A stretch of 64,000 bases of DNA, taken from positions 62,001 through 126,000 of the forward strand of contig JADYYS010000027.1 of NCBI GenBank assembly GCA_020853525.1. The letters are read 5' to 3'. The notes beneath the pieces are model-generated. The model made no database searches and was not told the DNA's origin. It worked only from the letters and a program-made list of their open reading frames with translations. The stretch comes from Ardenticatenales bacterium. Lineage in GTDB: Bacteria > Chloroflexota > Anaerolineae > Epilineales > Epilineaceae. A program made the translations under genes and the position numbers. Numbering within the stretch: the stretch's first letter is position 1; every line of letters starts with the position of its first letter. Below are positions 1-64,000 of the stretch, one piece after another.

Positions 1-140
1 CCGACGGTGCCGGCGTACTGCAGCGCGTACACGGCGCCCGGGTCCTGCGCCGCGGCGCGGGCGGCCAGGCCGATGCCGGCTGCGGCGGCGACCGCGATGA
101 GCAGACGGTGGTGGACGGGGCGCAGGTGGGGGCGGTTCAT
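1..140 (-). CDS. N-terminus of a secreted protein (runs off left edge)
   Basis: An open frame begins at an ATG at 140 and continues leftwards out of the window without a stop. The 46 visible residues begin MNRPHLRPVHHRLL and form a classical signal peptide: a basic n-region, an alanine-rich hydrophobic core and a plausible signal peptidase site after ARAAA. A CAGGAG ribosome-binding site lies about ten bases upstream of the ATG. The mature protein is outside the window, so its function cannot be stated. It diverges from the metal importer, with about 415 bp between the two starts. Confidence 0.6.
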   Translation of the reverse strand, partial: MNRPHLRPVHHRLLIAVAAAAGIGLAARAAAQDPGAVYALQYAGTV

Positions 141-392
141 CGGGCAAGGCTCCTGCGGGTCGGCGACGATCGAAGGGTGCGCGTTCACGAACGGCCGCGC
201 TGGCGTACGAATGGACACAACCCCGGGAATCGACACAGGTTTGCCCGGCAGCGGTTCGGCATTCGGCGCTCGCCGGACGCGCACGAGGCGCCCAGGCGGT
301 CGCCGGTTCGTTGCAGCAGTGTACGCGACAAAGGCATGCGACGACGGGATTGGGCTGGCGACCACCTGAACGCCCGTGATGGGTAAGAACAA

Positions 393-441
393 TCGACAGG
401 GCGAAACGGCGACATTCTATTACGGCGACAATCGATGTCGC
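393..441 (+). promoter_or_regulatory. Possible promoter and metal-repressor-like operator of the metal importer
   Basis: TCGACA (393-398) and TCTATT (416-421) are 17 bp apart and could form a weak -35/-10 pair. The nonamer ACGGCGACA occurs at 406-414 and 422-430. The second copy faces an inverted TGTCGC, giving GCGACAATCGATGTCGC at 425-441 over the expected start site. An operator here would fit repression by a metalloregulator, but no known box is matched exactly. The rest of the 415-bp gap between the flanking start codons shows nothing recognisable. Confidence 0.3.
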
Positions 442-555
442 AGGCTCGAAGTCGCACGCTCGCAACGATCGAACCGTGCCCGCGCCGCCCGCCGCTGGCC
501 ACATACACCATGCCGGGCTATCCTGCCGATCCCTGCGCCGCATTCGGGGACCGCC

Positions 556-1506
556 ATGGGACGTCGGCACATGAACCGAAGGTTGGCTGCAGGGATCGTG
601 ATCCTCGCCGCGGTTGCCGCCGGCTGCACGCCCGCTGCCCCGCGCGCCACCGACGACGTGACGGCGCGGCCGCTGCGCGTGACGACGACCGTCGGCATGA
701 TCACGGACGCGGTGTCCGAGGTCGGCGGCGCGCGCGTGGTGGTGACGGGCCTGATGGGCCCCGGCATCGACCCCCACCTCTACAAGCCGACGGCCAGTGA
801 CGTGATCGCGCTCGGCGACGCCGACCTCATCCTGTACGGCGGGCTGCACCTCGAAGGGCGGATGGTCGATCTCTTCGAACACATCGCCGACGGCGGCACG
901 GCGACCGTGGCGGTCACGGGCGACATCCCGCCGGGCTCGCTGCGGCACCCGCCGGCGTTCGAGGGCGCGCCCGACCCACACGTTTGGTTCGACGTCGCGT
1001 TGTGGCAGTCGGCCGTCCGCACGATCGCCGCCGCGCTGGCGGCGCGGGATCCTGGGTCGCAGGCGCTGTACGCGGCCAACCGCGACCGCTACCTGGCGGA
1101 GCTCGCGTCCCTGGACGCCTGGGTCGTCGAACAGGCAGCGACCGTGTCCCCGGCCCAGCGCATCCTGATCACCGCCCACGACGCCTTCGGCTACTTCGGC
1201 GGCCGCTACGGCTTCGACGTGCGCGGCATCCAGGGGATCAGCACGGCCGCCGAGGCGAGCGCATCGAGTATCCAGGCGTTGGCCGACCTGATCGCCGAGC
1301 GCCGACTGAAGGCCGTGTTCGTCGAGTCCAGCGTGCCGCCGGCCACAATCGAGGCGCTCAAGGCGGCCGTCGCGAGCCGCGGCTGGCGGGTGGCGATCGG
1401 CCCGCCACTGTTCTCGGACGCGCTGGGCGAGCCGGGAACGCCCGCCGGCACGTACGTCGGCATGGTCCGCCACAACGTGACCGCAATCGTGGAGGCGCTG
1501 CGATGA
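556..1506 (+). CDS. Metal ABC transporter substrate-binding lipoprotein (ZnuA/TroA/MntA family)
   Basis: This is the extracytoplasmic receptor of a Mn/Zn-type ABC importer. From the ATG at 556 the protein is 316 residues. It has a lipoprotein signal with lipobox VAAGC (Cys24), so it is anchored on the outer face of the membrane. Typical metal-ligand positions of the family are visible: His74 in DPHLYKPT, His142 in DPHVWFD, a His in TAHDAFGYFG near 208, and an acidic residue in VFVESSVPP near 255. The start at 556 follows GGGGA at a good distance; the ATG at 571 is an alternative that also leaves a complete signal. The stop overlaps the ATPase start (ATGA). The family transports manganese or zinc, and the sequence alone does not say which. 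Confidence 0.9.
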   Translation: MGRRHMNRRLAAGIVILAAVAAGCTPAAPRATDDVTARPLRVTTTVGMITDAVSEVGGARVVVTGLMGPGIDPHLYKPTASDVIALGDADLILYGGLHLEGRMVDLFEHIADGGTATVAVTGDIPPGSLRHPPAFEGAPDPHVWFDVALWQSAVRTIAAALAARDPGSQALYAANRDRYLAELASLDAWVVEQAATVSPAQRILITAHDAFGYFGGRYGFDVRGIQGISTAAEASASSIQALADLIAERRLKAVFVESSVPPATIEALKAAVASRGWRVAIGPPLFSDALGEPGTPAGTYVGMVRHNVTAIVEALR

Positions 1507-2261
1507 CGGACGAGGAGCGGACCGACACCGCACCACCCCTCGAGATCGCCGACCTGACCGTCGCCTATCGCGAGCGGCCCGTGCTGTGGGACATCGACCT
1601 CACCGTGCCGAAGGGCGTGCTGGCGGCCGTCGTCGGGCCGAACGGCGCCGGCAAGTCGACGCTGATCAAGGCGGTGCTGGACCTCATCCCGCGCGCCGCC
1701 GGAACGATCCAAGTGTTCGGCCAGCCGTACGCCGACGTCCGGCGCCGCGTGGGCTACGTGCCGCAGCGCACGAGCGTGGACTGGGACTTCCCGACGGACG
1801 CGCTGGACGTCGTGCTCATGGGCACGTACGGCTCTCTGGGCTGGATCCGCCGCCCCGGGCGCGCCGAGATCGCCACGGCGCTGGCCTGCCTCGATCAGGT
1901 CGGGATGGCGGACTTCGCCCGGCGCCAGATCAGCCAGCTGTCCGGCGGCCAGCAGCAGCGCGTCTTCCTGGCCCGCGCCCTGGCCCAGGACGCCGACCTC
2001 TACCTCATGGACGAGCCGTTCGTCGGCGTGGACGCCACGACGGAGCGCTCGATCGTCGAGCTGCTGCACGCGCTCAAAGCGCAGGGCCGGACGGTGCTGT
2101 GCGTCCACCACGACCTCGACTCCGCGCCGGACTACTTCGACCACCTCGTCCTGCTGAACGTCCGGCTGATCGCCGACGGCCCGTTCGCCGCCGCGTTCAC
2201 GCAGGCGAACCTGATGAAGGCGTACGGCGGCCGGACGCACGCGTTCAAGCACGGGGCGTGA
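1503..2261 (+). CDS. Metal ABC transporter ATP-binding protein
   Basis: Cytoplasmic ATPase powering the metal importer (ZnuC/MntA/TroB type), 252 residues. Walker A GPNGAGKST is at about 45-53, the Q-loop lies in YVPQRT, the signature LSGGQQQR is at 146-153, Walker B LYLMDE is at 166-171, and the H-loop is in CVHHD. The Q-loop context YVPQ...VDWDFP is typical of metal-type ATPases. The start overlaps the stop of the binding protein by four bases and the end overlaps the permease start, so the genes are translationally coupled. Confidence 0.93.
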   Translation: MTDEERTDTAPPLEIADLTVAYRERPVLWDIDLTVPKGVLAAVVGPNGAGKSTLIKAVLDLIPRAAGTIQVFGQPYADVRRRVGYVPQRTSVDWDFPTDALDVVLMGTYGSLGWIRRPGRAEIATALACLDQVGMADFARRQISQLSGGQQQRVFLARALAQDADLYLMDEPFVGVDATTERSIVELLHALKAQGRTVLCVHHDLDSAPDYFDHLVLLNVRLIADGPFAAAFTQANLMKAYGGRTHAFKHGA

Positions 2262-3187
2262 GCACGGTGGCCGAACTGCTGCACGACCTCGTCTTCGACT
2301 ACACGTTGCGCACGATCGCCCTCGGCGCAGCCGTGCTCGGCGTGTCGAGCGGCGTGCTCGGCACGTTCGCGGTGCTCCGCCGCCAGAGCCTGCTCGGCGA
2401 CGCGCTGGCGCACGCGGCCCTGCCGGGGATCTGCCTGGCGTACATGGCCACCGGCTCCAAGGCGCCGGTCGTGCTGATGGTCGGCGCCGGGGTGGCGGGC
2501 TGGCTGGGCGCGCTGCTCTTGCTGAAGATCGTCGCCACGACGTCGCTGGACGAGGACGCGGCGCTCGGGATCGTGCTGGCATCGTTCTTCGGCTTCGGCA
2601 TCGTCCTGCTCACGGTCATGCAGAAGCGACCGGACGCGGGCCAGGCCGGCCTGGACAAGTTCCTGTTCGGCCAAGCGGCGGCGCTCGTCGGCACGCAGGT
2701 GGCCGTCACGGCGCTGCTCGGAACGGCGGCGATCGCCGTCGTCATCGTCCTCTACAAGGAGCTGAAGGTCCTGTGCTTCGACCCGACCTTCGCGCGCACG
2801 ACCGGCCTGGCCCCGCGCTGGCTGGAGGTCCTCGTGACGTCGCTCGTCGTCGTGGCCGTCGTCATCGGCCTGCAGACCGTCGGCGTCGTGCTGATGGCCT
2901 CGATGCTCGTCGGGCCGGTCGTCGCGGCGCGGCAGTGGTCCGATCGCCTGGCCGTCGTCCTCGTCCTGGCCGGTGCGATCGGCGCGGGCGCCGGCGTCAC
3001 GGGCGCCGTGGTGAGCGTGGCCGCCGAGCGCGTGCCGACGGGGCCGGCGATCATCCTCAGCCTGACGGTGTTCGCGCTTGTCTCGATCCTGTTCGCGCCA
3101 CGGCGCGGCGTCGTGCCGGACGCGGTGCGTCGAAGGCGGCGCGGGCTCGTGGCGCCGGTCGAAGTCGAGGCGGAGCCAGCGCGATGA
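2258..3187 (+). CDS. Metal ABC transporter permease, first copy
   Basis: Membrane channel subunit of the importer, about 309 residues from a GTG at 2258 that overlaps the ATPase stop (GTGA). Family landmarks are GTFAVLRRQSLLGDALAH near the N-terminus, FGQAA in the middle, the cytoplasmic segment LYKELKVLCFDPTFA, and the helix LQTVGVVLMASMLVGP. Eight or nine hydrophobic helices can be drawn, as usual for the ABC-3 (ZnuB/MntB/TroC) family. It is followed by a second permease whose start overlaps this stop, so the channel is probably a heterodimer as in TroCD-like systems. Confidence 0.9.
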   Translation: MSTVAELLHDLVFDYTLRTIALGAAVLGVSSGVLGTFAVLRRQSLLGDALAHAALPGICLAYMATGSKAPVVLMVGAGVAGWLGALLLLKIVATTSLDEDAALGIVLASFFGFGIVLLTVMQKRPDAGQAGLDKFLFGQAAALVGTQVAVTALLGTAAIAVVIVLYKELKVLCFDPTFARTTGLAPRWLEVLVTSLVVVAVVIGLQTVGVVLMASMLVGPVVAARQWSDRLAVVLVLAGAIGAGAGVTGAVVSVAAERVPTGPAIILSLTVFALVSILFAPRRGVVPDAVRRRRRGLVAPVEVEAEPAR

Positions 3188-4278
3188 GCTACGGCCTGGC
3201 GATGGTCCTCACCGGCGCCGGCGTCGCCGTGGCGTGCGGCGTCCTGGGCACGTTCCTCGTCCTGCGCCGGATGGCGATGGTGGCGGACGCGATCAGCCAT
3301 GCGATCCTGCCCGGCCTCGTCGCCGGCTACTGGCTGGCCAACGGCCCGAGCCTGGCCGCCGGCCTGCTCGGCGCCGTCGCGGCCGCGCTGCTCATGGTCG
3401 GCTTCGTCGAGCTCCTCACGCGCTCCGGCCTCGTCGCCGGCGATGCGGCGATCGGCGTCGCGTTCCCGGCGCTGTTCGCGCTCGGGACGGTGCTCATCAC
3501 GCGTCACTTCAGCGGCGTCCATCTGGATGCCGACGCGATCCTGTACGGCAACATCGAGTTCGCCGGCCTCGACGTCTGGCGCGTCGGCGGCCGCGTCCTC
3601 GGCCCGCGGCCGGTGTGGGTCGGCGCCGGGCTGGCGCTGGCGAACACGGCGCTCGTCGTCGCGCTCTTCAAGGAGCTGAAGGTCAGCACGTTCGATCCCG
3701 GTCTGGCGGCGACGGTCGGCCTGTCGCCCGCCGCCGTGCAGATCGCGCTGATGACCGCCGTGGCGTTCACCGCCGCCGGCGCATTCTCGGCCGTCGGCGC
3801 CGTGCTGGCGGTGTCGTTCTTCATCGTGCCCGCCGCCACGGCCTACCTCTGGACGGACCGCCTGCCGCGGATGGTCGCGCTCTCCGCCGCGTTCGGCGCC
3901 GCCAGCGCCGTCCTCGGCTTCACCGCCGCCGTCCGCGCCGACACGTCCGTTGCCGGCGCGATGGCCTGCGCCGCCGGCGTGCTGTTCGGCCTGAGCTGGC
4001 TCTTCGCCCCCAAGGCCGGCCTCGTGCCGCGCGCCCGCCAGCTCGCCCGCCAACGCCTCCAGTTCGCCGCCGAAACGCTGGCCGTTCACCTGATGACCCA
4101 CACCGGCACCCCCGCCGAAGCCGAGGAGTGCACGCTGTCCCACCTGGGCGAACACCTGCGCTGGAACGACACATGGGCCACCGCCGTAGTCGCCGAGGCG
4201 GTGCGCCGCGGGTGGGCGGTGCGGGACGGGGAGCGGCTGCGGGTGACGGAGGCGGGGCGGGGGGTGGCGGCGATGTGA
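3184..4278 (+). CDS. Metal ABC transporter permease fused to a C-terminal winged-helix-like domain
   Basis: Second channel subunit, 364 residues, starting ATG at 3184 over the previous stop. Residues 1 to about 285 are an ABC-3 permease: GTFLVLRRMAMVADAISHA, the cytoplasmic LFKELKVSTFDPGLAA, and several helices. The last 75 or so residues are not membrane-like. They run LAVHLMTH... TLSHLGEHLRWNDTW ... AVRRGWAVRDGERLRVTEAGR, which reads as a helix-turn-helix plus wing and resembles the DNA-binding half of DtxR/MntR-type regulators. TroD-type permeases fused to DtxR-like modules are known, so the tail may sense metal or bind DNA. That role is inference. A 370-bp gap follows, holding an inverted-repeat element. 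Confidence 0.88.
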   Translation: MSYGLAMVLTGAGVAVACGVLGTFLVLRRMAMVADAISHAILPGLVAGYWLANGPSLAAGLLGAVAAALLMVGFVELLTRSGLVAGDAAIGVAFPALFALGTVLITRHFSGVHLDADAILYGNIEFAGLDVWRVGGRVLGPRPVWVGAGLALANTALVVALFKELKVSTFDPGLAATVGLSPAAVQIALMTAVAFTAAGAFSAVGAVLAVSFFIVPAATAYLWTDRLPRMVALSAAFGAASAVLGFTAAVRADTSVAGAMACAAGVLFGLSWLFAPKAGLVPRARQLARQRLQFAAETLAVHLMTHTGTPAEAEECTLSHLGEHLRWNDTWATAVVAEAVRRGWAVRDGERLRVTEAGRGVAAM

Positions 4279-4360
4279 CGAAGCGCATCGCCCAATTACC
4301 GCGAACAACCAAAGCGGTTCGCCCGACCCAGATGCAACCCACGACGGCCTGACAAAGATC

Positions 4361-4520
4361 ACCCGCGTAGGGGCGACGCGAATGCGTCGCCCGGCAGGCC
4401 GCCCACATCGCGCCCCCGCCCGCAAGCCACCATGCCACGCGACGACGATGTGTGGGCCGGAGGGCGATTGTGGGGCGGGGGGCCTGCGGGCGACGCGTTC
4501 GCGTCGCCCCTACGCGGGGG
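4361..4520. repeat. MITE-like inverted repeat element
   Basis: Two 40-bp arms (4361-4400 and 4481-4520) are near-perfect reverse complements, with outer sequence CCGCGTAGGGGCGACGCG and inner end GGCAGGCC. Each arm holds its own hairpin (GGGCGACGC, four bases, GCGTCGCCC). The 80-bp middle is also partly self-complementary (GCCCACATCG facing a near match of CGATGTGTGGGC). It has no coding capacity. The form suggests a non-autonomous mobile or REP-like element. The remainder of the 4279-4646 gap shows only a TATCAT hexamer at 4593-4598 that may be a -10 box for the next gene. Confidence 0.7.
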
Positions 4521-4646
4521 TGGGATGCGCGGGCGGCGGCATGGCATCTGGGGCGGGGTGGCGGTGGGATGCGATGGGCGGACTGCGTTGGCTATCATGT
4601 GCGGCGCCGGCCTTCATGGGACAACCCGACAGAGCGTGAGGAACCG

Positions 4647-4919
4647 ATGGACGACGATGCGATCACACGGAGGATCTCCGACGCGATCGCCGGCGACGAC
4701 ACGGACGCGTTCCCGCCCGGCATGTCGGAGCCTTCGCTGCGTGCCCTCGCCGGCGCCGGCTACACGCACCTGTCGCAGCTGACGGGCGCGACGGCCAAGG
4801 AACTGCTTGCGCTTCACGGCATGGGGCCGAAGGGGATCCGGATCCTGGGCGAGGCGCTTGCGGCGGCGGGGCTGTCGTTTGCGGGGGCGGACGGACGCGA
4901 AGCGCGCGGCCGGTCGTAA
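4647..4919 (+). CDS. Helix-hairpin-helix domain protein
   Basis: A 90-residue protein beginning MDDDAITRRISD. Residues 30-75 (LRALAGAGYTHLSQLTGA, then LLALHGMGPKGIRILGEAL) match the RNA polymerase alpha-CTD/HhH fold: a helix, the GxGPKGI hairpin, then a second helix that contacts the DNA or RNA backbone without sequence specificity. The ATG at 4647 has GAGG at a suitable distance. It is a single-domain protein with no conserved neighbour, so the most that can be said is a small nucleic-acid-binding protein. Confidence 0.75.
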   Translation: MDDDAITRRISDAIAGDDTDAFPPGMSEPSLRALAGAGYTHLSQLTGATAKELLALHGMGPKGIRILGEALAAAGLSFAGADGREARGRS

Positions 4920-4954
4920 GCGACGAGTCCGCGCATCCGGCCTCGCTCCAGCCA

Positions 4955-5342
4955 TCACTCCGTCCAGCCCACCAACGTCGGCGCCGTCACCCGCCACCCC
5001 TGCCCGTCGTTCGCCAGCCCGATGGAGCCGCCGGTCGACGGCCCGTCGCGGTAGTCGATGACGGCACGCGTCAGGGCAGCGTCGAGGACGATGAGCGTTG
5101 GGTCCGGCAGCATCGGCAGCTGAAATCCGCCGGCCATCGTCCGCTCGATCGGCAGCCGGCGCCGCAGCCATTCGTAGCGCGTGCTCGCCAGCGGATAGAG
5201 CAGCGCTTCGACGTCGATGACACCGAGCGGGGGATCACGGGCGTAGTCGTCGCCGAGGTAGTGATGGATGGCGAGCGCCTCATCGTCCGTGAGGTAGAGC
5301 GCTGGGGATCGAGGGTCTGGTGGACAGGGTGGTCCGGGCCAC
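4955..5342 (-). pseudogene. Hypothetical protein, 5' end apparently frameshifted
   Basis: A protein-like frame reading YLTDDEALAIHHYLGDD ... TRYEWLRRRLPIERTMAGGFQLP ... APTLVGWTE ends at 4955 but has no ATG, GTG or TTG near its sensible N-terminus. A GTG at 5342 with a perfect GGAGG eight bases upstream opens VARTTLSTRPSIPSAL in a neighbouring frame that stops about 20 codons later, just where the good frame begins. The interval is 388 nt, not divisible by three. One indel around 5280-5300 would join the start to the body as a protein of about 128 residues. It may be a real frameshift or a sequencing error. No family was recognised. Confidence 0.45.
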
Positions 5343-5496
5343 GTTGGGAACCTCCGGCTTACTTTCCGGCGTATGGGACGATACGATGCGCGAACGGCGT
5401 GAGGGGCGGCTGATCGCCGACAGATGGCTCGATGAGTCCAGCCTATCGAGCGAACGGTACGGATCCGCGCGACGAAACACCAGGAGGACATCGGAC

Positions 5497-6135
5497 ATGC
5501 GGACTGAGGGCGACGCACGCGTGCCTGAGGACAAACCGTTGGACGGCATACGGACCCCGTCCTCCGCGAAGCAACGACGATGGGCGCTCGCCCTGGTCGC
5601 GCTCCCGCCGGCGATCGGGATCGCCACGGCGCTGCTGGCCCCGGAGCCACACGGGCACTGGGTGGAGCATCTGAGCTCGGTCGGGTTCAAGTCGACGCAG
5701 CTGGCGGCCCTGGCCGTGGCCGCCGTGCTCCTTCGCCGTTCGTGGAACGCGATCCTGCTCCTCGTGCTGGCGGCCGTCGCCGTCGGCATCGTGCTGCAGG
5801 TGGCCGGCGACTGGAGCGTGGCGCGATCGATCTGGCGCACCACGGGCGATCCCGGAGGTGGCGCCGGCTACGCGTGGGGGCACGAGACGTCCGGGCTGGG
5901 CGACCTGATCGTCGTGATCGCCGGGCTCGCCTTCCCGCTCGTCCTCGTCGTCACGCGGCGCGCGCGCGTCTGGGTGGCCGTGGTCGTTGCCGTGCTCGCG
6001 ATCGTCCCGCCGCCCTTTCTCTGGCCGGCGGCGGGACTCTTGGTGGCGATGGTCTACGGGTACGTCGGTGGGGGTGAGCTCAGGCCGGTGAAGGGGATCG
6101 CCCCGGCGATGCGTGGGAATGTCGATCCGCTGTAA
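5497..6135 (+). CDS. Hypothetical multi-pass membrane protein
   Basis: A 212-residue protein from an ATG at 5497 with AGGAGGAC seven bases upstream. After about 30 soluble residues there are hydrophobic segments WALALVALPPAIGIATALL, LAALAVAAVLL, AILLLVLAAVAVGIVLQV, LIVVIAGLAFPLVLVV and VWVAVVVAVLAIVPPPF, giving about five transmembrane helices. A polar loop with GDPGGGAGYAWGHE lies between the third and fourth helices. No family or function was recognised. It is divergent from the frameshifted gene to its left. Confidence 0.7.
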   Translation: MRTEGDARVPEDKPLDGIRTPSSAKQRRWALALVALPPAIGIATALLAPEPHGHWVEHLSSVGFKSTQLAALAVAAVLLRRSWNAILLLVLAAVAVGIVLQVAGDWSVARSIWRTTGDPGGGAGYAWGHETSGLGDLIVVIAGLAFPLVLVVTRRARVWVAVVVAVLAIVPPPFLWPAAGLLVAMVYGYVGGGELRPVKGIAPAMRGNVDPL

Positions 6136-6281
6136 CGCGGCAGCCTCGTCACCCAGAGCATCCCCCGCATGGTGCGGATGGAAACGTGTCCGAGGAGGTG
6201 CAAGTACGGCGTCCGCTCCGGCGGCTCGGTACAATCAGCGGATCGCCGCATCCCACACCCCGACCTGCGCCCAGGACCATC

Positions 6282-6845
6282 ATGCGCCCGTTCGACACGG
6301 TCACCCTCACCACCGAGCGCCTGTCCCTGCGCCCGCTGGTCCCGTCCGACGCCGAGGCGCTGTTCGCCGTGTTCTCCGATCCCCAGGTCATGCGCTACTG
6401 GAGCACGGCCCCGTGGTCATCCGTCGACGCGGCACACGAACTCATCGCCAAGGACACGGCTGCTCATGCAGCGGGCGAATATATCCGGTTGGGCATCGCG
6501 CTTCAGGGCACCGAAGTGATCTTTGGCACATGCACATTGTTCGATTTCGTAGCGCAGAGCAGGCGGGCTGAGCTCGGGTACGCCATGGCCAGCGCGATGT
6601 GGGGGCACGGCTACATGCAAGAAGCACTCCGCGCGCTTGTGGCATTCGGGTTCGACGAACTGGACCTGAATCGCATCGAAGCCGACATCGATCCGCGCAA
6701 TGCGGCATCGGCAAGGAGTCTGGCGCGGCTGGGTTTCGTGAAGGAAGGACACCTGCGGGAACGCTGGATCGTCGAAGGTGAGGTGTCGGACTCCGACATG
6801 TACGGATTGTTGCGGAGCGATTGGCTGGCGACGAACACCCGGTGA
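6282..6845 (+). CDS. GNAT family N-acetyltransferase (RimJ/RimL-like)
   Basis: A 187-residue cytoplasmic acetyltransferase using acetyl-CoA. The opening TVTLTTERLSLRPLVPSDAEAL is the standard first strand and helix of RimJ/RimL-type GNATs. The AELGYAMASAMWGHGYMQEAL segment is the beta4/acetyl-CoA-loop motif, and NRIEADIDPRNAASARSLARLGFVKEG is the C-terminal signature. The substrate (a protein N-terminus, amino sugar or small amine) cannot be deduced. The start at 6282 is chosen because residues upstream of it are not conserved-looking. A TACAAT box lies at 6230-6235. Confidence 0.88.
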   Translation: MRPFDTVTLTTERLSLRPLVPSDAEALFAVFSDPQVMRYWSTAPWSSVDAAHELIAKDTAAHAAGEYIRLGIALQGTEVIFGTCTLFDFVAQSRRAELGYAMASAMWGHGYMQEALRALVAFGFDELDLNRIEADIDPRNAASARSLARLGFVKEGHLRERWIVEGEVSDSDMYGLLRSDWLATNTR

Positions 6846-6869
6846 CGATCGGCTCAACTGGAGGCCCCG

Positions 6870-7661
6870 ATGGAATCGCAACATGCCCCGACCGACAGTC
6901 CGACGGCTGCCCCGCTCGCGCTCTTGCGCCGCCACCCCCTGATCACGTTCTTCACGCTCGCCTACGCCATCTCGTGGGCAACGTTCTACCTCCTCGACGG
7001 TCCCGTGATCTTCACGATCGGCCCGTTCGTCGCGGCGATCCTCACGGCGCTGATCACGGATGGAATGGGCGGCCTGCGCGACGTCGCCCGCCGCATTCTG
7101 CGCTGGCGCGTCAAGCGGATCTGGATCGCGGCCGCGTTCGTCGTGCCGGTGGCCATCGGCCTCGCCGTCGCGGCGCTGACGACGGTCGTCGGCGGCGCGC
7201 CGATGCCGGTCCTCGAACGGCTCGGCCCGTGGTACAGCCCGCTCCTGATGTTCGCCATGCTCCTGTTCACGGCCGACACGCTGTTCGAGGAGACCGGCTG
7301 GCGCGCCTTCGCCATGCCCCGGTTTCCCGCCGACCGCTCGCCGCTGGCGAACACGCTGGTGCTGGGCGTGCTGCTGGCCGGTTGGCATCTACCGGTCGCA
7401 CTGTCGGAACCCGGCGCGCTCGGCCCGTACCTGGTGGCGACGATCGCATCGGCGGTGGTGACGAACTGGATCTACTACAGCGGTCGGGAGAGCGCGTTCC
7501 TGGCATGGATGTACCACACGGCCGCGAACACGGCGGGGCAGTCCTTCATGCCGCTGTTCGGGGGGGAAAGCCGGGTGACGTACTTTTGGGTGCTGGCGGG
7601 GGTGAACGTTGCGGTGGCGGCGGCGATCGTTCTGGTGAATGGGCGAGAGCTCCGGCGCTAG
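6870..7661 (+). CDS. CPBP family intramembrane metalloprotease
   Basis: An integral membrane protease of the CPBP (CAAX protease / bacteriocin-processing, Abi) family, 263 residues. The hallmark motif 1, EETGWR (EExxxR), sits near residues 139-144. Motif 2 is GWHLP, and a later histidine in WMYHTAANT completes the metal site. About seven hydrophobic helices are visible. Members process prenylated or bacteriocin-type substrates or act in immunity to peptides. Nothing nearby suggests a substrate. It starts 24 bp after the acetyltransferase on the same strand, so the two may be cotranscribed. Confidence 0.87.
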   Translation: MESQHAPTDSPTAAPLALLRRHPLITFFTLAYAISWATFYLLDGPVIFTIGPFVAAILTALITDGMGGLRDVARRILRWRVKRIWIAAAFVVPVAIGLAVAALTTVVGGAPMPVLERLGPWYSPLLMFAMLLFTADTLFEETGWRAFAMPRFPADRSPLANTLVLGVLLAGWHLPVALSEPGALGPYLVATIASAVVTNWIYYSGRESAFLAWMYHTAANTAGQSFMPLFGGESRVTYFWVLAGVNVAVAAAIVLVNGRELRR

Positions 7662-7758
7662 GCCGCCGGTTGCGTGATCGACCGGAACAACTTAGGCTTG
7701 GTCTACCTGACTTCGTCCAACGATGTGCAACCGAGTTGTAACGCACACAGGAGCCACT

Positions 7759-7962
7759 ATGTCGTTCCAAGCCTATATCGACAATATCAAGGCAAAAACC
7801 GGCAAGACACCGGACGATTTCAAGCGCCTAGCCGAGGATAAGGGCTTGCTGGAGCCAGGGGTGAAGGCCGCGGCAATCGTTGCCTGGCTCAAGGAAGACT
7901 TCGATCTGGGTCACGGGCACGCCATGGCGATCTATGCCACATTCAAGGGCAAGACTGAGTAG
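7759..7962 (+). CDS. DUF4287 domain protein
   Basis: A 67-residue soluble protein beginning MSFQAYIDNIKAKTGKTPDDF. The pattern (Y-x2-I-x3-TGKTP-x-DF, then KAAAIVAWLKEDFDLGHGHAMAI) is the DUF4287 family, found alone or fused to DUF5655. The function is unknown. AGGAG lies five bases before the ATG at 7759. Its AT content is a little higher than that of its neighbours. The next 290 bp up to pheT hold no supported feature. Confidence 0.85.
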   Translation: MSFQAYIDNIKAKTGKTPDDFKRLAEDKGLLEPGVKAAAIVAWLKEDFDLGHGHAMAIYATFKGKTE

Positions 7963-8252
7963 TCAATCCGCCAAAGAGATGACGGATGAACAGACTGATT
8001 CGCACCAAGGAGAACCGTTGGCATCACTGGGCGTAACGTCCATTGGCCGCCTTGCGGCTGCACGGTTCAGATGGTAGAGGCGCTGCCTGCTGCGCCCCTA
8101 CCGCCGGCCATCACTGGACGATGTCCGAAGGCCAGTTCTCGGCGACGAGACGCGCGCGTGCTTGGCGTTGTTCACGGAATTGCTGGATACGATGCGCTGA
8201 CGAACGCCCGTGGTGAGCGGTGCTTGACTTGCCTCGACGCCTATTCCATCAC

Positions 8253-10934
8253 CTACCCCCTAACCTCCCCCCCCACCGCCTTCCCCAACGCCCGCACGAT
8301 CTGCTCCCGCACCCGATCCACACTCGCCCCCTCCAGCGTCTTGTCCATCGACTGGAACCGCAGCCGCAGCGCCAGGCTCTTCCGCCCCTCCCCCACCTGC
8401 GGCCCGCGATACACGTCGAACAGCCGCACGCCCACCAGCAGCTTGCCGCCGGCGGCGCGCACAGCCGCCTCGACGTCTGCGGCCGGGATCGCCTCGTCCA
8501 CCAGGACGGCCAGGTCGCGCTCGACGGGCGGGTACGGGCTGAAGGCGGCGATCGGTCGGATCGCTCCGGCCAGCGCGTCGATCGCCTCGAGGTCGAGGTC
8601 GGCGACGGCGATGCTGCGCTCCGGCAGGTCCCAGCGCCGGCGCACCTGCGGGTGCAGCTCGCCGACGTACCCGAGCGCGCGCGGCGTGCCGTCCGCGTCG
8701 ACGGCCGACACCACGGCGGTGCGGCCCGGATGCAGCGAGGCGTGCCGGCCGGGCGCGAAGTGCAGCGTGTCGATCCCGAGCGCCCCGAGGACGGCCTCGA
8801 CGGCGCCCTTGGCATCATAGAAATCCATGGGCCGCGCCTCGCCGCCCCGCCAGTCGTCGGCGCGCTGCGGGCCGGCGAGGAGGAGCGCCACGTGGCGCGG
8901 CTCGTCGGGCAGCGTCGACGGCGACGGTGACGTCCCGGCGGGCCAGTGATACGTCGACCCGACCTCGAAGAGCGCGACGCGATCCGTGAAACGCAGGTTG
9001 GCGGCAGCGGCATCGAGCAATCCGGTCAGCATGCTCTGGCGCATCACGCTCCGCTCGGGGCTGATCGCATTGGCGATGCCGACGTAGCGCGCTTCCGCCG
9101 GCAGGCCGCCGGCGCCCACCTCGTGGCCGACGCCACCCACGTCGCCGACGTCTACCACGTCGCCGCCCGCACCGACGTCATCCGCAATCCCCGCGATCCC
9201 CGCGACGACCGTCTCTCCCTCGTGCACCACCGACGTCATCCGGTAGCTCACGATCTCCTGCAGCCCCGCCCCCACGCACGCATCCCGCGTCGCCTCCTCC
9301 AGCCACTGCGTGCGGTTCTCGCGCTGCGCCGGCAGCGCGTCGGCCAGCGGGACGCTCGGCAGGCGGTCGAGGCCCCAGACGCGGACGATCTCCTCGACGA
9401 TGTCGGCCGGCAGCTCGATGTCCACGCGATGGGGCGGGACGACGGCCGCCAGGGTATCGCCGTCGACGACGGCCGTGAAGCCGAGGCGCGCCAGGATCGC
9501 CTCGATGTCCGCGACGGGAATCTCGGCGCCGAGCAGGCGATCGATCTCCGACAGCGGCATGACGACCTCGACGGCGGGTCGCGGGCGCGGGTGGACGTCG
9601 ACGATGCCGGGCGCCACGCGGCCGCCGGCATGCTCGGCCAGCAGCCGGCTGCCGACGGCGCTGCCGGGGTCGATGAGCGCCGGCGGGACGTCGCGGCTGA
9701 AGCGCCAGCTGGACTCGCTCGGCAGCTTCAGGTCACGGCTGGCGCGGCGGATGGACGGGAAGTGAAAAGTCGCGGCCTCGAGCAGGATCGTCCGCGTCGC
9801 ATCCGTCACCTCGGTCTCCGCCCCGCCCATCACCCCGGCGATCGCGATCGGGCCGGCGTCATCCGTGATCAGAATCGTGCCGGCGTCGAGGGCACGGTCG
9901 ATGCCGTCCAGCGTCGTCATCCGCTCACCGGGCGTGCTGCGCCGAACGGTGATCGTCGGCACGACGCCGGCGCCCGCAGACGCGGCAGTCGCGTCGCCCG
10001 TCGATGCTCCGACACCCGAAGCCGCAACGGCCCGCGCCTTCAGCCGGTCGTAGTCGAACGCGTGCAAGGGCTCGCCCCACAACAGCATCGCGTAGTTCGT
10101 CGCGTCCACGACCGCGTTGATCGGCCGCATGCCGGAGAGCCGCAGCCGGCGCTGCAGCCACGCCGGGCTCGGCCGCGTCGCGTCGACGCCCGTGACGATC
10201 CGCGCGCTGTACCGCGGACACGCCTCGTCGTCGTCGATAACGACGCGGCACCACGTCGCGGCAGCCGGCAGCGACGCATCGACGACGGCGTCCGCGTCGT
10301 CCAGCCGCCACTCGGGGGGCGTGAACGGGCGATCGAGCAGCGCCGCCACCTCGCGGGCGATGCCGACGACGTTGCTGGCGTGGGCGTAGTTGGCCGTCAG
10401 CTCGAGCGTGAGCACGGCATCGCCGAGGACGTCGGCGATGGGTGCGCCGACCGGTGCGTCGTCGTCCAGGATCAGGATGCCGTCGTGATCTTCCGACAAC
10501 CCGATCTCCTTCTCCGAGCAGACCATCGCGTCGCTCATCACGCCCCGCACCGGCCGGCCCTTCAGCTTCACCTTCACCCAGCCTTCGGCGTGGCCGTCGT
10601 ACAGCTCCACGCCCTCGCGCGCGAAAACGACCTTCATGGGCTTGTCGAAGTCACCCGCATCGCGAAACGCCAGCAAGTTCGGCGCGCCCGTCACCACGCG
10701 GTGCGGCGCGCCGGCGCCCCAGTCGACGTCCGCCAGCACGAGCCGCTCCGCATCGGGATGCGACAGCACGCGCAGGACGTTGCCCACGACGAGCCGCTCG
10801 CGGTCCCACCAGTCGCCGATGCGCTCGACCTTGTCGACCTCGAGGCCGGCGACGGTCAGGCGTTCGGCGACGTGCTCGGGGGTGACGCCGGTGAGATCGA
10901 CGTGTTCGGAGAGCCAGGACCAGACGAGTTTCAT
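8253..10934 (-). CDS. pheT: Phenylalanyl-tRNA synthetase beta subunit
   Basis: Beta chain of the heterotetrameric PheRS, which charges tRNA-Phe. It has 893 residues and starts ATG at 10934 with GGAGG five bases before. The N-terminus MKLVWSWLSEHVDL is typical, followed by an OB-fold tRNA-binding segment (ERLVVGNVLRVLSHPDAERL), the B3/B4 editing region (WCRVVIDDDEACPRYSAR...), the B5 domain (IVEEIVRVWGLDRLP) and a C-terminal FDX-ACB anticodon-binding domain (FSPYPPVERDLAVLVDE). It is longer than the usual 780-820 residues. Part of the excess is a low-complexity Gly/Val/Asp insert (GDVVDVGDVGGVGHEVGAGG) near residues 590-615. It lies downstream of pheS under the same T-box. Confidence 0.95.
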   Translation of the reverse strand: MKLVWSWLSEHVDLTGVTPEHVAERLTVAGLEVDKVERIGDWWDRERLVVGNVLRVLSHPDAERLVLADVDWGAGAPHRVVTGAPNLLAFRDAGDFDKPMKVVFAREGVELYDGHAEGWVKVKLKGRPVRGVMSDAMVCSEKEIGLSEDHDGILILDDDAPVGAPIADVLGDAVLTLELTANYAHASNVVGIAREVAALLDRPFTPPEWRLDDADAVVDASLPAAATWCRVVIDDDEACPRYSARIVTGVDATRPSPAWLQRRLRLSGMRPINAVVDATNYAMLLWGEPLHAFDYDRLKARAVAASGVGASTGDATAASAGAGVVPTITVRRSTPGERMTTLDGIDRALDAGTILITDDAGPIAIAGVMGGAETEVTDATRTILLEAATFHFPSIRRASRDLKLPSESSWRFSRDVPPALIDPGSAVGSRLLAEHAGGRVAPGIVDVHPRPRPAVEVVMPLSEIDRLLGAEIPVADIEAILARLGFTAVVDGDTLAAVVPPHRVDIELPADIVEEIVRVWGLDRLPSVPLADALPAQRENRTQWLEEATRDACVGAGLQEIVSYRMTSVVHEGETVVAGIAGIADDVGAGGDVVDVGDVGGVGHEVGAGGLPAEARYVGIANAISPERSVMRQSMLTGLLDAAAANLRFTDRVALFEVGSTYHWPAGTSPSPSTLPDEPRHVALLLAGPQRADDWRGGEARPMDFYDAKGAVEAVLGALGIDTLHFAPGRHASLHPGRTAVVSAVDADGTPRALGYVGELHPQVRRRWDLPERSIAVADLDLEAIDALAGAIRPIAAFSPYPPVERDLAVLVDEAIPAADVEAAVRAAGGKLLVGVRLFDVYRGPQVGEGRKSLALRLRFQSMDKTLEGASVDRVREQIVRALGKAVGGEVRG

Positions 10935-11230
10935 GGGATCCTCCGTTCATCTTGTGGCCGACCCCTCCCGGCCGCACTTCGTGCGGCCTGCCCTCCCCAG
11001 CTGTCGCTGGAGAGGGCTAACGGATTGCGGTCGAGCGTCTCATCGTCCGTCGAAGTGCCTAACCAAGCCAGGACGGGTTGAGGCGGGTCCGAATCCTGTG
11101 GTTGCGCCAAGGTTCAATTGACCGCTCTTTGGGAGCCTCTAACTCACCACCCTCGCAACAACTGGATCCTTTCTCCACCTCCGGTGGGGAAAGGTGGCAG
11201 CGCCGAAGGCGCTGACGGATAGGGGTGGGG
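10935..11230. repeat. pheS-pheT spacer with REP-like hairpins
   Basis: This 296-bp spacer has no gene. It contains a perfect hairpin GGCCGCAC-TTC-GTGCGGCC at 10970-10988, then an imperfect CCCTC/GAGGG hairpin (10991-11016). Nearer pheS there is CCACCTCCGGTGG (about 11175-11187) and CAGCGCCGAAGGCGCTG (11198-11214). The clustered short palindromes look like dispersed intergenic repeats, not a terminator, since no T-run follows. They may trim or stabilise the pheST message. Confidence 0.5.
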
Positions 11231-12286
11231 TTAGCCGAACTGCTCCAGAAACCGCACATCGTTCCCCCAGTAATGCCGTATGTCGTCGATCCCATGCGCC
11301 ATCATCTGCGCCCGCATCGGCCCCAGCCCGAAGGCGAAGCCGCTGACGACGGCCGGATCGTAGCCGCCGTTCGCGAGCACGTTCGGGTGGACCATCCCGC
11401 AGCCCAGGATCTCCAGCCAGCCGGCGTCCTTGCACAGCCGGCAGCCGGCGCCGTCGCACAGGCCGCAGCTGACGTCGACCTCGGCGGAGGGCTCGGTGAA
11501 CGGGAAGTAGCTCGTGCGGAAGCGCGTCCGGCGGTTCGGGCCGTAGTAGCGGTGCACGAAGCCGTCGATCGTGCCGCGCAGGTTGGCCATCGTGATGTGC
11601 GGGCCGACGGCAAGCCCCTCGACCTGGGTGAACTGGATCTCGCTGCGCGGCGTGATCTTCTCGTTGCGGTAGACCATGCCGGGCAGGACGATGCGGATGG
11701 GATCGGGCGCGTACGCGCCCATCGCGCGGATCTGGCCGGGCGAGGTGTGCGTGCGCAGGAGGACCTGCTCGTTCGTGCCCGCGATGTAGAACGTGTCCTG
11801 CATGTCGCGCGCCGGATGGTGCGGCGGGTGGTTGAGGAGCGTGAAGTTCACGTCGTCCAGCTCGACCTCGCGGCTGAGGAAGACCTGGAAGCCCATCTCC
11901 GCGAAGATGTCCAGCATCCGGCGCAGGATGATCGTGCTCGGGTGCAGCCGCCCGCGCGGCGGCGGCGTCCCGGGCAACGTGACGTCGATCGCCTCGGCCG
12001 CCAGCGCGGAGGCCATGGCATCCGCCTGTCGCGACGACGCCGCCGCCTCGTACGCCGCCTCGAGCGTCCGGCTGGCCGCGTTCACCGCCGCCCCGAACGC
12101 GGGTCGGTCGGCCGCGTCGAGTGCGCCGACGGAGCGCAGGAGCGACGTGATCCGGCCGCCCTTGCCCAGCCACTCGCCCTTCCATGCGGTCAGCGCCGCG
12201 TCGCCCTTCGCCGCGTCAAGGGCAACTTCGGCCTCGCGTCGCAGCATCTCGATCCTCGCGATCGTCGCGATCGGCTCGCTTCCCAT
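11231..12286 (-). CDS. pheS: Phenylalanyl-tRNA synthetase alpha subunit
   Basis: Catalytic alpha chain of PheRS, 351 residues, from an ATG at 12286 with GGAGGG seven bases upstream. Class II motifs are clear: motif 2 (VYRNEKITPRSEIQFTQVEG), FRTSYFPFTEPSAEVDV, and motif 3 (GFAFGLGPMRAQMMAHGI). The N-terminal coiled region includes WLGKGGRITSLL. A pair CGLCDGAGCRLC in the catalytic domain recalls the zinc-ribbon-like insert seen in some bacterial PheS. It is transcribed with pheT and preceded by a T-box leader. Confidence 0.95.
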   Translation of the reverse strand: MGSEPIATIARIEMLRREAEVALDAAKGDAALTAWKGEWLGKGGRITSLLRSVGALDAADRPAFGAAVNAASRTLEAAYEAAASSRQADAMASALAAEAIDVTLPGTPPPRGRLHPSTIILRRMLDIFAEMGFQVFLSREVELDDVNFTLLNHPPHHPARDMQDTFYIAGTNEQVLLRTHTSPGQIRAMGAYAPDPIRIVLPGMVYRNEKITPRSEIQFTQVEGLAVGPHITMANLRGTIDGFVHRYYGPNRRTRFRTSYFPFTEPSAEVDVSCGLCDGAGCRLCKDAGWLEILGCGMVHPNVLANGGYDPAVVSGFAFGLGPMRAQMMAHGIDDIRHYWGNDVRFLEQFG

Positions 12287-12397
12287 CGCCGTACCCTCCT
12301 TCGCGCCCCTGCTTCGCGCCACTGTTTCGCGCCACTGTTTCGCACCACCGCGCGACCCTTCGACGTTGTCGCCTCGCGACATACGCGCGCCGCGCAA

Positions 12398-12715
12398 CAA
12401 GAAAACGTCCGCCCCATCAAGGGACGGACGTCTCGTCCGCGGTACCACCCTCGTTGGCCGCTCGCGCGGCCCCCTCTGCCCGACGGCGGCATGTCGATGT
12501 CGCCCCAAAGGCGAACCTGTGGGCGAACACGTGCCGTGATCGGCGGCCCCGCTAACGGTGGGCATCCGGGCAGGACTACGCAGGTCGACTACGACCCTTC
12601 CCCCTGCCGGCTCGGGAGTGAACTTCCGTCGGTTCCGTCCGAGAGGGGCTTGCAGTCACGGCCCCTCATCCCTGGCGGCGTTGCCGGCGTACTCTCTCCG
12701 TCATGGCCTGTTGTG
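12398..12715 (-). promoter_or_regulatory. T-box riboswitch leader (tRNA-Phe sensing) of pheST
   Basis: Read on the minus strand, the pheS leader carries the diagnostic T-box sequence AGGGTGGTACCGCG (12451-12438), followed by a terminator stem with a T-run. Upstream, stem I starts with GGAGAGAGTACGCCGG, holding the AGTA motif, and returns with GCCGGC. Its specifier loop reads GGAAGTTCACTCCC, with a TTC phenylalanine codon at 12622-12620. This matches the enzyme it controls. Uncharged tRNA-Phe should pair with TTC and with the TGG bulge of the T-box to favour the antiterminator. The 5' boundary is approximate. Confidence 0.9.
12402..12431 (-). terminator. T-box-controlled intrinsic terminator before pheS
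   Basis: On the minus strand ACGTCCGTCCC and GGGGCGGACGT pair around a short TTGAT loop, followed by TTTTCTT. The 5' arm overlaps the region following the T-box sequence, as expected for mutually exclusive terminator and antiterminator folds. Confidence 0.85.
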
Positions 12716-12732
12716 GGTTCGATTGTGGCGGG

Positions 12733-12760
12733 ATGATAGCGGGAGTGGGAGCCGCGTCAA
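12733..12760 (-). promoter_or_regulatory. Promoter of the pheST T-box operon
   Basis: On the minus strand TTGACG (12760-12755) and TATCAT (12738-12733) are separated by 16 bp, a good sigma-70-type promoter. Transcription would begin near 12726, a few bases before stem I of the T-box. It lies between the stop of the VWA gene and the leader. Confidence 0.75.
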
Positions 12761-12786
12761 ACGAGCGGGCGATGCCCACGATGCGC

Positions 12787-14976
12787 CTACTCCAGTCGTC
12801 CGCCCCAGCTCCCCGTTCCCCGACACCCCAACCGCGCCCCAATGCCCCCGAAGGCCAGCCCGAGCGTCGCCGCGTCCCCGACCACGCGCGCTTCGCCCCG
12901 CCCGCCCGCGATCCCGTCCAGCGCCGCCCGGTCCACCTCGGCGCCGAGGCCGACGGCGAACACGATGGCACCGGCGGCTCGGAGCGCATCGGCGGCGGCG
13001 AAAGCGGCCTCGGGCGCGTCGGGCGACGAGCGGCCGTCCGTCAGCAGGACGACGGTTCCGCGCGCGTCCGGGCGGCGATCGGGCGAGGCCAGAACGGCGC
13101 CCGCCGACAACAGGCCGGCGCCCATGGCCGTGCCGTTTGCCAGCGGCGCGGATCGCAGCGCGTCGACGACGTCGGGGCCGACGCTGCCCAGCGGCCGGCG
13201 GACGAGGGCCGTGCGGTCGAACGTCACGAGCGCGATGCGGTCGCGACGCGCGTCGAGCCGCTCGACGAGCGCCGCAAGGGCCAGGGCCGCGGCCGCCTGC
13301 TTCGTCCCACCGCCCGTCAATCGCTCCGCCATGCTCGTCGAGGTGTCGATCACGGCGACGACGTCGTTCGGCGGGCCGGCGAGGCAGGCTTCGGAGAGGG
13401 CCAGCGGGAGGTAGAGACGGAAGGCGCGCGGGGTGACGGTGGCCGTCGGGAGGGTTGCGGGCGGGACGGGCGTCGCCGGCTGCTCGGCGACGTGGATCGG
13501 AGCGGAGACGGCGGCGGCGATCGGGCGGATCGCGTCGGTCCCGCTCCAACCGTAGGCCATGATGCCGATGCCGCCGTCGCCGGGTCCGGTCGCCACGAGC
13601 TCCGCCTCGAGATCCAGCGCATCCGGCGCGATAGGGTCGACACCGATGATGCTCCACCACGCGGTGCGCGGATCCCAGTCCGGTTGGCCTTCCGGCCGAC
13701 CGTCCCGCCACGTTCGGACGACGCGCAGGTGATCCGGAACCCGCAGCGAGACCACCGTGAGCTTCAAACGGAGCCCATCGCCGTCGGGCAGTCGAAGCCG
13801 ATAGGATGCGCGGAACCGCTCACCGACGATGACCGACGTCGCGTCGACGCGGAGGACGTTCGTGAGCGGCGTCGTGTCGGCCACCGGCGTCGGCGCGAGG
13901 CCGGTGCGCGCGTCGAGGGCGTCGACGTGCGGCAGTCGGAAGTTGAACTCGCCGCCGCGCCCGCGGGAGTCGACGAACGTCCCCACGGCGGTCGTGAGCA
14001 CGGGCAGGTCCACGCCGGCAGCAAGCGTCCGGACACCCAGGGTGATCGTCGTGCCCTCTTTCGGAATGCCGGCCAGCTGCCACGCCAACGTGCGTCCGTC
14101 GTTCGCGGCGGGCGCAGGTTTCACGAGCGCGGGGACGAGTTCAACTGCCGGGCCGAGTGTCTCGGTGATCGCGATGCCATCGATCACGATGTTCAAGAAC
14201 CGTCGCTGGAACGCTTCGATCCCGTCGATGACGCCACGGAAGGTAGCGAGGGTGAACGCATGTGCCGGCGAGGTGGCCATCGTCCCAAAGCACGAGACCG
14301 CACAGTCCGAGGTGGCGCAGACGGTGAAGAGCGCCACGCCCTGCCCCTTGATCTCATCCGCCGTCCGGATCAGCTCGTCGCAGCCGCCGCTGTTGGCGCC
14401 GTCCGCGACGACAACGATCGCCTCGTGGACCGGGCTACCCTCGCCGGCGAGATCACGCCCCCGGCGCAGGGAGTCGAGGGCGAGGCGCAGCGCACCGGCG
14501 ATGTCCGAGCCTCCTGACGCGCCGACGCGCCCAACACAGCCTGAGGCTTGCGCCGCGCGGTTCGTCAGTTGGCACAGCACCTTCGAGGGCTGGTTGATCT
14601 CCACGACGCCGATCGAAGTTCCTGGATGGTCCTTGAGATCCAGGCGATCGATGAGCTCGCGCGCGTTGCGCTTGACATCCGTCGAGAGCGTGCCTGCCAT
14701 CGAGCTCGAACCGTCCAGCACGAGCACGACATTCACGAGCCCAACTTCGCCGGCGCACAGCGTGGTCACCGTCGATGTCACTTCGTACGTGCTGCCGACG
14801 AGCGCCAGCCGCGCTGGACCGGCGAGACTCTGGATCGCCACGCACGACGACTTGCTCGGCAGCGGTGCCTGTGCGCGCGTCGGCAGCGCGACAACGGCGC
14901 CTGCGGCGAGGGCTGCGGCGATGGTGACGGCAAGCGCGGTTGCCAAGGCACGTCGGGATGAGACGATGATGAACAT
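12787..14976 (-). CDS. Secreted protein with two von Willebrand factor A domains
   Basis: A 729-residue exported protein from an ATG at 14976 with GGAGG six bases before. A signal peptide (ALATALAVTIAAALAAGAVV) is followed by a first VWA domain at about 55-270, with MIDAS DGSSS and later DGANSGG. A middle beta-rich region leads to a Pro/Thr linker and the motif FRLYLPLALS. A second VWA domain (about 520-715) has MIDAS DTSTS, TFDRTA and LLTDGRSS. Paired VWA domains usually mediate metal-dependent protein adhesion at the surface. It lies about 110 bp downstream of the anti-sigma gene, so it may belong to the regulon or operon of that sigma factor. The ligand is unknown. Confidence 0.88.
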   Translation of the reverse strand: MFIIVSSRRALATALAVTIAAALAAGAVVALPTRAQAPLPSKSSCVAIQSLAGPARLALVGSTYEVTSTVTTLCAGEVGLVNVVLVLDGSSSMAGTLSTDVKRNARELIDRLDLKDHPGTSIGVVEINQPSKVLCQLTNRAAQASGCVGRVGASGGSDIAGALRLALDSLRRGRDLAGEGSPVHEAIVVVADGANSGGCDELIRTADEIKGQGVALFTVCATSDCAVSCFGTMATSPAHAFTLATFRGVIDGIEAFQRRFLNIVIDGIAITETLGPAVELVPALVKPAPAANDGRTLAWQLAGIPKEGTTITLGVRTLAAGVDLPVLTTAVGTFVDSRGRGGEFNFRLPHVDALDARTGLAPTPVADTTPLTNVLRVDATSVIVGERFRASYRLRLPDGDGLRLKLTVVSLRVPDHLRVVRTWRDGRPEGQPDWDPRTAWWSIIGVDPIAPDALDLEAELVATGPGDGGIGIMAYGWSGTDAIRPIAAAVSAPIHVAEQPATPVPPATLPTATVTPRAFRLYLPLALSEACLAGPPNDVVAVIDTSTSMAERLTGGGTKQAAAALALAALVERLDARRDRIALVTFDRTALVRRPLGSVGPDVVDALRSAPLANGTAMGAGLLSAGAVLASPDRRPDARGTVVLLTDGRSSPDAPEAAFAAADALRAAGAIVFAVGLGAEVDRAALDGIAGGRGEARVVGDAATLGLAFGGIGARLGCRGTGSWGGRLE

Positions 14977-15086
14977 GTTCGACCTCCAGCTGGCGTTGGG
15001 TGCGACGGATGTGCGAGCGGTCCGGCCGCGGCCGGTTGACGATGGGTACCGCTCCCCCGACCGCCGGTTCCATCGCCCACCGCCGA

Positions 15087-16460
15087 TCAGTCGCCCAGCG
15101 CGCCCCGCAGCTGGAAGTCGATCCCGTCCGCCGGCCGCAGGCGCGCCACCGGCACTTGGTCGACGGCCACGATGTCGCCGTCCCCGCCCCACCATGCCAG
15201 CGCCGGCGCCGCTGCGCGCCAGTCCCCGGCCGCGGCGACGAGCCAGCCGCCCTCGTCCACCGCCAGCCGATACCGCCCCTCGCCGTCGGCGAGCGTGGCC
15301 GCGACGAACGCCCGATACCCGCCGCGGTCGACGTCCGGCGCGGCGGCCACGACGAGCGCGCCGGGCACGGGCGCGCCGGCGGCGTCGACGACGCGGCCCG
15401 AGATCCGTCCGGGCGGCGCGGCCGCGAGCCGGAAGTCGAGGCCGACCGCGTCGCCGGCCGCAACGCGCAGCGGCGCCCCGTCGATCGGCGACGCCGCCGC
15501 ACCGTTCCAGGCGGTCACGTACGCCGCGCCCTCGGCCGCGATCGACCACGTGCCCGGCGAGAGCGTCAGGGCATACGTCCCGTCCGCCCCGCTCGTCGTC
15601 TCGACCGCACCGACACCGTCGGCAACCGGCCGCGCGATGACGCGCACCTCGGCGCGGGCGAGGCCGTCCGGGCCGGCCACGCCGCCGGTGACGACGGCGA
15701 CGAGCGTCGCGGGCGTCGGATCGGGCGCGGCGGCGGTCGGATCGGGCGGTGGCGGGGACGGTGCGGTGGGCACGCTGTTCGGCGTGGCCGCGACGACGGG
15801 CGGATCGACGGGCGCGCCGCGGTCGGGCGGTTGCGGGGGCGAGGACGGCGGCTGGGCGGCGGCGGCGCTTGGGAGAGCGGCGGCATCGCTCGGCAGGGTG
15901 GACAGCGGCGCTGGCGCAGACGACGGACTGCCCGGCGTCGACGCGGCCACGGGACGGGCCGGACGCCCATCGACTCGCGTGATCACCGGGCGCTCCGCGA
16001 CGGAGGCGGACGCCGCCAGCCGGCGTACCGGCGTCGGCGCTCGGAGCGCCAGCGTCGGCCCGGCGCGGTCCTCGGCGGAGGCTGAGGCGGGCGCGGCGGA
16101 CCGAAGGGGGGTCGGCGGCGGCACGGTGCCCGTCCGGCGGACGGTCGCACCGATGGCCAAGGCGACGGCGGCGGCGACGGCGAGCCAGGCGCGGGCGGAC
16201 CGCACCAGGGGCACCGGCACCAGGGGTGCGGCCACGGCGGCCCGGCGCTCGCCGGGCGCGCGCCAGGCCGGCAGGGGCGCCGAGGCGAACGAGCCGTACG
16301 CGGCCGCGGCATCGCCGGCGGATCGCCAGTCGGCCGCCGCGCGGGCGCAGTCCGCGCAGTCGGCGATGTGCGCGTCGACACGGCAGCGGGCGGCATCGTC
16401 GAGCGTGCCGGCGGCCCATTCCATCAGGAGCAGCTTCACGTCAGCGCACTTCGCCCACAT
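15087..16460 (-). CDS. Transmembrane anti-sigma factor with zinc finger and carboxypeptidase-regulatory-like repeats
   Basis: A 457-residue membrane-spanning regulator. The cytoplasmic N-terminus holds a ZAS-type zinc motif HIADCADC (about 33-40), expected to bind the sigma factor encoded just upstream. One helix (AWLAVAAAVALAIGATV) crosses the membrane. A long Pro/Ala/Ser-rich linker then leads to two beta-sandwich carboxypeptidase-regulatory-like repeats, each with GxxxxGTYAL or EGRYRLAV. The ATG at 16460 is preceded by GAGGT and lies inside the last codons of the sigma gene (20-bp overlap). Such a layout lets an outside signal on the extracytoplasmic repeats control sigma release. The signal is unknown. 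Confidence 0.82.
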   Translation of the reverse strand: MWAKCADVKLLLMEWAAGTLDDAARCRVDAHIADCADCARAAADWRSAGDAAAAYGSFASAPLPAWRAPGERRAAVAAPLVPVPLVRSARAWLAVAAAVALAIGATVRRTGTVPPPTPLRSAAPASASAEDRAGPTLALRAPTPVRRLAASASVAERPVITRVDGRPARPVAASTPGSPSSAPAPLSTLPSDAAALPSAAAAQPPSSPPQPPDRGAPVDPPVVAATPNSVPTAPSPPPPDPTAAAPDPTPATLVAVVTGGVAGPDGLARAEVRVIARPVADGVGAVETTSGADGTYALTLSPGTWSIAAEGAAYVTAWNGAAASPIDGAPLRVAAGDAVGLDFRLAAAPPGRISGRVVDAAGAPVPGALVVAAAPDVDRGGYRAFVAATLADGEGRYRLAVDEGGWLVAAAGDWRAAAPALAWWGGDGDIVAVDQVPVARLRPADGIDFQLRGALGD

Positions 16461-17235
16461 CGCCCACCTCACCTTCGACCGACCCTGGTGCATCCGTTTG
16501 GCGCTTTCCGTCGCGGCGCTCACCAAGTTGGCGCTCACCGAGCCGCGCCCGCAGACTGGCCTTGCCGCGGCTCATCCGGCTCTTCACCGTGCCGCCCGGT
16601 GCGCCGACAACCTGAGCGATCTCGTCGACGCTCAACCCGTGATAGAAGTAGAGGACGAGCGCCGTCCGCTGGTCCTCCGGCAGCGCCGCCACCGCCGCGG
16701 CCAGCTCGACGCGCGCGTCGGGTTCGATGCCGTGCGGCTCGGCCGCCGCGTGCATGAACGAGCGAGCCCCGGACGCCGCCACCGCTGCCGATCCGATCCA
16801 CGCCCCCAGCCGTTCGCGCTTCAGCCGCCGCAGCGCGTTGCAGGCCTTGTTGTGCGCGATCGACAGCAGCCACGTCCGCACCGCGCTCGCCCCGCGAAAC
16901 GTCCCGGCCGCGCGCCACGCCGCCAGCATGACGTCGTGCAGCAGGTCCTCGGACAACGCGCGGTCGGCCGTGCGGCTGATCAGGAAGGCCAGCACGGCCG
17001 GTCCGTGCCGCTCGTACACCTGCCGGTGGGCATCCGCGTCGCCCTGCGCAACGCGCACGAGCAACTCGCGGTCGATCCGTTCACGGGCGACTCGCTCGCG
17101 CTCGACGTCGCCGTCAAGCGCACCCGGACGCGCCGCATCCGCGTCGACCGGGCACTGCCCTGCGGTGCTCGGCCCGTCGATGGGTGAGGCAATGGGCGAG
17201 GCAATGGGTGCGACGAATCGTCCGGACACGACCAT
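16441..17235 (-). CDS. ECF-type RNA polymerase sigma factor
   Basis: A 264-residue group 4 sigma-70 factor from an ATG at 17235 (GAGG six bases upstream). An N-terminal tail of about 50 low-complexity residues is followed by region 2 ([21 protein letters not shown] ... [21 protein letters not shown] ... [17 protein letters not shown]). Region 4 is [45 protein letters not shown], with a clear helix-turn-helix. It lacks regions 1 and 3, as ECF factors do. The partner anti-sigma overlaps its 3' end. A truncated homologue of its N-terminus lies 125 bp upstream on the same strand. Confidence 0.93.
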
Positions 17236-17359
17236 GCGGATCCTCGGGTCGCGACGGTGGCTGGCAATGGGTCTCCGGACAACGTCCGCCGGTTCCACGA
17301 AATCAGGATACCCGATCGCGTTCCTGCCGTGCGTGCAACGCGTGATCCTCCCCCAACCC

Positions 17360-17590
17360 TCACTGCACCCGCATCGCCACCGGCAGATACAGCCGCGTCT
17401 CCGGCCCAGGCCGTTCGGTCGTGCCCGACGGTTCCGGCGACGGTGTCGAGGCGGCGGCATGCCGCTCGTACAACTGCCGATGCGCCTCCACGTCGCCGGA
17501 GGCGATGCGGCGCAGCAGCGCCACTTCGGCCGCCGCGTCCGCATCGATGGGCGCTGCTTGGGCGAACCTCAACGTCCCGGGCACGACCAT
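17360..17590 (-). CDS. Short sigma-like chimera ending in a YLP motif
   Basis: A 76-residue frame from an ATG at 17590 with GAGAGG five bases upstream. Its start (MVVPGT) and the segment [20 protein letters not shown] copy the N-terminus and first region-2 helix of the neighbouring sigma factor ([26 protein letters not shown]). It then leaves the family and runs through a Pro/Ser/Thr stretch to [13 protein letters not shown], a tail resembling those of exported proteins in this window. It lacks the DNA- and polymerase-binding parts of a sigma factor. It could be a decayed duplicate or a small regulator competing for the anti-sigma. The start and ribosome-binding site are intact. Confidence 0.5.
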
Positions 17591-17675
17591 GCAGTCCTCT
17601 CGGGCGGGTGGTGGCGTTGGCAACAGACTGGGTGCCGCGCGCGCAGCGAAAGGTTTCGCGCTCCGGCCATCCTCC

Positions 17676-17681
17676 TATAAT
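17676..17681 (+). promoter_or_regulatory. Probable -10 box of asnS
   Basis: A consensus TATAAT lies about 100 bp before asnS in an otherwise GC-rich spacer. The expected -35 position holds only a poor match (TTTCGC around 17654). No T-box-like or other leader structure was seen between it and the start codon. Confidence 0.5.
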
Positions 17682-17781
17682 GGCGCATCGGATCCTCGTG
17701 CGCCGTTTCCCGGTGCTACGTTCGTTCGATCGTGCGGCGGACGCTCCGTCGCCCCAACCCGCCCGCTCTGGAGCCAACCTG

Positions 17782-19104
17782 ATGTCCGATCCCAAGCCCG
17801 CCCCCGTGACGACGACGATCGCCGCCGCCGGAGCGCACGTCGGAGTGGACGTGCGCGTTCAGGGCTGGGTGAACAATCGCACGGACAAGGGCAAGCTTCA
17901 GTTCATCTCGCTGCGCGACGGCACGGGCACGATGCAGTGCGTCGCGTTCGAAAAGGACGTATCAGCGGAGGCGTTCGAAGCCATCCGGTCGCTCACCCAG
18001 GAGTCCGCGGTCGTCCTGACCGGCGCGCTGCGGGCCGACGCGCGAGCGCCGGGCGGGATCGAGCTCGGCATCGCGGCGATCGAGGTCGTGTCGCTGGCCG
18101 AGCCGGACTACCCGATCCAGCCCAAGGAGCACGGCACCGGCTTCCTGATGGACCAGCGCCACCTCTGGATCCGCTCGCCGCGCCAGGTGGCGATCCTGCG
18201 GATCCGCGCCACGATCATCCGTGCGATCCGAGGCTGGCTCGACGGCGAGGGCTTCGTCGGCGTCGATACGCCGATCCTGACGCCGTCCGCGTGCGAGGGG
18301 ACGAGCACGTTGTTCGCCACGGACTACTTCGGCAAGCCGGCCTTCCTGGCGCAGAGCGGCCAGCTCTACAACGAGGCGAACGCCGCAGCGCTCGGCAAGG
18401 TCTACTGCTTTGGGCCGACCTTTCGCGCCGAGAAGAGCAAGACACGCCGTCACCTGACCGAGTTCTGGATGGTCGAGCCCGAGATCGCGTTCGCCGACCT
18501 CGAGGACATCATGGACATCGAGGAGCGGTTCGTCAGCCACATCGTCCAGACGGTGTTGGCGGAGCACCGCTCGCTGCTGACGGACGTCCTCGAGCGCGAC
18601 GTGAGCGCCCTCGAGCGGATCGTCGCGCCGTTCCCGCGGCTGAGCTACGACGACGCCGTCGCCAAGCTGCAGGCCGGGCCGTTTCCGGACTTCCCGTGGG
18701 GCGAGGACTTCGGCGCGCCGCACGAAACGTTCCTGGCAGAACAGTCCGATCGACCGCTCTTCGTCTATCACTACCCGACCGCGGTCAAGGCGTTCTACAT
18801 GGAGACCGTCGCCGACCGGCCCGAGGTCTGCCGCTCCGTCGACCTGCTGGCCCCCGAGGGCTACGGCGAGATCATCGGTGGCGGCCAGCGCACGACGAGC
18901 GTCGATCTGCTCGAGCAGCGGATCGTCGAGCACGGGTTGAACCGCGACGACTACCTGTGGTACCTGGACCTCCGGCGCTACGGCAGCGTGCCGCACAGCG
19001 GTTTCGGGCTCGGAGTGGAGCGGACGGTGGCCTGGATCTGCAACCTGGGCCACGTGCGCGAGACCACGGCCTTCCCGCGCATGCTCGACACGATCTACCC
19101 CTGA
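17782..19104 (+). CDS. asnS: Asparaginyl-tRNA synthetase
   Basis: Class IIb synthetase charging tRNA-Asn, 440 residues from an ATG at 17782 with GGAG upstream. The N-terminal OB-fold anticodon domain ([26 protein letters not shown]) is followed by [19 protein letters not shown], the hallmark of AsnRS. Motif 2 is [25 protein letters not shown] and motif 3 is [14 protein letters not shown]. The sequence [19 protein letters not shown] and the short length favour AsnRS over AspRS. Direct charging of Asn is therefore expected; whether GatCAB also serves here cannot be seen. Confidence 0.93.
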
Positions 19105-19191
19105 TCACCGGGAGCCGGCCATAACATCGTGACCGGACAATGCGTTCACCAGTTGACGGCGCCGTCGCCGTCATCAGCAGAGGAGCACATC

Positions 19192-20748
19192 ATGCGCGAT
19201 CCCCTCATCCCAACCCCCGGCAGGCGCCCCGCCAGGCGCGCCGCCCGCGTGGGCGGCCTTGCGTCGATCGTCGGCCTGGCGCTGGCCGCCGCGGCGCCCG
19301 CCCTCGCATCACCGACCGCCCAGCTGCCCGTCGGCGGCCGTCCGATCTCCCCGGCCGTCGCCTTCGCGCCGAACAGCTACACCAACCTGCTCGTCTGGGC
19401 CGAGGATACCGGTGCGGGCACCGGGCTTGACCTGTTCGGCCTGCGCCTCAGCGCGTCCGGCCTGCCGACCGGGCGGATCGTGCCCGTGCTCGTGGCCCCC
19501 GGCAACCAGAGTGATCCTGCCCTCATCTTCAGCCCGCGCGTGAACGAGTACTTCCTCGTCTTCACGGACGACAGCGGCTCGCTCGGCGGCGTGCCCGGCA
19601 GCAACCCGACCTCGGGCCTGCCGATCCCGGGCCAGACGCCCGTCGCGCCGCCGCCTCCTCTTCCGACCCCCGTACCGCTCGCCCGCCTGACCCTCGGACC
19701 GATCGGCGACGTCGCTGCGCCGCTGCCGCCGGCCGCCGCCGGCCTCGCGTCGGCCGGGATCCTCGGGCGGGTGGGTGACGGCACGGACGCCACGGTGGGT
19801 TCGATCGTTGCCGGTGACGATGCGGGGGCGCGCGGCCTTTCGCCCCTGCAGGGTCCATCGCCGACGTTCCCGCCGCCGGGCACCCCGGCGCCGGGCGGCC
19901 CCGGCGGCACACCGATCCCGCCGACGACGCCGGGCTCGCGGGACATCTACGGCACGTTCCTCAGCACGTACGGTACCCGCACCAGCGTCGTCTTCCCGCT
20001 CGTCACGTCGCCGGCGGACGAGACCTTCCCGGACATCACGTTCCGCCTGACGCCGGCCTCGGACCGCTACGTCCTGGTCTGGCGCAAGGTCACCGGACTC
20101 GACGTCGCGCTCGCGTCCGTTGAGCTCGAAGGCGTCGGTCGCTACTTTTATGTGAAGTACGAGCGCGTCGTCGTCGCCGGTACGGACATCGGCCGCCCGT
20201 CCGTCGCGGCCGAGCCGAACGCCGGCGAGTACATGGTCGTGTGGTCCGAGACGCCCAAGGACCAGCCGGAGCGGGACATCTTCGGCCGGCGGATGAACAA
20301 CAACGCCGTGCCGTACAAGCCCGTCGTCAAGATCGCCTCCGGGCCGTCCGACCAGGTCTACCCGACGATCAGCTCGCTCGGCCCATACGGCGGCTACCTC
20401 GCAGCCTGGGAGGAGCGCACGGGCGCCGAGTCGCCGGACGTCAAGATCCGGCGCTTGAACATCAACGGCATCCCGTACGGCTACCAGTCGGCCGTTGCCG
20501 GCGGACCGGCGTTCAGCTTCGCGCCGGACCTCGCCTCGACGGACAGCGTCGGGACCGTCATCGTCTGGCTGGACCGCAACGCGGCCGGCGACCACAGCAT
20601 CCTGTCCGCCCAGCTGAACCGCGACGGTCGCCGGATCGGCCCGGACCGCCTCGTCGTCCGCGGCGGCGCCGGCCCCGGCGCCGTGACGCCCGTCGTCCCG
20701 GGCCCGGGCTTCCCGACCCCGCCCGCTCCGCCGCCGCCGTTGCCGTAG
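19192..20748 (+). CDS. Secreted repeat protein, hypothetical
   Basis: A 518-residue exported protein from an ATG at 19192 with GAGGAG upstream. A basic n-region with several Arg pairs and an Ala-rich core ends near ALAS. The body has about six copies of a loose repeat in which an aromatic-rich strand such as EYMVVWSE, DRYVLVWR or GGYLAAWEE is followed by DIFG or DIYG and a variable loop. This is the WxD-type repeat seen in many exported bacterial proteins and suggests a propeller. A Pro-rich insert splits repeats two and three, and the C-terminus is a run of prolines. No enzymatic motif is visible. Confidence 0.7.
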   Translation: MRDPLIPTPGRRPARRAARVGGLASIVGLALAAAAPALASPTAQLPVGGRPISPAVAFAPNSYTNLLVWAEDTGAGTGLDLFGLRLSASGLPTGRIVPVLVAPGNQSDPALIFSPRVNEYFLVFTDDSGSLGGVPGSNPTSGLPIPGQTPVAPPPPLPTPVPLARLTLGPIGDVAAPLPPAAAGLASAGILGRVGDGTDATVGSIVAGDDAGARGLSPLQGPSPTFPPPGTPAPGGPGGTPIPPTTPGSRDIYGTFLSTYGTRTSVVFPLVTSPADETFPDITFRLTPASDRYVLVWRKVTGLDVALASVELEGVGRYFYVKYERVVVAGTDIGRPSVAAEPNAGEYMVVWSETPKDQPERDIFGRRMNNNAVPYKPVVKIASGPSDQVYPTISSLGPYGGYLAAWEERTGAESPDVKIRRLNINGIPYGYQSAVAGGPAFSFAPDLASTDSVGTVIVWLDRNAAGDHSILSAQLNRDGRRIGPDRLVVRGGAGPGAVTPVVPGPGFPTPPAPPPPLP

Positions 20749-20824
20749 GCGATCCCGCAGGCGGTGGCGCGTCGTGATTCCAAGCGACGACGTCCGCTCG
20801 CCTGTCCAGTGCCTCGATTGACGA

Positions 20825-20854
20825 CCGCCCGCCGGCATCCCCGGCGGGCGGTTT
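20825..20854 (+). terminator. Rho-independent terminator after the secreted repeat protein
   Basis: A perfect 11-bp stem CCGCCCGCCGG / CCGGCGGGCGG encloses CATCC and is followed by a short TTT run, 75 bp after the upstream stop codon. Confidence 0.7.
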
Positions 20855-20900
20855 CGCGTCCGACGCCGACCCTCGCCAGGCCGGTCGTCTGTAAATTCTA

Positions 20901-20930
20901 CTTGACATCATGTCAAGCTTCCATTACATT
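20901..20930 (+). promoter_or_regulatory. Promoter with embedded palindromic operator for the membrane protein/XRE pair
   Basis: CTTGACATCATGTCAAG (20901-20917) is a perfect 8-1-8 palindrome that contains a consensus -35 box TTGACA (20902-20907). A -10-like TACATT (20925-20930) follows after 17 bp. A repressor bound to the palindrome would block the promoter directly. The XRE-type regulator encoded by the second gene downstream is the obvious candidate, giving autoregulation. Confidence 0.75.
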
Positions 20931-20966
20931 TGCCGCCTCGATCCGCTACGCCCGCAGGAGCACAAG

Positions 20967-21410
20967 ATGTCCTCCTCTTCCGACCTCATTCGCGCCAAGC
21001 AGCGCCTGTTCGGCTGCGAGCTCTCACCCAACGACAACCGCAATCTCCAGCGCTTCAACGTCTGGTGCCTCGTCTGGGCGATCGCGTTCGTGGCCGCCAC
21101 ACTGGCCTTCGCGCGCGGCGGCGTGGCGCCGTTCTCGCCGGCGGCTTGGTTGCTCGTCGTTGTGCCGACGGTGGCGGCAGTGCAGACGTTGCGCGCCTAC
21201 CACCACTTTCTGCGCGAAGCGGACGAGCTCCAGCGCAAGATCCACCTCGAGGCGCTGGCGCTCGGCTTCGGGGTCGGCATCCTGTTCATGATGAGCGCCC
21301 GCCTGCTGTCGCGCGCCGGACTGCCCGAGCTCGATGTCAACGACGGCATCGTGGTCATGGCGCTGACCTTCGCGTTCGGCATCTGGCGTGCCTCGCGCCG
21401 CTACGCCTGA
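20967..21410 (+). CDS. Small membrane protein paired with an XRE regulator
   Basis: A 147-residue protein beginning MSSSSDLIRAKQRLF, with AGGAG six bases before the ATG at 20967. Four hydrophobic helices are evident (VWCLVWAIAFVAATLAFA, AWLLVVVPTVAAVQTL, ALALGFGVGILFMMSA, GIVVMALTFAFGIWRA), with a charged segment HHFLREADELQRKIHLEAL between helices two and three. Proteins of this build are often encoded next to a COG1476-type HTH gene, which follows here eight bases after the stop. Its function is unknown. Confidence 0.75.
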   Translation: MSSSSDLIRAKQRLFGCELSPNDNRNLQRFNVWCLVWAIAFVAATLAFARGGVAPFSPAAWLLVVVPTVAAVQTLRAYHHFLREADELQRKIHLEALALGFGVGILFMMSARLLSRAGLPELDVNDGIVVMALTFAFGIWRASRRYA

Positions 21411-21418
21411 GGCGCCCC

Positions 21419-21640
21419 GTGGACAACCGTCTCCGCGTCCTCCGCGCCGAGCGCAGCTGGTCGCAAGCCGAGCTCGCCGAACGCTTGGCCGTCAGCCGCC
21501 AAACCGTGAACGCGATCGAGACCGGCAAGTACGATCCGAGCCTGCCGCTGGCCTTCAGAATCGCGGCGCTGTTCGGCCTCGCGATCGAAGCGATCTTCAC
21601 GCCGGACGGCGCGACACCCCCTGGGCCAGCCGCTCCCTGA
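21419..21640 (+). CDS. XRE-family transcriptional regulator (COG1476 type)
   Basis: A 73-residue, single-domain helix-turn-helix protein starting GTG at 21419 with GAGG upstream. LRVLRAERSWSQAELAERL and VSRQTVNAIETGKYDPSLPL form the Cro/CI-type DNA-binding fold, with recognition helix SRQTVNAIE. The tail LFGLAIEAIFTP is characteristic of this small family. It is coupled to the membrane protein upstream and probably binds the palindrome on the shared promoter. Its 3' end overlaps the convergent permease gene by 44 bp. Confidence 0.88.
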   Translation: MDNRLRVLRAERSWSQAELAERLAVSRQTVNAIETGKYDPSLPLAFRIAALFGLAIEAIFTPDGATPPGPAAP

Positions 21641-24215
21641 GACGCGCGCTGATCGTGTCCATGGCCGTCACGACGAGGATGATGCCGAGGAGCGCCACGG
21701 ACGCCTTCCGCCACTGCGTGGTGTTCATCCACTGGCTGAGGTGGTAGCCGATCCCGCCGCCGCCCACCAAGCCGACGATCGTCGAGAGCCGGACGTTGAT
21801 GTCCCAGTGGTAGAAGCCGAACGCAAGCCACGACGGCACCACCTGCGGCACGACGGCGTAGCGCAGCACCTGCAGCCGGTTCGCGCCGGCCCCGCGCAGC
21901 GCCTCGACCGGACCGGCGTCGATGTCCTCGAGCGCCTCGCTGAACAGCTTGCCGAGGTTCGCCAGCGTCACGCCGATCAGCGCCAACACGCCCGGGAACG
22001 GCTTGCCGAGGCCCACCCACGTCGCGAAGACCTGGACCAGCAGCGCCGGTTCGATGGCCCGCACGGTGCTCAGGAACAGGCGGGCGGCGCCGTACACCGC
22101 GCGCCCGACAACGGTTGTCCCCATGATGTTCCGCGCTGCCAGAAACGCGAGCGGGATCGCCAGCAGCGCACCGAATGTCGTCGCCATGAGCGCCATGAGG
22201 ATCGTGAGGACGATCTTCGAGAGCGTGATCCGCAAGGGCTGGCTGAGGCGCAGCGGACCGGCAGGCACGGTCACGGTCGCCTCGATCTGCGTCGGCCGGC
22301 CGGGCGCCGCGGCCGCGCGATCTTCGACGATCTGGCGGACTTCGATCACGGTCCCGACGTCCCCGCTCCCCTGACCGGCGCTCGTCGGTCCGACGGCGTC
22401 GAGGCGGCCGCTGCCGTCGGCGAAGAGCCAGCGCAGCCGCACCGCCGCACCGGGCGGCAGTCCGGACAGGACGACGCCGACGCCGTCGCCGGTATTCGCA
22501 CAGCCGCGGTCGAGCGCGAGCGTCCCGGCACCGATCGGCACGGCTTCCCGTCCGGTCGTCTCGTCGAAGCCGGCCGGACAAGGCACGATGAGATCCGCCG
22601 AGGCGACGGTCTCGTCCGCCCCGCGCTCGACGAGCTCGGGCCGCGCCAGCTGGCGGACAATCGTCGCCACGCGATCCGGAACGGGCCAGAACTTCGCGAG
22701 GTCCACCTCGGCCGTCCGCCACGACCACACCGCCATGGCCGCGACGGCGAAGTAGATGACCGGGCGCGTCCACCGTGGCCCGAGCGGGCGACCGTCGGCG
22801 ATCCGCTCGCGCACGGCGCCGCTCACGAAGTCCAGGGGCACGATGAGCAGCGCGATGACGAACAGCGCCGTGCCGGCCTGCGGCAGCAGATCCGGCTTGC
22901 GGATCCACTGGCTCAGGAGCATGCCGATGCCGCCGCCGCCGACGAGGCCGATGACGGTGCCGAGCCGGAGGTTGATGTCCATCCGGTAGACGACGTACCC
23001 GACGGCCGGCGGGACGATCTGCGGCAGGACGCCGTGGCGCGCCACCTGCAGCCATGTCGCACCCGCGGCGCGGATCGCCTCGACCGGACCGGGATCGATC
23101 CCTTCGATCGTCTCGCTGAACAGCTTGCCGAGCGCCGCCACGCCGTGGACGACGAGCGCGCACAGCCCGGCAAACGGCCCGAGATCCACCCAGACGACGA
23201 AGACGATGGCCATGATCAACGGCTCGACGGCACGCACGACGTTCATACCGCCGCGCACGAGCCGGTACACACCGCGCGTCCACCACCGCCCGCCCATCAG
23301 GTTCCGTGCGCCGAGGAAGGCGAGGGGCAGCGCGAACAGGGCGGCCAGCAGCGTCGCGAGGAAGCTGAGCGCGACCGTCACACCCAGAAACGAGAGAACG
23401 GTGCTGAGCGTCTGCGACGGACCCCACCGACCCGTCGGCAGCTCGACGAGCGCGCGCACGGCCTGGTTCTGCGGCACATTGGGGCTGCGCTCGCGGATCC
23501 GCTGCGGCACGGAGTCCGGCGGCGCCGTCACGGTGGCCTCGAAGACGCCGCCCGGGTCGGTCCGCGCCGCGCCGGCCGCGCTCTCGCCGCCGACGGACGA
23601 GATCCAAAGGACCCGTACGGCGGCGTCCGGCGGGAACCCCGAGCCGCGGACCGTGACGCGGCCGCCGAGGGCAACGCACGGCGGGTCGGCCACGATGACG
23701 GGCGCAGCGGGGGCGCTCGGCAACGGGGCTGCCGAGCGCGGCTCATCCGGGCCGCACGGCGTGTGGACCCGCGCCTGGGCCGAGCCGGTCGTCAGGACCG
23801 GCGCGATGAGATCGGGCGACGCGAGCCCGGCGAAGAGCGGCCGGACGTACGTCCAGCGCGCCGCGAACTCGCCGACGTTCGGCTCCGTCGCGCGCAGGCC
23901 CACCGCGTAGATCGGCACCGCGGCGAGCAGTCCAAGTCGCCACGGGCCGGGCTCGGCACCGCGCGCGCACGCCGCCGCATCGAGCGCCTGTGCGATCCAA
24001 AACGGGGCCGCGGCAAGCGCCAGCCAGGCACGTGCCGACGCGGGGACGCCCGGCTCGAGCGCGTACCAGACGGCGACGACGGCAACGGCGACGGCCGCGG
24101 CGGACACGATCCGGCCGCGTGCCCGCGCGCCGGTCAGCGCGTGGCCGAGGCCGGGCAGCAGCAGGCCGGCACCGAGCGCGAGCGCAGGCGAACCGCGACG
24201 CCGGCCGTCCTTCAT
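21597..24215 (-). CDS. phnE: Phosphonate-type ABC transporter, two PhnE permease domains in one chain
   Basis: An 872-residue membrane protein with two complete PhnE-like permease units. The EAA loops are PGPVEAIRAAGATWLQVARH (about 368-387) and AGPVEALRGAGANRLQVLRY (about 763-782). Both units contain IGLVGGGGIG after NLRLGT or NVRLST. Each permease unit is preceded by an extracytoplasmic beta-rich segment (for example RVTVRGSGFPPDAAVRVLW), and there is an N-terminal cluster of three or four helices. A conventional importer uses two PhnE chains; here one chain supplies both. The start at 24215 lies just past the ATPase stop. The substrate may be phosphonate, phosphite or phosphate esters. Confidence 0.9.
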   Translation of the reverse strand: MKDGRRRGSPALALGAGLLLPGLGHALTGARARGRIVSAAAVAVAVVAVWYALEPGVPASARAWLALAAAPFWIAQALDAAACARGAEPGPWRLGLLAAVPIYAVGLRATEPNVGEFAARWTYVRPLFAGLASPDLIAPVLTTGSAQARVHTPCGPDEPRSAAPLPSAPAAPVIVADPPCVALGGRVTVRGSGFPPDAAVRVLWISSVGGESAAGAARTDPGGVFEATVTAPPDSVPQRIRERSPNVPQNQAVRALVELPTGRWGPSQTLSTVLSFLGVTVALSFLATLLAALFALPLAFLGARNLMGGRWWTRGVYRLVRGGMNVVRAVEPLIMAIVFVVWVDLGPFAGLCALVVHGVAALGKLFSETIEGIDPGPVEAIRAAGATWLQVARHGVLPQIVPPAVGYVVYRMDINLRLGTVIGLVGGGGIGMLLSQWIRKPDLLPQAGTALFVIALLIVPLDFVSGAVRERIADGRPLGPRWTRPVIYFAVAAMAVWSWRTAEVDLAKFWPVPDRVATIVRQLARPELVERGADETVASADLIVPCPAGFDETTGREAVPIGAGTLALDRGCANTGDGVGVVLSGLPPGAAVRLRWLFADGSGRLDAVGPTSAGQGSGDVGTVIEVRQIVEDRAAAAPGRPTQIEATVTVPAGPLRLSQPLRITLSKIVLTILMALMATTFGALLAIPLAFLAARNIMGTTVVGRAVYGAARLFLSTVRAIEPALLVQVFATWVGLGKPFPGVLALIGVTLANLGKLFSEALEDIDAGPVEALRGAGANRLQVLRYAVVPQVVPSWLAFGFYHWDINVRLSTIVGLVGGGGIGYHLSQWMNTTQWRKASVALLGIILVVTAMDTISARLRERLAQGVSRRPA

Positions 24216-24222
24216 CACCACG

Positions 24223-24981
24223 TCAGCGGATCTCGACCTCGACAGCGTCTTCGCCGTAGATCGCCTTGAAGCGCGCCTCGTCGATGTCGCGCGGCAGGCC
24301 ATCGAACATCAGACGTCCGTCCTTGAGGGCGATGATCCGCGTGCCGTACTCGCGCGCCAGGCTGAGGAAGTGCAGGCTGCACAGGACGGTCACGCCGCGC
24401 TCCGTGTTGAGGGTGCGCAGATAGTCGAGGACGGTATGACTCGTCGCCGGGTCGAGGCTGGCCACGGGTTCGTCGGCCAGGATGAGCTTGGGATTCTGCA
24501 TGAGAGCGCGGGCGATGCCGACGCGCTGCTGCTGTCCGCCGGACAGCGCATCGGCGCGGCTGTCCGCCTTGGCGGCAATGCCGACGAGCTCGAGGTTCGC
24601 CAGCGCCGTCGCGCGGTCGGCGGCGCTCCAGATTCCGAGCACGCTCGGCAACGTGGCGACCGAGCCGAGTCGGCCGGTAAGGACGTTCGTCAGCACCGAG
24701 CTGCGCTTCACGAGGTTGAACTGCTGGAAGATCATCCCGATGTCGCGCCGGATCGCCCGCAGCGCACCGGGTTTTGCGGCCGTGACATCCACGCCGTCGA
24801 GGACGACCTGGCCGCTCGAAGGCTCGATGAGGCGGTTGATGCAGCGCAGGAGCGTGCTCTTGCCCGAACCCGAGAGGCCGATGATGACGACGAACTCGCC
24901 GGGCGCGACGCTGAACGTGACGTCGTCCAACCCCTTCGTGCCGTCCGGGTAGACCTTGGAGAGATGTCGGATGTCGAGCAT
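24223..24981 (-). CDS. phnC: Phosphonate-type ABC transporter ATP-binding protein
   Basis: A 252-residue ATPase from an ATG at 24981 with AGGAG five bases upstream. Walker A is [11 protein letters not shown], the Q-loop context [20 protein letters not shown] is typical of PhnC, the signature is [15 protein letters not shown], Walker B is [12 protein letters not shown], and the H-loop lies in CSLHFL. It couples ATP hydrolysis to the fused permease encoded seven bases downstream. A strong hairpin separates it from the binding-protein gene. Confidence 0.93.
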
Positions 24982-25001
24982 GGGGTCTCCTGACGCCTCG
25001 A

Positions 25002-25043
25002 CGCGCCCCGTCACCCGGCCGATCGACCGGGTGGCGGGGCGCG
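25002..25043 (-). terminator. Intercistronic hairpin between phnD and phnC
   Basis: A 42-bp near-perfect palindrome (arms of 21 bp, two mismatches) beginning CGCGCCCCG and ending CGGGGCGCG occupies the phnD-phnC gap. There is no T-run, so it is more likely to be a partial terminator or RNA-stabilising hairpin. That would leave more binding-protein message than transporter message, a known arrangement in ABC operons. Confidence 0.6.
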
Positions 25044-25072
25044 TCGTGCCGCCCTGTACCGGATCCGAACGC

Positions 25073-26083
25073 TTATTCCTCGGCCAGCTCGGCGACATCG
25101 ACGCCGGCCAGGTCCAGCGTGCTCCGGAAGGCATCGTAGAACGTATCCGTCGTCGGCTGGAACTTCTCGATGCCGTACGTGTCCGTCAGCGCCTTCGCGC
25201 CTGCCTCGGTCGCCGAGATCGACAGCAACCCTTCCGCCAGCTTCTTGGCGATATCCTCCGGGACGCCGGCGATGACGCTGACGTTGTCGTTCGGAATGTC
25301 GTCCGATGTGGCGATGACGAGGACCTTGTCCATGACGTCGGGATAGGTTTCCTTGGCGCCGTCGCGCGCGTCATCGAACACGGCGCCGGCCACGCAGTCC
25401 TTGCCGGCATACACGGCCGCCACGACGGCGTCGTGCGAGCCCGAGTCGACGACGGTCACATCGCTCTCGGCCACGCCGATCGCCTTCAGCATGACGCTCG
25501 GCACGATCCAGCCCGAGGTCGAGAGCGCGTCGGCGCGGCAGAAAGTCTTGCCCTTCACATCCGCCAGGGTGGCGATTCCGGCGTCGGCGTTGGCCACGAC
25601 GAGGCTGGCATAGCTCGTCGACCCGAAGCGCTCCGCCACGAGGAGCGGCCTGGTGTCGAACTTCTCGTGCGCCAGCAGGTAGTTGAATGTGTTCAGCCAC
25701 CCGACATGGGCATTGCCCGCCCCCATCGCCTCGATGGCGGCGGCGTAGCTCGTCGCGACGTTGCTCTTGATCACGAGCCCGGTCGCGTCCTGCAACAGCC
25801 TGTTGATCGCCTCGGAGCCGGTCATGACGGTTTCCTGCTCGCCGGATGGGACGAACGTCATGACGATGGGGTTGTCGGCGGTGCCGAGCGTGGCCATGTC
25901 GCCGCCGGCGGGCGCGGCGTCGTCGACGACGGCCGTCGGGCCCGACGACCCGGCGTCGGATGTCGGCTCGCCGCCGGTCTCGGGGGCATTGGCGGTGCGG
26001 GCGCAGCCGGTGACGGCCACGGCCAGCAGCAGCGCAAGGGTGGTCCGGCGCGCGATTGCCGCGCTCCTGAGCAACACGGACAT
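25073..26083 (-). CDS. phnD: Phosphonate-type ABC transporter substrate-binding lipoprotein
   Basis: A 336-residue lipoprotein from an ATG at 26083 with GAGGAG upstream. The lipobox VAVTGC puts the lipidated cysteine at about residue 27, followed by a Gly/Ala/Pro-rich tether. The body matches PhnD/PtxB-type periplasmic receptors: IVMTFVPSGEQETVMTGSEAINRLL, VGWLNTFNYLLAHEK, FCRADALSTSGWIVPSVML and VAAVYAGKDCVAGAVFDDARD. It delivers substrate to the fused PhnE permease. No C-P lyase or phosphonatase gene lies in the window, so the substrate class is not settled. Confidence 0.9.
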   Translation of the reverse strand: MSVLLRSAAIARRTTLALLLAVAVTGCARTANAPETGGEPTSDAGSSGPTAVVDDAAPAGGDMATLGTADNPIVMTFVPSGEQETVMTGSEAINRLLQDATGLVIKSNVATSYAAAIEAMGAGNAHVGWLNTFNYLLAHEKFDTRPLLVAERFGSTSYASLVVANADAGIATLADVKGKTFCRADALSTSGWIVPSVMLKAIGVAESDVTVVDSGSHDAVVAAVYAGKDCVAGAVFDDARDGAKETYPDVMDKVLVIATSDDIPNDNVSVIAGVPEDIAKKLAEGLLSISATEAGAKALTDTYGIEKFQPTTDTFYDAFRSTLDLAGVDVAELAEE

Positions 26084-26193
26084 GGTGCGTCTTCTCCTCG
26101 TGAGCCGGATGATGACTGCCGGTCAGGGGCGACAGGACACGGGCGGTCGAGCTTGGGCCACCGCAAAGGGGCGACCGGCAACCGGCGCGGCGG

Positions 26194-26222
26194 AGCATAC
26201 TTGAGTTGCGGAGGGGGGACAA
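26194..26222 (-). promoter_or_regulatory. Probable promoter of the phnDCE operon
   Basis: On the minus strand TTGTCC (26222-26217) and TATGCT (26199-26194) are separated by exactly 17 bp, about 110 bp before the phnD start. The same spacer carries TACAAT (26284-26289) on the plus strand, which may serve the divergent cystathionine gamma-synthase gene. No phosphate-box sequence was recognised. Confidence 0.55.
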
Positions 26223-26375
26223 GGCGTTGCAGGGCTCTTAACATTTCGATCCGCCACCGCGAGCAGGCTCCGTCGGCCGGCGCTACAATTCGCCTGAACG
26301 CGCGATCCCGACATTTCCGGGACGGGCGGGCTCCGTGCCCACCCCTCATCCATGAACACCTGTTACGGAGACCCG

Positions 26376-27530
26376 ATGTCCAGCACGCCCGACGAGTCCG
26401 CCGGTTTCGGCACCCGCGCCATCCACGCCGGCCAAGCCCCCGACCCGACCACCGGCGCGGTCACCGTGCCGATCTACCAGACGAGCACGTTCGTCCAGCG
26501 CGGCGTCGGCGAACATCAGGGATATGAGTACGCACGCACCGGCAACCCGACGCGCACGGCGTATGAGACGTGCATCGCGTCGCTCGAGGGCGGCGCGTGG
26601 GGCCTCGCCTTTGCCAGCGGGATGGCGGCGATCGACACGATTCTCAAGCTCTTGTCGGCCGGCGACCACGTCGTCGTCGCCGACGACGTCTACGGCGGCA
26701 CGTTCCGTCTGTTCGACAAGGTCCTGTCCCGGTTCGGGATCGCGTTCTCGTTCGTCGATCTGACGGACCCGGCGGCATTCGAGGCCGCGCTGCGGCCGAC
26801 GACGCGGATCGTCTGGATCGAGACGCCGACGAACCCGATGCTGAAGATCGTCGACATCGCGGCCGTGTCCGCGCGGGCGAAAGCAGCGGGTGCGTGGGTC
26901 GTCGTCGACAACACGTTCGCTTCGCCCTACCTCCAGCAGCCGCTCGCGCTCGGCGCCGACCTCGTCATGCACTCCGCCACCAAGTATCTCGGCGGACACA
27001 GCGACGTCGTTGGCGGCATCGTCGTCGGCAACGACGGCGACATCGAGGCGCGGCTGCGCTTCCTGCAGAACGCCGCCGGCGCCGTGCCCGGGCCGTTCGA
27101 CTGCTGGCTCGTCCTGCGCGGCTTGAAGACGCTCGCGCTGCGGATGCGCCACCACTGCGTGAACGCCCAGGCCATCGCCGAATGGCTCGAGGATCAGCCG
27201 GCCGTGGCGCACGTGATCTACCCAGGGCTGCCGGGCGACGCCGGCCACGCCGTCGCCGCGCGCCAGATGCGCCACGGCTTCGGGGGCATGATCTCGTTCA
27301 CCCTTCGTCCCGGCGGCCGCAGCGCGCGGGATGTCGTGGCCCGGACGCGCTACTTCAAGCTGGCCGAGAGCCTGGGCGGCGTCGAGAGTCTGATCGAGCT
27401 GCCGAGCGCGATGACGCACCTCTCGACGGCCGACAGCGACATCGCCGTACCCGTCGACCTCATCCGGATCTCGGTCGGCATCGAGGACGTGGCCGACCTG
27501 ATGGCCGACCTCGATCAAGCGCTGTCATGA
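26376..27530 (+). CDS. Cystathionine gamma-synthase/lyase (trans-sulfuration PLP enzyme)
   Basis: A 384-residue PLP-dependent enzyme of the Cys/Met metabolism family, starting ATG at 26376 with GGAG five bases before. Signatures: FGTRAIHAGQAPDPTTGAV at the N-terminus, YEYARTGNPTR, FASGMAAIDTIL, and the PLP-binding lysine in MHSATKYLGGHSD (Lys203). The C-terminal FKLAESLGGVESLIELPSAMTH fits cystathionine gamma-synthase or gamma-lyase. These act between cysteine and homocysteine, and the direction cannot be told from sequence. It overlaps the next gene by four bases. Confidence 0.92.
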   Translation: MSSTPDESAGFGTRAIHAGQAPDPTTGAVTVPIYQTSTFVQRGVGEHQGYEYARTGNPTRTAYETCIASLEGGAWGLAFASGMAAIDTILKLLSAGDHVVVADDVYGGTFRLFDKVLSRFGIAFSFVDLTDPAAFEAALRPTTRIVWIETPTNPMLKIVDIAAVSARAKAAGAWVVVDNTFASPYLQQPLALGADLVMHSATKYLGGHSDVVGGIVVGNDGDIEARLRFLQNAAGAVPGPFDCWLVLRGLKTLALRMRHHCVNAQAIAEWLEDQPAVAHVIYPGLPGDAGHAVAARQMRHGFGGMISFTLRPGGRSARDVVARTRYFKLAESLGGVESLIELPSAMTHLSTADSDIAVPVDLIRISVGIEDVADLMADLDQALS

Positions 27531-28258
27531 GCACCGTCACGCCGTACGGTGCGGCGGACAAGCACGAGGCCGTCCAGACGATGTTCGGTCGGATCGCCGG
27601 CCGGTACGACCTGATGAACCGGTTGATGACGGGCGGCCTGGACGGTGCGTGGCGGCGCACCACCGTCGCGGCGGCCGCCTTGCCGCCGGGCGGCGACGCG
27701 CTGGACGTCGGCACCGGGACGGGCGATTTGGCGATCGAGTGGGCGCGCAGTGATCCGACGGCGCGTGTCGTCGGCATCGACTACACCGGCCCGATGCTGG
27801 CGCTCGCCCCGGCCAAGGCGGACCGGGCGCAGCTGGCCGAGCGAACGACGTTCGCGCGCGCGGACGGGCACCGCCTGCCGTTCGCCGATGCGTCGTTCGA
27901 CGCCGTCGCGAGCGCGTTCGTGCTCCGGAACTTCAGTGACCTGGTCGCGGCGTACGCCGAGATGGCCCGCGTCGTCCGCCCCGGCGGCCGCGTCGTGGCG
28001 CTCGAGATCTGCCCGCCGCGCAGCGCGTTCTGGCGCCTCGCGTTCGGCCTCTACTTCAACCGCGTCGTCCCGATCATCGGCCGGCTCGTCTCCGGCGACG
28101 GCGGCGCCTACCGCTACCTCCCGGCATCGGCCGCGGCGTTCCCGACACCCGACGGGATCGCGGGGATCATGCGCGCCGCCGGCCTGACGCCGCTGCCAGC
28201 GCGCGTCCTGATGGCCGGCGCGCTGGCGGTGCATGTCGGTACGAAGTCGGGGGGCTAA
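27527..28258 (+). CDS. UbiE/MenG (COQ5) family methyltransferase
   Basis: A 243-residue SAM-dependent C-methyltransferase, starting ATG at 27527 over the upstream stop. The UbiE signature FGRIAGRYDLMNRLMTGGLDGAWR opens the protein. SAM motif I is ALDVGTGTGDLAIEWA, followed by VVGIDYTGPMLALA and RADGHRLPFADASFDAV. The UbiE-type segment AFVLRNFSDLVAAYAEMARVVRPGGRVVALEI follows, then YRYLPASAAAFPTP near the end. The likely role is demethylmenaquinone methylation, the last step of menaquinone synthesis. No other men genes are present here. It meets the convergent transporter gene with a four-base overlap. Confidence 0.9.
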   Translation: MSTVTPYGAADKHEAVQTMFGRIAGRYDLMNRLMTGGLDGAWRRTTVAAAALPPGGDALDVGTGTGDLAIEWARSDPTARVVGIDYTGPMLALAPAKADRAQLAERTTFARADGHRLPFADASFDAVASAFVLRNFSDLVAAYAEMARVVRPGGRVVALEICPPRSAFWRLAFGLYFNRVVPIIGRLVSGDGGAYRYLPASAAAFPTPDGIAGIMRAAGLTPLPARVLMAGALAVHVGTKSGG

Positions 28259-29433
28259 ACCACGCCCCGAATTCGCGCCGTGACGTAGGCCCCGTAGCCG
28301 ACGGCGGCCAGTGCGTCCGGCGGCGCGACGGGCTCCTCGCCGACCCGCAGGTACAGGTAGTGGACGATGTCGCGGGCGATCGCGGCCAACGGCACGGCGG
28401 CCAGCAGGCCGAGCGGCCCCATCACGGCTTGACCGAGGACGAGGACGAAGATGATCGCCCCCGGGTTCAGCGCCACGCTCTTACCCTGGACACGCGGTGA
28501 AATGAACATGTTGTCGATCTGCTGGACGACGACGAAGCCCAGGACCGTCTTGCCGGCCAGCGCCGGTCCGGCCGAGATGAGCGCGACAAGCGTCGCGATC
28601 CCGGCGCCGACGATCGTGCCGATGAACGGCACGACGGCCAGAACGCCGGCCAGCACGCCGAGCGTGACGGCGTACGGCACCTTCAGCACCACGAGCAGCA
28701 ACGTGAACAGCGTCCCGAGGACGAACGCGATGATCACCTGACCGCGAATGTAGCCCGAGAGCACGCGGTCACAGATGATCCGCACCGCTTCGACATCGGG
28801 CCGGAGGTCGTGCGGGATCAGGCCCATCATGGCGGACATGAAACGACCCGTGTCGTTGAGGATGTAGAACAGCCAGAACGGGATGACGAGCATCGCCAGC
28901 GCAAACCCGAGCGTGCGCGTGACGGCGCCGAACGTCGACTGAAGCGCCTGCTGCACCACCCCCCACACCCGCAGCGCAGCCTCGGTCAGCCGCTCCCGCG
29001 TCGCAAACGACAGGATCTCGGCCTGCACCTCGGCCGGAATGTAGTGCTCGTACGTCGCCACCTGGGCGGCAACGAAGCGCTCGGCATCGTCGACGATCGT
29101 GTCCGAGTTCGCCGCCAGCGCGCCGGCCTCGCGCAGCAGCGGTGCCGTGACCAGACGGATGCCGACGAACAGCGCCGCGCCGACGACGGCGTAGGTGACG
29201 AGGATCGCCAACGGGCGCACCATCCCGTCCAGGCGCGGGATCCGCGCTGCCAACGGCCGCAGCGTTCGGTCGATGCGGTTGACCAGAGGCGCCACGAAGT
29301 ACGCGAACGAGAGGCCGAGCACGAACGGCACAACCGCGCCGCCGGCGCGCGCGATGAGCACGACGACGCAGCCGAGCGCCACGACGAACAGCACGAGCCG
29401 CCATTTGATCTGGCTCAGCGTTTCGGCCACCAT
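28255..29433 (-). CDS. AI-2E family transporter
   Basis: A 392-residue membrane protein from an ATG at 29433 with GGAGG five bases upstream. It begins with two helices (LVLFVVALGCVVVLIA, VVPFVLGLSFAYFVAPLVNRI). A long polar segment of about 100 residues is followed by LVIPFWLFYILNDTGRFMS, GYIRGQVIIAFVLGTLFTLLL, AGVLAVVPFIGTIVGAGIATLVALI and VVQQIDNMFISPRVQGKSVALNP, all diagnostic of the AI-2E (YdiK/PerM/TqsA) family. Members export signals, ions or lipids. The substrate here is unknown and the name does not prove AI-2 transport. Confidence 0.9.
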   Translation of the reverse strand: MVAETLSQIKWRLVLFVVALGCVVVLIARAGGAVVPFVLGLSFAYFVAPLVNRIDRTLRPLAARIPRLDGMVRPLAILVTYAVVGAALFVGIRLVTAPLLREAGALAANSDTIVDDAERFVAAQVATYEHYIPAEVQAEILSFATRERLTEAALRVWGVVQQALQSTFGAVTRTLGFALAMLVIPFWLFYILNDTGRFMSAMMGLIPHDLRPDVEAVRIICDRVLSGYIRGQVIIAFVLGTLFTLLLVVLKVPYAVTLGVLAGVLAVVPFIGTIVGAGIATLVALISAGPALAGKTVLGFVVVQQIDNMFISPRVQGKSVALNPGAIIFVLVLGQAVMGPLGLLAAVPLAAIARDIVHYLYLRVGEEPVAPPDALAAVGYGAYVTARIRGVV

Positions 29434-29682
29434 GTGATCCTCCCCCGATGCCCTGGTACCCCACCACTGCAGAGTCATGGGGGTTCCCCACTCTGGCGGC
29501 CACCACGAGCCCGTTCAGTGGTGAGGTACTGGTTCGTTCGACGGTGCGGATTATCCTGCGTCCGCGCGCGTCCGTCACGTTCCCGCGCCCCCGGGCGTAT
29601 GGGTTGCCGGATTGCCGCCCGAGGGGGCGCCTCGCGGCAACGGACATCGTGCGCAACGGCACGACCAAAGGAGTGCGTCGAC

Positions 29683-32600
29683 ATGAACCTCCGTTCCTTC
29701 TTCGTTCCGTCGCTCGTCCGCCGCGCGGGGCCCGGACGCCTCTCGGCGTTCACGGCGCTTGCCGCCGCGGCCACCATCGCAGCATCCGGCGGCGCAGCGC
29801 AAGCGCAGCGCGGCCCGATCACCGGTACGTACCCGAATGCCGGCGACCAGAGCGTGTGGGCGGGAACGTCGCTGAGCATCTCGTTCGACCGGGCGATGGA
29901 CCCGGCGAGCGTTGCGGCGTCGTTCGCGCTCCAGCCTGCCGTCGCGGGCCGCATGCGCGCCTTCGACGACAAGCAGCAATCGTTTGCGTTCGAGCCCACC
30001 GAGCCGCTGCCGGCGCTCACCAAACACACCGCGACGCTGGCTGCCGGGCTCAAGGACGCGCGCGGCAACGACGTCCTCCCAAGCCCGTACGCATGGTCGT
30101 TCACGACGGCCGCCGACGGCGGGCAGTCGATGAGCTTCGGCTGGAGCTCGCTGCCGCTGCAGTTCCTCTCTCCGGGCGGCGCACGCCGGATCGCCGTTCA
30201 ACCGGGATACCCGCGGATCACGCTGGACGCCAAGCTGTTCGCGCTGGATGAGGCCGGCCTCATCGCGCGCCTTTCGGCCGTCGAGCTCGCGCGCACGACG
30301 GGCAAGGAGCAGTCGATCCCGACCGCCGGACTCCCCGTGGTCGCCGAGTGGCAGAGCCACGTCGACACGAACGACGCCGCGCACGCCCTCGTGCTGCCGG
30401 CCGCCATCGGCACGGGGGCCTACGTCATCGACGCCGGCGCGCCGCGGATCGGTCGCAGTCAGGGCCTCCTCATCGTCACCGACCACGGCCTCGTCGCCAA
30501 GCGCGGCTTGGACGGCTTGACCGCCTGGCTCACCACGGTGCCCGCCGGCTCGCCGACGGGCGGTGCGGCGCTCTCGATCTACGACGCCGCCGGCCAGCGC
30601 ATCGGCGACGGCACGACGAACGCGGACGGCGTCGGCACGTTCGGCGCCGATCACCCGGCCGCCTACATCGTCGGTCGCGTCGGCGGCGCATTCACGGTGG
30701 TCGGGTTGTCCGGCACGTGGCAGAGCGGCGGCTTCTGGTGGGGCTGGCGCGACTTCGCCGGGCCTGTCGGCGCCGGAGCGCCCGGCCTTGCCCGCCAGGC
30801 GGCGCACATCCATACGGATCGCCCGATCTACCGACCGGGCCACACCGTCCATTGGAAGGCGTCCGTGCGCGCGATCGCGCTCGAGGGGTACCGCGTCCTC
30901 GACGCCACGACGCCCGTCACGGTGACGATCCGCGACGCGAACCGCAACCAGGTCAGCCGCACGCAGCATGCCAGCGACGCGTACGGCAGCTTGTACGGCG
31001 CGTTGACGCTGGACAGCGACGCGTCGCGCGGCAACTGGGGCCTCGAGGTCGCAACCGCCGAGCAGACGTTCTACGGCTCGTTCAAGGTCGAGGATTACGT
31101 CAAGCCGGACTACGAGGTGACGATCACGACGGATCGGCCGTGGTACGTCAAGGGCGACACGGCCCACGTGACCGTGGCCGCGCGCTACTACTTCGGCCAG
31201 CCGGCCGCCGGCGCCGAGGTCGTGCTCCGCACGTATTACGGCTGGGGCTGGCGTGGATCGGACCAGATGCCGCTCAAGGAGTACAAGGCCGTCCTCGACG
31301 CCGAGGGCAAGGCGGTAACGACGATCGCGCTGCCGGCCGACGCCGCCAACCAGCTGATCGCGTTCGAGGCCGAGGTGACGGACGCCAGCCGACGGCCCGT
31401 CGTGGCCGAGTCCAGTGCGATGGTCTATCCGGCGCGCTTCGAGTTGACGCTCGAGAACGAGCGCTACGGCCTCAAGGTCGGCGAGACGCTGGCGATGACG
31501 CTGCGCGCCCGCGATCACGACGGGGCGCCGGTGGCAGGCGTGAAGGCGACCGTTGCGCTCAAGCAGTGGGACGGCAACGGTCAGGTCGTCCGCCGGACCG
31601 TCACCGTCACGACGGGCGCCGACGGCACGGCGCCGGTGCGCATCGAGGATCTGAAGGAGGGCTGGTACGAGCTGCAAGCGGATGCCACCGACGGCGCGGG
31701 CAACGCCGTGCAGGGCTACGGCTGGGCATGGTTCTACGACGCCTTCCGCCCGTGGTACTGGTGGGGTGAGTCCGTCGAGCTGCGCCTCGACCGCGACAGC
31801 TACCGGCCGGGCGAAACGGCCCAGCTGCTCATCAAGTCGCCCGTCACGACGACCGCGCTCGTGACGATCGAGCGGGATGCCGTCCACACGTCCATGGTCG
31901 TGCCGGTGAGCGGCGCGACGACGGTCGCCATCCCGGTCACGGCCGAGTTCGCGCCGAACGCGTACGTCACGGTCTCGCTCTGGAAGAAGAACGACGTGCG
32001 CACGGGCTACAACCGGGCCGAGGGCCAGCTGCTCACGTCGTCCGTCGCGCTCGTCGTGCCGGCCGAGGACAAGCGGCTCAAGGTCGAGGTCGTGCCGGAC
32101 AGCGCACTGCACGCGCCGGGCGACGAGGGCCGATTCACGCTGCGCGTCACGGACGCCGCCGGCACGCCCGTCCAGGCCCAGCTCTCGTTCGCCCTGGTGG
32201 ACAAGGCGGTCCTCGCGCTGGCCAAGGACACGTCCGGCAGTCTCTTCGACACGTTCTGGAAGGACTGGACACAGACCGTCGGGACATTCGACAGCCTGCG
32301 GCCGACGCAGGGCTACGGGTTCCCGGAGGCGGATGCCGGCGGGCCGGGGCGAGGCGGCAACCCGCCGCCGGCGGCGACCCCCGAGCCGGGCAACAAGGGC
32401 GACGACGCGTCAACCACCGAGCCGGCGCCCCGCAAGGCCTTCCCGGACACCGCCTTCTGGAAGGCCGACCTCGAGACGAATGCGAACGGCGAGGTCACGA
32501 TCAGCCTGACGCTGCCGGACACGCTGACCACCTGGGTCGGCTTCGCCCGCGCGATCGCCGTCGATGCGCGGGTGGGCGAGGCCAAGGGGGAGGTGACGGT

Positions 32601-35220
32601 GACGAAGGACGTGCAGGCCGATCTGGCGTTGCCCCGCTTCGCCGTCCAGGGCGATCGCTTCGCCGTCGACATCCTCGGTCGGAACTACGCCCGTCCCGAC
32701 GGCGCCCTCGCCGCCCGGACGACGCTCGACGCCCCCGGCCTCGTGCAGCTCGACCCGGGTGCGCGCGACCTTACGCTGCCGTTCAACACGACGCAGTCGG
32801 CGCGCTACAGCGTCGTCGCCAGCCAGGTCGGCGACACGATCGTCACTGCGGCGCTGACGACGGACGCCGGCAACGATGCGCTGGAGATGCCGCTGCCGAT
32901 CAAGCCGTTCGCCGTGCCGGAGCGCTTCGTCCGCGCCGGTGCGGTCGAGAGCGCCAAGGTCATCGAGTCGTACGATGTTCCCTACAACGCCCATCCCGAT
33001 GCGTCGTCCATCGAGGTCCGCCTCGCGCCCGGCGTGGCCGCCTCGATCCTGGACGGCGTCGAAAGCCTGATCGGCTACCCGTACGGCTGCGTCGAGCAGA
33101 CGATGAGCCGGATGCTGCCGAACGCGATCGTCGGCCGGCTGGTGAACCAGCTCGGCATCGAGGCGCCCGCGATCACGGACGTGCTCCCGGAGTACATGAA
33201 CGTCGGCCTGCAGAAGCTGTACGGCTTCCAGAACACCGACGGAAGCTGGGGCTGGTGGGGCGGCACGCCGGAGAACTACTACGCCCGACCGACCTACCTG
33301 ACCGCCTACGTCCTCCACGGCCTCGTCCTGTCTCGCGACGCCGGCTTCGACGTCGATGCCGCCGCGCTCGACCGCGGCTTCGCGTGGCTCGCGACGAACA
33401 CGGCCGACGAGCCCGACGCGCGCCTCAGGGCATACGCCGCGTTCGTGCTGGCCCAAGCCGGCCGCGGAAACGTCGACCTCACGATGGGCGTGTACGCCGC
33501 CCGGGCCGACTTCGAACCGTTCGCGCGCGCCATGCTCGTCCTGGCGCTGGACCGGCTCGGCCGCGACGCCGAAGCGGACATCGCGCTCGGCGAGCTGATC
33601 GCCCAGGCCGAGGTGACCGGCGCCGATGCATTCTGGCCGATGATCACGAAGAAGAGCCCATGGGGCTACCCGGAGTGGGACGGCTACCACTGGCGGACCA
33701 TGGCCTCGACCCAGAAGTACACCGCCACCGCGCTCCAGGCGATCCTCGCCCGTCGCCCGAACGATCCGCTGGCCGTGAAGGCCGCCCACTGGCTGATGGG
33801 CCACCGCGACGGCGCCGGCTGGTACACGACGCACGACACCGCCTTCGCCGTCCTCGGCCTGACCGACTTCGCGGTCGAACGCGGCGAGTTGGCGTCCGAC
33901 TACGCGTGGAAGGTCATCGTCGACGGCCAGACCGTTGCCGGCGGCCATGTGGACCGCACGAACGTCACCCGCCAGATCCCGCCGATTCGCCTTTCCGGCG
34001 CGGCGCTGCAGCCGGGCGTCCACCAGCTGACGATCGAGAAGACCGGCCAAGGCGCGGCGTACTTCACCGTGGTCGGCCAGCTGGCGCTCTACTACGACGG
34101 CTTCGCCGAGACGAAGGCGGCCGGGCTCGGCATCGACCTGGCGCGCAGCTACACGCCGTTGCGCGCCAAGGGCGACGTGGACACGGCCACCGACTGGGCG
34201 GTCGGCGACATCGTGAACGTCCATGTCGAGTTGACGACGAAGGAAGACCTCTCGTTCGTCCTGATCGAGGACCTCCTCCCGGCCGGCCTCGAGGCGCTGA
34301 ACGAAGCCCTCGACACCGAGTCCAAGCGCGTACCGGACGGCCAGGACTGGCCGTGGCACTGGCGTTGGTGGGGCTACGAGCGCAAGGAGGTGCGCGACGA
34401 GGGCGCGACGTTCTTCAGCACGTACCTGCCCGCCGGCACGCACAACTTCGACTACGCCGCCCGCGCGATCACGCCCGGCGAGTTCAGCGCCCGACCGGCG
34501 CAGGCGTATGCCATGTACCGCCCCGAGGTCTGGGGCCGCTCGGCCTCGGCCAAGGTGGCGATCGCGCCGTCCGCGGTCCGCGAGCGACCGCCGCTGGCCG
34601 GCGACTTCGACCGCGACTGCCGGCTGACGGGCTTCGACGCCTCGCTCGTGGCCGACAGCTGGACGGGCGCCATCGGGCGCGATGTGAACGGCGACGGCCG
34701 GACGTCGGTGGCCGACGTCGCGCTGGCAGGCGGGCGCGCCGGGGCGATGTGCGGACAGGCCGTCGCCCCGCCGCCGACGGTCAGCGGGACCGCGGCGCTG
34801 CACGCCGCCTACCCGAGCGCCGACGTCGGCGTCGGGACGGTGACCGAGCTGACGATCACGGCGGTGGGCGACACGGCCGTCGGCGCCCTCGAGGTCTCGC
34901 TGTCCGTGCCCGCCGGTTGGCAGATCGACGGCGCCACCGCCGGCAACCGCCTGATCGATGCCGACGTGCTCACCGATATCGACGGCCGCAGCGCGCGGGT
35001 GGCGGCCTTCGCGCCGGCCGACGGCACGACGGGCGCGGGTCTCCTGCGGATCGCCCTCCGCCGCGTCGCCGGCGAAGGCGAAGGCCTCCGCATCACGGGC
35101 GCCGAGGTGACGACGGCCAAGGGCCGGCCGTACGGCGTGACCCTCGACGGTGAGATCGTGACGCCGCCGGTCAGGCCGGGTCATCTGAACTACCTGCCGA
35201 GCGTGATCGTGTCCCGCTAG
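29683..35220 (+). CDS. Alpha-2-macroglobulin-like secreted protein with dockerin-like and cohesin-like C-terminal modules
   Basis: A giant 1845-residue exported protein from an ATG at 29683 with AAGGAG upstream and a signal peptide ending near GGAAQAQ. Order: an SbsA/Big_5 Ig-like domain (about 45-145), macroglobulin domains (for example HIHTDRPIYRPGHTVHWK near 370), then the thioester motif YGCVEQTMS (Cys1136) in a helical thioester domain with GSWGWW, and a receptor-binding-like region. From about 1640 come two calcium-loop segments, DFDRDCRLTGFDASLVADSW and DVNGDGRTSVADVAL, typical of a dockerin. A cohesin-like beta-sandwich and the terminal NYLPSVIVSR follow. Bacterial A2M-like proteins trap proteases covalently; docking to a partner is inferred. 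Confidence 0.88.
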   Translation: MNLRSFFVPSLVRRAGPGRLSAFTALAAAATIAASGGAAQAQRGPITGTYPNAGDQSVWAGTSLSISFDRAMDPASVAASFALQPAVAGRMRAFDDKQQSFAFEPTEPLPALTKHTATLAAGLKDARGNDVLPSPYAWSFTTAADGGQSMSFGWSSLPLQFLSPGGARRIAVQPGYPRITLDAKLFALDEAGLIARLSAVELARTTGKEQSIPTAGLPVVAEWQSHVDTNDAAHALVLPAAIGTGAYVIDAGAPRIGRSQGLLIVTDHGLVAKRGLDGLTAWLTTVPAGSPTGGAALSIYDAAGQRIGDGTTNADGVGTFGADHPAAYIVGRVGGAFTVVGLSGTWQSGGFWWGWRDFAGPVGAGAPGLARQAAHIHTDRPIYRPGHTVHWKASVRAIALEGYRVLDATTPVTVTIRDANRNQVSRTQHASDAYGSLYGALTLDSDASRGNWGLEVATAEQTFYGSFKVEDYVKPDYEVTITTDRPWYVKGDTAHVTVAARYYFGQPAAGAEVVLRTYYGWGWRGSDQMPLKEYKAVLDAEGKAVTTIALPADAANQLIAFEAEVTDASRRPVVAESSAMVYPARFELTLENERYGLKVGETLAMTLRARDHDGAPVAGVKATVALKQWDGNGQVVRRTVTVTTGADGTAPVRIEDLKEGWYELQADATDGAGNAVQGYGWAWFYDAFRPWYWWGESVELRLDRDSYRPGETAQLLIKSPVTTTALVTIERDAVHTSMVVPVSGATTVAIPVTAEFAPNAYVTVSLWKKNDVRTGYNRAEGQLLTSSVALVVPAEDKRLKVEVVPDSALHAPGDEGRFTLRVTDAAGTPVQAQLSFALVDKAVLALAKDTSGSLFDTFWKDWTQTVGTFDSLRPTQGYGFPEADAGGPGRGGNPPPAATPEPGNKGDDASTTEPAPRKAFPDTAFWKADLETNANGEVTISLTLPDTLTTWVGFARAIAVDARVGEAKGEVTVTKDVQADLALPRFAVQGDRFAVDILGRNYARPDGALAARTTLDAPGLVQLDPGARDLTLPFNTTQSARYSVVASQVGDTIVTAALTTDAGNDALEMPLPIKPFAVPERFVRAGAVESAKVIESYDVPYNAHPDASSIEVRLAPGVAASILDGVESLIGYPYGCVEQTMSRMLPNAIVGRLVNQLGIEAPAITDVLPEYMNVGLQKLYGFQNTDGSWGWWGGTPENYYARPTYLTAYVLHGLVLSRDAGFDVDAAALDRGFAWLATNTADEPDARLRAYAAFVLAQAGRGNVDLTMGVYAARADFEPFARAMLVLALDRLGRDAEADIALGELIAQAEVTGADAFWPMITKKSPWGYPEWDGYHWRTMASTQKYTATALQAILARRPNDPLAVKAAHWLMGHRDGAGWYTTHDTAFAVLGLTDFAVERGELASDYAWKVIVDGQTVAGGHVDRTNVTRQIPPIRLSGAALQPGVHQLTIEKTGQGAAYFTVVGQLALYYDGFAETKAAGLGIDLARSYTPLRAKGDVDTATDWAVGDIVNVHVELTTKEDLSFVLIEDLLPAGLEALNEALDTESKRVPDGQDWPWHWRWWGYERKEVRDEGATFFSTYLPAGTHNFDYAARAITPGEFSARPAQAYAMYRPEVWGRSASAKVAIAPSAVRERPPLAGDFDRDCRLTGFDASLVADSWTGAIGRDVNGDGRTSVADVALAGGRAGAMCGQAVAPPPTVSGTAALHAAYPSADVGVGTVTELTITAVGDTAVGALEVSLSVPAGWQIDGATAGNRLIDADVLTDIDGRSARVAAFAPADGTTGAGLLRIALRRVAGEGEGLRITGAEVTTAKGRPYGVTLDGEIVTPPVRPGHLNYLPSVIVSR

Positions 35221-35242
35221 CCGCGACGCGAGCACGAAGGGT

Positions 35243-35282
35243 GGAGGAGCGGGGGGCCGGAGAACCGGCCCCCCGCTCCTCC
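35243..35282 (+). terminator. Strong hairpin after the macroglobulin gene
   Basis: An 18-bp perfect stem (GGAGGAGCGGGGGGCCGG and its complement) encloses AGAA, 23 bp after the stop codon. It is followed by CGTGTTACAATCC, where TACAAT at 35287-35292 may be the -10 box of the next gene. There is no long T-run. Confidence 0.65.
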
Positions 35283-35364
35283 GTGTTACAATCCGGCGCA
35301 TCGTTTGCCGCATCGTTCGCCGCCCGCCCCGTACCCACCCCGATCCGCCGTGCAGGAGCTGACC

Positions 35365-36243
35365 ATGGCCAACCGCAAGCCGTCCCGCCTCACCGAGCGC
35401 ACCCATCCGCGGTACCGCGGCAGCTCGAGCGGCCCATCGACCGCGTCCGGAAGCACCGCCGGCGGCGACGACAGCGCCCGCCGTTTCGCGATGATCGCGC
35501 TCGGCGCGCTCGCGCTCGCGGCCATCCTGCTCGTCGGCTTCATGATGCGGCGCGGCGACGGGACGCCGGCGACGGCGGAGCCGACGGCCGCGGCCGCCGT
35601 GCCGACGGATGCGAGCGGGCTGGCGGTCAGCACCGTGCAGGTGCCGACGGCCGCCGCGCCGGCCGCGCCGGTGACGGACAAGAAGACGTATACCGAGGCA
35701 GCGGATCAAGCGCTCGACGCGGCGAACAAGAGCTACTTCGTCACGTGGGAGACGAGCAAGGGCACGATCGAAGCCGAGCTGTTCCCCGAAGAGGCGCCGA
35801 TCACCGTCAACAGCTTCGCCTTCCTGGCCCGCGAGGGGTTCTACGACGGCCTGACGTTCCATCGCGTCGTGCCGGACTTCGTCGTGCAGGGCGGTGACCC
35901 GCAGGGCACCGGCATGGGCGGTCCGGGCTACGAGATCACGGGCGAGTTCATCCCCGACAACCCGATCCCGCACAGCGTCGGCTCGCTGGCGATGGCGCGC
36001 TCGTCGGACCCGGACTCCGCCGGCAGCCAGTTCTACTTCGTGCTCAACCGCGAGAGCGCGGCGCAGCTCGACGGCAGCTACGCCGTGTTCGGCCAGGTCA
36101 CCAAGGGCATGGACGTCGTCCGTCAGCTGGCGGTCGGGGACGTGATGACGAAGGTGACCATCGTCGAGAAGTCGAAGGCGGAGAGCATCACCTCGGCCGA
36201 CGCGATTCGCGCCGGCACGCTGCCGGAGGGTGTTGCCCCGTAA
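35365..36243 (+). CDS. Membrane-anchored cyclophilin-type peptidyl-prolyl isomerase
   Basis: A 292-residue protein from an ATG at 35365 with AGGAG upstream. A short cytoplasmic N-terminus is followed by one helix (FAMIALGALALAAILLVGFM) that acts as an anchor. An Ala/Thr/Pro-rich tether leads to a cyclophilin domain (about 123-275) with WETSKGTIEAELFPEEAP, FHRVVPDFVVQGGDPQGTG and AGSQFYFVLN. The active-site Arg in FHRVV and the FxxQGGD motif are present. It should catalyse proline cis-trans isomerisation on proteins outside the membrane. Confidence 0.92.
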   Translation: MANRKPSRLTERTHPRYRGSSSGPSTASGSTAGGDDSARRFAMIALGALALAAILLVGFMMRRGDGTPATAEPTAAAAVPTDASGLAVSTVQVPTAAAPAAPVTDKKTYTEAADQALDAANKSYFVTWETSKGTIEAELFPEEAPITVNSFAFLAREGFYDGLTFHRVVPDFVVQGGDPQGTGMGGPGYEITGEFIPDNPIPHSVGSLAMARSSDPDSAGSQFYFVLNRESAAQLDGSYAVFGQVTKGMDVVRQLAVGDVMTKVTIVEKSKAESITSADAIRAGTLPEGVAP

Positions 36244-36322
36244 GGGTGCCCTGCGCCTTTGGCGAGCGGTGCCCGACGCGTAGGGCTGGGGCACGGCGTT
36301 CCGCCGGCCCGGTGACGTGTGT

Positions 36323-36802
36323 TCAGCCGGCCCGATGGTACGGATGCCCCGCCCTGACGCTCCACGCCCGATACAACGCCTCGGCCACGATCACCCGCAC
36401 GAGCATGTGCGGCAGCGTCAGCGGCCCGAGCGACCACAGGTCTTCCGCCCGTGCGAGACAGGCCGGCGACAGACCGTCGGGTCCGCCGACGAGCATGGCG
36501 ACGTCGCGTCCGTCCGTCGTCCACCTCGCCAGCCGTGCGACGACGTCGTCCGTCGACCACGCTTGACCCTCGACGGCCAGTGCGACAACGCGGGCCGTGG
36601 GCGGCACGGCGGCCAGCATCCGCCTGCCCTCGTCGGCCACGGCCCGCGCGACGTCGGCGCCCTTCACCCGGCGCGCCACGTCGACCTCGACGAGCCGCAG
36701 CGACACCTCGCCGGCCAGGCGACGGGCGTAGTCATCGAAGCCCTCGGCCACCCAGCGGGGCGGACGGTCGCCGGCGGCGATCAAGTGGAGGCGGAGGGGC
36801 AT
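36323..36802 (-). CDS. rlmH: 23S rRNA pseudouridine1915 N3-methyltransferase
   Basis: A 159-residue SPOUT-class methyltransferase that modifies pseudouridine 1915 in helix 69 of 23S rRNA. Seen: the family length, the N-terminal LRLHLIAAGDRPPRWVAEGFDDYARRL, VVALAVEGQAWSTDD, the knot motif MLVGGPDGLSP, and the C-terminus EALYRAWSVRAGHPYHRAG, which is the RlmH signature. The start at 36802 lacks a strong ribosome-binding site. A minus-strand TACAAT at 36848-36843 may be its -10 box. Confidence 0.95.
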   Translation of the reverse strand: MPLRLHLIAAGDRPPRWVAEGFDDYARRLAGEVSLRLVEVDVARRVKGADVARAVADEGRRMLAAVPPTARVVALAVEGQAWSTDDVVARLARWTTDGRDVAMLVGGPDGLSPACLARAEDLWSLGPLTLPHMLVRVIVAEALYRAWSVRAGHPYHRAG

Positions 36803-36853
36803 ATGGGTTGGCGTCCAGGTTGGCGGGGCATGGCGATCGCCGATTGTAGCGCC

Positions 36854-36882
36854 TTGACAAGACTGAACATGCGTTTCATCAT
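36854..36882 (+). promoter_or_regulatory. Promoter of the DUF1761 gene
   Basis: A consensus TTGACA (36854-36859) and a weaker CATCAT (36877-36882) are 17 bp apart, about 70 bp before the start codon. The pair overlaps the likely divergent rlmH promoter region. Confidence 0.5.
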
Positions 36883-36953
36883 GCCGCCCGACTGCGGCGA
36901 TACCGGCATCCGGGCCGCGCCATCGACTGCGCCGCTACGCGAGGAGGACGGGG

Positions 36954-37382
36954 ATGGAGCTGCTCGAGCACGTGAATTGGATCGCAATCGTTGTCTGTGT
37001 CGTGGCCGCGATGGCGCTTGGCTTCGTGTGGTACGGCCCGCTCTTCGGCAAGCTCTGGCTCGAGCTGATGGGCTGGGGCACCAAGAACGAGGCCGAGCTG
37101 AAGGAGATGCAGTCCAAGGCGATGCCCGGCTACGCCGTGATGGCGGTCGGCGCGGCCGTCATGGCGCTCGTCCTCCAAGCGGTGCTCCACGCCACCGGGG
37201 CCGCGACGGTCGGGGCGGCCGTGATCGTCGCCGCGCTGCTCTGGCTCGGCTTCGTCGCGACGTCCACGCTCGGCACGGCGATGTTCAGCGACACGGACAA
37301 GCGCCTGTGGGCGCTCAACGAGGGCTATGTGCTGGTGCAGATGGTCCTGTTCGCCGTGATCCTCACGCTCCTGGCAGCGTGA
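36954..37382 (+). CDS. DUF1761 family membrane protein
   Basis: A 142-residue protein with an ATG at 36954 preceded by GAGGAGGAC. It has four hydrophobic helices, the first containing VNWIAIVVCVVAAMALGFVWYGPLFGK, the signature of DUF1761, with a later LWLGFVATSTLGTAMF and ALNEGYVLVQMVLFAVIL. The function is unknown. Its stop overlaps the start of the FmdE-like gene (GTGA), so the two are cotranslated. Confidence 0.85.
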   Translation: MELLEHVNWIAIVVCVVAAMALGFVWYGPLFGKLWLELMGWGTKNEAELKEMQSKAMPGYAVMAVGAAVMALVLQAVLHATGAATVGAAVIVAALLWLGFVATSTLGTAMFSDTDKRLWALNEGYVLVQMVLFAVILTLLAA

Positions 37383-38155
37383 GCCAACTCGCCGCGGGCG
37401 ATCGGCGCGACCCGGCGGCCGCGCCCGTCGGACTCGACGCGCTGATCGCCCGCGACCCCGCCCACCCCGCCCTGCCCGAGGCGCTCCGCCGTTCCGCCGA
37501 GCGCCACGCCCACCTCTGCCCGCGCCAGGTCCTCGGCGCGCGCCTTGCGCTCGCCGGCGCGGCCGCGCTCGGCATCCCGCTGCCGCAGGCCGACAAGCGA
37601 CTGCTGGCCGTCGTCGAGAGCGACGGGTGCTTCAGCGACGGCGTCGCGGTGACCGCCAACTGCTGGGTCGGACGGCGGACGATGAGGGTCGAGGACTACG
37701 GGCGCGTCGCGGTGACGCTCGTCGACACGCACGGCGGGGCTGCGGTGCGGTGCCGGCCGCAGCTGGACGTTCGCACGCGCGTTGGGGCGTGGGCGGCGGA
37801 TGCCGCGGCCCTTGCCGCCGGTGGAAGGGACACTGGGCGTGGCATGGCCCCCACGAGCGCCGCGGGCGACATCGCCGCCGACGCCGTCGCGCCCCGCTGG
37901 GCGGCGTACGTGCTCGGTTACCAGCGCATGCCGGACGATGAGCTGGTCGATGTGCTGCCCGTGACGCTGACCATCGACCCGGCGGCGATCATCAGCCATC
38001 CCGATCGCCGCGCGGTCTGCGCGGTCTGCGGCGAGGAGGTCTCCAACGGCCGCGAGGTGGTCGGGCCCGCCGGCACATCGTGCGCGGCGTGCGCCGATCC
38101 GGCGGGCGCGTACTACCGGCCGCGCGAACGCGGGCCGAGCAACCACAACGCGTAG
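37379..38155 (+). CDS. FmdE-like protein with C-terminal zinc ribbon
   Basis: A 258-residue protein starting GTG at 37379 over the previous stop. Residues 30-115 match the FmdE (formylmethanofuran dehydrogenase subunit E) region: RHAHLCPRQVLGARLALAGA, then VVESDGCFSDGVAVTANCWVGRRTMRVEDYGRVAVTLVD, with conserved His and Cys likely to hold metal. The usual GxCPG glycine is replaced by Arg (CPR). The C-terminus has CAVCGEEV and CAAC, a treble-clef/zinc ribbon. FmdE homologues outside methanogens have uncertain roles, often linked to molybdenum or tungsten enzymes or metal handling. The last 43 bp overlap the convergent methyltransferase gene. Confidence 0.82.
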   Translation: MSQLAAGDRRDPAAAPVGLDALIARDPAHPALPEALRRSAERHAHLCPRQVLGARLALAGAAALGIPLPQADKRLLAVVESDGCFSDGVAVTANCWVGRRTMRVEDYGRVAVTLVDTHGGAAVRCRPQLDVRTRVGAWAADAAALAAGGRDTGRGMAPTSAAGDIAADAVAPRWAAYVLGYQRMPDDELVDVLPVTLTIDPAAIISHPDRRAVCAVCGEEVSNGREVVGPAGTSCAACADPAGAYYRPRERGPSNHNA

Positions 38156-39117
38156 CGGCGGCGGAACCGCCAGACGACGCTCCGTCTGGCCTCGGCGAAC
38201 AGCGCGCGCGCGCCGTGCTCACGCCAGGACCGCAGTGCCTTGGCCGGCAGGTGGGCCGGCGAGACGGGCGCTCCTGCGGTCGCCTCGTCGGGCGGCAGCG
38301 GCGTGATGCGGGGCGGACGGCGTGAGAACGAGGCGTCGATGAACGCAAGCGGCGTTCCGGCGTCGGGCACGTCGGACGGCGCCCGCGGGCGGGAGGCGAC
38401 GAAGACGTGCGACAGCGTCGGGGCCCGCAGGTCATCGGGGGACATCGCCTCGAAGGCGAAGTCGGCCTCGTCCAGACCGTCGACGCCCGAATCGAGCGTG
38501 GGATCGGACGTTGGATCGAAGGCCGGATCGAAGGCGACATCGGCGCGATCGAGCCAGTGGCGGAAGGCGGTTACGTCGGCGAAGTAGCGGGCCAGGGCAT
38601 GCCGCCACTGTTCCGGCGACCAGATGTTCAGGTGGTACCGGTTGGACATCTGCAGAACGCGCGAGGCGTCGTCCAGCACGCCCGGGACGGCGATGACGAC
38701 GGTGCCGTCGGGCGCCAGCCGCGTCCAGGCGCCGCGAAGGAAGTCATCGACACCCCAGACGTGCTCGAGCGCGTTCGAGCTGACGATGAGGCCCCATCCG
38801 CCCGGCGGCGCGCCGACGTCGACGATGCGGGCGAGGTCGGCAACGGCGAACCTGACGGTCGGGCGCACCGCGCGGCGGCGGGCATGCGCGATCGCCTCCG
38901 GCTCGATGTCGACGCCCAGCACCGACGTCGCGCCGTGGTCGGCCAGCCACGCCGCGCCGTAGCCGGTCCCGCAGCCGGCGTCGAGGACGTGCGCGCCCTT
39001 CGCCCACCGGCCGGCGAAGCGGTAGATGCTCAGGTGGGCGAGAAACAGCGCGTTCGGCACGTCGGGCGAGACGCGCTCGCCGTCGTTCGTGATGTCGGGG
39101 GGGACGAATCGCGACAT
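38113..39117 (-). CDS. Class I SAM-dependent methyltransferase
   Basis: A 334-residue soluble methyltransferase; the start is taken at the ATG at 39117 (MSRFVPPDITNDGERVSPDVP). Motif I is VLDAGCGTGYGAAWLAD, followed by VLGVDIEPEAIAHARRR, and motif II is LIVSSNALEHVWGVDDFLRGAWTRLAPDGTVVIAVP. NRYHLNIWSPEQWRHALARYF resembles methyltransferases of cell-surface glycan clusters. The C-terminal third, with FDPTSDPTLDSG and a basic tail, is less conserved. An upstream ATG at 39156 is possible. The substrate is unknown and no glycan genes are adjacent. Confidence 0.85.
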   Translation of the reverse strand: MSRFVPPDITNDGERVSPDVPNALFLAHLSIYRFAGRWAKGAHVLDAGCGTGYGAAWLADHGATSVLGVDIEPEAIAHARRRAVRPTVRFAVADLARIVDVGAPPGGWGLIVSSNALEHVWGVDDFLRGAWTRLAPDGTVVIAVPGVLDDASRVLQMSNRYHLNIWSPEQWRHALARYFADVTAFRHWLDRADVAFDPAFDPTSDPTLDSGVDGLDEADFAFEAMSPDDLRAPTLSHVFVASRPRAPSDVPDAGTPLAFIDASFSRRPPRITPLPPDEATAGAPVSPAHLPAKALRSWREHGARALFAEARRSVVWRFRRRYALWLLGPRSRGR

Positions 39118-39169
39118 GGAAGGAATGCTCCGTCGGCGATCGCAAGGCAATCGCATGAAGCATGGCCGG

Positions 39170-39350
39170 CGATCGCCCGGCGATGAATCGCCGGGCTACA
39201 ATAACGACGCCGGCTGAAGCCGGCTACTGTCCGGAGTCCTGTTCGGCAGGCCGGAGTGCTGTTTGGCAGGCCGGAATCCTGTTCGGCAGGCCGGAAGCCT
39301 GTTTGGTGAGCGCAGTCATTGTAGCCCGACGCTGCATCGCCGGGCGATCG
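39170..39350. repeat. Composite repeat island: four 20-bp tandem units inside a long inverted repeat
   Basis: The outer arms, 39170-39202 and 39318-39350, are imperfect reverse complements containing CGATCGCCCGGCGATG and GGGCTACAAT. Inside lies a palindromic GCCGGCTGAAGCCGGC (about 39209-39224). Exactly four tandem 20-bp units follow (39231-39250, 39251-39270, 39271-39290, 39291-39310), of the form CCGGAntCCTGTTcGGCAGG with a few changes per unit. There are no spacers, so this is not a CRISPR array. No coding frame uses it. Confidence 0.75.
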
Positions 39351-39414
39351 TTCTCGTCTCCCCTCGGTGCGGCGTTGGCGCGCCGCATCCATCCCACTCC
39401 CCGGAGATCGACAG

Positions 39415-41331
39415 ATGTCCTCTGTCCGCGTCCAATCCCTGCTCGCCGCACGGCTCTTCCAGTCGCCCCAGACGGTGGGCGATCGCCTGTTCTTCTTGAG
39501 CAACCTGAGCGGCCAGCAGAGCCTGTACGCGATGGATCATGGCGGCAGCGTGCCGGAGCCGCTCCTGCCGTCCGACATCGCCCTTCACAACCCGCACCTC
39601 ATCGGCGGGCATCCGTTCTACGTCCTGCCGCGGCTCGGGAAGATCGTCGTCATGATCGATCGCGACGGCGACGAGGTCTATCGGCCGCACATCGTTCCGA
39701 TCGACGGCGGCTACCCGGAGCCGCTCGCCGCCGAGGTCTTCGACCGGCACCGGGTCCACCTGCGGCACGTCGACGACGCGGCGGCCACGGCCTACTTCGG
39801 CGCCCAACGGCTCGACACGCCGCTCATCGAGACCTGGAAGGTCGACATCGCCGGCGGCACGGCGGTCCGCATGCACGCCAGCCCATTCGGCGGCGGCGTG
39901 GCGGGTGTGAGCGAGGACGGAACGCTGGCCGTTCTGGGCGAGGGCTACACGCTGGGCGACGGGATCCTCCGGCTGTGGCGGGCGGAGACGGGCACGGCGG
40001 ACCTGCTGTTCGGAACGCCGATCGAGGAGCGCGTTCCCGGCGAGGAGGTGCCGCTCCTCGGCCTCGGCGCGTGCGCGTTCGTGGATGCGGACGGCGCCAT
40101 CCTGGTCACGACGACCGCCCACGACGACCGCGGCGGCATCGCTCGCCTGAACCTGGCCGCGCCCGCCGAGCTGCGGCCGGTGGCGGTCGAGGGCACGGTG
40201 CACGAAGGCATGGGCGAGCTGACGACGTTCGAGCGCCTGAAGGGCGAGCGCTTCGTGCTCGGCTACAACATCGACGGCTGCGACTGGCTGTACGAGGGGG
40301 AGTACGATGCCGCGGCGCCGTGCATCCGCCTCGACCGCGTGGTCGCCGGCCGCGGCGTGCTGTCCGACGGCGTCGTGGACGCCCATCATTATGACAAGAA
40401 CAGCCGGACCCACGCCCTCTCGTTCTCGACGGCGACGTCGCCGACGCAGATCTACACGATCGGCGGCGACAGCCCGGCCCCGCAGCAGCACACGCGCGAG
40501 CGCCTGCTCGGATTGCCGCGCGCCCATCTGAGCCCCGGCGAGGACGCCAGTTTCACGAGCCACGATGGGCTGCGCGTCTCGGCGCGGCTCTACCTTCCGG
40601 TCGACGCGCTCGGCTTCACCGGCCCGCGGCCGCTGGTCTACTACGTCCACGGTGGCCCGCAGGGCCAGGAGCGTCCGGACTTCGCGTGGTTCTCGATGCC
40701 GCTCATCCAGCTCCTCACGCTGCGCGGCTTCGCGGTCTTCGTGCCCAACGCCCGCGGCTCGACGGGCTACGGTCAGTCGTACACCAAGCGGGTCGACCGC
40801 GACTGGGGCGGCCAGGACCGATTGGACCACGTGCATGCGATGACCGAAGTGCTGCCGCAGGACGGGCGCGTCGACGTGCAGCGGGCCGCCGTCGTCGGCC
40901 GGTCGTACGGCGGCTACATGACGCTGACGCTGGCGGCGCGCCACCCCGAGCTCTGGGCCGCCGCGTGCGACATGTTCGGTCCGTACGACCTGTTCACGTT
41001 CCTCGAGCGGATCCCCGAGACCTGGAAGTCCTACTTCAAGCTCTCCCTCGGTGACCCGAACGACCCGGCCGACCATGCCTTCCTCACCGAGCGCTCGCCC
41101 AAGACGCACCTCGACGCGATCCACTGCCCGCTCCTTGTCATCCAGGGCGCCAACGACCCGCGCGTCGTGGCCGCCGAGAGCCGGGACGTCGTCGAGCGCC
41201 TCAAGTCGGACGGCAAGGATGTGGAGTTCCTGCTGTTCGAGGACGAGGGCCACGACGTCCTCAAGCTCGCGAACCGGGTGCGGTGTTATGACGCGATTGC
41301 GGAGTTCTTCGAGGCGAAATTGGGCGCCTAG
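39415..41331 (+). CDS. S9 family peptidase (prolyl oligopeptidase / acylaminoacyl-peptidase type)
   Basis: A 638-residue cytoplasmic serine peptidase from an ATG at 39415 with GGAGA upstream. The first 370 residues form a beta-propeller that screens substrates. The C-terminal alpha/beta-hydrolase domain has an oxyanion region YYVHGGPQGQERPDF, PNARGSTGYG, the nucleophile in GRSYGGYMT (Ser497), Asp581 in GANDPRV and His613 in DEGHDVL, completing the triad. It should hydrolyse short peptides or acylated peptides. No signal peptide is present. Confidence 0.92.
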   Translation: MSSVRVQSLLAARLFQSPQTVGDRLFFLSNLSGQQSLYAMDHGGSVPEPLLPSDIALHNPHLIGGHPFYVLPRLGKIVVMIDRDGDEVYRPHIVPIDGGYPEPLAAEVFDRHRVHLRHVDDAAATAYFGAQRLDTPLIETWKVDIAGGTAVRMHASPFGGGVAGVSEDGTLAVLGEGYTLGDGILRLWRAETGTADLLFGTPIEERVPGEEVPLLGLGACAFVDADGAILVTTTAHDDRGGIARLNLAAPAELRPVAVEGTVHEGMGELTTFERLKGERFVLGYNIDGCDWLYEGEYDAAAPCIRLDRVVAGRGVLSDGVVDAHHYDKNSRTHALSFSTATSPTQIYTIGGDSPAPQQHTRERLLGLPRAHLSPGEDASFTSHDGLRVSARLYLPVDALGFTGPRPLVYYVHGGPQGQERPDFAWFSMPLIQLLTLRGFAVFVPNARGSTGYGQSYTKRVDRDWGGQDRLDHVHAMTEVLPQDGRVDVQRAAVVGRSYGGYMTLTLAARHPELWAAACDMFGPYDLFTFLERIPETWKSYFKLSLGDPNDPADHAFLTERSPKTHLDAIHCPLLVIQGANDPRVVAAESRDVVERLKSDGKDVEFLLFEDEGHDVLKLANRVRCYDAIAEFFEAKLGA

Positions 41332-41375
41332 TGGGCGGGGTGCGGCGCGCGCCCACACTGGAGGTCATGCACGTG

Positions 41376-41990
41376 ATGCGGTCATCCGACGAAGCTCCCG
41401 CCGGTCCCACCGGCCCCACCACCCCCGCCATGGCCGGCGACGCTGCTCTCTTCGCCGCGATCACGATCCTCACCGGCCCGCTCTCACTGATCATCGGCCC
41501 CGCCGCGTCCTGGCTCTTGCACGGCCGGCGCGTCAGCCGCGCAACGGCGATCCGCCTCGCGATCAGCCTCGCGGTCGGCATCGTGGCCGGCCTGGCGGTC
41601 GTCGGCGGCTTTCTCGCGGCGTTCGCCACGCTTGGCGTGGCCATCGGGCCGATCGGCGGTTCCGAGTTCACGTTCGCCATCACCCTGCTGTCCGTTGTGG
41701 GAGCGCTGTTCACGGCCGGCCTCGTCGCGCTCGTCGTCGACGCCATCCGCGACCTCGCGTCGACGCGGCGCCGACACGTCCGCCTGGACGTCGCGCGCCT
41801 CGTCGCGACCGCGGTCCTCGTGATGGAAGGCACGGCGATCACCGTGATCCAGACGAGGAACCCGGCCACCGAGATCGGCGATGCGGGCGTGTTCGCGCTG
41901 GCGGCGGGCGCGGTGTCGGCCGTGGCGATCTGGGTGGGCGGCCGGATGTTCGTGCGCTGGGCGAGGACGGACGACACAACGGGCAGTTGA
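41376..41990 (+). CDS. Hypothetical membrane protein
   Basis: About 204 residues. The start is uncertain: the ATG at 41376 lies 11 bases from GGAGG, while the ATG at 41367 is only two bases from it. Helices: DAALFAAITILTGPLSLIIGPAASWLL, IRLAISLAVGIVAGLAVVGGFLAAFATLGVA, FTFAITLLSVVGALFTAGLVALVV and ARLVATAVLVMEGTAITVI, with a fifth at VFALAAGAVSAVAIWVGG. No family was recognised. It lies 45 bp after the peptidase on the same strand. Confidence 0.65.
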   Translation: MRSSDEAPAGPTGPTTPAMAGDAALFAAITILTGPLSLIIGPAASWLLHGRRVSRATAIRLAISLAVGIVAGLAVVGGFLAAFATLGVAIGPIGGSEFTFAITLLSVVGALFTAGLVALVVDAIRDLASTRRRHVRLDVARLVATAVLVMEGTAITVIQTRNPATEIGDAGVFALAAGAVSAVAIWVGGRMFVRWARTDDTTGS

Positions 41991-42128
41991 GGCCGCGCAA
42001 CCGAGCGTCGCGCCGCTTGCGCCCGCTCGCTTTGGCCGCTACCGTCGTGGGTCGGAGCATCCGTTTCATCCGTCCTGCGTCTTCTACCGTGCACCCAACC
42101 GCTCCGTCAAGGCACCAGAACGGCCTCG

Positions 42129-45029
42129 ATGTCGGACCGACGCCCGATCCGCTTGGCAAGTCGCCGCCCGCTCCTCGCCGCTGTCGTAGCCTGCACCCTT
42201 GCGGCGCTCGCGACCGCGCGCCCGACGCCGCCCGACGGCGTTCAGGCTGGGGCGCTACGCGTCGCGGCGCTCGGCACGTGGGTGGCGGACGCGGGTGCGC
42301 CGGCCTCGACCGGCAACATCGCGGTCGCGAACGCCGACCTGGCGTGGGCGATCGCGGGCGATCAGACGTACGTCTGGCAATCCGGCACGTGGTCCGTCGT
42401 TTCCAACCCGCACTGGACGGGGCAGCACCTCACGGACATCTACGTCCGCGACGCCGACCACGCATGGATCGCCGGTTGGCGCCGGATCAACGTGGACGGC
42501 AGCCCGTGCAACTGCGGCTTCCTCCTGCGCTGGCAGAACGGCGGCTGGGAGGCGGAGCAGGAGGTGATCCCGCTGTTGATCGTGGCCGTTTCCATGCCCG
42601 AGGACGGCTTCGGTCTCGCCATCGGCTACGAAGCGCAGGCCGGCGGGGCGCGCTCGTACAAGTGGGACGGGACGAGCTGGCAGCCGGTCGACTTCCCCGG
42701 CTACGGCTATGCGCTGTCCGCCTCGTCCGCCGCATCGGCGTGGGCGGTCGAGAGCCAGGGGACGCTATACCGCTTCCAAGGCGGCACGTGGTCGTTGTGG
42801 CCGGTGACCGGCGACCCGGTGCTCTCCACGCTTTCCGTCGTCGCGGATGACTTCGGCGTGGCGTTCGGCATCTTCGGCGAGATCCGGCACTGGAACGGCA
42901 CGACGTGGCAGACGGTCACGAGCCCGATCACCAGCGGTGTGTCCGACGTGGCCCTCGCGTCGCGCACCGAGGGCTGGACGGTCGGCGGTCCTGCCGTGAC
43001 GCTCCGCTGGGACGGCATCCAGTGGGCGGCCGTGAACGATCCCGTCGCGCATCAGCTGCACACGATCGCGATGGCACCGCCCGAAGCGGGCTGGGGGATC
43101 GGGAACGGCCTCGTGGCGCGCTACGTACCGCCGCCGCCCACGGCTACCGCCGGCCCGATGTCCACCGCCACGCCCACCCCGTCGCAGACGTACACCCCGT
43201 CGGCCACGTTCACCCCATCGACCACGCCTTCGCCGACGCTCACCCCGTCGCCCACGCTCACGCCCTCCATCACCCCGCCTCCCACCCCAACCCGCACGGC
43301 GACAGCGACGACCACCCCGACCCCGGTACCGACGACGACGCCGAGCCCCGGCCCGTCGCCGACGAGCACCCGGACGAGCACATCGACGTCGACGAGCACG
43401 CGGACGCGCACCCCCACGCGAACGTCGACCGCCACCCCATCGCCCTCGTCGACGCGGACCGCGACGCCGACGCATACGTGGACGCCGACACGCACACCGA
43501 CGGCGACGGCCACACCGACCTCGACCCCGACCGTCACGCGCACGCCGACCGCATCCAAGACGCCGACGGCCACGCGCACGACGACGCCGACACGAACGCC
43601 GACCACCACGCCGACCTTGTCGCCGACCCCGTCCCTGACGCCGACGCCGACACTGACGCTGACGCCGACGACCACGCGCACGTCCACGACCGTGCCGACC
43701 CAGACGATCACCCCCACGGCGCCGCCACCGTCGTCCACTGCCACCGCCACGACACCGCCGGCCGCATCGGCAACCACCGCGTTGGCGACGGGCACCGTGA
43801 TCCCGACGCCGGCAACGACCGCGTCCGCTTCGGCCGCGAGCCCGACGCCGAGCAGGACGCCGACCGCGTCGGCCGCGAGCGCGACGCCCACCAGGACGGC
43901 GACGGCATCGGCATCGGCCGCGAGCCCGACGCCCAGCAGGACCGCGACGGCATCGGCCTCGAGTCCGACGCCCACGAGGACGGCGACGGCATCGGCCGCG
44001 AGCGCGACGCCCAGCAGGACCGCGACAGCATCGGCCACCGGTCCAACGCCCACCCGCACCGCGACGGCCACGAGCCCGACGCCCACCCGGACCGCATCGG
44101 CTCCGGCCACGAGCACGGCACCGACGCCGACATCGATCGCCTCGGCCACCGGCCCGACGCCGAACACGAGCGCCACGCCGACGGCCACGAGTCCGACACC
44201 GACGAACGCGGTTCCGCCGACGTCGACCTCGACCCCGACCGCCGTCCTCACCCCGACCCCGATCGTGCCGTCGACGTCCTTCACGATCCGCGCTTCCAAC
44301 ATGGCGTTCGTCCCGAACGTCGTCGCGGTCCCGCCGAGCCAGCCGATCTCGATCGCGGTGCGCAGCGACTCCGGGACGCACGACCTCGTGCTCGAGCTCG
44401 GCGGCGGACAGGTGGTGTTCACACCCGTGATCTTCCAGGGCCAGTCATTTGCCCTCAAGTTCACGTCGCCGGCCACGCCAGGCGAGTACCCGTTCTACTG
44501 CTCGGTCGCCAACCACCGCGCCCTCGGGATGACCGGCCGCCTCATCGTCGTGCCGAACGAGTCGCCGACGCCGACCGGCAGTGGGACGCCGGGCGGATCA
44601 CCGTCCCCGGACGTCACGCCCGTCCCCTCGAGTTCGCCGACGGGCGGCAGCGGGCCGACGCCCACGGCATCGCGCACCGCCCCCACCGCCGCGGCGTCGC
44701 CGACGATCGCGCCCACCCGCTCGCCCACCGCCACGACGCGGCCCGAAGCGACACCGACGCAACGTCCGACGGCCACGCAGGGCACCCCGCCGACCCCCGG
44801 GCCGACCCCCACCCATACGCCGCTGCCGGATCCGGCCGCGAGCCCCACGGAGCCGCCGCCCTGGCCGACGATCACGAGCACGCCGACGCCGACGGATCCG
44901 CCGCCGTGGCCGACGTACACGCCGTCGCCGACCGGCGCGACGGCGCAGCCGACGGGCGATCCGCGCGGCGGAGTGGTGTATCTGCCGATCGTGCAGCGGC
45001 GGGTGATGTTTGGGTTGGACTGGCCGTGA
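42129..45029 (+). CDS. Mucin-like secreted protein with N-terminal propeller and blue-copper (cupredoxin) domain
   Basis: A 966-residue exported protein. A signal peptide ([16 protein letters not shown]) precedes a propeller of WD/BNR-type repeats (about 45-335, for example [20 protein letters not shown]). Then come about 380 residues of almost pure Thr/Pro/Ser/Ala repeats (TPTxTxT). Residues about 715-810 are a plastocyanin-like domain with type 1 copper ligands: His in SGTHDL, Cys and His in [13 protein letters not shown], and Met in GM. A second Thr/Pro region leads to [12 protein letters not shown]. Electron transfer or copper binding at the cell surface is likely. The Thr/Pro region suggests heavy O-glycosylation. 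The start lacks a strong ribosome-binding site. Confidence 0.85.
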
Positions 45030-45068
45030 GGACGGGCGATCGCGGAGCTCGGCGAGGGGGGCGGCAGG

Positions 45069-45145
45069 TCTCGGTTAGACTCGGCTCTTATCTCGGTTAG
45101 ATCGTGTCCGTGTCTAACCGAGATACGGGGCGTGTCTAACCGAGA
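45069..45145. repeat. Nested palindromic array of a 12-mer
   Basis: TCTCGGTTAGAC occurs at 45069-45080 and, with one end change, at 45091-45102. Its exact reverse complement GTCTAACCGAGA occurs at 45112-45123 and 45134-45145. The four copies form two nested inverted pairs with regular 22-bp centre spacing within each half. It marks the left edge of the accessory island, directly after the copper-protein gene. It could be a bidirectional terminator, a multi-site operator or a recombination site. Confidence 0.7.
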
Positions 45146-45179
45146 CTCAAGTGGGCCCCTGGTCGTTTACGCGTTCACT

Positions 45180-45305
45180 CTATGGCGCGACGGTGGTCCC
45201 GGGCGGTCCAGATGGGCAGGTCTCGAGGTGGAGGTACTGCCGGCACTCGTCGACCGTGAGATGACGCGTGAGACGACGGCGGGCCACGTCCACGAGTTCG
45301 TCGAG
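45180..45305 (-). pseudogene. C-terminal scrap of a cyclase-nSTAND-WD40 gene
   Basis: Read on the minus strand this encodes LDELVDVARRRLTRHLTVDECRQYLHLETCP and ends at a TAG at 45180. The segment matches the last residues of the two large paralogues downstream (LDELIALAHERVKRSLTEEECRKYLHVEACP). A TGA lies immediately before it in frame and no WD40 sequence precedes it. It is therefore the tail of an otherwise deleted third or fourth copy. The HNH gene follows 70 bp away. Confidence 0.75.
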
Positions 45306-45377
45306 TCAAGGCGAGGGCCACACAATCATCGCCTGCGCGTCCGCATTGAGCGTGACGACCACCGGCTAGCGCGGGCG

Positions 45378-45813
45378 TCAGAGATCACGGACGGGAGGGT
45401 ACCATCCCACGAGCGTCCATCGCCGCCGGGCTTCGACGATGTCGTCGTGATTCAGGTGGAGCGCACCGACGGTGGCGCGGCCGGTGGCGCTTGTGCCCAC
45501 CACATGCGTGAAGTCGTCGCTCCACCGAAAGTGGTCTCGCCAAGGGGTGCGATTGGGATGGAACAGGGGTACATCGGTGCCGGTGTCCGGATCTGTGGCG
45601 ACCGTGAGATCGCGCTTGAACTCGTTGCAGGAATGGCAGGCGACGCACAGATTCTCACGGGTCGTCTGGCCGCCAAGTGACATTCGGTTGGATGTGGTCG
45701 ATCACCGGTCGGGCACCCGTGATTGCCGTCATCGAATGACAATAGGCGCAGCGGCCGTCAGACTCCGCAACAAGCGTGCGCCGTAGAGGCGCCGGCACGC
45801 GCCGTCGGGTCAC
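45378..45813 (-). pseudogene. HNH endonuclease, frameshifted
   Basis: A GTG at 45813, overlapping the stop of the upstream gene (GTGA), opens VTRRRVPAPLRRTLVAESDGRCAYCHSMTAITGARPVIDHIQP. The continuation MSLGGQTTRENLCVACHSCNEFKRD ... RRRWTLVGWYPP lies in the next frame. Joined, they form a complete HNH nuclease with CAYC, DHI and CxxCNxxK motifs. The interval is 436 nt, so one extra base near 45692 breaks the frame. It may be a genuine loss of function or an assembly error. Family members cut DNA and often sit beside the short protein encoded upstream here. Confidence 0.8.
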
Positions 45814-46229
45814 GACGGATCTCGGAGCCCAGCTTCGCTGGGGAGCACATGCCCGCGCCACTGGAGGATCATGAACGCGTGCGCGCGCCTGAGCGTGAGC
45901 CGCCTGGCCTTGTCGCCGATGCAGCGCAGGAGCTCCGCGTCGGGCGCCGACAAGGCGCCGCGGGCATTGTCGTCCAACAACGCATCGTATTGCGCCTGCT
46001 CGGCGTCCGCCAACTGCTCCTGGGCAACGCGCCACAAGCCGGCATCGTCCAGGCGCTCCAATGGCGCGAGGTCGGCGCGGACGTCCGGCGGTAAGTCGTC
46101 CGACAGCGGCAGAGGTGTGGTGGCCAAGCGGTCAGCGACGAACGCCTCCAAAGCCATGTGAGCGGCCGTCGCGCCCTGGCGGAATCGTCTCAGTACGGGC
46201 TCCGGCAGGTCAATGGTCACCTGGGACAT
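45810..46229 (-). CDS. HNH-associated hypothetical protein
   Basis: A 139-residue soluble protein from an ATG at 46229 with GAGGGTG upstream. It begins MSQVTIDLPEPVLRRFRQGA, a ribbon-helix-helix-like start. Helical segments LPPDVRADLAPLERLDDAGLWRVAQEQL and ELLRCIGDKARRLTLRRAHAFMILQWRGH follow. This pattern is common in cyanobacteria and Chloroflexi as the first gene of a two-gene unit with an HNH nuclease, and the four-base overlap here fits that. An antitoxin-like or regulatory role is plausible but unproven. Confidence 0.7.
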   Translation of the reverse strand: MSQVTIDLPEPVLRRFRQGATAAHMALEAFVADRLATTPLPLSDDLPPDVRADLAPLERLDDAGLWRVAQEQLADAEQAQYDALLDDNARGALSAPDAELLRCIGDKARRLTLRRAHAFMILQWRGHVLPSEAGLRDPS

Positions 46230-46354
46230 CGGTCACCCTCGATCTTGAATCGAACGCCACCTCGCGACACCGAATGGTAGATCTTCGGAAGGCGAATCCA
46301 ACCGTTGTCGTGGCGGCGGCCGACCGGCTCCGACGGAGGGCGAAGGCAGGTGGC

Positions 46355-49300
46355 TCATCGGTCCGCCGGCTTGGAGGCGTCGGGTCGGCAAGTTTCCACG
46401 TGCAAGTACTTCCGGCACTCTTCCTCCGTCAGCGCCCGCTTGACCCGCTCATGGGCGCGGGTGACGAGATCGTTTAGGCGGAGGGTGAAGATGTAGACGT
46501 TGCCGTACGGCATGACGGACCGGGCCGCCAGATGATGACCGTCCGGACTGTATTCGAGCCCATATAGAGCGCCGGCGGATTCGGCGACCGAAAGGACCTC
46601 CTCACCCGTCTTCGCATCCCAGACCTTCACCGTGCCCTCCCAACTGGCTGTTGCCAGTTGCGAACTGTCGGAGCTGAAGTCGATACCCGACACGGGGCGC
46701 ACATGACTGATGATCGAGAATCGCTCGCGGCCGCTGGTCGCATCCCAGACCTTCACCGTTCGATCTTCGTCGCTGGCTGTGGCAATCATGCTGCCGTCTG
46801 GAGAGTAGCTGACCCTTTGCACGTTGCCGGTGTGTCCGGACAGTGTCAACAGCATGTTACCCGCGGCGACATCCCAGACCCGTGCCGTTTCATCCTCACT
46901 TCCGGTGACCAATCGCGAACCGTCCGGGCTGAAGTCAACGTGGTTCACCAAGTCCTTGTGGCCAGACAACGTCAACAGCATCACGCCGGACTTGGCATTC
47001 CACACCCTGACGGTCTGGTCGCTGCTTGAAGTGGCGATCCGGGTGCCATCGGGGCTGAATCCGATGCCCTTGATGGCACCGGAATGGCCGACCAGTCCAC
47101 TTAGGAGCTGGCCGGATTCAGCTTGCCACAGCCTGACCGCGCCGTTCTTGCTACCGGTAGCGATGGTCCGACCATCGGCGCTGTACGCGACGCGCTGCAC
47201 ATCGGTGATCGCATCCGTAAGTGTGACCGCCGCCGTCCCAGTTGCGAGATCCCAGACTCTGACGCCGACCTCGAACTCGGCGGCAGCCATCGACAACCCG
47301 TCAGGACTGTAGGCGGCAGCGATAACGTACCCATACGGATCCGGACTATGGATTGTGCGCCAAGACTCAGCGCCCGTGATATTCCACACCCCAACCGTGC
47401 CGTCGCTGCTCCCGGTAATCGCCTGCCGTCGGTCGGACGTCATGGCAACGTCACCGACCTCACCACGGTGCCCCTCCAACGGAAACCCCCAGCTCTGCTC
47501 AACCAGAACGCCGGTTCCCCCGGAAACGTGGGCCGTTTTGTCCGAGCTGGCAGTCAGCAACAGTTTCCCATCCGAACTGAAGACAGCCTCAGCCAATTGA
47601 TCCTCATGGGCGTCAACCGTTTGTATCAGTTCACCGGTCGTACTGTTCCAGATCCGTGCATCGCCGCCCACGGTAGCGAGTCGCATGCCGTCCGGACTGA
47701 AGGCGACACAGAATACTGGCCAGTTGAATAATGGAGTGCTGCCGTACGGGAATATCGACATCACGCGAGCCCCCGTATTGGCATCCCACAGCAACGCCGT
47801 CTTGTCTCCGCTTCCCGTCGCCACGCGCGCACCGTCCGGGCTCCATGCCACGGAGTACACCACCCCGGTATGCCCCGTCAATGCGCGACGCACGTCCCCA
47901 GTATGTACATCCCATACGATGGCCGTCTTGTCATTGCTTGCCGATACCAATCGCAAGCCGTCTGGGCTGAACGCCACCTTCGTGACCGCATCCGTATGCC
48001 CAGTGAGCTGACGGACGCTCGTCCCCGTCACGCTATCCCACAACCGCACCACCCGATCCGGCCCACCGGATGCCAACACAGCCCCATCCGGGCTGAACGC
48101 CACCGTCGTCACCGTTGTGATCGCCTGCGTGATCGTCAGCACGGTCCTGCCCGTGGCGAGGTCCCACAGCTTGATGCCGTCCTTGCCGCACGTCGCCACA
48201 CGCAGCCCGTCCGGACTCACGGCAACGTCGTTGACACCCCCCTCGTGAGCCATCAGCGTCATCCGGCGGCGGGCGTGCTGCAACGCCAAGTGCAGCGCCC
48301 GCTCCGGTTCCGGCACCGGCACACCGCCGGCCAGCTGGCTCACCGAGATCGCCCGCAGCGCGAGCAACACGCTCAGTTCGGGGTCGACGTTGCGGTTCGC
48401 CAGCGACGCCCCGGCCAGCTCGCGCGCCAGGGCGCGGTCCCGCTCCTGATCCGCTCGCCCCGCACTCGCACGCGCCGCCTGACCGAGCGCGAGCGCCGCC
48501 ACCGCCAGCACGCCCGCCGCGATGAGCGCAAAGCTAAGTAGCAGCGCCCGCCGCCGCAGCTTCCTCGCCGACGCCGCCTCCCGCTCCAGCTGCGCCTGCC
48601 GCTCACGCACCTCGCGGTCGCGAAGTTCGACCCCCGCCTCGACGAAGCGCCGTTCCGCCTCCGTCAGGTCCGCCCGTCGCTCCGACAGCCACCCTTCGGC
48701 CTCCGCCAGCGGCGCCCCTCGCAGCAGCGTGCCGTCGTCATCGCCGACGGCCTCCCACTGCCGCAGCGCGATGCGGAGCCGTTCCTGCCAGGTTCGGAAG
48801 CGCCGATCCGCGTTGATCCACTCCCGCAGCCGCTCCCAGCTGCGGATCAGCGCCTCGTGCACCACCTCGGCCGTCTCGTGTCCCGCGTCGTCACGGCCCG
48901 TGGTCACCAGGCGTGCGTCCGCCAGCTTGCGCGCCAGCTCCCAGTCCGCGCCGAGCTCGCCTTTCGTCGCCAGCCGCCGCGTGTCTTCCGTCCCCTCGCC
49001 CGGCTGCACCAGCTGCACGAACACCCGCCTTGCCGGATCGCGGTCCGATTCAGCCAGGCCCGCGTACACCGCATCCGCATGCCGCGCCACCGCCCCCTCG
49101 ACACGCCCGATCGCCTCGTACGCCTCGTGCGTCAGCCAGCCCGCGTGCTGCTCGTCCCACAGCTTGGTCAGCGCGAACTCCAGGAGCGGCAGCGTGCCGG
49201 CCTTCTCGCCCACGTCGTCGACGATCCGCTCGACCAGTCCGCTCTCGAACGCGCGCCCTTGCGCCTCGGCGGGGAGGCGAATGGCCCGGGCCAGCTCCTC

Positions 49301-50572
49301 GCGGTTCATCGGGCCGAGGATCACATTGTGGTGCTGCATGGCGTCGGCGAACGGCCGATAGGCCAGGGCGTGGCCCATGAAATCGGCCCGTAACGTCAGA
49401 GCCAGCGTGACCGGTGGTCCGCTATTGCCGTTGAACGCCGCCGCGAAGAGCAGGTCCTGGAACGCGCGGTGCTCATCCTCGTCGGGGCAGAGCGTGTAGA
49501 GCTCCTCGAACTGGTCCGTGACGAGGAGGAGACGGCCGAGGTCGGGGTGCTTGTTGGCGATTCGGGCCAGCACGTCGGCGGGCGAGACGGTGCCGTCGCG
49601 GAGGACTCCGGCGAGCTTGCCGATCTCGGTCAGCCGGTCCGTCTCGGTGAGGTCGGCGCGTTCGTACAGCGGCAGCAGCGCACCGGCGAGGGCGTGGTAC
49701 GGGCGGGCGCCCGGTCGCATCTCCAGCACCCTCCAGGGCGGCGCGGCGCGACCATTGTTGCCGCCGGCGCGCAGCCGCGGCACCAGCCCGGCGTACACGA
49801 CGCTGGACTTCCCGCTCCCCGACGGCCCGATCACCCCGACCATCGGCGCGGTCGCGACGGCATCGACAAGCAGATCCGTGAACGCCTCGCGGCCGAAGAA
49901 GTACGGTGCGTCCGATTCGCGGAAGGCGTGAAGGCCGCGGTACGGGCACGCGGCGTCGACGTCGGCACCCTCCACCGCGACGCGGTCGCCGGCGGGCAGC
50001 TTCTCCGCCGTGTCGGGCGGCGTGTCGATGTCCGGGTAGCCGTCCGCCACCAGGCGGAACACGTGCTCGGTGTGCTCGAGGTCGCGCAGGCGGTGCACGC
50101 CGAGATCGACGAGCGTTCGCCCCGCCGGCAGCGCGTCCCGCACCAGCTGCTGCGTCGCCAGCGACACGAGCACCTGTCCGCCGTGGCCCGCCGCCATCAG
50201 GCGCGCGACGCGGTTCACGGGGCGGCCGAAGTAGTCGCCGTCATGCCAATCGACCAGCCCGGTGTGGATGCCCATGCGGACGCGCAGCGGCTCGAAGCCG
50301 GGGACGATCTCGTCCCAGAGCGCGGCGTGAAGCGCCCGCTGGGCGTCGACGGCGGCCGCGAGGGCGCTCGCCGCGTCGGCGAAGGTCGCGCAGTACGCGT
50401 CGCCGACCGTCTTGAACACGTGGCCGGCGTTCGATGCGATCGCACGGTCCAGGATGGCGTTGTGGCGCGCGAGCGCGGACGCCATCGCGGCGCGGTCCTG
50501 CTCCCAGCGCTGGGTGGAGCCGGCGATGTCGGTGAAGAGGAAGGTGACCGTGCCGGTGGGCGGGGTGGTCAT
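46355..50572 (-). CDS. Class III nucleotide cyclase - nSTAND ATPase - WD40 receptor, copy 1
   Basis: A 1405-residue multidomain protein. Residues 1-180 are a class III adenylate/guanylate cyclase with intact metal Asp15 (LFTDIAGS) and Asp58 (TVGDAYC), Lys54, and transition-state Asn120/Arg124 (VNRVARL). Residues 208-640 are a novel-STAND NTPase: CPYRGLHAFRESDAPYFFGRE, Walker A GPSGSGKSS (about 249-257), Walker B LLLVTDQFEE (about 348-357). A hydrophobic helix (about 674-698) crosses or touches the membrane. From about 770, 14 WD40 repeats form two seven-bladed propellers. The tail LTEEECRKYLHVETC closes the chain. Ligand binding by the propellers probably gates the ATPase and cyclase. The start at 50572 is set by homology, without a clear ribosome-binding site. 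Confidence 0.9.
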   Translation of the reverse strand: MTTPPTGTVTFLFTDIAGSTQRWEQDRAAMASALARHNAILDRAIASNAGHVFKTVGDAYCATFADAASALAAAVDAQRALHAALWDEIVPGFEPLRVRMGIHTGLVDWHDGDYFGRPVNRVARLMAAGHGGQVLVSLATQQLVRDALPAGRTLVDLGVHRLRDLEHTEHVFRLVADGYPDIDTPPDTAEKLPAGDRVAVEGADVDAACPYRGLHAFRESDAPYFFGREAFTDLLVDAVATAPMVGVIGPSGSGKSSVVYAGLVPRLRAGGNNGRAAPPWRVLEMRPGARPYHALAGALLPLYERADLTETDRLTEIGKLAGVLRDGTVSPADVLARIANKHPDLGRLLLVTDQFEELYTLCPDEDEHRAFQDLLFAAAFNGNSGPPVTLALTLRADFMGHALAYRPFADAMQHHNVILGPMNREELARAIRLPAEAQGRAFESGLVERIVDDVGEKAGTLPLLEFALTKLWDEQHAGWLTHEAYEAIGRVEGAVARHADAVYAGLAESDRDPARRVFVQLVQPGEGTEDTRRLATKGELGADWELARKLADARLVTTGRDDAGHETAEVVHEALIRSWERLREWINADRRFRTWQERLRIALRQWEAVGDDDGTLLRGAPLAEAEGWLSERRADLTEAERRFVEAGVELRDREVRERQAQLEREAASARKLRRRALLLSFALIAAGVLAVAALALGQAARASAGRADQERDRALARELAGASLANRNVDPELSVLLALRAISVSQLAGGVPVPEPERALHLALQHARRRMTLMAHEGGVNDVAVSPDGLRVATCGKDGIKLWDLATGRTVLTITQAITTVTTVAFSPDGAVLASGGPDRVVRLWDSVTGTSVRQLTGHTDAVTKVAFSPDGLRLVSASNDKTAIVWDVHTGDVRRALTGHTGVVYSVAWSPDGARVATGSGDKTALLWDANTGARVMSIFPYGSTPLFNWPVFCVAFSPDGMRLATVGGDARIWNSTTGELIQTVDAHEDQLAEAVFSSDGKLLLTASSDKTAHVSGGTGVLVEQSWGFPLEGHRGEVGDVAMTSDRRQAITGSSDGTVGVWNITGAESWRTIHSPDPYGYVIAAAYSPDGLSMAAAEFEVGVRVWDLATGTAAVTLTDAITDVQRVAYSADGRTIATGSKNGAVRLWQAESGQLLSGLVGHSGAIKGIGFSPDGTRIATSSSDQTVRVWNAKSGVMLLTLSGHKDLVNHVDFSPDGSRLVTGSEDETARVWDVAAGNMLLTLSGHTGNVQRVSYSPDGSMIATASDEDRTVKVWDATSGRERFSIISHVRPVSGIDFSSDSSQLATASWEGTVKVWDAKTGEEVLSVAESAGALYGLEYSPDGHHLAARSVMPYGNVYIFTLRLNDLVTRAHERVKRALTEEECRKYLHVETCRPDASKPADR

Positions 50573-50662
50573 GGGAACAAGCCACGCGGACAAGGGTCGC
50601 AGCATCGATCGGCAAATCTCAGCCAACGCCGGCCCCATCGACCGCTCACGGGCGTGCGGTGC

Positions 50663-50884
50663 TCATTCCTCAAATGCCGCCCGCGGAACCTGCGACTGGC
50701 GGACGATGGACTGAAGTGTTCCGATACGAAGCTCAGCATGATCCGGCACCGGCACGGTGATCGTCGTATCCGCGGTGCGGCGCTGCATGACAATATGACT
50801 GCCGCGACGGCGTACTTCGATGAATCCGTGCCGGCCCAAGACTTCACACACTTCACGGCCTCCGAGCCGCCGCAGCCTAGCCAC
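50663..50884 (-). CDS. hicA: HicA-family toxin
   Basis: A 73-residue protein of the HicA/YcfA mRNA-interferase family, starting ATG at 50884. The double-stranded-RNA-binding fold is recognisable in LRRLGGREVCEVLGRHGFIEVRRRGSHIVMQ, with the catalytic histidine in GSHIVM. VPVPDHAELRIGTLQSIVRQ is the typical second half (normally H-x-E-L-x-x-GTLxxILRQ). Its start overlaps the HicB stop by eight bases. It should cleave mRNA when free of HicB. The order, antitoxin first, is the reverse of the commonest arrangement. Confidence 0.9.
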   Translation of the reverse strand: MARLRRLGGREVCEVLGRHGFIEVRRRGSHIVMQRRTADTTITVPVPDHAELRIGTLQSIVRQSQVPRAAFEE

Positions 50885-51107
50885 CCATCATGACCTCGAC
50901 GCTGGTCACGAAGACCTCGCCGCCGAGCCTCTCCGCGATCTCGCTTGGATCCGCGAACTCGAAGAACAGCTCGAGCGCCTCTGTCAGGTTCTGGCGAGCT
51001 TCCTCGACTGTATCGCCCTGACTGGCCACGTCCAGTTCGGGGCAAAGGGCCACGTAGCCGCTGCCCTCGCGCTCGATAATCGCCGTCCATCGCCGTCGGC
51101 CGTTCAT
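50877..51107 (-). CDS. hicB: HicB-family antitoxin
   Basis: A 76-residue protein from an ATG at 51107 with GAGGAG upstream. WTAIIEREGSGYVALCPELDVASQGDTVEEARQNLTEALELFFE is the degenerate-RNase-H fold of HicB antitoxins, with the CPELDVxSQGxTxEEA signature. It lacks an obvious C-terminal DNA-binding domain, so autoregulation may need another factor. The pair lies exactly between the two receptor genes on the same strand. Confidence 0.92.
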   Translation of the reverse strand: MNGRRRWTAIIEREGSGYVALCPELDVASQGDTVEEARQNLTEALELFFEFADPSEIAERLGGEVFVTSVEVMMGG

Positions 51108-51212
51108 GCGTGATCTCCTCTGGTCGCCGAATGGTAGTCCGGTCGCCCTTTGTCACCAACCACCGCCCGAGTGGCGTGCGGCTCGCCTGCGCATGGCGGA
51201 TCGCCTGGCGAC

Positions 51213-54200
51213 TCATCGCGCGCCCGGTCGCGTCAGGTCCGCGGGACACGCTTCCACGTGCAGGTACTTCCGGCACTCCTCCTCCGTCAACGACCGCTTG
51301 ACGCGCTCGTGGGCGAGGGCGATGAGCTCGTCCAGGCGGAGGGTGTAGATATAGACGTTGCCGGCCAACGAGCCGACCGCCAAGTGAGCGCCGTCCGGAC
51401 TGAAGGCCGCGTCGAGCAGAAGGCCCGAAGCCTCCGCCACAGTCAGCAGTTCCTCCCCAGAGTTCGAATCCCAGACGCTGACCGTACCGTCCCAACTCGA
51501 GGTCGCCAGCTGAAGCCCATCAGGGCTGAAGGTGCCACCTTGAATGGGCCGCGTGTGGCTACGAATCGCGACCAACTCGCGGCCCGTGACCGCACTCCAT
51601 ACTCTCGCCGTTCGATCACTGTCGCTGGTCGTCAGGATCCGGCGTCCGTCCGGCGCGTACGCGATTCGGACCACGTTCCCGGCATGTCCGGTCAGAGTCA
51701 GCAGCTCTTTGCCGGATACCGCGTCCCAAGTCCTCGCCGAGCGGTCATCACTGGCTGTTGCGAGCTGACTGCCATCCGGGCTGTAGGCGACTTTGTTCAC
51801 CCAGGCGCCATGTCCCGTAAGTGTCAACAGCGAAGCTCCTGTGTTTACATTCCACACCATCGCCGTCCGGTCCTTGCTTGCGGTGGACAAGCGCAGGCCG
51901 TCAGCGCTGAATGCAAGTCCAGTGACCCAGTCGGAGTGCCCTGCAAAGACCCTTACAAGCGTGCCCGTATCCGTCTCCCAAAGTCTTGCTGTCTTGTCGT
52001 AGCCGGCCGTCGCCACGCGGTCCGAGTCAGGACTGAACGCCACATCCACGACATCGCTCACATGGCCCGTCAGCGAGATCGCCGCGGTCGTCGAGAGGTT
52101 CTCGAGGCTCCAGATCCGCGCCACACCGTCGCGACTGGCCGCAGCCACGGATCGCCCGTCCGGGCTGAACGCTACCGCCGGCGACGAAGCGGTGCCGCGC
52201 AGCGTGCGCCACGCCTGGGAGCGCATGAGATCCCAGACACCGATTGTGCCGTCGGCGCTGGATGTAACGGCCTGCTGACCATCGGGCGTGATTGCCACGT
52301 CCCCAACGGTGCCTGAGTGGCCCCCCAATCGGAAGGACAAAGGTTCAACGCTGGACCCGTACCCTCGAACCTCCCAGACACCTGCCGTCTTGTCCGCGCT
52401 GGCCGACAGGAGTCTTGTACCGTCCGGACTGAACACAATCTCGGAGACAACGTCCCGGTGGCCCTGCAGAACTTGTCGGAGGTCTCCGGTCTCGGCATCC
52501 CAGATCCGTAGGCTACTGCCTCCCGCGGCCAGCCAGGTGCCATCCGGGCTAAATGCAACGGAAGAGCTGGTTGCCCATTCGCTCGGTGTCAGTAGCCTGA
52601 GCAGTACGATCCCGGACGTGGCATCCCACAATTGTACGGAGAAGTCCTTACTTGCCGTCGCCAATCGCGCACCATCTGGGCTCCAGTCCACACTGTTCAC
52701 AACAGCACGATGGCCCTTCAGGCTCAGGAGCCTACCGCCAGTCCGGGCATCCCACACCAGGACCGATTTGTCTCTGCTAGCCGATGCCAAGCGCGAGCCA
52801 TCTGGGCTGAACGCCACCTGCATCACAGCGTCCGTGTGACCCTCAAGCTGGCGGACAGACTCCCCCGTCGCGCTGCGCCAGAGCCGAACCACCCGATCCG
52901 GCCCACCGGATGCCAACACGGCCCCATCCGGGCTGAACGCCACCGTCGTTACCGTCGTGATCGCTTGCGTGATCGTCAGCACTGTCTGCCCCGTGGCGAG
53001 GTCCCACAGCTTGATGCCGTCCTTGCCGCACGTCGCCAAACGCCGCCCGTCCGGACTCACCGCAACGTCATTGACGCCCCCCTCATGGGCCATCAGCGTC
53101 TGCCGGCGGCGCGTGTGCTGCAACGCTAGGTGGAGCGCCCGCTCCGGTCCCGGCACCGGAACACCGCCCGCCAGTTGGCTCACCGAAATCGCCCGCAGCG
53201 CCAGGAGCACGCTCAGTTCAGGGTCAGTTGTCCGGTTGGCCACCGACGCCCCGGCCAGCTCGCGCGCCAAGGCTCGGTCGCGCTCCTGGTCGGCCCGCCC
53301 CGCATTCGTGCGTGCCGCCTGACCAAGCGCAAGCGCCGCCACGGCCAGCGCTCCGGCGGCAACGAGCGCGACGCTGAGGAACACGCGCTGCCGGCGCAAC
53401 CTCGTCGCCGCGTCCGCTTCCCGTTCCAGCTGCGCGTGCCGCTCACGCACCTCGCGGTCGCGCAGCTCGACCCCCGCCTCGATGAAGCGCCGTTCCGCAT
53501 CCGTCAGGTCCGCCCGTCGCTCCGCAAACCACCCTTCGGCCTCCGCCAGCGGCGCCCCACGCAGCAGCGCACCCTCGTCGTCCCCGACGGACTCCCACTG
53601 CCGCAGCGCGATGCGGAGCCGTTCCTGCCAGGTTCGGAAACGCCGATCGGCGTTGATCCACTCGCGCAGTCGCTCCCAGCTGCGGATCAACGCCTCGTGC
53701 ACCACCTCCGCCGTCTCGTGCCCCGCGTCGTCACGGCCCGTGGTCACCAGGCGTGCGTCCGCCAGCTGCTGAACCAGCCCCCAGTCCTTGTCCAACTCCT
53801 CGCGCACAGCCAGCCGCCGGGTGTCTTCCGTCCCCTCGCCAGGCTGGACGAGCTGGACGAACACCCGCCTTGCCGGTTCGCAGTCCGATTCAGCCAGACC
53901 CGCGTACACCGCATCCGCATGCCGCGCCACCGCCCCCTCGACGCGCCCGATCGCCTCGTACGCCTCGTGCGTCAGCCAGCCGGCATGCTGCTCGTCCCAC
54001 AGCTTGGTCAGCGCGAACTCCAGGAGCGGCAGCGTCCCGGCCTTCTCGCCCACGTCGTCGACGATCCGCTCGACCAGTCCGCTCTCGAACGCGCGCCCTT
54101 GCGCCTCGGCCGGCATCCGGATCGCTCTGGCCAGTTCGTCCCGGTTCATCGGGCCGAGCTTCACGTCGTGCTTCTGAATCGCATCCGCGAACGGGCGGTA

Positions 54201-55454
54201 GGCCAGCGCGTGGCCCATGAAGTCGGCGCGCAGCGTGAGGGCCAGCGTCAGCGGCGGGCCGGTGCGCTGCTCGAAGGCCGCAGCGAACAAGAGGTCCTGG
54301 AACGATCGATGCTCCGACTCATCGGCGCACAGCGTGTAGAGCTCCTCGAACTGGTCGGCCACGAGCAGCAGACGACCCACGTCCGGGCGCCGGTCGCCGA
54401 TCCGCGCCAGCACGTCGTGCGGAGCGATCGAGCCCGCGCGCAGGTGCTCGGCCAGCTTGTTCAGCTCCGCCAGCCGGTCGATCTCGGAGGTGCCGTCGTC
54501 GACGAGCAGCGGCAGCCACGCGCCGGCCAGGGAGTGGAAGGGGCGGCTGCCGGGGCGGAGCTCGAGGACGGTCCACGGCGTCGGCGTCGACGACCCGTTG
54601 TCTGTCCGTGTGCGCAGCCGCGGCACCAGCCCGGCGAACACCACGCTGGACTTCCCGCTCCCCGACGGCCCGATCACCCCGACCATCGGAGCCGTCGCGA
54701 CGGCATCGACAAGCAGATCCGTGAACGCCTCGCGGCCGAAGAAGAACGGGGCGTCGGCTTCGCGGAAGGCGTGGAGGCCGCGGTACGGGCACGCGGCGGG
54801 GAGGGATGCGACGTCGACGTGGGCGTGCGCGCTTGCGGTGGCGCCGAGGGCCTCGGCGGTGTCGGGAGGCGTTGTGATGTCCGGCATCCCCGGCGCGACG
54901 AGTCGGAACAGGTGCTCCGTGTGGCGCAGGCCCTTCAGGCGGTGGACGCCGAGGTCGACGAGCCGGGCGCCGTCGGGCAGGTTGTCGCGGACGAGCTGCT
55001 GGGTGGCGAGCGACAGGAGAACCTGGCCGCCGTGGCCGGCGGACATCAGGCGCGCCGCGCGGTTCAGGGGTGGGCCGACGTAGTCGTCGTCGCCGGCGCG
55101 GTATTCGGCGGCGCCGGTGTGCAGGCCCATGCGCACGCGCACGAACGGGAAGTCCGGGCCGCACGCCGACCAGTCCTCGGCGGCGAGCGCCCGCTGCGCG
55201 GCGACGGCGGCAGTCACGGCATCGTCGGGGGCTGCGAAGGCAGCGCAGTAGGCGTCGCCGACGGTCTTGAACACGTGGCCGTGGTGGGCGTGGATCGCAC
55301 CGCCGACGATCGCATTGTGGCGGTCGAGGGCACGCTCCATCGCGGCGCGGTGGTGCTCCCAGCGCGTGGTGGAGCCTTCGATGTCCGTGAAGAGGAACGT
55401 CACGGTGCCGGTGGGCGGGGCGTAGGGCGATGGCCGCGGGAGCGGTGTGGGCAT
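51213..55454 (-). CDS. Class III nucleotide cyclase - nSTAND ATPase - WD40 receptor, copy 2
   Basis: A 1413-residue paralogue of copy 1 with the same order: cyclase (Asp24, Lys63, Asp67, Asn131/Arg135 all present), nSTAND ATPase, one helix, 14 WD40 blades, and tail LTEEECRKYLHVEACP. From CPYRGLHAF through the ATPase and helix to the second WD40 blade it is nearly identical to copy 1 (for example GTLPLLEFALTKLWDEQHAG in both). The cyclase and blades 3-14 differ clearly. The start at 55454 has no ribosome-binding site but lies eight bases from a good -10 box, suggesting a leaderless transcript. It is probably a membrane-associated receptor producing a cyclic nucleotide on ligand binding. Confidence 0.9.
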   Translation of the reverse strand: MPTPLPRPSPYAPPTGTVTFLFTDIEGSTTRWEHHRAAMERALDRHNAIVGGAIHAHHGHVFKTVGDAYCAAFAAPDDAVTAAVAAQRALAAEDWSACGPDFPFVRVRMGLHTGAAEYRAGDDDYVGPPLNRAARLMSAGHGGQVLLSLATQQLVRDNLPDGARLVDLGVHRLKGLRHTEHLFRLVAPGMPDITTPPDTAEALGATASAHAHVDVASLPAACPYRGLHAFREADAPFFFGREAFTDLLVDAVATAPMVGVIGPSGSGKSSVVFAGLVPRLRTRTDNGSSTPTPWTVLELRPGSRPFHSLAGAWLPLLVDDGTSEIDRLAELNKLAEHLRAGSIAPHDVLARIGDRRPDVGRLLLVADQFEELYTLCADESEHRSFQDLLFAAAFEQRTGPPLTLALTLRADFMGHALAYRPFADAIQKHDVKLGPMNRDELARAIRMPAEAQGRAFESGLVERIVDDVGEKAGTLPLLEFALTKLWDEQHAGWLTHEAYEAIGRVEGAVARHADAVYAGLAESDCEPARRVFVQLVQPGEGTEDTRRLAVREELDKDWGLVQQLADARLVTTGRDDAGHETAEVVHEALIRSWERLREWINADRRFRTWQERLRIALRQWESVGDDEGALLRGAPLAEAEGWFAERRADLTDAERRFIEAGVELRDREVRERHAQLEREADAATRLRRQRVFLSVALVAAGALAVAALALGQAARTNAGRADQERDRALARELAGASVANRTTDPELSVLLALRAISVSQLAGGVPVPGPERALHLALQHTRRRQTLMAHEGGVNDVAVSPDGRRLATCGKDGIKLWDLATGQTVLTITQAITTVTTVAFSPDGAVLASGGPDRVVRLWRSATGESVRQLEGHTDAVMQVAFSPDGSRLASASRDKSVLVWDARTGGRLLSLKGHRAVVNSVDWSPDGARLATASKDFSVQLWDATSGIVLLRLLTPSEWATSSSVAFSPDGTWLAAGGSSLRIWDAETGDLRQVLQGHRDVVSEIVFSPDGTRLLSASADKTAGVWEVRGYGSSVEPLSFRLGGHSGTVGDVAITPDGQQAVTSSADGTIGVWDLMRSQAWRTLRGTASSPAVAFSPDGRSVAAASRDGVARIWSLENLSTTAAISLTGHVSDVVDVAFSPDSDRVATAGYDKTARLWETDTGTLVRVFAGHSDWVTGLAFSADGLRLSTASKDRTAMVWNVNTGASLLTLTGHGAWVNKVAYSPDGSQLATASDDRSARTWDAVSGKELLTLTGHAGNVVRIAYAPDGRRILTTSDSDRTARVWSAVTGRELVAIRSHTRPIQGGTFSPDGLQLATSSWDGTVSVWDSNSGEELLTVAEASGLLLDAAFSPDGAHLAVGSLAGNVYIYTLRLDELIALAHERVKRSLTEEECRKYLHVEACPADLTRPGAR

Positions 55455-55462
55455 GGGCGCGT

Positions 55463-55491
55463 ACGATACGGCGTTGAAGAGACGGACGCAA
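55463..55491 (-). promoter_or_regulatory. Promoter of receptor copy 2 (leaderless)
   Basis: On the minus strand TTGCGT (55491-55486) and TATCGT (55468-55463) are 17 bp apart. Only eight bases separate the -10 box from the ATG at 55454, so transcription should start at or next to the first codon. Confidence 0.6.
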
Positions 55492-55642
55492 GGCCGGTCA
55501 GTTCCGGGCCAAGGCGACGGCCCTTGCTGAAATCCGAGTCCGAGACACTGTTCGCCAAGTGGCGTCGTTGACGCACGATGCAACGGTCCCTAGACTTGGA
55601 CGATCACACCTGCGCCGCGATCTGCCGGGCGGCTAGGTGACG

Positions 55643-55897
55643 ATGCGGGTCGCAAACCTCCGGAGCCAGCCCGTGGACGAGCTACTGCCCTGGATGACTG
55701 CCACGTCCCGCGTCATCGCCCGCGGGCGTCGGATCCGCGACGCGCAGCGGCTGGTAGCCACGTACGGGGGGCAGGTGAGCCGGTGGGTCAAGAAGAGCAG
55801 CCCGCAGTTCGATGAGAATGGGCGCACTTTCGAGTTCCATTGGTATGAGCATCCTGGCATCGGACGCGTGGAGATCAAGCGAAAAGAGGTCACGTAG
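55643..55897 (+). CDS. Orphan C-terminal toxin domain of a polymorphic (Rhs-type) toxin
   Basis: An 84-residue protein; the start is the ATG at 55643 or a GTG at 55637. RDAQRLVATYGGQVSRWVKKSS, then GRTFEFHWYEHPGIGRVEIKRKEV, resembles the small nuclease-like domain found at the C-termini of Rhs and other polymorphic toxins, where WVKKSS and HWYEN are typical. No Rhs core, secretion domain or signal peptide is attached, so it is either a displaced toxin tip or a stand-alone toxin. The next gene starts two bases after the stop and looks like its immunity partner. The assignment rests on motif memory, not a search. Confidence 0.6.
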   Translation: MRVANLRSQPVDELLPWMTATSRVIARGRRIRDAQRLVATYGGQVSRWVKKSSPQFDENGRTFEFHWYEHPGIGRVEIKRKEVT

Positions 55898-55899
55898 CC

Positions 55900-56232
55900 A
55901 TGGTCGTCCAATTTGTCGGTACCAGCGCCGAACACGCCGACTTGACGCCGGGTCAGGCATACGTCGTCATCGGCATCGAGGCCGACGACTACCGCTTGCT
56001 GAATGACGAGGGTCGCCCGTACCTGTATCCCGCCGCCGCATTCACCGTCGCAGATCCACGCGAGCCGACCGATTGGATTTCAGAGTTGGGAGACGACGGC
56101 GAGCGCTACGCCTACCCCGCGCCGCTGAATGCACCCGGCTTCTTCGAGGACTACTTCGATACCCAGGCGGCAGCCGTCACAACGTTCTGGCGCACCATCA
56201 ACCAGCGGCTTGCGAGCGCCACGGCGGCTTGA
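55900..56232 (+). CDS. Probable immunity protein for the adjacent toxin domain
   Basis: A 110-residue acidic soluble protein beginning MVVQFVGTSAEHADLTPGQAY, with YRLLNDEGRPYLYP, WISELGDDGERYAYPAP and GFFEDYFDTQAAAVTTFW. The acidity, size and immediate downstream position fit an immunity protein that masks the basic toxin domain. No named family is claimed. It sits between receptor copy 2 and the deleted third copy. Confidence 0.55.
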   Translation: MVVQFVGTSAEHADLTPGQAYVVIGIEADDYRLLNDEGRPYLYPAAAFTVADPREPTDWISELGDDGERYAYPAPLNAPGFFEDYFDTQAAAVTTFWRTINQRLASATAA

Positions 56233-56240
56233 CGGGTGGG

Positions 56241-56578
56241 CTATGGCGCGACTTCCGCCGGGCGAGGCATGTCGGCCGGACATGTCTCAAGGTGGAGGAA
56301 CTGGCGGCAACGATCTCGTCCCAGAGCGCGGCGTGAAGCGCCCGCGGGGCGTCGACGGCGGCCGCGAGGGCGCTCGCCGCATCGGCGAATGCCGCGCAGT
56401 ACGCGTCGCCGACCGTCTTGAACACGTGGCCGGCGTTCGATGCAATCGCACGGTCCAGGATGGCGTTGTGGCGCGCGAGCGCGGACGCCATCGCGGCGCG
56501 GCCGGACTCCCAGCGCTGGGTGGAGCCGGCGATGTCGGTGAAGAGGAAGGTGACGGTGCCGGTGGGCGGAGAGGGCAT
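56241..56578 (-). pseudogene. Internally deleted third cyclase-nSTAND-WD40 gene
   Basis: From an ATG at 56578 the frame reads MPSPPTGTVTFLFTDIAGST and continues like copy 1 through VFKTVGDAYC to HAALWDEIV. There the sequence jumps, out of frame, to CRQFLHLETCPADMPRP and a TAG at 56241, the last residues of the same family. More than 1200 codons are missing. The original frame runs on to 56198 as unrelated residues. The promoter and start are intact, so a truncated cyclase half-domain might still be made. Confidence 0.85.
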
Positions 56579-56587
56579 TGTGGGCGG

Positions 56588-56616
56588 ATGATATCGGGGT
56601 GGAGTCGGCGGAGCAA
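56588..56616 (-). promoter_or_regulatory. Promoter of the deleted third copy (leaderless type)
   Basis: On the minus strand TTGCTC (56616-56611) and TATCAT (56593-56588) are 17 bp apart. Nine bases lie between the -10 box and the ATG at 56578, the same geometry as in front of copy 2. Confidence 0.6.
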
Positions 56617-56762
56617 TGCGGCCGGAGCCGTCCCGTGATCGGCTGAAGCGCGACCGCGTAGCCGGCGAGCCCCCGCATTGCCGCCTCGCGCTACCCCCTT
56701 CGCGCCCACAGTGGTAACGTCGTCCCAGTTGCGCCCACCATCCCCGCCGCGGAGGTCCCGTC

Positions 56763-59700
56763 ATGTCTGCGTCGATCGTGCGCCCCATCGCCGCTCCCTT
56801 CGCCGCCGCCATCCTCCTCGGCATCCTGGCGGCGGCCCCTTCGCCGGCCGCGCCGTACGCGGCGGCGCGCACCGCCGAGACGACACCGAAGATCTACCTC
56901 CCGCTCGTCGGTCACTACACCCGCGACCAGCTCGTCCCGCCGCTGCCGGCCGCTGGCTCGACGCCGACAGGCGTCGCCACGGGCAGCGGCATTCCGACAT
57001 CGACCGCCACCCGCCCCGCCACGGCACCGCCGCCAACGCCCCGCCCGACCGCATCGCGCCCGTCGGGCGGCACCGGCAGCTCGTGGTCCAACTTCACGCT
57101 CAGCCGGGACGTGACGGCGCTGGCGTTCGACGCCAAGGCGAACCGGCTGTGGGCGGGCACGACGTCGGGGCTCGTGGCGTGGGACGTTGCGGCCCGTGCA
57201 AGCGAGAAGTTCACGGTGGCCGATGGCCTGCTGACGAACTACATCACCGCCGTCGCCGTCGATGCGCAGGGCCGGGTCTGGGTGGGCCACGACCTTGGCG
57301 TCAGCATGGCGGAGGACGGCCGGGCCTGGCAGGCGCTGCGCGATGAGGACCTCGTGCTCGATGTGGCCGTCACCGCCATCGTCGGCGACGCGGACGGCGG
57401 GACGTGGTTCGGCACGGCGGCGGGCCTCGTGCAGCGCACGCCCGACGGGCTCTTCGCGCGCGTCGAGACGCTCGAGTCCGTCGTCGACGCACCGATCACG
57501 AGCGCGCTCGGCGATGCGGCGGGCAACCTCTGGTTCGGCACGGACGGTCAAGGGCTGGCCATGCGCGCCGCCATCGGCGCCTGGCGTACGTTCACCGACG
57601 CCGACGGGCTGCCGGACGCCGGCGTCTTCAGCTTGGCGCGCGACGACACGGGCCGGCTGTGGGCCGGCACCGGCGCCGGCTTGGCGCGGCTCGAGTCGGA
57701 TGGCAAGTGGACGGTCGTGGACGAGTGGCGCGGCGATGACGGCACGAAGCCGATCGGCCGCGTCGGCGCGCTGGCGGTGGCGGCGTCCGGCGATGTCTGG
57801 CTGACCGGCGACGACATCGCCTTGCGGCTGCCGGCCGGCATGCGCGAGGCGGTCGACAGCCGCCCGGAGGGCATCGGCGCAGCCCGAACGATGGCCGCGA
57901 CGCCGGACGGTGCGGTCTGGTTCGGCCTCGAGCACACGCTCGTGCGCCGCGCGGCCGGCGGCGAGCGAACGGACTGGCGGACCGCGGACGCCCTTCCCGC
58001 CGCCGCGGTACAGGCGATCGCCGTCGGCCATAGCGGCCGGACGTGGTTCGGCACGGCGAACGGCATCGCCTGGTCGGATCCCGACGGCGGCTGGCGCCAG
58101 ATCGTCTCGTCTGCCGACGGGTGGGGAGGCGAACCGATCGCCGTAGGCGCCGACGGCCACGCCTGGGTCGTTGGAGGCGACGGTCTTATCGAAATCGATC
58201 CGTCCGGGGAACAGCTTCTGCACCATGTCGACGGCAAGCTGCCATTCACGCACATCGACGCCGTGTCGCTCGACCGCAGCGGGCGGCCGTGGATCGGCAT
58301 CGGCACGAGCACGACCGGTCCCAACGTCGCGTGGCGGGAAGCGGACGGGCGGTGGCAGTCCGTCGAACTGCGCAGCGGACTGAGCGGTCGGCGCTTTCCC
58401 TACATCGGAGCGATCGCATTCGACCTGGAAGGCGCGCTGTGGGTCGGTTCGCTCTCCGGCTTGGTGCGCCGCGAGGCCGACGGCTCGGTGACGGCGTTCT
58501 CCACGCGAACCGGCCTGTTCTCCGACCTCATCCAATGCATCGAGGTGGACGCCGCAGGCCGCGTCTGGGTGGGAACATTGGGCGATTACAACTTCAGCAA
58601 CCTCCAGTGGGAAGACGGCGGCCTCCACATGTACGACCACGGCACGTGGACGCGGTACACCAAGGCCGACGGCCTGATCGCGAACGGCGACGTCAACGCC
58701 GTGGCCTTCGACGACGACGGCGGCACGTGGATCGCCACCAAGGACGGATTGAGCTACCGCGACCGCGCGGGCGCGTGGACCAGCCACACCACGGCCAACG
58801 GGCTGCCGGCAGGCCCGGTGCTCGATGTCGCAGTGGCCAAAGACGGCGACGTCTGGGCCGTGGTCCCCGGCACCCCCGGGGCCCCCGAAACCCACATCGG
58901 TCACCTTCCCAAAGGCGGCAGATGGGAAAGCCTCTCGATCCACATCGGACCGACGGACGACAACCGCATCCGCTCCGTCACGGCCGACGCAAAGGGCGGG
59001 GTCGTCTTCAGCGGGTTGAATCACGTGGTCTGGCAAGCCCCGGACGGGGCGCGCCGCGGGGCGTTCGCCGGCGTCGACCTCGTCGGCGTGCGCGCGGCGG
59101 CCGTGGACGGTGCGGGCAACGCCTACTTCGGCACGCCGCGCGGCCTCGTGCGGCGGTCGGCCGCCGGGACGTGGCGGACGTGGACGGCCCACGAGGGCCT
59201 GCCGGACGGCGAGATCCGCTCGATTCAGGTCGACGCGGCGGGCAGCGTATGGCTCGGCCTGACCGAGCGCGAGTCGAACGGCGGCGCGGTGACCGCCGGC
59301 GGCGGGGTTGCCCGCCTCGACGTCGCCGGGGCGTGGGCGCACTGGGGTCGGCCAGGCGGGCCGGCATCGAACCGCGTGAACGACATCGCGCTCGGCGCCG
59401 GCGGCGTGCTGTGGGCCGCCACCGAGCCCGAGACGGAAAGCGGGACGGTCGGCGGCGGGGTCAGCCGGCGCAACGCGGACGGCACATGGTCGACGTTCGA
59501 CGAAGCGGACGGCCTGGACGAGCTCTTCACGACCGGCATCGCGGCCGGCGACGACGGCGTGATCTGGGTCAGCAGCACCGACGGCGTCCGGCGCCGCGAC
59601 GCGGACGGCACGTGGACGTACTTCGGCAGCCGCGACGGCCTGCCCTCAGGCGAGGTCGCGGCGATCGAACTCGACCGCGACGGTGACCTCTGGGTCGGCA

Positions 59701-59861
59701 CATCGAACGGCGCCGGCCGGCTGCACCCCGACGGCACGATCGACACGTATGGCCCGGCAGAGGGGCTGGGCGATGTCGAGGTCCGGTCGATCGGGGTGGG
59801 GGAGACGGCGGTGTGGTTCGGGCACCTGTTTCACGGGGTGAGCCGGATGGTGTTGCGGTAG
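56763..59861 (+). CDS. Secreted multi-bladed propeller protein (two-component-regulator propeller repeats)
   Basis: A 1032-residue exported protein from an ATG at 56763 with GGAGG upstream. The signal peptide is followed at once by PKIYLPLVGHYTRDQ and a Pro/Thr linker. From about 100 to the end there are some 20 repeats of the form A-x-D-x2-G-x-x-W-x-GT-x-x-GL or W-x-x-y-x3-DGL, for example GRVWVGHDLG, GNLWFGTDGQG and GGTWIATKDGLSYR. These are Reg_prop repeats, usually the sensor part of hybrid histidine kinases. Here no kinase or transmembrane segment follows, so it is a free or surface-held propeller that could bind polymers or proteins. Confidence 0.85.
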   Translation: MSASIVRPIAAPFAAAILLGILAAAPSPAAPYAAARTAETTPKIYLPLVGHYTRDQLVPPLPAAGSTPTGVATGSGIPTSTATRPATAPPPTPRPTASRPSGGTGSSWSNFTLSRDVTALAFDAKANRLWAGTTSGLVAWDVAARASEKFTVADGLLTNYITAVAVDAQGRVWVGHDLGVSMAEDGRAWQALRDEDLVLDVAVTAIVGDADGGTWFGTAAGLVQRTPDGLFARVETLESVVDAPITSALGDAAGNLWFGTDGQGLAMRAAIGAWRTFTDADGLPDAGVFSLARDDTGRLWAGTGAGLARLESDGKWTVVDEWRGDDGTKPIGRVGALAVAASGDVWLTGDDIALRLPAGMREAVDSRPEGIGAARTMAATPDGAVWFGLEHTLVRRAAGGERTDWRTADALPAAAVQAIAVGHSGRTWFGTANGIAWSDPDGGWRQIVSSADGWGGEPIAVGADGHAWVVGGDGLIEIDPSGEQLLHHVDGKLPFTHIDAVSLDRSGRPWIGIGTSTTGPNVAWREADGRWQSVELRSGLSGRRFPYIGAIAFDLEGALWVGSLSGLVRREADGSVTAFSTRTGLFSDLIQCIEVDAAGRVWVGTLGDYNFSNLQWEDGGLHMYDHGTWTRYTKADGLIANGDVNAVAFDDDGGTWIATKDGLSYRDRAGAWTSHTTANGLPAGPVLDVAVAKDGDVWAVVPGTPGAPETHIGHLPKGGRWESLSIHIGPTDDNRIRSVTADAKGGVVFSGLNHVVWQAPDGARRGAFAGVDLVGVRAAAVDGAGNAYFGTPRGLVRRSAAGTWRTWTAHEGLPDGEIRSIQVDAAGSVWLGLTERESNGGAVTAGGGVARLDVAGAWAHWGRPGGPASNRVNDIALGAGGVLWAATEPETESGTVGGGVSRRNADGTWSTFDEADGLDELFTTGIAAGDDGVIWVSSTDGVRRRDADGTWTYFGSRDGLPSGEVAAIELDRDGDLWVGTSNGAGRLHPDGTIDTYGPAEGLGDVEVRSIGVGETAVWFGHLFHGVSRMVLR

Positions 59862-59867
59862 TCGCCC

Positions 59868-62800
59868 TCACGGCCGCTCGCCCCACGGCAACCACACCGT
59901 CGGCCGCCGCTCCGCCGGTCCGAGGAGGCCGCGGATCAGGCGTCCGACAACGTCGTTGCGCGCTGCGGCCGAGGCGATCCCCTCGAGCCCGAAGCCGAGG
60001 AACACGGTGTCCGGCGTCGAGATCCCGGCGCCCGGCTGGTTGTCGGCGGCCGTCACGCGACGGAAGTCGTTGGCGTTGGCGGGGCTGCCCTCCGGCGGGC
60101 CGGCGGATCGCCAGCCATCGAAGTCGGCCTCGAACGACGCCATCGCGCCGCCCGGAACGCGGATCATGTCGATGGCCACGCCCGTCGTCTCCGCCCAACT
60201 GACGTGACTGATCGCGATCTCGACCTGCCTGCCGGCGAACCGGGCGAGGTCGATCGACCACTCCTCCCAGCCGTCGGAGGCGCCGGTGCTGGCGTACCAA
60301 ACCCCGGTTGTGCCGACGGGCTTGCAGTTCACCGGCACGCGCGCGGCCTGAAGGGTCAGGTAGTGCGCCAGCTGCGGATGGCGCGTGAACCAGTCCGCGT
60401 AGCGGCACGCCGACAGCTGGGCGCCGGGCCGGGTGTGGCCGTTGGCGTCGGGTAGCGTCGTCCAATCGTCCTGGCCGACGGTGTGGGCCTCGACGAACAC
60501 CGTGTTCCATGGGTCGTAGCCGCCGTACTTGATGCGCAGTGTCATGTGCTTGTCCGCATCGGCGGCGGCCGGCACATCGATCGTGCGTGTGAGCCGAAGG
60601 TAGCCCTCGCCGACCCGACCCGAGTCCACGAAGTACCGGCCGTGGGGGGCGTCTTCACCTGCCCAGAGTACGGTCTGGCGGCTTTCGAACTGCGGGTGGA
60701 GGTCGATCGAAAGGGTGCCGCTGGTGGGCGAGAGTGCCGCGCTGTGCGTGGGGGTGACGACGCCGGCGCCGCCGAACGACCAGCGCAGGTCGCCCAGGGG
60801 ATCACCGTTGCCGAGTCCGTCGGCCACCGGCACGGGCGGGACGACCTCGGGCGTGCGGGCCCAGCCGTCCAGCGTCCAGCCGGCGATGTCGCCGTCGAAG
60901 TCATCGCGGAAGCGCTCGCCGGTCGCATCGGTGATGGCCAGGCCGTCGACCCACCAGCCGGGCGAGATCGTGCCCCAGTCGGTGAGGTAGCGCAGGCGGA
61001 GCCGCACGGTTCGGCCTGCGAACGCCGAAAGGTCGTAGCGCAGGCGATCGTGCCCGACGCCGTTGAGCGCCGGTCCCAGGTTGGTATCCGACGCCTCGGT
61101 GCTGACGACCGTTCGTCCGCCCATGTCGGGCAGCACCGTCCACGTCGTGCCGCCGTCCGCCGACACTTCGACGTAGCCGAAGTCCCAGTCCGCCTCGAGG
61201 TTCCAGTCCGCGTCGAACGCAACCACGACGGGCGCCTGCATATCGGTCAGGTCGAAGTCGCGCCACGCGGCGTGCTCGGCGACATCGCCCCAACTCGACC
61301 ACAACCCTCCGCCGGCGCCGTCGCCGGCCCGGTTCGGGTGCGTGAACCCCGGCCGTGCCAGGTCGGCATAGGTGTAGGCGCCCAGGTAGTACTGCAGGAA
61401 GTCGTTGGACAGCGGGACGCAGTGCGCTTCCGGGTGGTCCGGCCCGCACGGCGCGTCGTCGCGGTCGGGATCATACTGGAGCTGCTGCGCGTACTGCCTG
61501 CCTGCCCACTGGCCACTGTACAGGAGCCGGCCGCCCTCGTTCAGGTAGTCGCGCATGGCCAGCATGGCGTCGTTGGCCAGACGTGACACCGTGCCGTCCA
61601 CCATGCCGGCGGCGGCCGTCGCGCTGTCCGCGCCCGTGTACCACAGCACGGCGTCGTAGTGGCCGAGGACACCGAGCGGATCCGGCGCGACGCGACCGCG
61701 GGCGTCGATGTCATATACGTCGGCGGTGATGCCGTTCGCGGCCAGCGCGTCGAGGTGGGCGGCGAGGTGGCTCGGGCCGTCCGTCTTGGACGGCGTCGGG
61801 AACGCGCCGGTGTAGTCCTCGGCGGCGACGACGAGCACGCGCGCGGTCGGGACGGACGCCAGGGTGTAGGCGAAGGGGGTCGACGCCGCGTCGCCCGCCG
61901 TGAACCAGACCTCGACGCGGTCGCCCGGCCTGGCGCCGGTGACGGTGCCGCGGACGCGGTGGTAGTGGATGTCGCCGGCATCGCCGTAGCGCTCCCCACC
62001 GTCCCACTCCGCCGTCGTCGCCGTCCGCTCGTCGCCGCCGGCGACGCGGTAGTGCAGCGTGACTTCGCCCAGGTAGCGCGCAGCGTTCACCTGGACGGGC
62101 TGCGGGTCGCCGTACGACACGCCGAAGGCGTCGACGTAGAACGGCGTGACGGTGTTGCCCAGGTGGCTGACGGGGCGCGCCGGGTCGGCGGCGGACATGG
62201 CGACGTCGAGCGCGAACGGCAGGTTCTTCACGAACTCGGCCTGCACGAGCGCCTCGTCGTCCGGGAAGACGAACCCGCCGCCGCTGCCGCCGTCGCTCAA
62301 CTCGGGCGTGAAGCACGTCGCGCGCGCGACGGTGATCGCGTAGTCGCATGTCTCGCCGTTCGTCGTGTACAGGCGGGCGCTGAGCTCGGGCACGAACCCC
62401 GGGACGGCCGGCTCGGCCGGCGTGCCGGCGAGCGCCTCGTGGATCGGCGTGTCGGCGCTGACGGTCTCGACCTGCCAGCCGATGCCGTAGAGGAGGAGCT
62501 GCGCTACCGAGTGGTAGTTGACGAGGAACCGGAACGGGACACGGGCGAGCAAGCCGACGATCGCCTGTGTCTCGGGCTCCGACCCCGCCGCCGGTCCGCG
62601 GTAGGTCTGCGCCCCCGGCTGGCTGCTCGACCCTTCCTCGTCGTACCCCCAGTGCTCGGGGAAGTTCCGGTTCGGGTCGACGCCGTCGCTCGGATCGAAC
62701 GCGCCGTCGCCGTTGTTGTCGCGCATCGTCTTGCGCCACAAGCGGTTGTCGGGCGTGAACGTGTGCTCGTAGCCGTCCGGGTTGGCGATGGGGACGAACC

Positions 62801-63536
62801 AGAACTCGCGGCTGTCGACGAGGGCGGTCACGGCGGCATCCGTGCCGTAGCCGTCGACGAAGTGCTCGAGCAGCCGCCACGCCACCTCCGGTCCGATCCA
62901 CTCGCGCGCATGCTGCAACGCCATGTAGAGCACCGCGGGCCGCGCCCCGTCCGGCGTCGAGTTCGCGTCCTTGGTCACCTTGAGGGCGACGATCGGCCGA
63001 CCCTGGACCGACGTGCCGATGACGACGTGCTTCACGAGCTCGGGATGGGCTTTCGCGACCTCGTCGGCCAGTTCGCGGAAGCCGCCCGGCCCGTCGTACT
63101 TCCGCCAGACCGCGTAGCCGTCCTCTGCCTGCTCGGCCGCCAGCTGTGAGGCCGTGCGCCCTATCGGATCGCGCCAGAGCGCAACGGGCAACCGGCGATC
63201 CGCCTTCAGCATCCGCGCGTCGTCGGCCGTGACCACGAGGTCGACGTCGAAGCCGCCCGCGGCGGGCCGGACGGCGGCGATGTCGCGGCCTTCGCGGCGG
63301 AGGCGCTCGAAGGCCGCGGCGTCGACGTGGACGGTGTATTGGTCGAGGGCGGCGGCGGGTTGGGATGGGGCGATCGGGGCGATCGGCACGACCGGCGCGA
63401 CCTGTCCTTGGGCACGCGCACCCGACGACGGTGCCGTGCCGCCGGCAGTCACGACGGCGAACGCGGCGAGGAGGAGAGCGAGTGCGGGCCGGGTGGTGAT
63501 GAACGTCGGCATCGGGCTTCTGGCGGGGTACGGCAT
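59868..63536 (-). CDS. Secreted M14-family zinc carboxypeptidase with C-terminal beta-sandwich domains
   Basis: A 1222-residue exported metalloprotease. The start at 63536 is preferred because GGAG lies nine bases upstream; ATGs at 63551 and 63512 are possible. A signal peptide and an N-terminal propeptide-like region precede the M14 domain (about 125-460): zinc ligands in LQHAREWIGPE (HxxE) and VNYHSVAQLL, the arginine-rich DPNRNFPEHWG, and the catalytic Glu in CFTPELSDG. Later regions hold a large ThuA/amidotransferase-like fold (YDAVLWYTGADS) and at least two MAM/immune-inhibitor-A-like beta-sandwiches (for example DFDGDIAGWTLDGW). It should trim C-terminal residues from extracellular peptides. 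Confidence 0.9.
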   Translation of the reverse strand: MPYPARSPMPTFITTRPALALLLAAFAVVTAGGTAPSSGARAQGQVAPVVPIAPIAPSQPAAALDQYTVHVDAAAFERLRREGRDIAAVRPAAGGFDVDLVVTADDARMLKADRRLPVALWRDPIGRTASQLAAEQAEDGYAVWRKYDGPGGFRELADEVAKAHPELVKHVVIGTSVQGRPIVALKVTKDANSTPDGARPAVLYMALQHAREWIGPEVAWRLLEHFVDGYGTDAAVTALVDSREFWFVPIANPDGYEHTFTPDNRLWRKTMRDNNGDGAFDPSDGVDPNRNFPEHWGYDEEGSSSQPGAQTYRGPAAGSEPETQAIVGLLARVPFRFLVNYHSVAQLLLYGIGWQVETVSADTPIHEALAGTPAEPAVPGFVPELSARLYTTNGETCDYAITVARATCFTPELSDGGSGGGFVFPDDEALVQAEFVKNLPFALDVAMSAADPARPVSHLGNTVTPFYVDAFGVSYGDPQPVQVNAARYLGEVTLHYRVAGGDERTATTAEWDGGERYGDAGDIHYHRVRGTVTGARPGDRVEVWFTAGDAASTPFAYTLASVPTARVLVVAAEDYTGAFPTPSKTDGPSHLAAHLDALAANGITADVYDIDARGRVAPDPLGVLGHYDAVLWYTGADSATAAAGMVDGTVSRLANDAMLAMRDYLNEGGRLLYSGQWAGRQYAQQLQYDPDRDDAPCGPDHPEAHCVPLSNDFLQYYLGAYTYADLARPGFTHPNRAGDGAGGGLWSSWGDVAEHAAWRDFDLTDMQAPVVVAFDADWNLEADWDFGYVEVSADGGTTWTVLPDMGGRTVVSTEASDTNLGPALNGVGHDRLRYDLSAFAGRTVRLRLRYLTDWGTISPGWWVDGLAITDATGERFRDDFDGDIAGWTLDGWARTPEVVPPVPVADGLGNGDPLGDLRWSFGGAGVVTPTHSAALSPTSGTLSIDLHPQFESRQTVLWAGEDAPHGRYFVDSGRVGEGYLRLTRTIDVPAAADADKHMTLRIKYGGYDPWNTVFVEAHTVGQDDWTTLPDANGHTRPGAQLSACRYADWFTRHPQLAHYLTLQAARVPVNCKPVGTTGVWYASTGASDGWEEWSIDLARFAGRQVEIAISHVSWAETTGVAIDMIRVPGGAMASFEADFDGWRSAGPPEGSPANANDFRRVTAADNQPGAGISTPDTVFLGFGLEGIASAAARNDVVGRLIRGLLGPAERRPTVWLPWGERP

Positions 63537-63625
63537 CGTGGGAGACTCCATGGCGAGGAATAGCGTTCAGCAACGATGAAATCAACGGCCTCAGCCGTTG
63601 AACCCAACCCCTCCGCCCAGGCAGG

Positions 63626-64000
63626 TCACGATGCCGGCGGCACACCCGCCATCGACACCTCGTCCACCTCACCCGGACCGGGACCGTCCACGGCGTAATA
63701 GCTGCCCCGGAACAACACGGGCTTAACCGACATCGTCGCCGCCCCGTTCATCTGCGCCTCGACGGCCACCTTGCGGACCTCCGCCGCACACACCTTGTAC
63801 TCCGCCGTCCCCGTGACCGCATCGCCCACGTCGTTCGTCAGCAGGTTCGCCCGCGCCTCGGCGAAGTGGAACGGCATCCAGATGCAGCCGCGGCGCACCT
63901 GGCGGCTCAGCAGCGCGCGGCACTCGATGTGCCCACGCCGTGTCGACACCGTCACCATGTCGCCATCGACGATCCCGCGCCGCCCCGCATCCTTGGGGTG
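63626..64000 (-). CDS. C-terminus of a molybdopterin oxidoreductase (formate dehydrogenase alpha-like), partial
   Basis: The open frame enters from the right edge and stops at 63626. The 124 visible residues begin HPKDAGRRGIVDGDMVTVSTRRG and contain GCIWMPFHFAEARANLLTNDVGDAVTGTAEYKVCAAEV. This is the molydopterin-dinucleotide-binding C-terminal domain, and the MPFHFAEAxANxLTN pattern is characteristic of FdhA/FdhF-type formate dehydrogenases. The last 35 residues (ATMSVKPVLFRGSYYAVDGP...) are an extra tail. The catalytic Mo/W and Fe-S parts are outside the window, so the substrate is inferred. Confidence 0.85.
   Translation of the reverse strand, partial: HPKDAGRRGIVDGDMVTVSTRRGHIECRALLSRQVRRGCIWMPFHFAEARANLLTNDVGDAVTGTAEYKVCAAEVRKVAVEAQMNGAATMSVKPVLFRGSYYAVDGPGPGEVDEVSMAGVPPAS

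Follow-up and report, generated by a model that had tools for sequence, protein, structure and literature searches.

A short chimeric frame beside an ECF sigma factor gene in an Ardenticatenales bacterium, probably a remnant of a sigma gene copy joined to an exported-protein tail

The locus and its genes

The window considered here is a 64,000-nucleotide stretch of an Ardenticatenales bacterium contig, and the feature under study is a 76-codon micro-gene found between asnS and an intact ECF sigma factor gene (Table 1). The micro-gene and the sigma gene are encoded on the same strand, with 124 bases between the former and the start of the latter, and are followed on this strand, downstream of the sigma gene, by the genes for an anti-sigma-like protein with a zf-HC2 zinc finger and for a vWA protein. 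The start and ribosome-binding site, described as intact in an earlier sequence-only reading of this DNA, are indeed undamaged: the frame begins with ATG and has GAGAGGA just upstream. The sigma reading frame is open upstream of its likely start (16441-17568, minus strand) and, across most of the micro-gene, runs in a different frame from it. Beyond the sigma/anti-sigma/vWA cluster lie pheS- and pheT-like genes (8253-12565, minus strand), and the cluster is thus flanked by tRNA synthetase genes.

Table 1. Features of the micro-gene and its surroundings, in window coordinates
Feature	Position	Strand	Remarks
Chimeric micro-gene frame, 76 codons	17360-17590	minus	ATG start and stop; single full-length copy in own genome
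Micro-gene leader	17591-17640	minus	Ribosome-binding site GAGAGGA at 17595-17601; homologous to sigma-gene leader
Micro-gene residues 25-47	17450-17518	minus	ECF sigma region 1.2/2.1 helices; sigma homology ends at residue 47; helices in AlphaFold2 model
Micro-gene residues 48-76 and stop	17360-17449	minus	Proline-rich linker, then 11-residue tail; motif at 17373-17395
Intact ECF sigma factor gene, 264 aa	16441-17235	minus	Pfam Sigma70_r2 at 74-140, Sigma70_r4_2 at 176-228
Anti-sigma-like protein	15087-16442	minus	zf-HC2 zinc finger and CarboxypepD_reg domains; start approximate
vWA protein	12787-14976	minus	Two Pfam VWA stretches; RLYLPLA between P/T-rich linker and second vWA domain
Class II aminoacyl-tRNA synthetase, D/K/N type (Pfam), called asnS here	17782-19104	plus	Divergent from, and upstream of, the micro-gene

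The sigma-like part of the frame

The micro-gene had been described as beginning like the neighbouring ECF sigma gene, with near-identical first codons and region-2 helix. For the first codons this is well founded, and the likeness extends to the leader: the micro-gene opens with ATG GTC GTG CCC GGG and the sigma gene with ATG GTC GTG TCC GGA, and the alignment of leader and start to the sigma gene reaches a score of 38, compared with 30 or less at 1257 control ATG sites elsewhere in the window, 29 or less at the 156 of these control sites that have a ribosome-binding-site-like sequence upstream, and maxima of 34 (long comparison) and 27 (short comparison) in dinucleotide shuffles. The helix, on the other hand, is homologous rather than near-identical, with 15 of 23 residues shared between residues 25-47 of the micro-gene and residues 58-80 of the sigma factor. 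At the DNA level the helix is 87% identical over 38 bases, and the protein score of micro-gene against sigma factor is 88 (62 or less in 2000 shuffles).

Homology stops at sigma residue 80, and the micro-gene lacks both the sigma-2 core and sigma-4. The tail DNA gives no significant match to the remainder of the sigma gene (p=0.51). In the sigma part the annotated frame has the better codon scores (0.19-0.26 per codon), and its codon usage there looks coding. NCBIfam returned weak matches to ECF sigma N-termini, the best of them (E 0.003) far below cut-off, while a Pfam search of the micro-gene gave no match to Sigma70_r2 at E up to 1 and no Sigma70 region 4 domain.

The closest match to the micro-gene helix, at 81% over 21 aa, is an ECF sigma encoded in another genome of the family (G002:C262); the neighbouring sigma is less close, and a recent duplication is therefore unsupported. 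Several vWA-type genes (L009, approximately 3100-11350, minus strand) are found within a few kb of this closest sigma gene, a grouping that suggests repeated duplication of such clusters.

The YLP tail

The sequence-only reading also had the frame ending like exported proteins of this window, and this resemblance is real. The motif was searched in the 4.27 Mb genome as a DNA pattern for a hydrophobic residue, YLP, a second hydrophobic residue and A or V, with the reversed pattern as control, and is over-represented, at 37 sites versus 2 control sites. All 37 sites were inspected; L102 gave no motif and was dropped. In 14 of the remaining 36 the motif lies no more than 15 residues from a stop (the micro-gene and 13 other frames), 17 directly precede a vWA-like segment as judged by eye, and 5 are in other settings, including 3 near an N-terminus; vWA-like segments were called by a motif of DxSxS type. 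The size of the excess differs between other genomes: the two same-family genomes have 34 versus 4 and 38 versus 14 sites (motif versus control), and no excess was found in many more distant genomes. Within the window the element is present at 17373-17395, 13413, 44979 and 56895, with further examples collected as loci L080-L116, and YLP tails often come after a P/T-rich linker.

Like the YLP-tailed exported proteins of this lineage, the micro-gene combines a proline-rich linker with a C-terminal R-L-Y-L-P-V-A tail, but it differs from them in having neither an exported domain (no Pfam domain above cut-off in the micro-gene) nor, by eye, a signal-peptide-like N-terminal stretch. No convincing DNA match to the tail and its 3' flank was found in the local vWA gene, the sigma remainder or the other YLP sites; the best match among the YLP sites is a subtilase-like frame in L116, whose score is inflated because the compared sites were picked by motif.

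One alternative is a sigma-gene stump whose leftover frame merely happens to end in a YLP-like sequence. An open frame is cheap in this window, where 72% of random 29-codon stretches are free of stops, and the tail codon score of 0.023 per codon falls in the zone where coding and non-coding values overlap (coding 5th percentile -0.03, antisense-frame 75th percentile 0.05). Against a chance ending, the stricter pattern R-x-YLP-x-A-x has only 7 sites in 4.27 Mb and no control hits, and the other 6 are in exported or vWA-type frames, assigned by eye except for the window's own vWA gene. We regard a chance ending as unlikely.

More useful as a lead than the micro-gene itself is the YLP element, which recurs as a tail or as a linker in this genome's exported proteins. 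It may represent a sorting or anchoring element that has yet to be described, and one narrow literature search found nothing on it.

Conservation, origin and possible roles of the frame

The sample comprises 41 genomes, namely the window's own, the sole representative of its genus among those searched, and 40 relatives. Matches to the micro-gene were obtained in 2 of the 41, the own genome and G002, where the match is an ordinary sigma gene, and no counterpart was found in the 40 relatives. A class-wide sample gave hits in 12 of 396 genomes, again including these two; the 10 remaining loci were weak and, on inspection, judged to be chance matches (repeat proteins, coiled-coil proteins and antisense frames). 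The only match in one GTDB scan was a full sigma gene, with no micro-gene counterpart. The same two-gene arrangement, proposed earlier as something to look for in relatives, is conserved in none of the 40 relatives and in no other genome of the class-wide sample. In six relatives no sigma gene was found in the asnS-bearing stretches, two of which extend hardly at all upstream of asnS, so that no intermediate is seen. A literature search found no description of such a micro-gene, and a search of solved structures returned only a radial-spoke protein (E 0.078), which was taken as chance. As 50% of random 76-codon stretches in this window are stop-free, the open frame of the micro-gene is not significant, and neither the open-frame statistics nor the codon scores give evidence of selection on it as a gene.

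We consider it likely that the micro-gene is a chimeric remnant, in which a deletion has fused part of a sigma gene copy with the 3' end of a gene for a YLP-tailed exported protein, and it is probably ordinary genomic debris. In this model, the ECF sigma gene would once have had a duplicate immediately upstream of it, of which the leader, start and first 47 codons survive. A deletion would have linked this duplicate to the final codons of an exported-protein gene, the reading frame being kept by chance. The tail donor would have encoded an exported protein carrying both a proline-rich linker and a YLP tail; it probably belonged to a duplicated sigma/anti-sigma/vWA cluster, in the form of a vWA gene or one like it. 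The deletion, the order of these events and the lack of any function are what we infer. Of the two possibilities raised in the earlier reading, a frozen recombination product fits best, given the sigma 5' end, the abrupt end of homology, the exported-type tail and the lack of a counterpart in relatives. The two parts are traceable to two gene types, the tail to its type and not to a parent gene, and the adjacent cluster itself contains a vWA gene with RLYLPLA. Counting against a remnant are the undamaged frame, start and ribosome-binding site, the coding-like codon usage of the sigma part, the failure to find a parent gene for the tail, the lack of an intermediate in relatives and the closer similarity of the helix to the G002 sigma. 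Truncated ECF sigma paralogues and 5' fragments (pseudogenes) are similar in that a leader, a start and the region 1.2/2.1 helices stand beside an intact ECF sigma gene, whereas in the micro-gene the sigma part gives way to an exported-type tail, not to decayed sigma sequence, and the frame is still open. A simple tandem duplication as the source of the 355-base spacing was rejected, the stretch after the micro-gene stop giving no match to the stretch upstream of its start (p=0.22). As a remnant the micro-gene is of little importance, beyond suggesting that sigma/anti-sigma/vWA clusters turn over in this lineage.

Instead of being a remnant, the frame could be a uORF or encode a leader peptide, such that its translation adjusts expression of the sigma gene downstream. 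Its strand, its intact ribosome-binding site and its position 124 bases before the sigma start would suit such a role, but no conserved arrangement was found in the relatives and no terminator-like site in 17000-17900, and we hold it to be quite improbable.

An anti-anti-sigma decoy, the other possibility raised in the sequence-only reading, found no positive support. In a working decoy, the region 2.1 helix of the peptide would occupy the sigma-2-binding helix of the anti-sigma and thereby free the neighbouring sigma factor, and the intended target, the zf-HC2 anti-sigma, is encoded beside the sigma gene. AlphaFold2, run on the single sequence, places helices at residues 17-30 and 34-47 and leaves the rest unstructured (mean pLDDT 70.8 overall and 91-92 over residues 21-40); if translated, the frame would yield a hairpin of two helices followed by a disordered tail. 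Contact positions were mapped through an alignment of the sigma factor to 1OR7 together with a three-residue chain offset derived from E. coli RpoE numbering. Table 2 of PMC7406223 gives 25 contacts at 15 sigma positions that are common to four crystal structures, positions at which sigma factors are known to contact class I anti-sigmas. Equivalents of 5 of these 15 positions (E. coli RpoE 22, 23, 26, 27 and 31) are retained in the stump, the first four being H, R, Y and E in the micro-gene and the neighbouring sigma alike, whereas the other 10 (position 35, region 2.2 and sigma-4) are missing. The same H, R, Y and E are also kept in the ordinary G002 sigma, and these residues therefore need no decoy to explain them. 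With 5 of 15 positions, two helices and a disordered tail, the product falls short of a complete sigma-like fold presenting the anti-sigma interface; Pfam recognises no sigma-2 domain in it, and no counterpart was found in the genomes searched. A working decoy is, in our view, very improbable, and more improbable still is a minimal cytoplasmic version, in which a sigma 1.2/2.1 hairpin on a re-used exported-protein tail competes with the ECF sigma for helix 4 of the anti-sigma. Because the surviving helix holds 5 of the 15 contact positions and the helices are modelled, weak binding of the stump to the anti-sigma is conceivable, though nothing points to it.

PhyR, an anti-sigma antagonist of alphaproteobacteria, has a full sigma-like domain and a receiver domain. 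The micro-gene is comparable in carrying sigma-like sequence that could occupy an anti-sigma, but its sigma homology covers only about 23 residues and it lacks a receiver. Sigma-factor mimicry of the PhyR type is named in PMC4814048, and the micro-gene, were it a decoy after all, would represent a natural sigma mimic of very small size.

Follow-up and report, generated by a model that had tools for sequence, protein, structure and literature searches.

Patchwork similarity between two predicted receptor cyclases of an Ardenticatenales bacterium points to sub-domain gene conversion

Two large, neighboring genes in an Ardenticatenales bacterium (Chloroflexota; Epilineaceae) encode proteins of one architecture that are nearly identical in some parts and clearly different in others. 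A first-pass annotation of this locus had explained the pattern by gene conversion that homogenized an ATPase core while sensor blades diversified, as in NLR-type receptor families. To ask which history the two copies record, we compared them within a window of 64,000 nucleotides, the whole stretch of DNA analyzed (contig JADYYS010000027.1, positions 62,001 to 126,000 of the forward strand). The earlier observation is partly confirmed. There is good support for gene conversion between A and B, as the copies are called here, and NLR-style diversification of the sensors is not supported.

Two cyclase-nSTAND1-WD40 genes and the remnant of a third

Both copies are present as open reading frames (ORFs) in the interval given to them by the first-pass annotation (46355 to 55454; Table 1). 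The copy A ORF is open upstream to 50638, and ATG 50572 was favored as the likely start because homology begins there; the copy B ORF is open from TTG 55583, with ATG 55454 favored. The assembly is a draft of 76 contigs. Across the 4.27-Mb genome, full nSTAND1 proteins are limited to A and B, and no further full nSTAND1 gene that could have served as a donor was found. The gap between the two copies contains two small genes, HicA (PF07927) and, upstream of it, a HicB-like partner; the other neighbors include peptidases and a cupredoxin. The likeness between A and B ends at the ORF edges, and the flanks outside the ORFs are without similarity.

Each protein begins with a Guanylate_cyc domain that has the features of a class III cyclase: two metal Asp, a Lys/Asp substrate pair, an Asn, and an Arg. 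In the A head these residues are canonical (D15, K54, D58, D113, N120, and R124, numbered from ATG 50572), and all are common to B; their roles we take to be those generally known for class III cyclases. The nSTAND1 domain (PF20703, E ~1e-121) is full length in both proteins (profile positions 1 to 378 of 379) and contains the Walker A and B motifs GPSGSGKS and LLLV.DQFEEL; a search by sequence for a relative of nSTAND1 with a solved structure found none. A hydrophobic helix with a mean hydropathy above 2.3 over 19 residues precedes the WD40 part in A, B, D (the homolog described below), and E; in A it spans amino acids (aa) 700 to 718 (48482 to 48544; mean hydropathy, 2.6). A and B each have 14 WD40 blade anchors, with blades of about 42 residues, as in a double propeller. 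An AF2 model of the blades (pLDDT 74, moderate confidence) has a strand pattern that fits about 14 × 4 strands, and its top structural match in the PDB is 2ymu, a propeller structure described as highly repetitive, with Apaf-1 also among the best. For the cyclase-ATPase part, the AF2 model was unusable (pLDDT 38).

From their domain content, catalytic residues, and helix, A and B are likely membrane-anchored receptor cyclases. The N-terminal cyclase and the STAND ATPase would lie in the cytoplasm, the single helix would span the membrane, leaving the double seven-bladed propeller outside the cell as a ligand sensor. Ligand binding would release the STAND switch and lead to ATP-driven oligomerization, which would pair the cyclase heads so that a cyclic nucleotide (probably cAMP) is made, and this may be read by CRP-type proteins of the genome. 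Six cNMP-binding domains were found in the genome. With a sensor and a head private to each, the two copies would provide two inputs with similar outputs.

Upstream of B lies fragment C, the remnant of a third copy. Its first 269 nt are 95% identical to the A head and are followed by an internal deletion of about 3.9 kb and then by the C-terminal tail in another frame (56241 to 56309). A second truncated head, 79% identical to that of A, is located at G000:C37:10282-10475. These two remnants, together with similarity that ends at the ORF edges, indicate repeated loss and exchange within the family.

Table 1. Features of the two copies and the third-copy remnant (window positions; identities are at the nucleotide level)
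Feature	Coordinates	Strand	Content	Basis or identity to B
Copy A	46355..50572	-	Class III cyclase, nSTAND1, hydrophobic helix, 14 WD40 blades	ORF and Pfam
A cyclase head	49963..50572	-	Cyclase head	PF00211; alignment to solved cyclases; invariant columns
t1 (A aa 228-290)	49769..49957	-	Tract, CPYRGLHAF to past Walker A	95% to 54612-54800
g1 (A aa 291-456)	49271..49768	-	Not homogenized; Walker B and sensor region	72%
t2 (A aa 457-557)	48968..49270	-	Tract	96% to 53808-54110
t3 (A aa 571-685)	48584..48928	-	Tract	94% to 53424-53768
g2 (A aa 685-803)	48230..48586	-	Helix and linker, intermediate divergence	81%
t4 (A aa 804-864)	48047..48229	-	Tract, blades 1-2	94% to 52887-53069
A blades 3-14	46460..48007	-	Collinear with those of B; GC3 about 0.71	Diverged
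Copy B	51213..55454	-	Architecture as in copy A	ORF and Pfam
B blades 3-14	51315..52847	-	Blades	Blade anchors
Fragment C	56241..56578	-	Head piece and tail remnant

A mosaic at the nucleotide and synonymous levels

A codon alignment of A and B was divided into Viterbi segments (A amino acid numbering; t1 coordinates in B derived by offset). The windowed nucleotide comparison, which had been proposed as a check, revealed identity that is uneven along the length and a mosaic that is present at synonymous sites as well. Outside the tracts, nucleotide identity is 75% in the head (aa 22 to 212), 54% at aa 557 to 571, 74% at aa 864 to 911, 57% at aa 911 to 1376, and 78% in the tail. Exact matches between the copies are short, the longest being 74 nt.

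Heads and blades 3 to 14 do differ clearly, as first noted (67% amino acid identity in the heads, 35 to 61% between paired blades; about 57% at the nucleotide level in blades 3 to 14). The core had been called almost residue-identical throughout. Its identity is high from CPYRGLHAF to the P-loop, toward the C-terminal end of nSTAND1, and in blades 1 and 2 (92% for each of these two blades), but not in g1 (69% of amino acids), at aa 557 to 571 (40% of amino acids), or in the helix and linker. Within the core, divergence is among the highest in the Walker B third of the ATPase, so homogenization did not extend to the ATPase as a whole.

The outside reference was D (G002:C248), from another genus and the only full-length same-family homolog available; closer relatives of A and B were sought in named genomes, and none was useful. 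In g1, nucleotide identity is equal three ways (A-B, 0.71; A-D, 0.72; B-D, 0.70), while in the four tracts it is 0.93 to 0.96 between A and B versus 0.52 to 0.79 to D. Synonymous likeness was scored, at columns where the amino acids agree, as codon identity in excess of random expectation. This measure replaced NG86 dS, which alone exaggerates the contrast between blades and core, given the drop in GC3 from about 0.9 to about 0.7 at blade 3; the drop is seen in both genes, and neighboring genes have values of 0.90 to 0.92. The A/B scores are 0.82, 0.77, 0.71, and 0.71 in t1 to t4, respectively, against 0.06 in g1, 0.29 in the head, 0.36 at aa 686 to 803, and 0.15 in the blades. Between A and D, the score is near 0 in t1, t3, t4, g1, and the blades, and B likewise bears hardly any synonymous likeness to D in t1, t3, and t4; t2 has a modest score to D (0.26 to 0.30, from A or B).

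The differences between A and B are clustered (shuffling test, P = 2e-4). Maximum chi-square analysis of A, B, and D placed breakpoints at A aa 291 to 304 and 457, where P is ≤ 8e-4 with synonymous sites and 1e-4 with all sites, and a further change near aa 245. Breakpoints had been expected at domain edges; most fall within domains (the ATPase and blade 2), and only the one at aa 228 is near an edge. Local trees conflict, with A and B joined in the tracts (support, 100/99) versus B and D in g1 (95/88). The head tree groups A, B, and D (93/95), with A and B joined at only 47/50. By the AU test, with short segments and D as the single full homolog, A+B is not rejected in g1 (P = 0.49); the topological conflict is not individually significant by this test because one full-length same-family homolog was available. 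F, a partial paralog from the D genome, is rather close in t1 (85 to 86% nucleotide identity), and therefore the history of t1 may be wider than A and B alone.

For comparison, we used a tandem pair of kinase-nSTAND1-WD40 genes from another genome (G087), most other pairs being too diverged for a conversion test. This pair has a protein-level contrast like that of A and B, and its synonymous identity is roughly flat along the length (0.25 to 0.59). In the control pair, a conserved core with divergent WD40 blades arises from constraint alone.

The blades of A and B pair one to one in order, with 92% identity for blades 1 and 2, and blades within one protein are alike at a median of 33 to 37%. 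No tandem repeats were detected at the DNA level in the blade arrays, and a search for blade shuffling or amplification in A and B found none. In blade windows dN is below dS, which is near saturation, and episodic selection may thus have escaped notice there. The A-B differences generally fall on variable loop columns without a single cluster. Among 396 genomes of the class, no blade array was nearer to that of A than the array of B. Judged from these comparisons of sequence, the blade divergence is old and without visible diversifying selection.

Origin of the mosaic

Bounded tracts with excess synonymous likeness lie between older segments, and we consider it probable that the mosaic arose by short-tract homologous recombination (gene conversion) between old paralogs; here the synonymous signal, the breakpoints, and the local tree conflict bear out the first-pass annotation. 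A and B would descend from a single receptor-cyclase gene whose WD40 array had 14 blades and would have split about when this genus split from another in its family. As neighbors they would then have recombined in tracts of about 180 to 350 nt, in more than one event and at different ages. Four patches would have been overwritten (t1, which surrounds the P-loop; t2 and t3, which lie in the C-terminal ATPase; and t4, in blades 1 and 2), and the head, g1, and blades 3 to 14 would have kept separate histories. A direction of transfer between A and B is something that we infer.

The main rival, although unlikely, reverses the polarity: A and B would have duplicated recently, after which one copy would have received a new head, g1, and blades by recombination with a diverged relative, such as the lost copy C or incoming DNA. 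It predicts the mosaic equally, the genome does hold remnants of more copies, the head of fragment C is far closer to A than the B head is (95% versus about 75%), and the g1 tree places B with D. Several replacements at unequal levels of divergence (head, g1, aa 557 to 571, g2, and blades) would be needed, however, and A and B are the sole full nSTAND1 proteins left in the genome. The dissimilar ORF flanks are also unlike those of a recent tandem duplication, and the collinear blades of B are the best match to those of A. Constraint without recombination, with a conserved ATPase core and a freely drifting sensor, would produce the protein-level contrast in any nSTAND1-WD40 pair, as it does in the control, yet synonymous identity is strongly patchy in A and B and roughly flat in the control, the synonymous signal between A and D nearly vanishes in t1, t3, and t4, and the divergent part is the catalytic Walker B segment. 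This reading was rejected on synonymous sites and has next to no probability. A chimeric assembly or a strain mixture is scarcely more credible: the assembly is a draft, and exact matches of up to 74 nt connect the copies, but both ORFs run uninterrupted for 4.2 kb, and the patches alternate several times. The tracts are 4 to 6% diverged and are therefore not collapsed repeats.

Gene conversion between old paralogs could be accompanied by an arms race like that of NLRs, in which conversion keeps the switch uniform and selection diversifies the sensor blades against pathogens. The domain order STAND-WD40 is that of Apaf-1, WRAP, and HNWD, copies turn over (fragment C), and the B head weakly matches the Pycsar cyclase model (PycC, E 9e-5; B only). 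Against these points, dN is below dS in blade windows, blades are neither amplified nor shuffled, the A-B differences are spread over variable loop positions, A has no PADLOC hit, and the neighbors are peptidases, a cupredoxin, and the HicA-like pair. We regard an arms race as improbable, and this part of the first-pass annotation is not upheld for old, collinear, unamplified blades; the HNWD precedent runs the opposite way.

Known systems and meaning

In layout, the named system closest to A and B is the cyanobacterial WRAP (Npun_R6612 of Nostoc punctiforme), which shares with them a STAND ATPase followed by 14 WD40 blades in two seven-bladed propellers and of which disrupted relatives are also known (PMC9218822). 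Its blades are near identical through recent amplification, unlike those of A and B, and its operon partner carries a TIR domain, whereas the A and B heads are cyclases (PMC9218822). Neither recently amplified blades nor a TIR-STAND partner gene was found for A and B. The fungal HNWD/NWD allorecognition genes het-d and het-e, the nearest precedent among eukaryotes, resemble A and B in the order of effector, NTPase switch, and WD40 and in recombination among paralogs (PMC1805685). In HNWD it is the WD repeats that are homogenized, with positive selection at 4 codons, whereas NACHT has diverged more (PMC1805685); A and B show the reverse, with patches of the ATPase homogenized and blades that are old and divergent. 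Near-identical, exchanged WD repeats of the HNWD/NLR type are not present in A and B. No TM or TIR cyclic-nucleotide effector, as is adjacent to the cyclase in Pycsar, was found among the neighbors tested.

Within the class, the nSTAND1-WD40 core was matched in 122 of 396 genomes (E ≤ 1e-60). Proteins with this same chassis and SARP/BTAD-like or Ser/Thr kinase heads are widespread there, the chassis being joined at the motif [CN]PY[RK]GL..F; among loci with readable heads (motif based), the cyclase head was seen only in the family of A and B. Conversion between bacterial paralogs is established though uncommon (PMC6053082). The prokaryotic cases share with A and B an excess of synonymous likeness; they concern long-lasting conversion in key metabolic genes, whereas that in A and B is patchy and lies in a multidomain receptor (PMC6053082).

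Conversion may also have been filtered by function, each copy keeping for itself its head, its Walker B/sensor segment, and its blades 3 to 14, with the low-GC3 blades of both copies perhaps coming from another lineage; we give this a slender chance. If true, the patches that tolerate conversion would amount to an insulation rule, by which sister receptor cyclases share handling parts without cross-activation. At the protein level, a conserved core with divergent WD40 blades is common in the class and does not count as evidence for immune-type diversification. The patchwork was told from constraint by comparing synonymous codon identity with random expectation, by using an outside homolog, and by including a control tandem pair. 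A and B represent a clear case in which gene conversion between large bacterial STAND receptors acted on parts of domains.

Codon usage of the blade arrays

In the neighboring cyclase-nSTAND1-WD40 genes, copies A and B, GC3 falls sharply at blade 3, from ~0.9 to ~0.7 (window 46460-48007 in A and 51315-52847 in B). The genes adjoining them have GC3 values of 0.90 to 0.92, and the same-family homologue D, from another genus, displays a smaller fall, from 0.88 to 0.83. Such a fall could mean that the blade array is of foreign origin or that codon selection has been relaxed.

Neighboring genes

Features in the window and at related loci
Feature	Position	Strand	Remark
Cupredoxin-like domain protein (domain C-terminal)	window 42129-45029	+	
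Small HNH-like ORF	window 45378-45683	-	weak PADLOC PtuB/PtuA matches
HicA toxin gene and overlapping HicB-like ORF	window 50663-51107	-	between copies A and B
Two small adjacent ORFs	window 55643-55897 and 55900-56232	+	between copy B and third-copy remnant
Truncated cyclase head	L009 1513-1706 (G000:C37:10282-10475)		79% nucleotide identity to A's head
Other-genus homologue	L083 3702-6176 (G002:C306)		nSTAND1 seemingly deleted internally

The HicA gene matches PF07927 (Pfam, E 1e-15); the HicB-like ORF stands ahead of it, with a weak, below-cutoff UPF0150-like match. The HNH-like ORF, with nothing in Pfam at threshold, is probably a short HNH endonuclease. The two adjacent ORFs have no Pfam match. 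The cupredoxin-like protein contains a very long, low-complexity Pro/Thr/Ser-rich linker.

Heads and the shared chassis

The truncated head elsewhere in the genome stands alone, without an attached ATPase or WD40 part. In the G002:C306 homologue, LAGALL is fused to RGVPPAEAEQW, which seems to be an internal nSTAND1 deletion with loss of Walker B; this may be an assembly effect, because an N gap lies close by on the contig. Across the class, the nSTAND1-WD40 chassis carries Ser/Thr kinase, SARP/BTAD-like, or cyclase heads, linked to it by a conserved [CN]PY[RK]GL..F motif (loci L011-L016 and L088-L115), which forms a module junction.
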